In this document: positions 1 through 37,199 of the stretch, one piece after another
How positions within the stretch are numbered: position 1 is the stretch's first letter
How the letters are laid out: every line of letters starts with the position of its first letter
Assembly (NCBI GenBank): GCA_903944085.1
Contig: CAJAQO010000312.1
Location: 1-37,199, forward strand
Reading direction: 5' to 3'
From: an uncultured Verrucomicrobia subdivision 3 bacterium
Lineage (GTDB): Bacteria > Verrucomicrobiota > Verrucomicrobiia > Limisphaerales > UBA11358
Length of the DNA stretch: 37,199 bases
The notes under the pieces: model-generated
The model's database searches: none
Told to the model about the DNA's origin: nothing
Seen by the model: the letters and a program-made list of their open reading frames with translations, nothing else
Translations under genes and position numbers: made by a program

Positions 1-1179
<1,179 letters not shown>

Positions 1180-1198
1180 TTTAATGTTTGAACACGCC

Positions 1199-1227
1199 AA
1201 AAGCCGCGAAGCAATTCGCGGCTTTTT
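1199..1227 (+). terminator. Rho-independent terminator after the GltD-family gene
   Basis: Twelve-base perfect stem (AAAAGCCGCGAA at 1199-1210 with TTCGCGGCTTTT at 1215-1226) closed by a GCAA tetraloop and running into a T tract. It lies 20 bases past the stop codon. Confidence 0.9.
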
Positions 1228-1363
1228 GCTTTGTTCAGCGAAGATCAACGGAGGCGCATTTTCTTTTCTTGGTTCAGTGGCGCCCAGCCACCGAAAAATT
1301 TTAATGCCAAAAAATGGGTTGCTTGTGGCAAAAGCTTGATATTATCCCATGTAAATTCAAGCC

Positions 1364-2497
1364 ATGAAGATTTCCGTTCCCCGCGAAACTCACCCCGGCG
1401 AAACCCGGGCGCCGCTCACGCCGGACAGCGTCGGCAAACTGGTCAAGCTCGGCGCGCAAGTCGAGGTCGAGGCCGGACTCGGCTTGGCCGCCGGATTTTC
1501 CGACGAAGCCTATCTGAAAGCCGGCGCGATCATCACCGCCGACCGCAAGGCGCTCGTCAGCTCCGGCGACATCGTGCTGCGCCTGCGCAAACCGCCGGTG
1601 GAAGAAATCGCGTGGCTCAAGCAAGGCGCGATTCACGCGAGCCTGCTCGATCCGTTCAACGAAAAGGAACTGGTCCAGAAATTCGCCGAGCACGGCGTCA
1701 GCGCCATCAGCATGGAATTCATTCCGCGCACGACGCGGGCGCAAAAAATGGACGTGCTTTCTTCGCAGGCGAATCTCGGCGGCTACGTCGCGGTGATTCA
1801 GGCCGCGAGTCATGTGAACAAAATTTTTCCGATGATGACCACGGCGGCGGGCACGATTCTGCCAGCCAAAGTTTTCATCATCGGCGCGGGCGTCGCCGGG
1901 TTGCAGGCGATTGCCACGGCGAAACGGCTCGGCGCGAAAGTCACGGCTTACGACACGCGGCCGGTGGTCGAGGAGCAGGTGAAATCACTGGGCGCGCAGT
2001 TTTTGAAAATTGATCTCGGCGAAACCGGCCAGACAAAGGAAGGTTATGCGAAGGCGCTGACCGAGGAGCAAATCCAAAAACAGCGCGACGCGATGAAGAA
2101 AACCTGCGGCGATTCGGACATTGTCATCACCACCGCGCAAGTGTTTGGCCGGCGCGCGCCGATTCTGGTCACCAACGAAATGCTCGACGCAATGAAGCCC
2201 GGCAGCGCGGTGATTGACATGGCGGTCGAGAGCGGCGGCAATGTTGAAGGCGTCGTTTATGACCAAGTCACCGACCGCAAGGGTGTGAAAATTGTCGGCG
2301 TCGCCAACCTGCCCGCCCGCGTGCCGCTGCACGCCAGCCAGGTTTATGCCGCGAACCTCGTGGCGCTCGTCGAGGAATTCTGGGACAAAAAAGAAAAGAC
2401 CTTTGTGCTCAAGCTCGACGATGAAATCATCAAAGGCTGCCTCATTACGCACGGCGGCAAAATCGTGAACGAGAAACTGCTGCCCAAACCAAACTGA
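1364..2497 (+). CDS. pntAA: NAD(P) transhydrogenase subunit alpha part 1 (NAD-binding domain I)
   Basis: 377 residues. This is the soluble NAD(H)-binding component of proton-translocating transhydrogenase, which uses the proton-motive force to drive hydride transfer from NADH to NADP. The N-terminus (KISVPRETHPGETRAPLTP) is the alanine dehydrogenase/PNT N-terminal domain. The NAD-binding fingerprint GAGVAGLQAIATAKRLGA begins near residue 174 and is followed by AYDTRP. The segment QVFGRRAPILVT lies in the part that binds the nucleotide loop. The length fits the split form (about 380 residues, as in Rhodospirillum rubrum) rather than the fused PntA of about 510 residues. The next gene supplies the missing membrane part 6 bases downstream. 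The ATG at 1364 gives the family N-terminus directly. Confidence 0.96.
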   Translation: MKISVPRETHPGETRAPLTPDSVGKLVKLGAQVEVEAGLGLAAGFSDEAYLKAGAIITADRKALVSSGDIVLRLRKPPVEEIAWLKQGAIHASLLDPFNEKELVQKFAEHGVSAISMEFIPRTTRAQKMDVLSSQANLGGYVAVIQAASHVNKIFPMMTTAAGTILPAKVFIIGAGVAGLQAIATAKRLGAKVTAYDTRPVVEEQVKSLGAQFLKIDLGETGQTKEGYAKALTEEQIQKQRDAMKKTCGDSDIVITTAQVFGRRAPILVTNEMLDAMKPGSAVIDMAVESGGNVEGVVYDQVTDRKGVKIVGVANLPARVPLHASQVYAANLVALVEEFWDKKEKTFVLKLDDEIIKGCLITHGGKIVNEKLLPKPN

Positions 2498-2503
2498 TTT
2501 TTT

Positions 2504-2779
2504 ATGGATACCAACATTCTGTTCATTTTCATTCTCGCCGTCTTTGTCGGCTTTGAGGTGATTTCCAAAGTGCCTTCGATGCTGCACACGCCGCTGATGT
2601 CCGGCACGAACGCCATTCACGGCATCATTTTGTTCGGCGGCATTTTGGTGCTGGCGGATGCGGACAGCGTGCTCACGCAGGTGCTCGGTTTTGTCGCGGT
2701 GATTTTCGGATCGGCCAACGTGTTCGGCGGCTTCATGGTCACGGACCGGATGCTGCAAATGTTCAAGAAAAAGAAATAG
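2504..2779 (+). CDS. pntAB: NAD(P) transhydrogenase subunit alpha part 2 (membrane)
   Basis: 91 residues, nearly all hydrophobic, with about three membrane segments: residues 3-20, then around 38-57, then around 62-80. The motif FEVISKVPSMLHTPLMSGTN is the conserved signature of the PntA C-terminal membrane domain, found here as its own gene as in split transhydrogenases. It starts 6 bases after pntAA, ends 2 bases before pntB, and has a basic KKKK tail. It forms the proton channel together with PntB in the inner membrane. Confidence 0.95.
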   Translation: MDTNILFIFILAVFVGFEVISKVPSMLHTPLMSGTNAIHGIILFGGILVLADADSVLTQVLGFVAVIFGSANVFGGFMVTDRMLQMFKKKK

Positions 2780-2781
2780 CC

Positions 2782-4200
2782 ATGAGTTCTCAAATCGTCC
2801 CTCTCATCATCATCGGCGTCTCGGTTTTATTTATTCTCGGCATCAAGTTTCTGAGTTCGCCGAAAACCGCGCGGACCGGCAATCTGGTCGCGGCGGCGGG
2901 CATGTTCATCGCGCTGTGCGCGCTGCTCAAAACCGACGGCAGCTCGGTCTGGTCCCACGGCTGGACTTTTAATTACACGCTCATCGTCATCGGCACGGTC
3001 ATCGGCCTGATCATCGGCGCGATCGGCGCGTATTCGGTGAAGATGACCTCGATGCCGCAAATGGTCGCGCTTTTCAACGGCCTCGGCGGCGGCGCGGCAG
3101 CGCTGGTCGCGAGCCTGGAATTTTTGAAAGACGCGCACGGCGCGGAACCGGTCACGGCGTTCATCACGGTGCCCATGCTGTTCGCCACGCTGATCGGCTC
3201 GCTCTCGTTTTCCGGCAGCATCATCGCGTATCTGAAGCTGGAAGGAAAATTTGAGAAGCCGCACACGTTCCCCGGCCAAAACATTCTCAATGGCCTGATT
3301 TGGCTGGTGATTCTCGGCTTGGGCGGCTGGCTGACATTCAACGCCACCGGCGGCAATGCGGTCACCGCCTTCATCGCGATGTTCGCGCTGGCGCTGTTTT
3401 TCGGCATCGCGATGGTCATGCCCATCGGCGGCGCGGACATGCCGGTCGTGATTTCGCTGTTGAATTCCTTCACCGGCCTTGCGGTCGCGGCGGACGGTTT
3501 TGCGATTCACAACAACGCCATGATTGTCGCCGGCACGCTGGTCGGCTCGTCCGGCACGCTGCTCACGCTGCTCATGTGCAAAGCCATGAACCGGCCGGTG
3601 ACGAATGTTTTGTTTGGCGCATTCGGCTCCAGCGGCGGGGCGACGGCGGCGGCCAGTGGCATTGCCGGCACCGTCAAACCGATTCAAGCCGACGAAGTGG
3701 CGCTGCTGCTGGCCTACGCGCAGCGCGTCGTGATTGTTCCCGGCTACGGCATGGCCGTGGCGCAGGCGCAGCATTCCGTGCGCGAACTTTCCGACGAGCT
3801 CGGCAAGCGCGGCGTGGAAGTGCAGTTTGCGATTCATCCGGTCGCCGGCCGCATGCCCGGCCACATGAATGTTTTGCTCGCCGAAGCAAATGTGCCTTAC
3901 GACCAACTCATCGAAATGGAAGCGATCAATCCTTCGATGGATCGCGTGGATGTCTGCCTCGTCATCGGCGCGAACGACGTGGTGAATCCCGCCGCGCGCG
4001 AAGATAAGGCCAGTCCGATTTACGGCATGCCGATCATCGAGGCCGACCGCTGCAAGACCGTCATAGTGATGAAACGTTCGATGGCTGCCGGTTTCGCCGG
4101 CATCGAAAATCATCTCTTCTACAAGGACAACACCCGGATGCTCTTTGGCGATGCGAAAGCCTCGCTGAACGCGCTCGTCGCGGCGGTGAAGGCGAGTTGA
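2782..4200 (+). CDS. pntB: NAD(P) transhydrogenase subunit beta
   Basis: 472 residues, the usual PntB length. The first roughly 270 residues are membrane domain II, with about eight or nine hydrophobic helices and conserved stretches such as MTSMPQMVALFNGLGGGAAALV and GGADMPVVISLLNS. The C-terminal third is NADP-binding domain III, with VIVPGYGMAVAQAQHSV, FAIHPVAGRMPGHMNVLLAEA, VIGANDVVNPAA and VIVMKRSMAAGFAGI. This subunit binds NADP(H) and completes the proton path. The three pnt genes form one tight operon that ends at a stem-loop just downstream. The start lies 2 bases past the pntAB stop. Confidence 0.97.
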   Translation: MSSQIVPLIIIGVSVLFILGIKFLSSPKTARTGNLVAAAGMFIALCALLKTDGSSVWSHGWTFNYTLIVIGTVIGLIIGAIGAYSVKMTSMPQMVALFNGLGGGAAALVASLEFLKDAHGAEPVTAFITVPMLFATLIGSLSFSGSIIAYLKLEGKFEKPHTFPGQNILNGLIWLVILGLGGWLTFNATGGNAVTAFIAMFALALFFGIAMVMPIGGADMPVVISLLNSFTGLAVAADGFAIHNNAMIVAGTLVGSSGTLLTLLMCKAMNRPVTNVLFGAFGSSGGATAAASGIAGTVKPIQADEVALLLAYAQRVVIVPGYGMAVAQAQHSVRELSDELGKRGVEVQFAIHPVAGRMPGHMNVLLAEANVPYDQLIEMEAINPSMDRVDVCLVIGANDVVNPAAREDKASPIYGMPIIEADRCKTVIVMKRSMAAGFAGIENHLFYKDNTRMLFGDAKASLNALVAAVKAS

Positions 4201-4235
4201 GGATTTGCTTCCGCACTAATACTTTTGGCAGACCA

Positions 4236-4264
4236 AACCAACGGCCGGCAAGCCGTGGTTTTTT
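4236..4264 (+). terminator. Rho-independent terminator of the pnt operon
   Basis: Stem AACCA-CGGC (4236-4245, one bulged A at 4241) pairs with GCCGTGGTT (4252-4260) and continues into TTTT. It lies 35 bases after pntB and before the convergent Sel1 gene. Confidence 0.7.
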
Positions 4265-4309
4265 ACGGTCAGCCATCCGGCGGCAAAAATATTTTCCGCG
4301 CCGAGCCAG

Positions 4310-5182
4310 CTAAGATTTTTTCCCGAACAGTCCGAGGATGAGACGTTGCAGTTCATGCCGGCGCTTTTCGACCGTTTTTTCCGCAGGCGCTGGTGCAATG
4401 GCGGGACCTGGCGCGGGCCGGGTGGCCGGCGCGCGGACGCGCAGAATGGCTTCGGGATGACCGTGGGCGGCGGCCTGCTCCAGCCATTGCGTGGCGAACA
4501 CGGCGTCGGGTGCGACGCCGCGGCCCAGGCTGTAAGCCAGACCAAGGGTGAACTCCGCGTTCGCGTCACCTTGCGCGGCGGCTTGTCGCAGCCACGGCAG
4601 CGCGGCCGCCTCATCGCGGTCCGTGCCGTGGCCGTTGAAGTAACAGACGGCCAGGCAAAATTGTGCGGTGGCAAAACCTTGCTGTGCGGCTTTTCTGAAA
4701 CACAGAAACGCCTCGCCGAACTGGTGCTGCTTGAAATAAACCACGCCCAAATCCGTGAGCCAGCGCACATCCGCCGCCGCGCGCGTGTGCGTCGGCGGCA
4801 GCGGCTCCGGCGGCAGCGCAACCGTGATGGTTTTTGGCACCAGCGTTGGGGGCAGTTCGGCGGCGGGAAGTTCGGCGGCCGGTTCGTTAAGCGCCGGCGG
4901 TGGCGGCGGAATTTCGGCGCTGGCTTTTTCCGGTTCCTGCTCTGCCGAATAGTTCGGCTGGGCCGGCTGCGTCCAACCTTCGTCGGGAACGAGCGGCGGC
5001 GGCGGTGGCAGCGGTGGTGGCGGCGGCGGTTCTTGGAGGCTGGTTTCCTGGCCGCAGTGCGGACAGGAAACCCGGCAAAAATCGCGATCGGCAAGTTGCA
5101 CGGCGTCAAACTCAATGCCATTGCCGCAGTGGTCACATGGCCACGCCACGAACCGGGGTGATAATGGCGAGTCGTCCAGCAT
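4310..5182 (-). CDS. Zinc-ribbon plus Sel1/TPR repeat protein
   Basis: 290 residues. Residues about 15-45 carry two CxxC pairs (CDHCGNGIEFD and CRVSCPHCGQE), a probable zinc ribbon. A long low-complexity region follows, with runs of prolines and then P/A/E-rich sequence to about residue 135. From about residue 140 there are Sel1-like/TPR repeats: DLGVVYFKQHQFGEAFLCFRK, then A-FCLAVCYFNGHGTDRDEAAALPWLRQAA, then AEFTLGLAYSLGRGVAPDAVFATQWLEQAA. Sel1 repeats usually act as protein-protein scaffolds. No signal peptide or membrane helix is seen, so it is probably cytoplasmic. The ATG lies 1 base after the stop of the U32 gene, so the two are co-transcribed. The specific role is unknown. Confidence 0.85.
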   Translation of the reverse strand: MLDDSPLSPRFVAWPCDHCGNGIEFDAVQLADRDFCRVSCPHCGQETSLQEPPPPPPLPPPPPLVPDEGWTQPAQPNYSAEQEPEKASAEIPPPPPALNEPAAELPAAELPPTLVPKTITVALPPEPLPPTHTRAAADVRWLTDLGVVYFKQHQFGEAFLCFRKAAQQGFATAQFCLAVCYFNGHGTDRDEAAALPWLRQAAAQGDANAEFTLGLAYSLGRGVAPDAVFATQWLEQAAAHGHPEAILRVRAPATRPAPGPAIAPAPAEKTVEKRRHELQRLILGLFGKKS

Positions 5183-5183
5183 G

Positions 5184-7805
5184 TCATTTTCCCATCTGGC
5201 CGCGCGTGACGCCGAGCTGGTTGAACAGTTTCAATTCGCGCCAGAGCTGCGTGCCGGAAATTTCGCCGCGCAACAATTGCCGGTATTTCGTGATGGTGCG
5301 AACAACTTCGTCGGGGTTTTCATTCAAAAATTCCATACGGAAATTGCGGACCCCGAGCGCCAGCAGCCGTTCCACAAACTCCGCGCCGGTTTGCGCCTGC
5401 GAATTGAACACCGTGTTGCGGCAGCCGGCGTCGGCCTTGAGCGGATGCTCCGCACCCACGCGGTCGCGCAGCCGCACGTCATGCACGTCGCACGGCCGCC
5501 CGCAGTCGTGATAATCTTTTCCCTTCGACAGAAAAGCGCAGAACACGCAGTGCTCCATGTGAAACATCGGCATGTGCTGATGAATCGTGATCTCGAACCA
5601 TTCCGGCGGCGCGGCCTGCAACAGCGCGTCAAGTTGTGTCGCGTTCAAGTCGTAGCTGGCGGTGACGCGTTCGAGGCCGAAATGATTTTTGAAATAATCC
5701 GCCGTGACGCGGTTCGCGACATTCAACGAAAAATCACCGACGCGCCGCGTGTCCGCGAAAAATTTCAAATGATCGTAGTTGCGGACCAGATAGCCGTCGG
5801 CGTTGCACGAACGAACTTGTTTAAGAATCCAGTCGTCGCCCATTTTGAAAATGCGCGGCGGAGCGACAAAGATTGCAGGAGCTGGAAGATGGGAGTTGGA
5901 AGTTGGGGCAGCACAGCCGCGCGCGGTGTGAAACAATGTCACCGCCTCGCGATATTTTTTCGGGTCTTCAAACTCGCAATAAATTGTCGTCGCGCCGCAC
6001 TTCAACGCAGCTTCGAGCTGTGCAAGATTGCGGACGAGGACAAGCAATTGCGCATTGGCGAGTTCGGACTTCGGATTTTCGGAATGCACCACACTGGATT
6101 CGGCCACTCCGCACTCCGCACTCCGCACTCCGCAATCATTGAAAGTCCATCGCTTCGGCTGCGCGCGAAGCCGTTCCAGTCCGGCCACAAACTCGCGCCG
6201 GAGCCGGTTCAATTCGCTCACCGGCAGCAAGACTTCGCCGGCCAGAAAATTTTTCAGTTCGCCAAGTTTGAACGGCGTGCCGCCAAGACGGCCAAGCTGG
6301 TCGCGCAATTTTTCTGCGGATAGCGGCAGCTTCTCGGCTTTTGCCAGCGGCATCGCGGATTCGACTTGGGCCACGTTGCCGGATTCATCGCGCGCAATAA
6401 CCGTCAGCGGTTTGCCGACGAGTCCGTGAACTTCGATTTCAATCGGCCGCTGAAATCTGGGCGCGTCGCCGGCAAAACTCTGGCGCAGGCGCTTGTCGAG
6501 TTCGGGATCGTTGGTCTTCCAAATTTTGTCGCCGACTTGGACGCGGAGAAAATTCACATCGCCGTAGCCGAAACGCAGCTCCGTCAATGTCTCGCCGGGA
6601 ATTTTGAAACGCGGCTCTTGAATTTCGTAAATGCGTCCGCCCTCTTCTTTCTCATCCGGCCGGCCGGCGTCGAAAACAATGCCGTCGCCCAATTTGACCG
6701 GCGCGGCGAGATTGGTGATGACGCCATCACGCACAATTTTTTTCACCTCGCCAAGAAACACGCCGCGCTTTTTCCCAAACCGCGCGTGGACGAGTTTTTG
6801 ATTGTCCGTGCCGCCGAACCAGCCGGTGAAAAGGCCGCGCGAAAAACTCATTTCCAGCTCGTAGCGGTCTGAATTTGAACAACCAAGCAACGAAGGAACA
6901 AAGTTTTCCGGGTTTTGTTTCTTGATTGCTTCGTGGTTAATCAATTTGTCCAAGGCCGTGCGATAGACGCGCGTGATGCTGGCGACATATTCCGCCGACT
7001 TGAGCCGGCCCTCGATTTTCAGCGAGGCGACGCCGACGCGGACGAGTTCCGGCAACACTTCCAGCCCGGACAAATCCTGCGGGCTTAACAAATACCGTTT
7101 GTCGCCGAGTGGAATCGGCTGGCCGTCGGAAATCAAATCATACGGCATCCGGCACGCCTGCGCGCATTCGCCGCGATTGGCGCTGCGGCCACCGAGCGAT
7201 TCGCTCGTCAAACACTGGCCGGAATACGCGACGCACAGCGCGCCGTGGACAAAAACTTCGAGGGGAAGTGCGGAATGCGGAGTGCGGAGTGCGGAATTTA
7301 TTTTTTCAATCTCCGCAATCGAACATTCGCGCGCCAGCACCGCGAGATTGCAGCCGAGGTCGCGGGCAAAATCAATGCCCGCTGCGCTCGTGATCGTCAT
7401 TTGCGTCGAGGCATGAATCGGAAAATCCGGCGAAAGCTCGCGGATCAATTTGCAGATGCCGACGTCTTGCACGATGGCCGCGTCCACGCCGGCGGCGATG
7501 ATCGCGCGCAGATAATTTTTCGCGTCGGCAATTTCATTTTCAAAGACGAGCGTGTTGAAGGTGACGTAGCCTTTTATGCCGCGCCGGTGCAGAAATTCCA
7601 TCAGCTTCGGCAGATCCGCTTCGGTGAAATTATTCGCGCGCATCCGGGCGTTGAACTTGTCGAGGCCGAAATAAATCGCATCCGCGCCGTTTTCCACGGC
7701 GGCTTTGGCGCACTCCCAGTCGCCGGCGGGCGCGAGCAGCTCCGGCAATTGCGGATTGCGGATTGCGGATTGCGGATTGGGTTCGGTTATCGGCGCGCCA
7801 GTCAT
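5184..7805 (-). CDS. Peptidase U32 family protein with DUF3656-like domain
   Basis: 873 residues. The U32 domain starts at LPELLAPAGDWECAKAAV. It carries the family signature EVFVHGALCVAYSGQCLTS, followed by NRGECAQACRMPYDL. These cysteines match those known to bind an Fe-S cluster in the RlhA/UbiU/TrhP relatives. A DUF3656-like region lies in the middle (about 390-540). The C-terminal part resembles a second, diverged U32 module and holds a further cysteine cluster (HCVFCAF, then HDCGRPCD). E. coli RlhA, a 23S rRNA C2501 hydroxylation factor of about 650 residues, is the nearest architecture I can name; this protein is longer at the C-terminus. RNA modification is inferred and proteolysis is doubtful. 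Several tandem heptamer arrays fall inside the gene and encode linker-like insertions, one of them just after the start. Confidence 0.9.
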   Translation of the reverse strand: MTGAPITEPNPQSAIRNPQLPELLAPAGDWECAKAAVENGADAIYFGLDKFNARMRANNFTEADLPKLMEFLHRRGIKGYVTFNTLVFENEIADAKNYLRAIIAAGVDAAIVQDVGICKLIRELSPDFPIHASTQMTITSAAGIDFARDLGCNLAVLARECSIAEIEKINSALRTPHSALPLEVFVHGALCVAYSGQCLTSESLGGRSANRGECAQACRMPYDLISDGQPIPLGDKRYLLSPQDLSGLEVLPELVRVGVASLKIEGRLKSAEYVASITRVYRTALDKLINHEAIKKQNPENFVPSLLGCSNSDRYELEMSFSRGLFTGWFGGTDNQKLVHARFGKKRGVFLGEVKKIVRDGVITNLAAPVKLGDGIVFDAGRPDEKEEGGRIYEIQEPRFKIPGETLTELRFGYGDVNFLRVQVGDKIWKTNDPELDKRLRQSFAGDAPRFQRPIEIEVHGLVGKPLTVIARDESGNVAQVESAMPLAKAEKLPLSAEKLRDQLGRLGGTPFKLGELKNFLAGEVLLPVSELNRLRREFVAGLERLRAQPKRWTFNDCGVRSAECGVAESSVVHSENPKSELANAQLLVLVRNLAQLEAALKCGATTIYCEFEDPKKYREAVTLFHTARGCAAPTSNSHLPAPAIFVAPPRIFKMGDDWILKQVRSCNADGYLVRNYDHLKFFADTRRVGDFSLNVANRVTADYFKNHFGLERVTASYDLNATQLDALLQAAPPEWFEITIHQHMPMFHMEHCVFCAFLSKGKDYHDCGRPCDVHDVRLRDRVGAEHPLKADAGCRNTVFNSQAQTGAEFVERLLALGVRNFRMEFLNENPDEVVRTITKYRQLLRGEISGTQLWRELKLFNQLGVTRGQMGK
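5883..5910. repeat. Degenerate heptamer array inside the U32 gene
   Basis: Four consecutive 7-base units: TGGAAGA, TGGGAGT, TGGAAGT, TGGGGCA. On the coding strand it encodes a short polar linker (around SNSHLPAP) in the C-terminal half of the U32 protein. Confidence 0.7.
6106..6133. repeat. Heptamer array (ACTCCGC)x4 inside the U32 gene
   Basis: Four perfect copies of ACTCCGC. Read on the coding strand it gives CGVRSAECGV. Adjacent bases 6050-6100 (GTTCGGACTTCGGATTTTCGG) look equally repetitive and belong to the same inserted block, encoding a segment with ENPKSE. Confidence 0.85.
7270..7297. repeat. Heptamer array (GCGGART)x4 inside the U32 gene
   Basis: Units GCGGAAT, GCGGAGT, GCGGAGT, GCGGAAT. 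The sequence is the reverse complement of the 6106-6133 type, so the two arrays lie in opposite orientation within one gene. It encodes NSALRTPHSAL, just before the conserved EVFVHGALC signature. Confidence 0.85.
7751..7778. repeat. Heptamer array (GCGGATT)x4 at the start of the U32 gene
   Basis: Four perfect copies of GCGGATT. It encodes the NPQSAIRNPQ extension between the start codon and the first conserved residues (LPELLAPAGD). Confidence 0.85.
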
Positions 7806-7821
7806 TTCTAATTCAATTTAA

Positions 7822-7855
7822 CCGCGAAGGCACGAAGGCACAACGCATCTTCGCG
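7822..7855. repeat. Short repeat/inverted repeat between U32 gene and lpxA
   Basis: CGAAGGCA is repeated in tandem (CGCGAAGGCACGAAGGCACAA), and the outer CGCGAAG pairs with CTTCGCG at 7849-7855. It occupies the 95-base divergent spacer where promoters for both genes should lie. The motif resembles dispersed GAAGGCACGAAGG repeats; its role is unknown. Confidence 0.5.
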
Positions 7856-7900
7856 CGGCAAAAATTCAGTTTTAATCCGGGTTTAACTGTGTTTAGCTTG

Positions 7901-8698
7901 ATGAAAATGATTCACCCCACCGCCATCATTCATCCGCAGGCGAAACTCGGCGCGAACGTCCGGGTCGGGCCGTATGCGGTGATTGACGCGGATGTGGAGC
8001 TGGGCGCGGACTGCACCGTCGGGCCGCACGTTTATTTGACGGGCGTGACGAAAATCGGATCTGGCAACAAATTTCACGCCGGCTGCATCATCGGCGACGC
8101 GCCGCAGGATTTGAAATACCAGGACGAGCCGACGCGCATCGTCATCGGCGACAATAATGTTTTCCGCGAACACGTCACCGTCAACCGCGCCACGAAACCG
8201 GCCGAAGCCACCGTGGTCGGCTCCCACAATTTCATCATGGCCAACGCGCACATCGCGCACAACTGCGTCGTCGGCAATCACGTCATCATCGCCAACGGCA
8301 CGCCGCTCGGCGGGCACGTCACGGTGCAGGACCGCGCGTTTCTGTCCGGCAACTGTCTCGTCCACCAGTTTTGCCGCGTCGGCACCCTGGCCATCATGCA
8401 AGGCGGATCGGGCATCAGCAAAGACTTGCCGCCGTTTACCGTGGCGCGCGGGAACAATCGCATTTGCGGGCTGAACGTGGTCGGCCTGCGCCGCGCGGGT
8501 TATTCCGCAGCGGACCGGCTGGAATTGAAGAAGCTGTATCACGCGCTGTTTCGCAGCGGAAAAAATGTCACCGCCGCCGTGGCTGCCGCGCGAAATGATT
8601 TTTCCAGCCCCGGCGCAAAAACAATGCTAGAGTTTATCGCCACGGCCAAACGCGGCGTCTGCACGGATGGCGGCGCGGCCGGCGGCGACGAGGAATGA
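7901..8698 (+). CDS. lpxA: UDP-N-acetylglucosamine acyltransferase
   Basis: 265 residues from the ATG at 7901, matching the family's roughly 262; the frame is open further upstream, but the conserved protein begins at MIHPTAIIHP. It transfers a hydroxyacyl chain from ACP to UDP-GlcNAc, the first step of lipid A synthesis in the cytoplasm. Isoleucine-patch hexapeptides forming the left-handed beta helix run from residue 5 to about 190 (for example VRVGPYAVIDADVELGADC). The active-site segment NAHIAHNC gives His117 and His120, the latter aligning with E. coli His125. VHQFCRVG, SKDLPPF and GLNVVGLRRAGYS are typical of LpxA and separate it from LpxD. The C-terminal helical part holds LELKKLYHALFRSG. 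It shows that the organism makes LPS. The following gene begins 1 base after the stop. Confidence 0.96.
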   Translation: MKMIHPTAIIHPQAKLGANVRVGPYAVIDADVELGADCTVGPHVYLTGVTKIGSGNKFHAGCIIGDAPQDLKYQDEPTRIVIGDNNVFREHVTVNRATKPAEATVVGSHNFIMANAHIAHNCVVGNHVIIANGTPLGGHVTVQDRAFLSGNCLVHQFCRVGTLAIMQGGSGISKDLPPFTVARGNNRICGLNVVGLRRAGYSAADRLELKKLYHALFRSGKNVTAAVAAARNDFSSPGAKTMLEFIATAKRGVCTDGGAAGGDEE

Positions 8699-8699
8699 C

Positions 8700-9227
8700 A
8701 TGAGTGCGAACTATAAAATTCTCGGTTCCGACGGCCAGGAATATGGGCCTGTCCAACTTGAACAGCTCAAACAATGGATCGCGCAACGACGCGTGGAACG
8801 GAAAACCCGCGTGCTGACCGAGGGCGCAGCCGATTGGACGATCTTGGAAGCGGTGCCGGAACTGGCGGCGTTGTTCGCGCCCGCCGCGCCCCCGGTGCTG
8901 CCCGCCGCCCCGCCGCCGCCCAAATCGGATGGCGGTTTGAATGTCATCATTCCCTATAAAAACATCCGCGCGCTGACGGCTTATTATCTTGGCGTTTTTT
9001 CCGCGATTCCGGTGCTGGGCCTGCCGCTGGGGCTGGCGGCGTTCGCGCTGGGCATACTCGGGCTGCGCTTCCAACGCAAAAATCCGGCGGCGGGCGGTGT
9101 CGTCCATGCCTGGATCGGCATTCTCGCGGGCGGCCTTTTCAGCCTCTTCTATTTGGGGCTGATTATTTGGGGTGTTTCTCACATCCTTGGCCGGTCGCCG
9201 CAATTTCAACCCCTCCACCACCATTGA
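8700..9227 (+). CDS. GYF_2 (DUF4339) and DUF4190 membrane protein, copy 1
   Basis: 175 residues from the ATG at 8700, preceded by GAGGAA as ribosome binding site. Residues about 4-60 form a GYF_2 domain (YKILGSDGQEYGPVQLEQLKQWI, then TRVLTEGAADWTILEAVPEL). A proline-rich linker follows (residues about 62-80). Two hydrophobic segments make a DUF4190-like region (FSAIPVLGLPLGLAAFALGILG and WIGILAGGLFSLFYLGLIIWG). GYF_2 is thought to be a peptide-binding module facing the cytoplasm; the function of DUF4190 is unknown. The protein is a clear paralogue of the next gene, 3 bases downstream. Co-transcription with lpxA is likely from the 1-base gap. Predicted inner-membrane protein of unknown role. 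Confidence 0.88.
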   Translation: MSANYKILGSDGQEYGPVQLEQLKQWIAQRRVERKTRVLTEGAADWTILEAVPELAALFAPAAPPVLPAAPPPPKSDGGLNVIIPYKNIRALTAYYLGVFSAIPVLGLPLGLAAFALGILGLRFQRKNPAAGGVVHAWIGILAGGLFSLFYLGLIIWGVSHILGRSPQFQPLHHH

Positions 9228-9230
9228 TCT

Positions 9231-9725
9231 ATGTATCGCATTATCGGCGCTGACGGAAAAACTTACGGCTCCGTCAATTTGCAACAACTCCGCCAGTGGC
9301 TCGCCCAAGGCCGCGTGGAAAGCCGCACGCCGGTGTTTGTGGACGGCGCGGCGGACTGGAGCTTTCTCGGCCTGTTGCCGGAGCTGGCCGGAGATTTCGC
9401 CGGCACCCCGCCGCCCATCGGCGCGGTCAAACCCGTCGCGGCGGCACCGCGCGGAACCAACTCCCTCGCCACCGCCGGGCTGGTTTGCGGGCTGCTGGCG
9501 TGGACGTGCTGCTGCTGCGTGCCGTTCAACCTGTTCGGCCTGGTGTTTTCCCTCATCGCGCTGATCCAGATTAGCTCGCAGCCGGAGCCGCAGGAAGGCC
9601 GCACCACGGCCATCATCGGCCTGGTGCTGTCGGCGGCCAATCTGCTTTTCGCTTGCGGACTGGGACTGTTCCGGCTGGCTTTGTTGAGTCCGGGCGCGCT
9701 GCACTGGCATTTCAGCCATTTCTGA
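9231..9725 (+). CDS. GYF_2 (DUF4339) and DUF4190 membrane protein, copy 2
   Basis: 164 residues. The GYF_2 domain (MYRIIGADGKTYGSVNLQQLRQWLAQ, shown in part, then TPVFVDGAADWSFLGLLPEL) closely follows the pattern of the preceding gene, pointing to tandem duplication. A P/A-rich linker leads to two hydrophobic segments of the DUF4190 type: LATAGLVCGLLAWTCCCC, carrying four consecutive cysteines, and TTAIIGLVLSAANLLFACGLG. The cysteine run lies in or at the edge of a membrane helix and could be palmitoyl-like, metal-related or simply neutral. The stop codon touches the ATG of the next gene. Confidence 0.88.
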   Translation: MYRIIGADGKTYGSVNLQQLRQWLAQGRVESRTPVFVDGAADWSFLGLLPELAGDFAGTPPPIGAVKPVAAAPRGTNSLATAGLVCGLLAWTCCCCVPFNLFGLVFSLIALIQISSQPEPQEGRTTAIIGLVLSAANLLFACGLGLFRLALLSPGALHWHFSHF

Positions 9726-10145
9726 ATGAGCGCGGCGCCGCCAAAAATTTCGTCGGCAAACACGCGGTTCGCGGTCATCGTGCTGGCGATGGTGGCGGCG
9801 GGCATTGCCGCCACGGTTTTTTTCTTCAACCCGTCGGCGCACCAGTTTTATCCCGTCTGCCAGTTTCACGCGCTCACCGGCCTGAACTGTCCCGGCTGCG
9901 GCGCCACGCGGGCGCTTTACGCGTTGCTCCACGGGAATTTTGCCACGGCGCTGCGCGACAATGCGCTGTTCGTTTTCGGTCTGGCGGCAGTGGCGCTGCG
10001 CGGCCTTTGGTTCGGCGTCAAAAAATTTCACGGCCAGGAACCCGGAGAATTTATCCGGGTCAAATTACTCTGGCCGCTGCTGGTGGTGGTGCTGGTGTTC
10101 ACCGTGCTGCGGAATCTGCCGGCGTTTGCGTTCCTGTCGCCGTGA
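9726..10145 (+). CDS. DUF2752 family membrane protein
   Basis: 139 residues. The family signature is clear: [31 protein letters not shown], given here in two parts ([14 protein letters not shown] and [15 protein letters not shown]). Hydrophobic segments lie at about 14-33, 78-96 and 113-135. DUF2752 proteins are small integral membrane proteins of unknown function, often encoded beside GYF_2/DUF4190 or TM2-domain proteins, as here. The two CxxC-like cysteines could bind a metal or form a disulfide. The ATG overlaps nothing but directly follows the previous stop, so translation is probably coupled. Confidence 0.9.
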
Positions 10146-10191
10146 AATTTGGCTTTTGCCTGGGCGCGGCGTGGTGTTCAATCAGTGGGTT

Positions 10192-10530
10192 ATGAGCCAG
10201 ACACATCCGCTGACCACCACCACGTTTGAGCTGCCGGGTTACCGCATCACCAAATCGTTTGGCGTGGTGCGCGGCATCATGGTCAGGTCGCGCTCGGTCA
10301 TCGGCAACATCGGCGCGAACATTCAGAGCCTCTTCGGCGGCAACATCACGCTTTACACGCAGCTCTGCGAACGCGCGCGGGAAGACACGTTCAATCTCAT
10401 GCTCACGCACGCGGGCGAGCTGGGCGCCAACGCGGTGGTCGGCGTGCGCTATGACGCGACGGAAATCGCGCCGGGCATCACGGAAGTGTTATGCTACGGC
10501 ACGGCGGTGTTTGTGGAGAAGCTGGGCTGA
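10192..10530 (+). CDS. YbjQ/UPF0145 family protein
   Basis: 112 residues from the ATG at 10192. Conserved features of the YbjQ (DUF74, putative heavy-metal-binding) family are visible: [20 protein letters not shown], then [27 protein letters not shown] and [11 protein letters not shown]. Family members are about 105-110 residues and form pentameric barrels; the proposed metal binding is not well proved. A 46-base gap separates it from the DUF2752 gene, and the MMPL gene starts 5 bases after its stop, so it probably belongs to the transporter transcript. Confidence 0.9.
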
Positions 10531-10535
10531 AGGCC

Positions 10536-13298
10536 ATGAAGGCGTTGAGCGCAGACAGTTTTCTGGCCCGGCTGCTGGGCCGGCTGGCGGCAGGCATCTG
10601 CCGCTATCCGCATTGGTTTTTCTGGCCGCAGGTGGTGCTGTTTATTTTATGCGTGGGCTACACCGCCTTGTTTCTGAAAGCGGACATGAACCGCGACAAT
10701 CTGGTGGGGCCGAACCAGAAGTATCATCAGAACTATCTCGCCTTTCAAAAGGAGTTCCCGCAGCCGGACGATTTGGTGGTGGTGGTGGAAAGCGACGACG
10801 CGGAAAAAAACCGGCAGTTCGTCGAGCGCATCGCGGCGAAGATGCAGGCGGAAACGAATTTTTTCCGCGACGTTTTCTACCAGCAAAGCATGTCGGTGAT
10901 GGGCACGAAGGCGCTGCAATTCGCGGAGGTGACGAACTTGGTGGAAACGCGCGACTTGCTGCGCACGGCGATGCCGTTTATCCAGCAGTTCACGGTGACG
11001 ACGAATCTGGTTTCGCTTTTTGCGCAGGTGAACAAGGCGTTTCGCACCGCGAAGCAGGAGGACAATGCGGAAAACAAATCGCTCGTCAAATCGCTGCCGG
11101 CGCTGGGGCGCATCGTGTCGCAGGCGAATGACGCTTTGCTGCGGTCGGGCGTGCCGCCGTCGCCGAACGTCATGACGCTGCTCGGCGGCGACGAGGCGGT
11201 GCTGGCCAGCTACCTGACATTTGCCAACGGCCGGATTTTTGTAGTGACAACGCACGCGCCCGACGATGACAAAAACGGCGACGTCGTGGACCGGTTGCGC
11301 GAGTTGGTCAAACAAACGCGAGTGGAAGTTCCCGGCGTGAATGTCGGCATCACGGGCGAACCGGTGCTGGATTACGACGAGATGACGCAGTCGCAGAAAG
11401 ACACGACGCTCGCGAGCGTCGTGGCGATGGTGCTGTGCGCAATTATTTTCATCTACGGTTATCACGAAACGGGCCGGCCCGTGAAGGCCACCATTTGCTT
11501 GGTGGTCGGACTGGGCTACACGCTGGCGTTCACGACGGCGACGGTCGGGCATTTGAATATTTTGACGATCACGTTTGTGCCGATGCTGATCGGGCTGGCG
11601 ATTGATTATGCCGTGCATTTGATTACGCGCTACGAGGAGGAATTGCACCACGGCAAAACGGAGCAGGAGGCGATTACCAAGGCGATGGTGTTCACCGGCC
11701 AGGGCATTTTCACCGGCGCGCTGACGACGGCGGGCGCGTTTCTGGCGATGTATTTCACCCATTTTCAAGGCATCAAGGAAATGGGCATCATTTGCGGCGG
11801 CGGTCTGCTGGTCTGCCTCGTTCCCATGATGACGCTGCTGCCGGTGCTGCTGCTGCGCGGCCGGCAAAATGTCATTGACCACAGCATCCGCGAAGATGAC
11901 CGGCGGGCGCGGCTCGAAAATTACTGGCTGCAACGGCCCGTGCTGGTGACCGCGATCATTGCGAGCCTGTGCGCGGCGGCGTTGTTCGAGGCACGCAAAG
12001 TGTATTTCGATTACAACCTGATCAAGATGCAAAGCCCGAGTTTGTCGTCGGTGGTGTTTGAACAGACGCTGCTGGATTCGGCGGACAAATCGCTGCTTTA
12101 TGGCGCGGTGCTGGCCGATTCGCTGACGAACGCGGTGGCGCTGCAGGAACAGATCGAGAAGCTGCCGACGGTGGCCGCTACCGAGCCGCCGTTTTACAAA
12201 GATTTTTTGCGGCCGGACCAAGGCGAAAAACGGCGGCTGATTGGCGAAGTGAAAAGCGAAGTGGCGGCGCTCAAATTCAACGCGCCGGATTTGCGGCCCG
12301 TTGATCTTGAAGATTTGAGCGGCACCATTTTTTATACCTCGTGCTATCTCCGGTTAGCCGCGCAAGAGGTCGGCACCAACGATCCGGTGCTGGCCGGACA
12401 ACTGGCTGCGCTGTGCCAGTCCATCACGGATTTGCGCAAGACGATGCTGGCCGGCGACGCGGTCAAGCAGGCGGGATATGCTGCCAAGCTCGCGCAATTT
12501 CAGCAGGCGCTGCTGACGGACCTGCGCGACACGTTTCAGCTTTTGCAGCGGCAGGACGACACCACGCTGCCGCGCGTGGAAGATCTGCCGCCGGCTTTGC
12601 ATCACCGCTTTGTCGGCGTGAACGGAAAATATTTAATCCAGGTTTATCCCAAGCAGGACGTCTGGCAGCGCGCGCCGCAGGAAAAATTCGTCAACGAATT
12701 GCGCACCGTGGACCCGAACGTCACCGGCACACCGGTGCAACTCTACGAATATGAAACGCTGCTGAAGAACAGCTATGTGCAGGCGGCGTGGTATTCGCTC
12801 GCCGCGATCGCGCTCATGGTGCTGTTCCATTTCCGCAGTCTCGGCGCGGTGATTCTGGCATTGATTCCGGTCGGCATCGGCACACTCTGGCTGGCCGGTT
12901 TGATGGGCTGGGCGGGCGTGCCTATTAATTTAGCAAACATCATGACGCTGCCACTAGTCATCGGCATTGGCGTCACCAATGGCATTCACATTTTGAACCG
13001 CTACGCCGAGGAAGGCACGCCGGGAATTCTGTCGCGCAGCACGGGCAAAGCCGTGCTCGTGTCGGGATTGACGGCCATCGCGGGATTCGGCAGTCTGATT
13101 CTCGCGCAGCATCGCGGCATCCGCAGCCTTGGTTTCATCATGTCGGTGGGAATCGCAACGTGCATGATTGCAGGGTTGACCTTTTTGCCGGCGTTGCTGA
13201 GTTTGATTGGCCGCTGGCGGCCGCTCATTAAAAAACCCGATGTCAGCAACTCGCCGACACCGGGTCTAGGAGGAACCGAGGTAAAAAACCTCAATTGA
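10536..13298 (+). CDS. MMPL/RND-superfamily transporter (HpnN-like)
   Basis: 920 residues from the ATG at 10536; an earlier in-frame start would sit inside the YbjQ gene. Architecture is that of two-fold RND exporters. TM1 lies at about 27-47, then a large periplasmic loop runs to about 290. A five-helix bundle follows, holding GLAIDYAVHLITRYEEE (near 350-366). Next comes TM7 near 470 and a second periplasmic loop with helical segments. The last helices contain the matching GIGVTNGIHILNRYAEEG (near 809). The first repeat keeps the aspartate expected of the proton relay; in the second the position is Thr/Asn. The family exports lipids, including hopanoids (HpnN) and mycobacterial lipids. Downstream lie the WPF repeat protein and the Mla genes, supporting a lipid-transport role. 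The substrate is unknown. Confidence 0.88.
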   Translation: MKALSADSFLARLLGRLAAGICRYPHWFFWPQVVLFILCVGYTALFLKADMNRDNLVGPNQKYHQNYLAFQKEFPQPDDLVVVVESDDAEKNRQFVERIAAKMQAETNFFRDVFYQQSMSVMGTKALQFAEVTNLVETRDLLRTAMPFIQQFTVTTNLVSLFAQVNKAFRTAKQEDNAENKSLVKSLPALGRIVSQANDALLRSGVPPSPNVMTLLGGDEAVLASYLTFANGRIFVVTTHAPDDDKNGDVVDRLRELVKQTRVEVPGVNVGITGEPVLDYDEMTQSQKDTTLASVVAMVLCAIIFIYGYHETGRPVKATICLVVGLGYTLAFTTATVGHLNILTITFVPMLIGLAIDYAVHLITRYEEELHHGKTEQEAITKAMVFTGQGIFTGALTTAGAFLAMYFTHFQGIKEMGIICGGGLLVCLVPMMTLLPVLLLRGRQNVIDHSIREDDRRARLENYWLQRPVLVTAIIASLCAAALFEARKVYFDYNLIKMQSPSLSSVVFEQTLLDSADKSLLYGAVLADSLTNAVALQEQIEKLPTVAATEPPFYKDFLRPDQGEKRRLIGEVKSEVAALKFNAPDLRPVDLEDLSGTIFYTSCYLRLAAQEVGTNDPVLAGQLAALCQSITDLRKTMLAGDAVKQAGYAAKLAQFQQALLTDLRDTFQLLQRQDDTTLPRVEDLPPALHHRFVGVNGKYLIQVYPKQDVWQRAPQEKFVNELRTVDPNVTGTPVQLYEYETLLKNSYVQAAWYSLAAIALMVLFHFRSLGAVILALIPVGIGTLWLAGLMGWAGVPINLANIMTLPLVIGIGVTNGIHILNRYAEEGTPGILSRSTGKAVLVSGLTAIAGFGSLILAQHRGIRSLGFIMSVGIATCMIAGLTFLPALLSLIGRWRPLIKKPDVSNSPTPGLGGTEVKNLN

Positions 13299-13431
13299 GA
13301 AGTAAAATACGGGAAAAACAGCCAAAGTCAATATCATTGTTAAAATAGTATTGCATCAGGCAAAAAACCAGATGAATCAACAAGCAATAACGATAAAGCA
13401 AACTACGAGCTGCCAAGCCGGCAGTTCGTTA

Positions 13432-14862
13432 ATGCGCTTTATTTTGACTTTGCTGGTCGCTGGAATGATTAGTCCGATTTTTTCAGCCTGGGCAGCCGAT
13501 CCCGCCATCGGCTTCATTTTTGATCGTTTCCAACTGACGTTCGAGAATGGCTGCCGCACGGAAGCCGCCGGGCCGTTTTATTATTCGCAGCAGACCGATT
13601 CAGAATCCGTCTGGGCCTTGCCGCCGTTTTTTTCCTGCGACCGCAATCCTTCCGTCGAATCGCACGAAGATGATTTTCTTTATCCGCTGCTGTCGCACAT
13701 TCGTTACGGCCACGAACAGCGCTGGCAGTTCGGCCAGTTGATCAGCACCGCCGGCGGTCAGGAGCCAAATGAAACGGACACGAAACGCTTTACGCTTTAT
13801 CCGCTTTATTTTCAGCAGCGCTCGCCGGACACTAATTTGAATTACACGGCCTTCGTGCCGTTTTATGGCCGGCTCAAACACCGACTGTTTCATGATGAAA
13901 TTTATTTCGTCATGTTTCCGTTTTACAGCGAGACGCGCAAACGCGACGTCGTCACCGACAATTATGTTTATCCTTTCGTTTCCATCCGCCGCGGCGACGG
14001 GCTGAACGGCTGGCAGGTCTGGCCGTTCGTCGGGCACGAACACAAGGATGTGACCACGCAGACCAACGGTTTTGGCGACCTCACACTCGTAGCCGGCCAC
14101 GACCAGTCGTTCTATTTCTGGCCGTTTTATTTGAAACAAGACAATGGGGCTGGCACGGAAAACCCGGAGAAATTCCGTGCTTCCATTCCCTTTTTCGTCA
14201 CCAGCCGTTCGCCGCAACATGATTCCACCTCCGTGCTCTGGCCCGTATTCACCTGGATTGACGAGCGCGCGAAAAAAAATCACGAATGGCAGGGGCCGTG
14301 GCCATTCGTGATTTTCGCGCGTGGCGAAGGCAAGCACACCTCGCGCATCTGGCCCGTGTTCAGCGAATCGCGCAACAGCACTAGGGAAAGTGATTCCTAT
14401 CTCTGGCCGCTCTACACGTTCAGCCACGCGCAGTCCGCGCCGCTCGACCAGCAGCGCACGCGGGTGTTGCTCTATCTTTATTCCCGCCTGACGGAAAAAA
14501 ACACCGAGACTGGCGCGGAAAAAACGCGGCTGGATATGTGGCCATTCTTCACCTGGCACCACGATTTCAACGGTAACGAACGCCTGCAAGTGCTCGCGCC
14601 CGTTGAACCGGCGGTGCCCGACAATCGCGGTATCGAGCGCAACTGGTCGCCGCTCTGGTCGTTCTGGCGCGCGGAAGACAACCAGAAAACCGGTGCCAGC
14701 AGCCGGTCGTTATTTTGGAACTTGTATCGCCGCGACCGCGCGCCGGAGCAGAAAAAAGTCTCGCTCCTGTTCGGCCTTTTCCAGTATCAATCAGCCAAGG
14801 AATCGGCGCAGACCAAACTGTTTTATTTCACAGTTTCCCAGGTGCCGCCGCCTAAAAAATAA
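13432..14862 (+). CDS. Exported WPF-repeat protein of unknown function
   Basis: I do not recognise a named family. From the ATG at 13432 the product has 476 residues and a classical signal peptide (MRFILTLLVAGMISPIFSAWA, cut before ADP). ATG 13372 or TTG 13351 in the same frame would only add a polar leader. The mature protein consists of repeated short aromatic strands spaced about 20-40 residues apart: TLYPLYFQQR, TAFVPFYGRL, IYFVMFPFYSE, YVYPFVSIRR, WQVWPFVGHE, FYFWPFYLKQ, VLWPVFTW, GPWPFVIFAR, SRIWPVFSES, SYLWPLYTFS, LDMWPFFTWH, SPLWSFWRAE, LFWNLYRRD. The periodic alternation suggests an outer-membrane or surface beta structure, which is inference. It ends 14 bases before mlaE and follows the MMPL gene, so it may assist envelope lipid transport. 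Confidence 0.8.
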   Translation: MRFILTLLVAGMISPIFSAWAADPAIGFIFDRFQLTFENGCRTEAAGPFYYSQQTDSESVWALPPFFSCDRNPSVESHEDDFLYPLLSHIRYGHEQRWQFGQLISTAGGQEPNETDTKRFTLYPLYFQQRSPDTNLNYTAFVPFYGRLKHRLFHDEIYFVMFPFYSETRKRDVVTDNYVYPFVSIRRGDGLNGWQVWPFVGHEHKDVTTQTNGFGDLTLVAGHDQSFYFWPFYLKQDNGAGTENPEKFRASIPFFVTSRSPQHDSTSVLWPVFTWIDERAKKNHEWQGPWPFVIFARGEGKHTSRIWPVFSESRNSTRESDSYLWPLYTFSHAQSAPLDQQRTRVLLYLYSRLTEKNTETGAEKTRLDMWPFFTWHHDFNGNERLQVLAPVEPAVPDNRGIERNWSPLWSFWRAEDNQKTGASSRSLFWNLYRRDRAPEQKKVSLLFGLFQYQSAKESAQTKLFYFTVSQVPPPKK

Positions 14863-14876
14863 ACCGCGCACAAATC

Positions 14877-15614
14877 ATGTTTGAAAATGTCGGAGAAATC
14901 GTTTTGTTGTTCTGGCGCACGCTGCTGGCTTTGCCGCAGGCGTGGCGGCAGCGGCAAAAAGTTTTCGAGCAGTTTTTCGAGATCGGCAACGCCAGTCTGC
15001 TGATGGTGTGCGTGCTGTCGTTTTTCATCGGTGCGGTCATCGCGTTGCAGACCGGCCCGATTTTGGTGGAACGCAGCCTCGCCAGCGCCGTGGGTGGTGT
15101 GGTGGGCATCGCCATCGCGAAAGAATTGGCGCCGGTGATGATGGCCATTTTGATCGCGGGCCGCATCGGTTCCGCGATGGCGGCGGAAATCGGCTCGATG
15201 CGCGTGTATCAGGAAATTGACGCGCTGCGCACGATGAACATCAATCCGATTCACTATCTCGTGTTGCCGCGGGTGCTGGCCATTGCCTTGGCGCTGCCGC
15301 TGCTGGTCATTTTTTCCATTCTCGTCGGCTGGTTTGGCGGCGCGGTGGTGGCGGATGTCAACCAGCACATGGAAATTCCTTTTCTCGCGTTCTTCTCCGA
15401 TTTAAAAAACATCGTGGAGCTGAAAGACGTGGGCAACGGCGTGTTCAAGAGCTTTTGTTTTGCGATCATCCTTGGCGTGGTGTCATGCCATCAGGGTTTG
15501 ACGACCATCGGCGGTCCGCGCGGCATCGGCCGCTCGGTCACGAAGGCTGTGGTGAACTCCATCGTGCTCATCGTGATTTTTGACTACATCCTCACCCGCT
15601 TTTTGTTGAAATGA
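14877..15614 (+). CDS. mlaE: ABC transporter permease, MlaE family
   Basis: 245 residues, typical of MlaE/YrbE. Inner-membrane permease of the Mla/MCE phospholipid transport complex, which moves lipids between inner and outer membranes. About five hydrophobic helices are visible. The conserved cytoplasmic segment IAKELAPVMMAILIAGRIGSAMAAEIGSMRV and EIDALRTMNINPIHYLVLPRV are family hallmarks, as is CHQGLTTIGGPRGIGRSVTKAVV near the C-terminus. The stop overlaps the start of the ATPase gene by 4 bases (ATGA), so the two are translationally coupled. Confidence 0.95.
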   Translation: MFENVGEIVLLFWRTLLALPQAWRQRQKVFEQFFEIGNASLLMVCVLSFFIGAVIALQTGPILVERSLASAVGGVVGIAIAKELAPVMMAILIAGRIGSAMAAEIGSMRVYQEIDALRTMNINPIHYLVLPRVLAIALALPLLVIFSILVGWFGGAVVADVNQHMEIPFLAFFSDLKNIVELKDVGNGVFKSFCFAIILGVVSCHQGLTTIGGPRGIGRSVTKAVVNSIVLIVIFDYILTRFLLK

Positions 15615-16369
15615 ACGGCGCGAACAATCAAATTTCCGGCGTCAGCCTCGTCGTGCGGGGCCTGCACAAAAGTTTCGGCGGGCAGAAAGTGCTGAATGGC
15701 ATTGATCTGGATGTCCGGCCCGGGGAAATCTTCGTCATCATGGGGCCAAGTGGCAGCGGCAAAAGCGTGCTGCTTAAGCATCTGATCGGCCTGGAAGAAC
15801 CCGATGCGGGCGAAATTCTCATCAACGGCGAATCCATCAGCACGCCGGAAATCGCGGCGAAATATCGCATGGCGCTCGTGTTTCAATCCGGCGCGCTGCT
15901 CAATTCGCTGACGGTCGGCGAAAATGTCGGGCTTTATCTGACCGAGCATCGGCTTAAAACGCCGGCGGAGATTGAAAAAATTGTGGCCGAAAAACTGGAT
16001 GATGTCGGCCTCAAGGACGCGGTGAATAAAATGCCGTCCGAGCTTTCCGGCGGCATGAAAAAGCGCGTTGCCATTGCCCGCGCGCTGGTCATCGAGCCGC
16101 AGATGATCCTTTACGACGAACCCACGAGCGAGTTGGACCCGCTTTCGTCCGTCGTCATCGGCAACGAGATTTTGGAACTCAAGCGCCGCATCCACGTCAC
16201 GTCCCTGGTCGTTTCGCATGACCGCGACTTGGCGTTTGGCGTGGCTGATCGGATCGCGGTCATCGCCGACGGAAAGATTTTGACCGTCGGCACGCCCGAC
16301 GCGGTGAAAAATTTTCCCGACCCGCGCGTGCATGATTTTCTGCACGCGGATTTTGCGCGCCCAAAATAA
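15611..16369 (+). CDS. mlaF: ABC transporter ATP-binding protein, MlaF family
   Basis: 252 residues. Walker A GPSGSGKS at 45-52, signature LSGGMKKRVAIARAL, Walker B MILYDEPTSELDP and the H-loop VVSHD are all intact. The segment RMALVFQSGALLNSLTVGENV is the MlaF/Ttg2A-type Q-loop region. It powers lipid transport by the MlaE permease from the cytoplasmic side. It overlaps mlaE by 4 bases, and mlaD begins 12 bases after its stop. Confidence 0.96.
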   Translation: MNGANNQISGVSLVVRGLHKSFGGQKVLNGIDLDVRPGEIFVIMGPSGSGKSVLLKHLIGLEEPDAGEILINGESISTPEIAAKYRMALVFQSGALLNSLTVGENVGLYLTEHRLKTPAEIEKIVAEKLDDVGLKDAVNKMPSELSGGMKKRVAIARALVIEPQMILYDEPTSELDPLSSVVIGNEILELKRRIHVTSLVVSHDRDLAFGVADRIAVIADGKILTVGTPDAVKNFPDPRVHDFLHADFARPK

Positions 16370-16381
16370 TTTATTTCGTCT

Positions 16382-17356
16382 ATGAAAAATTCACTCGAAA
16401 CCAAACTCGGCATCTTCGTCTTTCTCGCGGTGGTCGCCGCCTGGATCATTGTGGAAACCTTGGGCAGCGTGGACTTGTTCCGCCACGGTTACCGTGTCAG
16501 CGCGCAGTTTGCCACCGTGCAGGATTTAAAGGTGGGCGACCGCGTAAAGATGGCCGGCGTGGAAATCGGCCGCGTGGATGACATCCAGCTCACCGACACC
16601 AAGGTCAGCGTCATAATGAAATTGCGCAACAACGCGCAGGTCAAAACCGACAGCAAGGCTAGCATCAAATTCACCGGCCTCATGGGCCAGAACTTTGTGG
16701 CGATAGACTTTGGTTCGCCGGACCAGCCCCGCGCCAAGGAAGGCACGGAAATCGTCTCCGTGGAACAGCCGGATTTGAGCGCCATCATGACCAAGCTGGA
16801 CGGGGCCGTGGATGGCATCCAGAACATGACCAAGACTTTTGCCAGCGACGACATCCACAATTTATTTGGTCCACTGGGTGAATTTTTCAAGAGCCACAAG
16901 GATGAACTGGCGGCAACGATTGCGAACATCACCAACATCACCGGCCAGGTCGCCTCCGGCCAAGGCACCGTCGGCAAGCTGATTTACGACGACGCGTTGT
17001 ATTCCTCGGTGCTGACCACGGTGAGCAATCTGCAAGGCACCGCCGCATCGGCCAGCGACATGATTGCCTCCATCAAGCTCGTGGTGACCAATGCCAGCGC
17101 CGGCCAGGGCACGATCGGCAAACTGCTGACGGATGAAACGTTGTATCACGCGGCGACTGGATCGATGACGAATCTGAATAGTATCTTGTTCAAGATCAAC
17201 CAAGGCAATGGCACCGTCAGCAAGCTGATCAACGACCAGGAATTTTACAAGAATGCCAAGCTCTCGCTCCAGAAACTCGACAAGGCGGCAGATGGGCTCG
17301 AAGACACCGGTCCGTTAAGCGTCATCGGCATCATGGCAAATCAGTTTGGATTGTAA
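16382..17356 (+). CDS. mlaD: MCE-domain lipid-binding protein, MlaD family
   Basis: 324 residues, longer than E. coli MlaD (about 180). One N-terminal membrane anchor (GIFVFLAVVAAWIIVETLG, about 11-29). The MCE domain lies at about 35-120 (VGDRVKMAGVEIGRVDDI, then SIKFTGLMGQNFVAIDFG). The C-terminal extension carries three copies of a G-x-G-T-[VI]-[GS]-K-L motif followed by a D-x-x-[LF]-Y element, near residues 193, 241 and 275. Helical Asn/Thr-rich stretches separate them. The extension probably forms a helical tunnel or tail in the periplasm, as in other long MCE proteins. MCE proteins assemble as hexamers that carry phospholipids. No mlaB or mlaC is seen next to it. Confidence 0.94.
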   Translation: MKNSLETKLGIFVFLAVVAAWIIVETLGSVDLFRHGYRVSAQFATVQDLKVGDRVKMAGVEIGRVDDIQLTDTKVSVIMKLRNNAQVKTDSKASIKFTGLMGQNFVAIDFGSPDQPRAKEGTEIVSVEQPDLSAIMTKLDGAVDGIQNMTKTFASDDIHNLFGPLGEFFKSHKDELAATIANITNITGQVASGQGTVGKLIYDDALYSSVLTTVSNLQGTAASASDMIASIKLVVTNASAGQGTIGKLLTDETLYHAATGSMTNLNSILFKINQGNGTVSKLINDQEFYKNAKLSLQKLDKAADGLEDTGPLSVIGIMANQFGL

Positions 17357-17425
17357 TACCGCATGTGATACCGCAAATTCCCGCTTGCCATCCGGCAATT
17401 TCCTGCTAGGTTTGGCACCCTTTTT

Positions 17426-17671
17426 ATGAAGACGGACATTCACCCGAAATATGTGGACGCGGAGATCCGTTGCGCCTGTGGCAACGTGATCAAGACCCGT
17501 TCCACCCGCTCGACCATCATCGTGGGCATCTGCAACGTCTGCCATCCGTTTTACACGGGGCAGCAGAAGTTTGTGGATACCGCTGGCCGCGTGGACAAAT
17601 TCCAACAACGCGCCGCCAAAACTCTGGCCGCGCAGGCCGAACACGCCTCGAAGAAGAAGAAAAAAGTCTAG
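17426..17671 (+). CDS. rpmE: 50S ribosomal protein L31 (zinc-binding form)
   Basis: 81 residues. It begins [18 protein letters not shown] and has zinc ligands at Cys16, Cys18, Cys36 and Cys39 (CAC and CNVC), the arrangement of the C+ type. [21 protein letters not shown] is the diagnostic L31 stretch. The C-terminus has an A/K-rich basic tail (KKKKKV) that is longer than usual. A terminator follows directly, so rpmE can be expressed apart from prfA. Confidence 0.97.
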
Positions 17672-17684
17672 CTTTCCGCCCAAC

Positions 17685-17731
17685 GCCGCCCGCAGCACCG
17701 GAAATTCCCGGGGTTGCGGGCGGCTTGTTTT
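17685..17731 (+). terminator. Rho-independent terminator after rpmE
   Basis: Stem GCCGCCCGCA (17685-17694) with TGCGGGCGGC (17715-17724), an inner CCGG/CCGG pairing, then TTGTTTTTTG. It lies 13 bases past the rpmE stop. Confidence 0.85.
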
Positions 17732-17737
17732 TTGTCG

Positions 17738-17829
17738 AGCCACAGATGAAACACAGATGAAATTTGGTTTCGCGTCTGAAATCACTTTCAGTTTTCTTAT
17801 CTGTGTTTCATCTGTGCCCATCTGTGGCT
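17738..17829. repeat. Imperfect palindromic AGCCACAGATG repeat between rpmE and prfA
   Basis: The left arm starts AGCCACAGATGAAACACAGA and the right arm ends TTTCATCTGTG-CCCATCTGTGGCT. It contains 11-base subunits CACAGATGAAA. It fills the spacer between the rpmE terminator and the prfA start (7 bases away), and a related element lies at 35573-35662. Confidence 0.8.
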
Positions 17830-17836
17830 AAAATAA

Positions 17837-18916
<1,080 letters not shown>

Positions 18917-18924
18917 TTTTCCCT

Positions 18925-18995
18925 CGTAATCCCAATCGTAATCTTACTCTTAATCGGTGTTGAGGATTACGATTAGGAGCAAGATTAAGATTATG
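18925..18995. repeat. Hexamer-based inverted repeat (TAATCG/GATTAC type) between prfA and the HAD gene
   Basis: The left half has units such as CAATCG-TAATCT-TACTCT-TAATCG; the right half has GATTAC-GATTAG-GAGCAA-GATTAA-GATTAT. The two halves are imperfect reverse complements around 18958-18964. The right arm runs into the start codon of the next gene at 18993, leaving only GGAGCAAGA as a possible ribosome binding site. Confidence 0.8.
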
Positions 18996-19562
18996 ACCAA
19001 TATTAAAGGCCTTATTTTCGACTGCGACGGCACGCTGGCTGACACCATGCCCCTGCACTGGCACGCCTGGCAGATGATCACGCGCCGGCACGATTTGCAC
19101 TTCCCTGAGGACCGTTTTTATTCGCTCGGCGGCGTGCCATCGCGCGACATTTTGAAAATGCTGGCGGAGGAGCAGGGCCGTTCGCTCGACCACATTGCCG
19201 TGGCGCACGAAAAGGAAAATGTTTATCTACCGCTCATGGCCCAGGTTGAGCCAATCCAAGCCGTGGTGGAAATCGCCCTGGCCAATTTTGGCAAAATCCC
19301 CATGGCCGTTGCCTCTGGAGGCACGCAGCCAATCATCGTCGGCGTGCTGGAGCATTTGAAAATCCGGCATTTGTTTGCTGCGGTCGTGACCAGCGAGATG
19401 GTGAAAAAGCAGAAGCCAGCGCCGGATATTTTTCTCGAAGCCGCGCGGCGCATCGGCGTGGAACCGCAATTCTGTCGCGCTTACGAAGACACCGAGCTTG
19501 GTTTGCAAGCCATCCGCTCCGCAGGCATGGATGCAATTGATGTGCGCAATTTGCGACGGTAA
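18993..19562 (+). CDS. HAD-superfamily hydrolase, beta-phosphoglucomutase/YqaB-like
   Basis: 189 residues from the ATG at 18993, which places motif I at residues 10-14 (FDCDGTLADTMPLHWHAW). Motif II is the serine in VASGG, motif III the lysine in VKKQKPAPDIFLEAARRIG, motif IV the acidic pair in AYEDTELGLQA. The helical cap between motifs I and II is of the C1 type, and GGVPSRDIL is typical of the fructose-1-phosphatase/phosphoglucomutase group. Asp10 would form the phosphoaspartate and Asp12 act as acid/base. The substrate is a small phosphorylated sugar or similar and cannot be read from sequence. Its GC-rich codon use matches the left flank, and the composition falls just after its stop. 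Confidence 0.88.
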   Translation: MTNIKGLIFDCDGTLADTMPLHWHAWQMITRRHDLHFPEDRFYSLGGVPSRDILKMLAEEQGRSLDHIAVAHEKENVYLPLMAQVEPIQAVVEIALANFGKIPMAVASGGTQPIIVGVLEHLKIRHLFAAVVTSEMVKKQKPAPDIFLEAARRIGVEPQFCRAYEDTELGLQAIRSAGMDAIDVRNLRR

Positions 19563-19806
19563 GAAAGAATAGCCGAGAGATATTTATAATTGATCATATC
19601 CAACTGCCAAAATCGCTCATTGGATGCCGCCTTTTGAGGGTGTTATTGTTGGCTTTCACAAAGATGAGCTGTCGGAAGCGGATGTGAAATGGCATTCAAC
19701 GATAGACTTCGTTGTCAGTGTAGCCGCCGTTGAACCGCTCATTTTGCCCGCGAATTTTCTTGCCAGAACCGGAAAAAAAATCATTCAATCGCTGCCGGAC
19801 AAATAT

Positions 19807-21402
19807 ATGAATTATACAAAAAAACAGTGGTGGGAACGTTTTCAAAAATATTACACACCCTTTCCAGAACTGGGTTTGGCAATTGATTTGAGCCGCATGA
19901 ATGTGGATGACGGATTCTTTGCTACCATGGAGCCCAAAATCCAAAAGGCCTTTGCGGATATGGCTGCGCTGGAAGCCGGGGCCATAGCCAATCCTGATGA
20001 ACAGCGCATGGTCGGACACTATTGGCTGCGCAATCCATCGCTCGCACCGACCCCGGAGATCCGCCGCGAAATTGAAGAAACACTAATAAATATCAAAAAT
20101 TTTGCCGCCAGCATTCATTCTGGTGCCACACGAGGCGAAGGTGGAAAATTCAAAAACTTTCTGCTTATCGGCATCGGAGGTTCCGCGCTCGGTCCGCAAT
20201 TCGTTGCCCAAGCTCTCGGCGATCCTCGCAAGGACAAACTCAAACCGTTTTTTTTTGACAATACCGATCCCGACGGAATGAATCGAACTTTGTCTGCCAT
20301 TGGGAAAAAACTCAATCGAACTCTGTGCATCGTTATTTCAAAATCTGGTGGCACCAAAGAAACACGCAACGGAATGCTCGCAGCTCAAGCAGCTTATAAT
20401 AAATTAGGTTTGGATTTTGGTCGCCATGCTGTGGCTGTGACTATGTTTGGAAGTGAATTGGACAATTACAGTAAAACTAATCAATGGATCGAGCGTTTCC
20501 CAATGTGGGATTGGGTTGGTGGCCGAACCAGCGAACTTTCGGCTGTAGGACTTTTACCTGCGGCTTTGCAAGGAATAAACATTGATAAATTATTGGCAGG
20601 CGCAGCGATAGCTGACAATTCGACTCGGAGTAACTCCGTTAAATCTAATCCCGCAGCACAACTTGCACTGGCGTGGTTTTCCTCTGGAAACGGTAGAGGG
20701 ACTAAAAGCATGGTTATTTTGCCTTATAAAGACAGATTGGAGCTATTTTCCAAGTATCTTCAGCAGCTTGTGATGGAGTCTCTGGGTAAAGCCATCGATT
20801 TAGATGGAAAATTGGTAAATCAGGGAATATGTGTTTTTGGTAACAAAGGATCAACAGACCAACATTCTTATATTCAGCAGTTAAGAGATGGCCTAAACGA
20901 TTTTTTTGTAACTTTCATTGAGGTGCAAAAAGAACAGGTTGGTGATCCAATTTACCCCGAACCAGATACAACATCAGGTGATTTTTTGGAGGGTTTCTTA
21001 TTAGGAACAAGGTCGGCACTGGCTGAAAATGACCGAGAGTCCATGACAATTACAATTGAAGACATCAATCCGATGTCAATTGGGCTTTTGATTGCTCTAT
21101 TCGAACGTGCCGTTGGGTTCTATGCCAACCTAATTAATATCAATGCCTATCATCAACCTGGCGTAGAAGCTGGCAAGAAAGCTGCCGAAAATATTTTGGC
21201 CATTCAAAATCAAATAGTCACTTTTTTGAGATCAAAATTGAATCAAAGATTTACAGTGGATGAAATATCAAAAGTCTTAGGACGAGAGGAGGAAATGGAA
21301 AATATTTTCAAGATTATCGAACATATCGCTTCCAACCCAATACGCAGAATAAAAAAGAAACCTTCGAGGAATATATTTGAAGCGCAATATAAAATGACAT
21401 AA
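19807..21402 (+). CDS. pgi: Glucose-6-phosphate isomerase
   Basis: 531 residues from the ATG at 19807 ([26 protein letters not shown] follows, shown in part), a normal length. The frame stays open to a TGA at 19591, and an ATG at 19624 would add 61 residues that I cannot match to the family. It interconverts glucose-6-phosphate and fructose-6-phosphate in glycolysis. Two SIS domains are visible: [20 protein letters not shown] with [16 protein letters not shown], and the [16 protein letters not shown] signature. Probable catalytic residues are Glu324 (VMESLGKA), His353 (TDQHSYIQQ) and Lys457 ([10 protein letters not shown]). The [11 protein letters not shown] form is unlike E. coli FDQWGVELGK and recalls cyanobacterial or archaeal-type members. 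From about 20300 on, codons are AT-rich compared with both flanks; mnmG starts 8 bases downstream. Confidence 0.93.
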
Positions 21403-21410
21403 AACGCGCG

Positions 21411-23357
21411 ATGTTTTTATATCCCAAGCGATATGATGTGATTGTTATTGGCGCTGGCCATGCTGGCGTCGAAGCAGCATTGGCAGCGGCAAGAATGGGT
21501 TGCCAAACCTTATTATTAACAATAAATGCTGATGCGATTGGCCAGATGTCCTGTAATCCAGCAATAGGAGGCTTGGCAAAGGGCCATCTAGTTCGTGAAA
21601 TTGATGCCTTGGGAGGAGAAATGGCAAAAGCAACCGATATGACAGGCCTTCAATTCAGAATGTTAAACACAAAAAAAGGACCAGCAGTATGGGCTCCGCG
21701 AGCACAATGTGATAAAAAGGCATATCAATATAGGCTAAAGTGGATATGTGAATCAGAAACCAATCTGGACGTTAAACAAGGTCAGTCTTCAAGAATTCTC
21801 CATAAAGATGGGATTGTATCTGGCGTCGAAACCACTTTAGGAGTTCAATTTTTTGGAGCATGCGTTGTTGTAACTACAGGAACTTTTTTGCGTGGTTTAA
21901 TGCACATAGGTATGAACCAGCAATCTGGAGGGCGTGCTGGAGATGCAGCAGCTCTTAACCTCTCTAGTTCACTTAAGGAATTAGGCCTAGAACTTGGTCG
22001 CCTAAAAACCGGCACTCCCCCAAGGCTTTTACGAAAATCAATTGATTTTTCGAAAACAATAGAGCAAAAAGGTGACGAGCCTATCTCTTTTTTCTCATAC
22101 TGCAAGGAGGACTTGTTCCATGTGGAACAATTGCATGTTCCGAACCCTTGCTTGAGTATTTCCAATGGGAAATACCCTATGGGATCAGTTTTGGATAGAA
22201 TTAATGGGCAGTTATCATGCTACATAACGTCAACAACTGAAAAAACAGCCGATATTATTCGAAATAATATTCACAAATCAGCGATGTATTGTGGTCGAAT
22301 CGAAGGTGTTGGGCCAAGGTATTGTCCTTCCATTGAAGATAAAATCGTCAGGTTTTCTGAAAAAGAACGACATCAGATTTTTTTAGAACCTGAAGGTATT
22401 GCAACTGACGAATTCTATCTAAATGGTTGTTCGACAAGTTTGCCGTTTGAAATTCAGGTCGAAATGGTGCGCACAATTGTCGGCTGCGAAAATGCCGAAA
22501 TTCTCCGACCAGCATATGCAGTTGAGTATGATTTTGTTTTTCCAACGCAGCTTAACCAAACGCTCGAAACAAAAGTCTGCTCAAATCTTTTCTTGGCGGG
22601 CCAAATAAATGGGACATCTGGATACGAAGAAGCTGGCGCGCAGGGAATTATAGCTGGAATTAATGCTGCATTGAAGTCGAAAGGCCAAGATCAGATAGTT
22701 CTTCGTCGTGACCAAGCCTATATCGGCGTTTTAATTGATGATTTGGTTGTTAAAGGCACAACTGAACCATATAGGATGTTTACGTCGCGAGCTGAATATC
22801 GTTTGCTGCTTCGCCAAGACAACGCTGATTTGAGGTTGAGCCATATAGGGGAGAGAATCGGATTATTGCCAAAGCGGAATTGTGAACGCTTTAAAGCAAA
22901 AAAAACTGCCATTGAAAACGAAATAATTCGGCTTTACAAAACATATTATGAATCAGATACGCTTGCAAAAATTCTTTGCAGAACCGGCATGGATTATCGA
23001 AATCTTCCGAAACGGGATGAAAGTTTGTCTGAAGAAGTGATTCAACAGGTTGAAATCGCGGTAAAATATGCCGGCTATGTCGAGCGACAGGAAGTCGAAG
23101 TGGCCCGATCAAAAAACTTGGAAGGCAAAATAATTCCGACCACCTTCGATTTTTCAACCGTGCCAAGTTTGCGTCTGGAGGCGAGGCAGAAACTTGCAGA
23201 AATTAGGCCTCAAACGATTGGTCAAGCCGGAAGAATTTCAGGTGTTTCTCCGGCAGACATCAGTCTCCTATTGGTTTGGTTGAAACGCGCCGGAACAAAG
23301 CGCGTGCCAGAGGAAGTTTCGAAGATTGATGCAGAAATCTGTGAATCAGAAGATTAA
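21411..23357 (+). CDS. mnmG: tRNA uridine-5-carboxymethylaminomethyl modification enzyme MnmG
   Basis: 648 residues. With MnmE it installs the carboxymethylaminomethyl group on wobble U34 of certain tRNAs. FAD-binding [17 protein letters not shown] starts at residue 14. Further hallmarks are [100 protein letters not shown] and the C-terminal [17 protein letters not shown] and [15 protein letters not shown]. All are intact, so it should be active. The gene is strikingly AT-rich for this window, with many TTA, ATA and AAA codons. It is followed 52 bases later by GC-rich genes. mnmE is not in the window. Confidence 0.97.
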
Positions 23358-23409
23358 GTATTATAACTAAAATCATGACAGAAATGAATCGGATTTCTCA
23401 ATACGATCA

Positions 23410-25764
23410 ATGAAGCATCCGCGCAATGGTTTTTACCAGCTCGCACGGATGAGTATTTTCTGCGCCGCTAGTTTTTTGCGTGCTCAAGATATTAGCCCCG
23501 CGCACACACTGGAGGACTTGCGCGGACAGCTTGCTGCGCATCTGGCCCAGCCGCGTTTCAGCAGCGCTTTGTGGGGCGTGAAAATTGTTTCGCTCGATTC
23601 TGGGAAAACAATTTGGGACCATCACAGTGACCGGCTAATGAGTCCTGCGTCCAATAGTAAACTGTATGCGGGCGCGCTTGCTCTCGACCGGCTCGGCGCG
23701 GATTACCGCATCTTTACGCCCATCCTCGCCACCGCCAAGCCTGATGCTGTTGGCACAGTGCGCGGCGATCTGGTGATTGGCGGGCGTGGCGATCCAAGCT
23801 GGAACGCACGCCATGCCGGGACGAACTTTTGGGATTTGTTTGCGCCGTTCGTCGCCGTGCTGACCAATGCGGGCGTGCGGCTGGTTAGCGGCGATTTGAT
23901 CGGTGACGCGACTTTTTTCCACTCGCCACCCAACGGTTCCAGTTGGGCGGTGGAGGATCTGGAAGATTCCGAAGGCGCGGAAATTTCCGCGCTGACAATC
24001 AATGACAATTTTACGCAAATCCGCGTTTTGCCCGGCTCGGCAGTCGGCAAGCCTTGCGGGTTGGATATTCTTGATCCTCTCACCGGACTGCAAATCGACA
24101 ATCAAACCACGACAGGCACTAACGGTGAGCCGAGATACATTGAGACGCATCGGTTTCGCGGTGAAAATGTCGTTCATGTTTTCGGCGGGTTGCCCGCTGA
24201 CGGTGAACCGGAAATGGTTGAAGTGCCTGTGCTGCGTCCGGCGGAATGGTTTACCGTCGCGTTGAAAGAAGCACTGCGGCGGAATGGAATCAACGTGGCG
24301 GGTGCCGCGCACTCCGTGTCATGGCCTTCGCTCCCACCGGCGGCGAACGTGAAACTAGGCGAGGTTGTTTCACTGCCGTTGCGCGAATTGGTCCACGACT
24401 TCATGAAGCCATCGCAGAATCTGGAGACGGATTTGATCTTTGAACACACCGGCGAAAAGGCGCGCGGCAGCAACTCGCCGCCGTGGGAAACTTCCGAGCA
24501 GTGCGCGCTGAACGCGCTGCAGGAATTTCTCGCCACCAACGGACTGCCGGCTGCCGATGTGCATTTTGACGAAGGCTCCGGCCTTTCGCGCAATAATCTC
24601 ACGACGGCAAACGCCACGGTCGCGCTGCTGCAATGCATGGCAAAACATCCGGCGGCGGCGGATTTCATTGCCGCACTGCCGGTCGCTGGCGTGGATGGAA
24701 CGTTGCGGCGCCGCATGAAAAACACCCCCGCGTTTCAAAATGTCCGCGCCAAAACCGGCACGTTGCGCTGGGTGAATGCGCTTTCAGGGTTTGTCACGAC
24801 GGCGGCCGGCGAGCATCTCGTGTTTAGTCTGATGCTGAACCGCTATGACCCGCCGCCGAACCGCAAGCGCACGGACGAGTTGGACGACATCGCAGTGATG
24901 CTCGCACAGTTTGCCGGCCGCACCGACCAATCGCAGGAGCAAAAATTCGCGCCGCAAGGAACCCTGCTTGTCACGCAGTTTTTGGCCGCGCCGTTCCCGC
25001 ATCCGGCGCGCGCGGAGGGCCACCGGTGGCACGATGAAATTTTTTCAGCGGCGGAAAATTATTCCGACAGCACGGTGGCGCTGTTCATCCCAAAAAATTT
25101 CCGGGCGACCGACAAGATTGATTTCATCGTGCATTTTCATGGCTGGCGGCACTCCGTAGCCGGCACGCTTGACGAATATCAACTGATTGAACAGCTCGCC
25201 GCCAGCGGCAAGAACGCCATCCTCATCGTGCCGCAAGGCCCGCGCAATGCGGCGGATTCTTTCGGCGGCAAACTGGAGGACACGAACGGTTTCAAAATTT
25301 TCATGGCCGAGGCGGTGGAGAAGCTGCGCGCGAGCGGCGTGCTGGCCAACACAAATTTTGAAATCGGCCAGATCATTATTTCCGGCCACAGCGGCGGCTA
25401 TCACGTCATGGCGGCGATTTTAGATCACGGTGGTCTGGCGGAAAACATCCGCGAGGTATGGCTCTTCGACGCGCTTTACGGCAACACGGAAAATTTCGTC
25501 GGTTGGCAAAAAAATGAGAACGGGCGGCTGCTCGACATCTACACCGATCACGGCGGCACCAAAGACGAAACGGAAAATTTGCTGGCATTCTATCGCACCA
25601 ACAGCGTCGGTCTTTTTGCCGGCGAGGACACGAACGCCACGCCGGAAATTTTGCGGACAAACGCCTTGGTTTTCCTGCACACGGATATGATCCACAACGA
25701 TGTGGTTGCCAAACGCGGCACGTTCGGACAATTTCTCAAAACCAGCTGCCTGCAAAACCAATGA
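23410..25764 (+). CDS. D-Ala-D-Ala carboxypeptidase/endopeptidase (S13, PBP4 type) fused to an alpha/beta-hydrolase domain
   Basis: 784 residues, against about 480-500 for ordinary DacB. An N-terminal signal peptide is likely (start ATG 23410, alternative ATG 23449; FCAASFLRAQ). Residues about 35-510 are an S13 domain with SxxK at Ser81-Lys84 (SPASNSKLY), SxN at 393-395 (GSGLSRNN) and KTG at 448-450 (RAKTGTLRWVNALSGFV). After a linker near 515 a second domain runs to the end: DFIVHFHGWRHS, AILIVPQGPRN, the nucleophile elbow GHSGG at 659-663 (Ser661), VWLFDALYG and a late His in TDMIHNDV. This is a complete-looking serine esterase fold. No frameshift is involved. DacB trims peptidoglycan peptides in the periplasm; the esterase substrate is unknown. 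The stop overlaps namZ by 4 bases. Confidence 0.9.
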   Translation: MKHPRNGFYQLARMSIFCAASFLRAQDISPAHTLEDLRGQLAAHLAQPRFSSALWGVKIVSLDSGKTIWDHHSDRLMSPASNSKLYAGALALDRLGADYRIFTPILATAKPDAVGTVRGDLVIGGRGDPSWNARHAGTNFWDLFAPFVAVLTNAGVRLVSGDLIGDATFFHSPPNGSSWAVEDLEDSEGAEISALTINDNFTQIRVLPGSAVGKPCGLDILDPLTGLQIDNQTTTGTNGEPRYIETHRFRGENVVHVFGGLPADGEPEMVEVPVLRPAEWFTVALKEALRRNGINVAGAAHSVSWPSLPPAANVKLGEVVSLPLRELVHDFMKPSQNLETDLIFEHTGEKARGSNSPPWETSEQCALNALQEFLATNGLPAADVHFDEGSGLSRNNLTTANATVALLQCMAKHPAAADFIAALPVAGVDGTLRRRMKNTPAFQNVRAKTGTLRWVNALSGFVTTAAGEHLVFSLMLNRYDPPPNRKRTDELDDIAVMLAQFAGRTDQSQEQKFAPQGTLLVTQFLAAPFPHPARAEGHRWHDEIFSAAENYSDSTVALFIPKNFRATDKIDFIVHFHGWRHSVAGTLDEYQLIEQLAASGKNAILIVPQGPRNAADSFGGKLEDTNGFKIFMAEAVEKLRASGVLANTNFEIGQIIISGHSGGYHVMAAILDHGGLAENIREVWLFDALYGNTENFVGWQKNENGRLLDIYTDHGGTKDETENLLAFYRTNSVGLFAGEDTNATPEILRTNALVFLHTDMIHNDVVAKRGTFGQFLKTSCLQNQ

Positions 25765-27068
25765 GCCTCCGCCCTGGTTTCATTTGTGTTTTGGCCGCGC
25801 TGCTGGCCGGCTGTCAAACTATGCCCACCAAGAAAATTTCCACGCGGTCGCCGGTGAAACTCGGCGTCGAAGTCCTGTTTGCCAAACACCTCGATTTGAT
25901 TCGCGGCAAACATGTCGGTCTCATCACCAATCCGACCGGCCTGGACAGCCAGCTCGACAGCATCATCGAACTTTTCCGCGCGCAGCCGGAGGTTCAGTTG
26001 GTGGCGCTTTACGGGCCGGAGCACGGCGTGCGCGGCAATGCGCAGGCCGGCGAATATGTGCCGTTTTATTTTGACGAACATTTCAAGCTGCCGGTGTTCA
26101 GCCTCTACGGTCAGACGCACAAGCCGCCGGCCGACATGCTGACGAACATTGACGAATACATGCGCAGCTTCGATACGAAACATGAAGGCAAAAAAGTCGA
26201 AGCCGGCATGATGAATTCCGTGGACGTGATGGTGTTCGATTTGCAGGACGTCGGCACGCGCGTCTATACCTACGTCGCCACGATGGCCAACGCGATGGAA
26301 GCGGCGGTGAACGCGGGCATTCCGTTCGTCGTGTTGGACCGGCCGAATCCCATCGGCGGCGCGGTGATGGAAGGCACGATTTTGGAGTATCCAAAATTCA
26401 GTTCGTTCATCGGGCATTATCCGATTCCCCTGCGCCACGGCATGACCGTTGGCGAGTTGGCGCAACTGTTCAACGCGCAATTTCTCACGAACCAATGCCA
26501 GCTCACCGTCGTGCCGATGGAAAACTGGAGGCGCGATGAATGGTTCGATGAAACTTCGTTGCCATGGACGCTACCGTCGCCGAATTTGCCGACGCTCGCC
26601 AGCACGACGGTTTATCCAGGACAAGTGATCATCGAAGGCACAAATCTGTCCGAAGGCCGTGGCACGACGAAGCCGTTTGAAATGTTCGGTGCGCCGTGGA
26701 TTGACGGCTACGTGCTCGCGCAAAAATTGAATTCCCTGCATTTGCCCGGCGTGAAATTCCGCGAAGTTTATTTTACGCCGACGTTTTCAAAATTTTCCGG
26801 CGAACAATGCGGCGGCTGCCAGTTGCATGTGACGGATCGCGACCTATATCGTTCCGTCGCGACGACGCTGCACATTCTGGCCGAGATCAAAAAACTATAC
26901 GGCGACAAACTGGAATTGCACGCGAGTTATTTTGATCACGTCATGGGCACCACGTCCGTGCGCGCGGCGCTGGAACGCGGCGAGCCGCCGGAAAAAATTG
27001 TTTCCCGCTTTGCGCCGGGGCTGGCGGAGTTTGCCAAACTGCGCGCGCCATTTTTGTTGTATCCGTAA
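25761..27068 (+). CDS. namZ: Exo-beta-N-acetylmuramidase NamZ-type lipoprotein (DUF1343)
   Basis: 435 residues. A lipobox ends at Cys18 (LAALLAGC), so it is a lipoprotein. DUF1343/GH171 hallmarks are plentiful: GKHVGLITNPTGLDS, VALYGPEHGVRGNAQAGE, VFDLQDVGTRVYTYVATMANAMEAA, VVLDRPNPIGG, the LRHGMTVGELAQLFN stretch, LSEGRGTTKPFEMFGAPWID and HASYFDHVMGT. Characterised NamZ enzymes remove terminal MurNAc from peptidoglycan fragments. In Bacillus subtilis namZ lies with nagZ and amiE. Here the operon has a DD-peptidase before it and an AmiE-like gene after it, but no nagZ. It starts by ATGA overlap with the dacB-type gene. Confidence 0.93.
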   Translation: MSLRPGFICVLAALLAGCQTMPTKKISTRSPVKLGVEVLFAKHLDLIRGKHVGLITNPTGLDSQLDSIIELFRAQPEVQLVALYGPEHGVRGNAQAGEYVPFYFDEHFKLPVFSLYGQTHKPPADMLTNIDEYMRSFDTKHEGKKVEAGMMNSVDVMVFDLQDVGTRVYTYVATMANAMEAAVNAGIPFVVLDRPNPIGGAVMEGTILEYPKFSSFIGHYPIPLRHGMTVGELAQLFNAQFLTNQCQLTVVPMENWRRDEWFDETSLPWTLPSPNLPTLASTTVYPGQVIIEGTNLSEGRGTTKPFEMFGAPWIDGYVLAQKLNSLHLPGVKFREVYFTPTFSKFSGEQCGGCQLHVTDRDLYRSVATTLHILAEIKKLYGDKLELHASYFDHVMGTTSVRAALERGEPPEKIVSRFAPGLAEFAKLRAPFLLYP

Positions 27069-27073
27069 ATCGC

Positions 27074-28231
27074 ATGAAACGGTGCGTGATTTTTCTGCTG
27101 TTGCTCGGGCTGGCTTTCGGCTGCGCCACCGCGCCTCAAACGGTTTTTCGCCCGGAAAAACTGGCGGCGATGGATGCGGCCATCACCAACGCCATCGCGA
27201 ACCAGCAATGTCCCGGCGGCGTGCTGTGGCTGGAACACAACGGCACGGCGTATCACAAGGCATTTGGCAGCCGCGCGCTCGTGCCCGCGCGCGAGCCGAT
27301 GACCGAAGATACCATTTTCGACGCGGCGTCATTGACCAAAGTTATTGCCACCACGCCCGCCGTGCTGCTGCTGATCGAACGCGGACAAGTGAAGCTGGAC
27401 GCGCCGGTGCAAACTTATATGCCTGAATTCACCGGCGACGGCAAAGCCCTGGTGACCGTGCGCGAATTGATGACGCACACTTCCGGTCTGCCGCCGGACA
27501 TCGAAACCAAGACCGACTGGCACGGACAAGCCGAGGCGATTAAAAAAGCCTGCGCAGAAAAATTACAGACGAAACCCGGCACGGTTTTCAAATACAGCGA
27601 TATTAATTTTTTTCTGCTCGGCGAAATCGTCCAGCGCGTGAGTCGGACGCCGCTGGAAGTTTTTGCGCGGCGTGAAATTTTCACGCCGCTGAAAATGACC
27701 GACACCGGATTTTTGCCGCCGACGGAAAAATTATTCCGCATCGCGCCGACGGAAGTGGTGACTGGCAAGCCTTGGCGCGGAATCGTTCACGACCCGACCG
27801 CGCGGCACATGGGCGGCGTGGCCGGCCACGCCGGGTTGTTCACCACGGCGCCGGATCTGGCGCGCTACGCGCGGATGCTGCTGAACCAGGGCAAGCTGGA
27901 TGGCGTGCGCTTCTTCAAACCCGAAACGGTCCAATTGATGACGAGCGTGCAAACGCCGCCGGAAATTTCCGCGAAGCGCGGTTTGGGCTGGGACATTGAC
28001 ACCGCCTTCAGTGGCCCGCGCGGCGACCTTTTCCCACTTGGTTCTTATGGGCACACGGGCTGGACGGGCGGCTCGCTGTGGCTTGATCCCGCCTCCGAAA
28101 CCTTCGTGATTTTTTTATCGAACCGGAATCATCCGACCGAGGCCGGCAATGTGATTTCGCTGCGGCACACGCTCGGCACCCTGGCGGCGGAAGCGGTTGC
28201 GAATGGTGATTTTTCCCGATTTTCCCGTTGA
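27074..28231 (+). CDS. Serine hydrolase of the class C beta-lactamase family, AmiE-like lipoprotein
   Basis: 385 residues. A short signal sequence ends in a lipobox at Cys17 (LGLAFGC). The beta-lactamase-fold motifs are SxxK at Ser86-Lys89 (AASLTKVIATT), Tyr174 in KYSDIN and the KTG equivalent His327-Thr-Gly (GHTGWTGGS). ELMTHTSGLPPD, GGVAGHAGLFTTAPDLARYARMLLN and FVIFLSNR are typical of the COG1680 esterase/amidase group. The B. subtilis relative AmiE (YbbE) is an N-acetylmuramyl-L-alanine amidase encoded beside NamZ. The same neighbourhood here, 5 bases downstream of namZ, makes removal of the peptide stem from MurNAc the best guess. Other options are an esterase or a true penicillin-binding protein. 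Confidence 0.88.
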   Translation: MKRCVIFLLLLGLAFGCATAPQTVFRPEKLAAMDAAITNAIANQQCPGGVLWLEHNGTAYHKAFGSRALVPAREPMTEDTIFDAASLTKVIATTPAVLLLIERGQVKLDAPVQTYMPEFTGDGKALVTVRELMTHTSGLPPDIETKTDWHGQAEAIKKACAEKLQTKPGTVFKYSDINFFLLGEIVQRVSRTPLEVFARREIFTPLKMTDTGFLPPTEKLFRIAPTEVVTGKPWRGIVHDPTARHMGGVAGHAGLFTTAPDLARYARMLLNQGKLDGVRFFKPETVQLMTSVQTPPEISAKRGLGWDIDTAFSGPRGDLFPLGSYGHTGWTGGSLWLDPASETFVIFLSNRNHPTEAGNVISLRHTLGTLAAEAVANGDFSRFSR

Positions 28232-28235
28232 AGCT

Positions 28236-28285
28236 GCTGGCGCTGCCGCCCGCGCGAGGAACCGCCGCCAGCCGGTTGTGTTTTT
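28236..28285 (+). terminator. Possible terminator of the dacB-namZ-amiE-like operon
   Basis: Stem GCTGGCG (28236-28242) with CGCCAGC (28266-28272) and a GC-rich loop, followed within 8 bases by TGTTTTTG. The loop is large and the T tract late, so the call is tentative. Confidence 0.4.
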
Positions 28286-28462
28286 GTAACATTCCCTCGG
28301 ATAAGGTAACAATTTATTTTTATTAATGCGGTATTTTTACAATTTTGATTGCAAACCGGTGGCGGCGGGCGTAAAAGCTGGATAAGTTTCGACCAACTTG
28401 AAACTGAAATCAAGCCGACCATTGTGGCCCGGCTTGGTGCAATGAAGTGATGAAGGAGAACT
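28286..28462 (+). promoter_or_regulatory. AT-rich leader, stem-loop and strong RBS of the secreted-protein gene
   Basis: Bases 28300-28350 are much more AT-rich than the surroundings and contain TACAAT (28338-28343) as a possible -10 box; no good -35 box is seen. A stem-loop CAAGCCG/CGGCTTG (28411-28417 with 28430-28436, and an inner CCA/TGG) lies just upstream of AAGGAGA (28453-28459), a near-consensus ribosome binding site that fixes the start at 28463. The hairpin could influence translation; this is inference. Confidence 0.45.
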
Positions 28463-31400
28463 ATGAAAATGACTTGTATGATTAATCGTGTGATGTGGCT
28501 GGCTGCCGTCATGGCGGCGGCAGTGACGCCGTTGAGCCTGCGGGCCACGCCGTATGCGTCCTGTCTGACCAACAATGCGGGCACCATTCAGTTTTACCTG
28601 AATGAGAGCGGCGGCAACGTCGTCGTCACCTACGAAGATGGCAGCACCAATGCTAACTTCAACGGCAGCAACACTGGCACCAATGTGGCGAGCGGGACAC
28701 AGTCTTTTGCTTTGGGAACACATACCAGCTATACCATCACCGTCTCCAAAATCGGGACCGGCAGTGCCGCAGTTACCCACACTTTGTCTTATGGCACTCC
28801 GCGCGGCATAGATGTGAACAAGAATCCCAGTTCACCCTACTTCGGCAATGTTTATGTTTCCTGCGCCTCGGCCACGGCCGCGACCAATGCGCTAAGGCGG
28901 CTCAACAGCGACCTCTCTGGCATCAGCACCAACAGCGGCGGCGTCGCTTGGCTTAACAGCGCGAGCGAACCCTATCGCCTCCTCGTATGTGACGACGATT
29001 ATCTGTCGGTCGGCAGTTATTCTTCAGGGGGACATTCCGGGGTTTATCGCATTTCTCCGGATCTTACCACCGGCCAGAATCTGCTCGGTCCCCCTGGCGA
29101 TACCGCCGGCAGTGCGGCGAATTCGCATGGGTCACAAATTGGCGATTGCCGGTTGCTTGGCAACATGCAAAATGGCGACCAATGTGTTTTGTTCACGGTT
29201 GATGCCGGCTCATTTGGATTCAATTCGAGCCAACTGAATTCGCTGCTGGTTTACAGCAACCTCACCCTGGCCAATATTCCCAGAATAACGGCTCCCGATT
29301 TGCTGGGACCGGAAACCACCCTGAACCTATCGCTTCAAAACAACTATCCCAGCATTTCCATTGGCCCCGCCAGCCAGAATCCCAGATACATTTATATTAG
29401 CAATCGGCGGGACGGTCCGTCCGGCGGGTCGGCCGATTTGCAGATTTACGCGCTCACCAATCTGGTTGTCAACACTTCTGCCGGCGGCGGCAGTGTCAAT
29501 CTGGCAACCACGCCCGGCGCGGTTTGGAACTCTTATTACAATGGAACTGTCAACGACTATTTTTCAGTTAATAGCACCGGGCCGTCTGATGGGGCAGTTT
29601 CGCCCGACGGAAAATACTACGCCGCCGAGGGCTACGGGAACAATCAAATCGTCGTTTGCTCCCTGACCAACGGGATTCCCGATGTTTCCACCATCTACAC
29701 CGTAGCCAATACGGGTTCAACGACTGCTGCGGGGCGTGGTTTCTGCTGGGACGCGGCGGACAACGTCTATTTGGCCAGTTCCGGCGGGGGATTTTTTCAA
29801 GAATGGAGTCTGGGCTTCACCGCCACCGCGGTTACTACCGGCAATGCGAGCGGGGCGACGGGCTTCTCGGTGGTCTTGCCCTCTATCCAAGTGGGGGTAG
29901 CCGCCACCAACTCAATTCAAACGGCAACCCTTTCGCAGGTTAATTCCTACGGTAATCCCACCAATGCGATGTTCGTCATCTCGCGCAGCGGCAGCACGGC
30001 TTCGGCCTTGCAGGTTTTCTTTTCGCTTGGCGGCACGGCGTCCAATACAACTTACAGCGTCAACCATACCACCAGCGTTACCTTGCAACCCGGATTCAGT
30101 TCAACCAACATTACCGTCGCGGCGGTAACGGACGGCATTGCGCGACCCACAACGGCGATTGTTTTGACGTTGAGTCAATCCAGCACCTATTCATTAGCGC
30201 CGGCCACGGCCACCCTGTCGCTCATCAACACCGCACCCGACGTGCTGGTGGCTTCGACAAACGTGGTCAGCATGTATAACGCCTTTTCCAACGACTATGC
30301 CAGCTTCACCATCACGCGCTGGGGCGACACCAACGCCGCCGCATTTACGGCCAGTAGCTTTACTTACAGTGGCACCGCTGTGGCGGGAGTGGATTATACC
30401 TTGCTTGGACCGGCGACGTTTAATCCCGGTGACATTACCCAGACCAACTACATCTCGCCGTTGACCGGCGGCCAGCTTCCCGTGGACACTGCGACCAATC
30501 CTTATGTTGGCAACAAGACCGCGATCATCAGCGTCGCCAGCGGCTCAGGTTTCACCGGGTCAACCAATAAAGCGGTGCTGAACATTCTGGACAGCGCCAA
30601 TCCCACCACCACGGTGCTCTTTGCCGACCCACTGACTGACCCGAATGATGCCGCCAATTGGGCGGTCACAGCGGCCAATGACAACATGCAGACCAATGCC
30701 ATTGACACCGGCGTCACCTTTGGTTATGACCTGCAAAATGGCGATCCCGGCGATTTCGGAGCCATCCCCTTGCCGCCCAGCGGAGCGGCCACCGCTTTGC
30801 GTGTGACTGTCAATAAGGGCGGTGCAGCCTCGGCCACCGGGGTTAATCTTTACCCCACCAACGCCACTTTCAAAGGCAATTACGCCGTGCGTTTCAGCAT
30901 GAACATCATTGAAGGCTTGAAAAAAACCGCCTCCACTGAAGGCCCGCTGTTCGGCATCAACCATACCGGGATGGCCACCAATTGGTTCAGCGCGAGCGGC
31001 GTTGCCAGTGGTTGGGGCACCCCGGCCAGCAGCATTTGGGAGAGCGATGGCGTCTGGTATTGGGTCAATGCCGACACCGACTATTCGGGCGGGACTTACA
31101 TTGAATTCACCGGCGCGGGTGGCACCAATAATAACACGGGCTGGCAACAGCCGGCCACGGCCACGACCGTCCCCTACCAAAATGCCTTTAAGACGAATGT
31201 CTTCACCGGCGGCGCCGTGTGGTTCCCCGGCCTGGTCAGCAACGGTTCCATTCTGAACGGCAGCACCGCCAACAACTGGGCGGACGTGGAAATCAAGCAG
31301 CTTAATAACATTGTCACGCTCTCCATAGACAAGACGCCGGTGTTTGTCTATACCAACACGACGGTGTGGTCCAAAGGCCTGTTGATGCTCGGCTACAACG

Positions 31401-31708
31401 ACCCGTTTGACTCGACGGGTTCCTCGGACGGCGCGGTTTATTTCTCCAATCTCCGCGTGGTGTCGCTGGCCTCGCCCAGCATCAGCCAGATTGCCGTGAA
31501 CAAGGCGAACAGCACCGCCGTGATCAACTTCACCTCGGTGGACGGGGACATGATTGCCACGTCGTTTGCCCTGCAAAGCGCCACGAAGGTGTCTGGTCCT
31601 TATGCGGACGTGGCCGCTGCCGGCATTACTCAACTGGGTGCCGGTGCGTTTCAAGCGGTGGTGCCGCAGAGCGGCGCGGTGCAGTTTTATCGCATTCGCG
31701 TAAAATGA
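28463..31708 (+). CDS. Large secreted protein with Calx-beta-like domains
   Basis: 1081 residues with an N-terminal signal peptide (MWLAAVMAAAVTPLSLRA, after a short basic start). The mature protein is rich in Asn, Thr, Ser and Gly. Residues about 110-460 look like a beta-propeller-like or phytase/SMP-30-like region (YGTPRGIDVNKNPSSPYFGN, DGAVSPDGKYYAAEGYGNNQ, GFCWDAADNVYLAS). Two Calx-beta-like domains follow near 480-590 and 605-710 (FSLGGTASNTTYSVN; SFTYSGTAVAGVDYTLL and AVLNILDSANP). A concanavalin/LamG-like beta region runs to about 1010. The C-terminus (LQSATKVSGPYADV and FYRIRVK) is of a kind common in verrucomicrobial exported proteins. No PEP-CTERM tail is seen. It may be surface-bound, binding or degrading polysaccharide, but no catalytic motif is evident. 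The pseudopilin gene follows. Confidence 0.8.
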   Translation: MKMTCMINRVMWLAAVMAAAVTPLSLRATPYASCLTNNAGTIQFYLNESGGNVVVTYEDGSTNANFNGSNTGTNVASGTQSFALGTHTSYTITVSKIGTGSAAVTHTLSYGTPRGIDVNKNPSSPYFGNVYVSCASATAATNALRRLNSDLSGISTNSGGVAWLNSASEPYRLLVCDDDYLSVGSYSSGGHSGVYRISPDLTTGQNLLGPPGDTAGSAANSHGSQIGDCRLLGNMQNGDQCVLFTVDAGSFGFNSSQLNSLLVYSNLTLANIPRITAPDLLGPETTLNLSLQNNYPSISIGPASQNPRYIYISNRRDGPSGGSADLQIYALTNLVVNTSAGGGSVNLATTPGAVWNSYYNGTVNDYFSVNSTGPSDGAVSPDGKYYAAEGYGNNQIVVCSLTNGIPDVSTIYTVANTGSTTAAGRGFCWDAADNVYLASSGGGFFQEWSLGFTATAVTTGNASGATGFSVVLPSIQVGVAATNSIQTATLSQVNSYGNPTNAMFVISRSGSTASALQVFFSLGGTASNTTYSVNHTTSVTLQPGFSSTNITVAAVTDGIARPTTAIVLTLSQSSTYSLAPATATLSLINTAPDVLVASTNVVSMYNAFSNDYASFTITRWGDTNAAAFTASSFTYSGTAVAGVDYTLLGPATFNPGDITQTNYISPLTGGQLPVDTATNPYVGNKTAIISVASGSGFTGSTNKAVLNILDSANPTTTVLFADPLTDPNDAANWAVTAANDNMQTNAIDTGVTFGYDLQNGDPGDFGAIPLPPSGAATALRVTVNKGGAASATGVNLYPTNATFKGNYAVRFSMNIIEGLKKTASTEGPLFGINHTGMATNWFSASGVASGWGTPASSIWESDGVWYWVNADTDYSGGTYIEFTGAGGTNNNTGWQQPATATTVPYQNAFKTNVFTGGAVWFPGLVSNGSILNGSTANNWADVEIKQLNNIVTLSIDKTPVFVYTNTTVWSKGLLMLGYNDPFDSTGSSDGAVYFSNLRVVSLASPSISQIAVNKANSTAVINFTSVDGDMIATSFALQSATKVSGPYADVAAAGITQLGAGAFQAVVPQSGAVQFYRIRVK

Positions 31709-31729
31709 GCCGAGCGTGTAGAATTAAAT

Positions 31730-31765
31730 CCGTCGGGAAGTCTGTTGTCGCGGACTTCCCGGCGG
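31730..31765 (+). other. 13-bp stem-loop between the secreted-protein gene and the pseudopilin gene
   Basis: CCGTCGGGAAGTC (31730-31742) pairs with GACTTCCCGGCGG (31753-31765), one G-U, loop of 10 bases. It is followed by GTGAATTATT rather than a T tract and ends 9 bases before the ATG at 31775. It may be an mRNA-processing or attenuation structure that adjusts the pseudopilin relative to the upstream gene, or an incomplete terminator. Confidence 0.6.
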
Positions 31766-31774
31766 TGAATTATT

Positions 31775-32614
31775 ATGATGAAGATGTGTGAATGTTCGGT
31801 GCCCAAAAGCCGCCATGCCGCCGGCGGCTTCACCTTGATTGAACTATTGGTGGTCATTGCGATCATCGCCATTTTGGCGGCCATGCTGCTGCCCGCCCTG
31901 GCGTCCGCCAAGCTCAAGGCGCAAGTCATGCAAAGCTTGGCCAATGTCAAACAAGTCCAGATGGGTTGGCAAATGTATGCCGGCGACAACAACGATTGCA
32001 TGGTGCCCAACGCGCCGTTGACGGCGGCGGTGAGTGTGAATACCTGGTGCGGGACGCAAGGCGAGGACTGGCATTTTAGCGGGGCCAACACCAACCCGGC
32101 TCAATATACGGCATCCATTATTGCACCCTACATGGGAAATCAGCTCGGCGTCTATAAATGCCCCGGCGATAACATTCCATCGGACAATGGCCCGCGCATC
32201 CGCAGTTACTCCATGAATGGCCAGATGGGCATGTTGGATCCAATCGCCAGAGCCAACTGCTTGGCTTGGAACCCCGGTTACCAGGTGTTCATAAAAGTCA
32301 GCGACCTGAAGCAGCTTGCCCCGGTGAATGCCTTTATTTTTTGTGACGAAACCATGTGGTCATTGAATGACGGCTGGATGCAGATAGATTGTGTCAATGC
32401 AGACTGGCCGGATGTCCCGGCGGCTTATCTGGGCGGACGCAACGAATTCTCCTTCGCCGACGGCCATTCGGAAGTTCACAAGTGGGTGACCCCCTCGTTG
32501 AAAAATGTGCCTTACAAATATAACGTCACGGGCAACACTGCGCCGGCGACGCCCGGCGGAAAACAAAACGCGGACTGGATTTGGTTCACCAGCCACGCCA
32601 CGGTTGCTCAATAA
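31775..32614 (+). CDS. Type II pseudopilin-like protein with prepilin N-terminal cleavage/methylation domain
   Basis: 279 residues. The prepilin peptidase site is G18|F19 with the conserved glutamate at +5 ([26 protein letters not shown], shown in two parts: [11 protein letters not shown] and [15 protein letters not shown]). [31 protein letters not shown] follows, the usual DUF1559-like neck. Near the C-terminus are [16 protein letters not shown], the FADGH motif of this expanded verrucomicrobial/planctomycete group, and four cysteines along the body. Such proteins are numerous in these genomes and may act as minor pseudopilins of a type II secretion-like system. The partner secreted protein upstream is a possible client. 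No assembly genes are adjacent. ATG 31778 is an equivalent start. Confidence 0.92.
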
Positions 32615-32668
32615 ACCAAGACGGCAACCGGGGTTTGGAAACCAGTTGAAACCAAGACAATTTTACCG

Positions 32669-33724
32669 TCACTCGCGCGGACTCACCATGAGTCCGCGTT
32701 TTTCTTTGGCGGTGGCGAAGGAAAGAACGCCTTTCTCCGCCGTCACGCCGGCAAACGGGTCGTTGGTGATGAGCAGATTGCCGTCCACGTCGAGATAATC
32801 GGTGAGTTCCGCCAGATGCGCGGCGGCGCTGACGAGCACGCTCGTTTCAATCATGCAGCCGATCATGGTTTTCAAGCCGGCCTTGCGCGCGGCTTCCAAA
32901 GTTTCCTTGGCCATGCTCACGCCGCCGGTCTTGACGAGTTTCACGTTGACGCCGTGAAAACATTCCGCGCAGCGCGGGATGTCCTTCACCGTGTGGCAGG
33001 CTTCGTCGGCAAAAATCGGCAGCGGCGAACGCTCCTTGAGCCACTTCAAATCGGCGTCGCTGGCATCGCGCGGCATCGGCTGCTCGATGAACTGGATTTT
33101 TTTGTCCGTGGCGACGAGCCATTCGAGCATCCGCAGCGCGTCCTCTTTCGTCTTCCAGCCTTCGTTGGCATCCACGCGCACGGGCTTGTCCGGTGCGGCG
33201 GAGCGCAGCGCGGCGAAATTTTCGCGGTCGCGCGGATCGCCCACCTTGAGCTTGAGCACGGGATAGGGCGCGGCTTCCAAAACTTTTTTGCGGATGATGT
33301 CCGGCGCGTCAATGCCGATGCTGAACGAAGTGACGTGCTGATTTTCGCGGAAGCCGAGGTCGAGATATTCATGCAGCGGCTGGCTGGCGCGCTTGGCCGC
33401 GCCGTCGAGCAGCGCGAGATTCAGCACGCATTTGGCGGCGACGGGAATGTGCGGGACGGACCGCAGATACGCCATGCTGCCGGTCACGTCGCCAAACGAG
33501 AGCCGGTCGGGATTCAGTTCCGCGAGCAGCTTCAGGACGCCATCCACGGATTCGCCATACAGCACGGATGGCGCGGCTTCGCCGAGGGCGTGGACGCCGT
33601 CGGCGTCGGTGAGTTCCACGATGACGGTGCGGTGGGTGCCGGAGCCTTTGGAGCTGGCGATTTTCCACGGGTTGGCGAGTTTCAGCTCGCACGGACGGGC
33701 AATCAGTTTCACCGGAAAATTCAA
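32669..33724 (-). CDS. Dipeptide epimerase of the L-Ala-D/L-Glu type (enolase superfamily)
   Basis: 351 residues. The C-terminal barrel has all the expected residues: base lysine pair KLK at 158-160, metal ligands Asp185 (VDANEGW), Glu214 (IEQPMP) and Asp240 (FADEAC), and the second base Lys262 (VNVKLVKTGG). The DxD element (YLDVDGNLL) near the end is known to bind the dipeptide amino group in L-Ala-D/L-Glu epimerases. These enzymes act on the dipeptide released from peptidoglycan stems so that it can be used as food, which fits the salvage operon 4.4 kb away. It has no signal peptide and so acts in the cytoplasm. The last codons carry the terminator of the convergent pseudopilin gene. Exact dipeptide specificity cannot be read. 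Confidence 0.9.
   Translation of the reverse strand: MNFPVKLIARPCELKLANPWKIASSKGSGTHRTVIVELTDADGVHALGEAAPSVLYGESVDGVLKLLAELNPDRLSFGDVTGSMAYLRSVPHIPVAAKCVLNLALLDGAAKRASQPLHEYLDLGFRENQHVTSFSIGIDAPDIIRKKVLEAAPYPVLKLKVGDPRDRENFAALRSAAPDKPVRVDANEGWKTKEDALRMLEWLVATDKKIQFIEQPMPRDASDADLKWLKERSPLPIFADEACHTVKDIPRCAECFHGVNVKLVKTGGVSMAKETLEAARKAGLKTMIGCMIETSVLVSAAAHLAELTDYLDVDGNLLITNDPFAGVTAEKGVLSFATAKEKRGLMVSPRE
32676..32703 (+). terminator. Rho-independent terminator of the pseudopilin gene, inside the 3' end of the epimerase gene
   Basis: Perfect 10-base stem CGCGGACTCA (32676-32685) with TGAGTCCGCG (32689-32698), loop CCA, then TTTTT (32699-32703). On the minus strand the same bases encode the last residues (RGLMVSPRE region) of the epimerase. 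Confidence 0.85.
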
Positions 33725-33795
33725 ACAGGTTTCCGCGATATTGCAATCTGATTGAATTAACTTTCATCGGCGGAAACTCCCGGCAAAATCGGCGC

Positions 33796-34653
33796 GTGGC
33801 CGACCGGCAACAACTCGTGGACGCCGCGCTCGCGGCGGCGCTGAAGAAATTCGCGCCGATTCATTTGCGCGCGGATGAACTGGCTTTGACGCTCGTGGAT
33901 TTGCGCGGTAAAAAAAAATCCGCGCCCGCACGCCATCGCGGCGCGGTGCCGATTTATCCCGCCAGCGTGATCAAGCTGTTTTATCTCGCCGCCACGCATC
34001 GTTGGCTGGAGGACAAAAAAATTGCCGACACGCCGGAGCTGCGCCGCGCGCTGCACGACATGATTGTTGATTCCGGAAACGAGGCCACCGGCTACGTCCT
34101 CGATGTGCTGACGGATACCATGAGCGGCCCCGAACTTCCGCGCGCTAAACTCGCGGCGTGGCATGAGAAGCGCAACGCGGTGAACCGGTTTTTTCATTCG
34201 CTCGGCTACGCGGAAATCAACGCGAACCGCAAGCCGTGGCACGACGGGCCTTACGGCCGCGACAAACAAGCCGTGGATCAATTCACGCCGGCGAGAAATG
34301 TTTTGACGACGGACGCCACCGCGCGGTTGCTGGTGGAAATCGCCGACGGTCGTTTTGTTTCCCCGGCGCGCTGTGCCGAGATCCTGGATTTGATGCGCCG
34401 CGATTTCGCGAATCCAAAATCTGCGGATCACCAAGGCAGGGAATTCATCGGCGCGGGTCTGCCGTCCACCGCGAAGCTGTGGTCCAAGGCCGGCTACATG
34501 AGCGCCGCGCGCCACGATGCCGCGCTGGTGGAGCTTGCGAACGGAGGAAAATTTGTGCTGGTGATTTTCACCACGCGGCCCGACGAAAAAGAAATCATCC
34601 CCGAACTGACGCGGCAAATCGTCGCCGGCCTGGCGGCAGTGACCCCGGCCTGA
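33796..34653 (+). CDS. Class A beta-lactamase-like serine hydrolase
   Basis: 285 residues from the GTG at 33796; no ATG exists upstream in this frame. Motifs of the beta-lactamase2 family are Ser57-x-x-Lys60 (YPASVIKLFYLAA), Ser93-Gly-Asn95 in the SDN position (IVDSGNEATGYVLD) and Lys231-Ala-Gly in the KTG position (SKAGYMSAARHDAALVEL). A TARLLVEIADG segment lies between. The usual Glu166 omega-loop motif is not evident, so penicillin hydrolysis is not assured; a peptidase or esterase is equally possible. No signal peptide is visible with this start, unusual for the family. It is divergent from the epimerase gene across a 71-base spacer and is followed 61 bases later by prmC. Confidence 0.82.
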   Translation: MADRQQLVDAALAAALKKFAPIHLRADELALTLVDLRGKKKSAPARHRGAVPIYPASVIKLFYLAATHRWLEDKKIADTPELRRALHDMIVDSGNEATGYVLDVLTDTMSGPELPRAKLAAWHEKRNAVNRFFHSLGYAEINANRKPWHDGPYGRDKQAVDQFTPARNVLTTDATARLLVEIADGRFVSPARCAEILDLMRRDFANPKSADHQGREFIGAGLPSTAKLWSKAGYMSAARHDAALVELANGGKFVLVIFTTRPDEKEIIPELTRQIVAGLAAVTPA

Positions 34654-34714
34654 CGCGGCGGGCGGGCAATGTGTCCGCTGGCGTGGCGCGCGGCGACCGT
34701 TTAAGCTGTGCCGC

Positions 34715-35566
34715 GTGACCGTCCTCGAAGCGATTCAGAAAAGCGCGGAATTTCTCGGCAAAAAAAATGTCGAAGCGCCGCGCCTGCAAGCCGAGCTGCT
34801 GCTCGCGCATTTGCTGAAAATGCCGCGCATGAAGTTATATTTGAACTTCGACCGCGCGCTGACCGTGGCTGAAACGGACGCATTGCGCGAATGCATCAAG
34901 CGGCGCGGCCAGCGCGAGCCGCTCCAGCACATCAACGGCTCGACGTCCTTCTGCGGCTTTGAAATGACCGTGAACCGCCACGCGCTCATTCCACGCCCGG
35001 AAACGGAGCAGCTCGCCGAACTCGGCTGGCAGTTTCTTGCAACCATCAACCATCAACCTTCAATCTGCCTGGATTTTTGCACCGGCAGCGGCTGCATCGC
35101 CATCGCCATCGCGGCCAAATGTCCCAATGCAAAAATTGTCGCCGCGGACATTTCGCGCGAGGCGTTGGCGCTGGCGCAAGAAAACGCCGCGCAAAATAAG
35201 TTGGCGGAGCGGATTGAATTTTTGCAGGGCGACGGCTTTGCCGCGCTGGCCGCCGGCGCGCAGTTTGATTTGATCGTCAGCAATCCGCCTTACATTCCGT
35301 CCGCTGAAATCGAAACGCTCGAACCGGAAGTCCGCGATTTTGATCCGCGCTTGGCGCTCGACGGTGGCGCGGACGGCCTGAATTTTTATCGCCTGGTCGC
35401 GGCGCAGGCGAAACCCTTCCTGAAACCGGACGGAAAACTCATGCTGGAATTTGGCGACGGCCAGGCGGACGCGATAAAAAAAATCTTTGAAAGTGAAAAG
35501 TGGATTGTCGAAGCCGTGCGGGAAGATTACAGTCAGCGCGCCAGAATTCTGGTCGCGCGGCTTTGA
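34715..35566 (+). CDS. prmC: Peptide chain release factor N5-glutamine methyltransferase
   Basis: 283 residues from the GTG at 34715 (MTVLEAIQKSAEFLGKKNVEAPRLQAELLLAHLL, seen in parts). It methylates the GGQ glutamine of release factors. The N-terminal helical domain ends near residue 75. RQPLQHI-like sequence (QREPLQHINGSTSFCG) and HALIPRPETEQLAE are PrmC hallmarks. The SAM-binding motif is FCTGSG (121-126), the catalytic NPPY is at 190-193 (SNPPYIPSAE) and DGGADGLNFYRLVA follows. A tandem CAACCAT repeat encodes ATINHQPS just before the SAM motif, a spot normally filled by a short variable loop. In many genomes it follows prfA directly; here it precedes murA. Confidence 0.96.
   Translation: MTVLEAIQKSAEFLGKKNVEAPRLQAELLLAHLLKMPRMKLYLNFDRALTVAETDALRECIKRRGQREPLQHINGSTSFCGFEMTVNRHALIPRPETEQLAELGWQFLATINHQPSICLDFCTGSGCIAIAIAAKCPNAKIVAADISREALALAQENAAQNKLAERIEFLQGDGFAALAAGAQFDLIVSNPPYIPSAEIETLEPEVRDFDPRLALDGGADGLNFYRLVAAQAKPFLKPDGKLMLEFGDGQADAIKKIFESEKWIVEAVREDYSQRARILVARL
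35040..35065. repeat. Heptamer array (CAACCAT) inside prmC
   Basis: Units CAACCAT, CAACCAT, CAACCTT, then CAATC. It encodes a short insertion (TINHQPS) between the N-terminal and the SAM-binding domains. Same unit length as the arrays in the U32 gene though of different sequence. Confidence 0.7.
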
Positions 35567-35572
35567 GTTTTT

Positions 35573-35662
35573 AGCCACAGATTTACACAGATGAAACACA
35601 GATTTCTCAAGCGTGTTCGCGCGAAATTTTTCATCTCTGGCCATCTGTGTAAATCTGTGGCC
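35573..35662. repeat. Palindromic AGCCACAGAT repeat between prmC and murA
   Basis: The left arm AGCCACAGATTTACACAGATG (35573-35593, 20 of 21 bases matched) pairs with CATCTGTGTAAATCTGTGGCC (35642-35662), with a longer imperfect middle part that again includes CACAGAT. Closely related to 17738-17829. It fills most of the prmC-murA spacer. Confidence 0.85.
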
Positions 35663-35682
35663 AGATAAAATTCTTATTTCCT

Positions 35683-36948
35683 ATGGACAGTTTTTTGATC
35701 AAAGGCGGCGTGCCATTGCACGGCGAAGTCACCATCAGCGGCAGCAAAAACGCCGCGTTGCCCATCATGGCCGCGACGCTGCTCACCGACGAGCCGTGCG
35801 TCATCCGCCGCGTGCCGGATTTGAGCGACACGCGGTTCATGGTGAAAATTCTGGAATCGCTCGGCGCGACGGCGAAGTTTGAAAACGGCACGCTGACCGT
35901 TCACGCCAAAAAAATCAAGGGCTACGCGGACTACGATCTGGTCCGCAAAATGCGCGGCTCAATCTGCATCGCCGGCCCGCTGCTGGCGCGGCTGCGGAAA
36001 GCGCGGATTTCCCTGCCCGGCGGCTGCATCATCGGCGCGCGGCCAATCAATTTGCATTTGAAAGGTTTTCAATCGCTGGGCGCGAAAATAAAAATTGAAG
36101 GCGGCTACATTGATGCGACGGTAAAAAAAATTGTCGGCAATTCGATGTTTCTCGGCGGCCGCGCCGGCCCGACGGTTTTGGGGACGGCAAACGTGATGAT
36201 GGCGGCGACGCTCGGCGACGGCATCACCGTCATCGAAAGCGCGGCGTGCGAACCGGAGGTGGTGGATCTCGCCCTTTTTCTGAATGCGATGGGCGCGAAC
36301 ATTTCCGGCGCCGGCAGCCCAACCATCACGATCACCGGCGTGGCAAAATTGCACGGCGCAGAGCATGAAGTGATTCCCGACCGCATCGAAGCGGCAACAT
36401 TTTTGATCGCCGCCGGCGCGACGAATGGCGAGGTGACGTTGCGCGGCGCGCGGGCGGATCATTTGCGCGCGGTGATTGATAAATTAAGCGAAGCCGGTGT
36501 TGCCGTGGAGCGCAGCGGCGCGAATTTGATTTCCCGCCGCAAAGGAAAATTAAAACCGGCGGACATTACGACGCTGCCGTATTCCGGTTTTCCGACGGAC
36601 GTGCAGGCGCAGATGATGTCGCTGCTCGCGCTGGCCAACGGCATCAGCATCATCACGGAACGGATTTTTGAATCGCGTTTCATGCACGTCAGCGAACTGG
36701 CGCGGCTCGGCGCGGACATCGAGATCGAAGGGCCGAGCGCGATTGTGAAAGGCGGCAAACCATTGAGCGGCGCGCCGGTGATGGCGAGTGATTTGCGCGC
36801 GAGCGCGGCGCTGGTCATCGCGGGACTCGCGGCAAAAGGCTCGACGCAGGTGAACCGCATTTACCATCTGGACCGCGGCTACGAACAGATGGATGTGAAA
36901 TTGAAGCAGCTCGGCGCGCGCATTGAACGCGTCGAGGAAAAATCGTAG
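35683..36948 (+). CDS. murA: UDP-N-acetylglucosamine 1-carboxyvinyltransferase
   Basis: 421 residues, the family's length. It transfers enolpyruvate from PEP to UDP-GlcNAc, the first committed step of peptidoglycan synthesis. Lys22-Asn23 (SGSKNAALPIMAATLL) and the PEP-binding Cys115 (LPGGCIIGARPINLH) fall at exactly the E. coli positions. Having Cys115 predicts sensitivity to fosfomycin. PDRIEAATFLIAAG, PYSGFPTDVQAQMMSLLALA and MASDLRASAALVIAGL are further family stretches, and DRGYEQMD closes the protein. A single copy is seen here; it stands next to prmC as in other bacteria. Confidence 0.97.
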   Translation: MDSFLIKGGVPLHGEVTISGSKNAALPIMAATLLTDEPCVIRRVPDLSDTRFMVKILESLGATAKFENGTLTVHAKKIKGYADYDLVRKMRGSICIAGPLLARLRKARISLPGGCIIGARPINLHLKGFQSLGAKIKIEGGYIDATVKKIVGNSMFLGGRAGPTVLGTANVMMAATLGDGITVIESAACEPEVVDLALFLNAMGANISGAGSPTITITGVAKLHGAEHEVIPDRIEAATFLIAAGATNGEVTLRGARADHLRAVIDKLSEAGVAVERSGANLISRRKGKLKPADITTLPYSGFPTDVQAQMMSLLALANGISIITERIFESRFMHVSELARLGADIEIEGPSAIVKGGKPLSGAPVMASDLRASAALVIAGLAAKGSTQVNRIYHLDRGYEQMDVKLKQLGARIERVEEKS

Positions 36949-37034
36949 GAGCGCGGACGGCAAATCTTTTTTCCCTCAACTGCCGCCGCCCGCGCTCCGA
37001 ATCAGTTCCCCACCGATCCTTGGCACGGCGAGCA

Positions 37035-37078
37035 GCCGTGGGCACGAGCGAAAAATGATTTTCGCTCGTGCCCACGGC
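37035..37078. terminator. Perfect 20-bp hairpin between convergent murA and the right-edge gene
   Basis: GCCGTGGGCACGAGCGAAAA (37035-37054) is exactly complementary to 37059-37078, loop ATGA. The stem has A/T ends facing the loop and no T tract, so it is not a standard terminator on either strand. Its place between convergent genes suggests bidirectional termination or mRNA 3'-end protection; it could also be a dispersed palindromic repeat. Confidence 0.65.
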
Positions 37079-37111
37079 CGCCCGCCGACCCGGTTTCACT
37101 CATTCGCGTTT

Positions 37112-37199
37112 TCATGCGACGACGAGTTCCGGGCTGTTGGCGTAAATGTGCGCCTGCCGTTCGGCGTGGCGGACGGCGGTGCGGATTTTCTCCTCGAAC
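37112..37199 (-). CDS. C-terminal end of an unidentified minus-strand gene
   Basis: Reading from the window edge, frame starting at 37198 gives 28 codons (FEEKIRTAVRHAERQAHI, then YANSPELVVA) and a TGA at 37114-37112. Composition is protein-like, helical and charged at first. The gene would be convergent with murA. I cannot name it from this fragment and another frame cannot be ruled out. Confidence 0.45.
   Translation of the reverse strand, partial: FEEKIRTAVRHAERQAHIYANSPELVVA

Follow-up and report, generated by a model that had tools for sequence, protein, structure and literature searches.

What does an exported protein of no named family do when its gene stands directly ahead of the genes for a lipid transporter? 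The question is raised by the window, a stretch of 37,199 nucleotides from an uncultured member of the Verrucomicrobiota, in which the genes for an HpnN-like MMPL protein, the protein under study (hereafter the WPF protein), MlaE, MlaF and MlaD follow one another in this order on the + strand. The MMPL protein that an earlier note on this DNA had placed upstream is indeed encoded there (10491..13298, +; PF03176 E 3.1e-53), with a length of 935 aa rather than 920; this MMPL/RND protein matches the HpnN profile TIGR03480 at E 7.5e-165, but misses its curated cut-off (550.2 bits vs 751.85). On the other side lie an MlaE permease (14877..15614, +; PF02405 E 4.2e-71, TIGR00056 over its cut-off), an MlaF-type ABC ATPase (15611..16369, +; PF00005 E 3.1e-34) and a long MlaD of 324 aa (16382..17356, +; PF02470 E 2.8e-19) with a TM helix and an MCE domain as well as a tail of ~190 residues. 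The joint presence of MlaE, ABC ATPase and MCE-domain MlaD (PF02405, PF00005, PF02470) makes up an MlaEFD set of the MCE-type ABC type, a putative lipid ABC transporter by its domain content.

The open frame at 13432-14862 is present as had been described, 14 bases ahead of mlaE and then mlaF and mlaD, according to ORF calls and Pfam matches. Its translation probably starts at ATG 13372, giving a gene of 13372..14862 (+) and a product of 496 aa in place of the 476 aa counted from ATG 13432, because an ITIK-like stretch encoded upstream of 13432 recurs in the proteins of the same-genus loci L002, L013, L014, L015 and L016, the starts of which were chosen by script. The position downstream of the MMPL gene stands, but the gap of 133 bases between the two shrinks to 73 if ATG 13372 is used. 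Judged from its signal-peptide-like N-terminus, the WPF protein is exported, and by a simple rule 121 of 140 rows of the WPF family have an N-terminal hydrophobic stretch with an AxA-like site after it. A lipobox-like cysteine occurs in just 7 of the 140 proteins and a TM segment later in the chain in none of the 140; attachment to the outer membrane is therefore not evident.

The repeat for which the protein was singled out is real, although the strict pattern [WYF]P[FLV][FYVWL] is found 11 times and not "at least a dozen" times; looser variants exist. The 11 strict motifs span 13681..14550 (+), their first residues ranging from 84 to 370 in the 476-aa form, and compare with 0.34 matches on average, and never more than 4, in 5000 shuffles of the protein. 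Searches by sequence of Pfam, NCBIfam, PHROGs and the PDB gave no match, just as the earlier note could assign the layout to no named family; two matches of the window protein at E about 0.6 were taken as chance. The family profile has no PDB relative by sequence, 0 of 30 members searched against Pfam and NCBIfam gave a match at E 0.01, including matches to the MlaA (PF04333) or MlaC (PF05494) domain, and there was no sequence match to the MORN repeat of Pfam. At the level of titles and abstracts, no published account of the protein was found among the matches listed.

The clearest lead to a function is the company that the gene keeps. With neighbours called by profiles built from these same loci, mlaE lies directly downstream on the same strand in 36/39 loci of the order, 25/25 of the class, 58/62 of other classes of the phylum and 71/79 of the named loci, sets that overlap in part and represent a non-random, better-scoring selection (the order loci L031-L070 from 40 fetched genomes, the phylum loci from 64 of 92 matching genomes outside the class and mostly better-scoring, the named loci the best 80 of 242). 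MlaF and MlaD are next in line in 52/56 and 48/52 testable phylum loci, respectively. The order is kept at low sequence identity to the window protein, which is 21-26% over 16 distant rows and 23-27% over the aligned parts of L100-L128, where MlaE is downstream in 29 of 29 loci. In 15 of 205 testable loci mlaE does not adjoin the WPF gene, and in all seven of these that were followed MlaE is encoded elsewhere in the genome. Homologues scattered without any link to mla or MMPL genes would have spoken against a transport role; in the loci examined the WPF homologues adjoin mlaE across classes. The mla part of the proposed link thus holds, but the MMPL part is weaker, the MMPL gene having been seen as a neighbour only within the order. 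There, profiles place an HpnN-like gene upstream in 23/37 order loci and in 67/75 named order loci (71/76 named loci when called by tblastn). Adjacency to an MMPL gene was rejected as a general rule on a count of 0/57 testable loci of other classes, and no HpnN match was met within the 1.5 kb flanks of L100-L128.

The WPF protein might instead serve the assembly or the structure of the envelope, sharing the operon without a part in lipid transport. On the stretches fetched, large WPF-repeat proteins with lipobox-like N-termini are encoded apart from mla genes; the repeat by itself is therefore not bound to transport. This reading is countered by the adjacency to mlaE at 21-27% identity and the pairing with a long MlaD described below, and we consider it very improbable.

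The large frames (L302:1113-4559, L303:2155-6084, L304:5746-7749, L306:4067-7300, L308:447-2102 and L309:5815-8112) have lipobox-like GC(A/R/S)T and MKGTPFYTGE-like N-termini and make up a wider WPF-repeat group. No MlaE or MlaD is encoded on the stretches fetched around them, and no common neighbour was found among those scanned.

Homologues of the WPF protein were collected within one phylum, Verrucomicrobiota. They are present in 111 of the 117 genomes from the genus and order of the window (window's genome counted), in 76 of 286 genomes sampled from the class (27 of the 76 lie outside the order), and in 118 of 288 genomes sampled from the phylum, a count that includes the window's genome and four weak matches (G470, G482, G491 and G539), that in G470 resembling a lipoprotein paralogue. 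In this phylum sample MlaE was found in 266 and MlaA in 114 of the 288 genomes. Passages of Grasekamp et al. 2023 (PMC10665443) describe MlaABC as mostly proteobacterial, and the presence of MlaA in 114/288 genomes of this phylum is more than that wording suggests. WPF and MlaA occur together in 14 of the 288 genomes vs 46.7 expected (p 1e-16, in a test that ignores kinship), or in 13 vs 45.1 expected after removal of the four genomes with weak WPF matches. The MlaA genomes can be divided into 40 with an MlaA frame under 600 aa, for which the co-occurrence with WPF is 7 vs 16.4 expected (p 9e-4), and 74 with MlaA only in longer frames (600 aa or more), for which it is 7 vs 30.3 (p 1e-11), kinship again being ignored in both tests. 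The avoidance of ordinary-length MlaA is therefore much weaker than the avoidance of all MlaA. Within the family f72, WPF and MlaA replace one another: of its 24 sampled genomes, 18 have WPF only, 5 MlaA only, 1 both and 0 neither (p 1.4e-4). Since 70 of the 288 genomes have neither, MlaE can exist without both WPF and MlaA; WPF was found in 0 of the 20 genomes listed among the 22 that are devoid of MlaE.

Eight of the 14 genomes with both genes were opened. A second EFD+MlaA operon is present in G436, G486 and G508, MlaA is beside an HpnN-profile match in G316, G408, G480 and G551, and in the window's genome MlaA is a hydrolase fusion on another contig; in the other six genomes MlaA is in frames of 684-808 aa. 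The fusion in the window's genome (L209:2746-4779:-, contig C241) joins an MlaA domain (PF04333 E 5.9e-54) to an alpha/beta-hydrolase-like domain (PF00561 E 6.6e-05, just under the cut-off). Such fusions may be common in the phylum, because 74/114 MlaA genomes have MlaA only in frames of at least 600 aa; the one examined is L209. MlaC, which had been noted as missing, has 0 matches to PF05494 in the whole of the window's genome (G000, 96% complete), and the same profile gave matches in the positive controls E. coli and Caulobacter. The WPF gene is a single copy in this genome. Three MlaE matches were found there in all, and a second mlaE-mlaF-mlaD set (L210:5128-7642:+, contig C182), with an MlaD of 328 aa, is without WPF.

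The surroundings of MlaA were compared with those of WPF at 20 MlaA loci from 19 of the 114 genomes, mostly high-scoring. Ten of the 20 are operons of MlaE/F/D with MlaA, and in 10/10 of these MlaD is 147-175 aa long; where the gene that separates MlaD from MlaA was tested, it is MlaC (5/5). On the WPF loci MlaD measures 256-464 aa from the first Met in 156/156 frames (median 324), and MlaA was found on 0/268 such loci, for many of which the flanks extend no further than 1.5 kb, by a profile that recovers all 21 known MlaA. MlaA has an HpnN-profile match as its neighbour in 6/20 of the MlaA loci, and MlaA and WPF therefore share both kinds of neighbour. These six loci (L278, L279, L283, L285, L287 and L288) represent a second context for MlaA besides mlaEFD; in L285 a sixth MlaC lies between MlaA and the HpnN-profile match, and in L278 the MMPL identity of that match was confirmed by Pfam.

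The long MlaD invites comparison with better known transporters. According to passages of Grasekamp et al. 2023 (PMC10665443), MlaD forms a hexamer, and the barrel is entirely lacking on MlaD of the PVC group. AlphaFold2 predicts helices only and no strand for the MlaD tail of the window after residue 126, at a pLDDT mostly under 50, which agrees with the statement in those passages that MlaD of the PVC group has no barrel. The tail also contains three GxGTxGKLxxDxxLY-like repeats (16958-17248 of the window) that are strongly conserved in the order.

The predicted fold of the WPF protein bears on what such a protein might be able to do. From 81 sequences, AlphaFold2 modelled the 476-aa form with a mean pLDDT of 92.4 and a pTM of 0.77 as a signal helix, 45 antiparallel meander strands and one late helix; the strands average 5.9 residues in length and are mostly polar. 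A coevolution analysis of 208 unique sequences plus that of the window placed the centre of 47 of the 60 top short-range couplings on a predicted turn (background 25%), although the two approaches are not fully independent because their sequence sets are partly the same. Both place the W/Y-P-[FLV]-[FY] motifs, which had been read as strands, in turns between strands. Along most of the chain every second turn is formed by a WPF proline and those in between by polar loops. The motifs therefore line up on a single edge of one long sheet, an arrangement that speaks against a barrel crossing the membrane. At 14 of the 16 proline sites, over 209 rows, residues at -2, -1, +1 and +2 of the motif proline are hydrophobic in 90, 90, 100 and 94% and those at -3 and -4 in 70 and 53%, compared with 9-38% for the remaining offsets between -9 and +9. 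This profile favors a sheet that is polar for the most part and hydrophobic along one edge.

We also considered the motif as a bend within a 16-residue strand, and rejected this kinked-strand model because the couplings flank several of the WPF centres as hairpins (156-169, 225-238, 263-278) and far ladders are few, the strongest of them (centre 214) being taken for a local hairpin of greater length. The weak ladder scores (z below 2) at P48, P85, P198, P308, P326, P371 and P407 run counter to the hairpins, as does the finding that only 10 of the 60 top short-range couplings have their centre at a WPF proline or one residue from it (background 9%).

Closure of the sheet is hinted at by a block of long-range coupling, since 8 of the 40 top pairs link residues 57-100 with 385-420 (0.8 expected) and any of 1278 other blocks has at most 4, although the block was chosen post hoc, after the coupling list had been seen, and its lead shrinks to 11 vs 9 elsewhere among the top 150 pairs. 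The block suggests a sheet that closes on itself, and a ring, a spiral or a folded sheet would all be compatible with it.

In comparisons with known structures, Foldseek returned TM-scores of 0.19 or less among the rows listed, three rows having E below 0.001. The best rows of VIA-align were ApoB100 (Z 10.5), the CPAP G-box (9.8), MORN1 (8.4) and OspA (7.7). The last three share with the WPF protein short antiparallel hairpins in series, and the continuous antiparallel meander of short strands found in OspA/MORN-like single-layer sheets is present in the AlphaFold2 prediction; however, they have no sequence match to it, and the OspA/MORN-like comparison (Z 7.4-9.8) covers part of the chain. 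Because the Z values are near the background stated for the tool, the rows serve only as a hint of architecture, and absence from the list does not speak against a family.

These results allow two further readings to be weighed. The WPF protein might be an integral outer-membrane beta-barrel, either a detached version of the Veillonella MlaD barrel or an analogue of plant TGD4/LptD. The place in the operon and the long MlaD would fit, the last strand of some distant members is aromatic, LFWFTL and RFLWFTID being examples, and VIA-align gave porins, VDAC, BamA and LptD at Z 5.7-8.2, with the porin-type entries 8wv0 and 2y0h at an rmsd of 5.2 A. Most other barrel rows have an rmsd of 9-21 A with Z at background level, however, and the 45 predicted strands (mean 5.9 residues) are short for a membrane crossing and mostly polar, with the hydrophobic peak at the turns, so that membrane-spanning strands with a hydrophobic face are not found on the prediction. 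We regard such a barrel as unlikely.

The WPF protein might also stand in for MlaC only, as a soluble extended sheet in the periplasm that serves as scaffold or lipid chaperone, docks on MlaD or peptidoglycan and does not reach the outer membrane. The paucity of lipobox-like cysteines, the absence of TM segments, the OspA/MORN-like rows and the failure to find MlaC in a genome that does have an MlaA-hydrolase fusion are all in its favor, but the W/Y-P-F turns, lined up in a row and hydrophobic in 90-100% at each of four positions, need burial, no lipid groove or pocket is evident in the predicted fold, and WPF avoids MlaA too in the phylum sample. A replacement of MlaC only is unlikely in our estimation, if less so than a barrel.

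The reading that we favor, and hold to be somewhat more likely than not, is that the WPF protein is the exported, dedicated partner of a long-MlaD MlaEFD transporter, in which it does the outer-membrane-side job of MlaA (with MlaC). The avoidance of MlaA, the replacement in f72 and the split of the operons by MlaD length lend support to the role of MlaA/MlaC that the earlier note had suggested for this protein; that role, like the localisation, lipid binding and transport that go with it, is one that we infer. MlaE and MlaF at the inner membrane would drive lipids through the MlaD hexamer, the helical tails of which would reach across the periplasm. The long MlaD would thus be a bridge and the WPF protein its outer end, in place of the MlaC shuttle and the MlaA acceptor; within this one order, it may serve the adjacent HpnN-like exporter as well. 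Such a system would resemble the E. coli Mla system (MlaA-MlaBCDEF) in having MlaE, MlaF and MlaD homologues in one operon with an exported extra component, but it differs by a long MlaD, in that no MlaC was found in the genome and no MlaA in 268 WPF loci, and by an extra protein in first position without similarity to MlaA or MlaC. It is like the MlaEFD of Veillonella parvula, as described in passages of PMC10665443, in its long MlaD and an operon without MlaA/MlaC, and unlike it in that no strand is predicted (at low confidence) in the MlaD tail of the window and that a separate exported protein is encoded. The RND lipid transporters HpnN and BstA (NCBIfam) have their likeness in the upstream MMPL protein, which adjoins WPF in this order but scores below the curated cut-offs and is beside WPF in none of the loci of other classes that could be judged.

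A comparable job at the outer end is done elsewhere by plant TGD4, as it is by MlaA and the Veillonella MlaD barrel. It is conceivable, though on balance doubtful, that the WPF protein is the missing outer-membrane end of barrel-less long-MlaD transporters, invented independently of MlaA and of the Veillonella MlaD barrel. The WPF protein sets apart two designs of Mla operon among those examined in this phylum, which makes the question of shuttle versus bridge testable in close relatives. As to how long-MlaD systems meet the outer membrane, the WPF family is a specific and widespread candidate, with the clear prediction that its members would be the outer-side partners of long MlaD.
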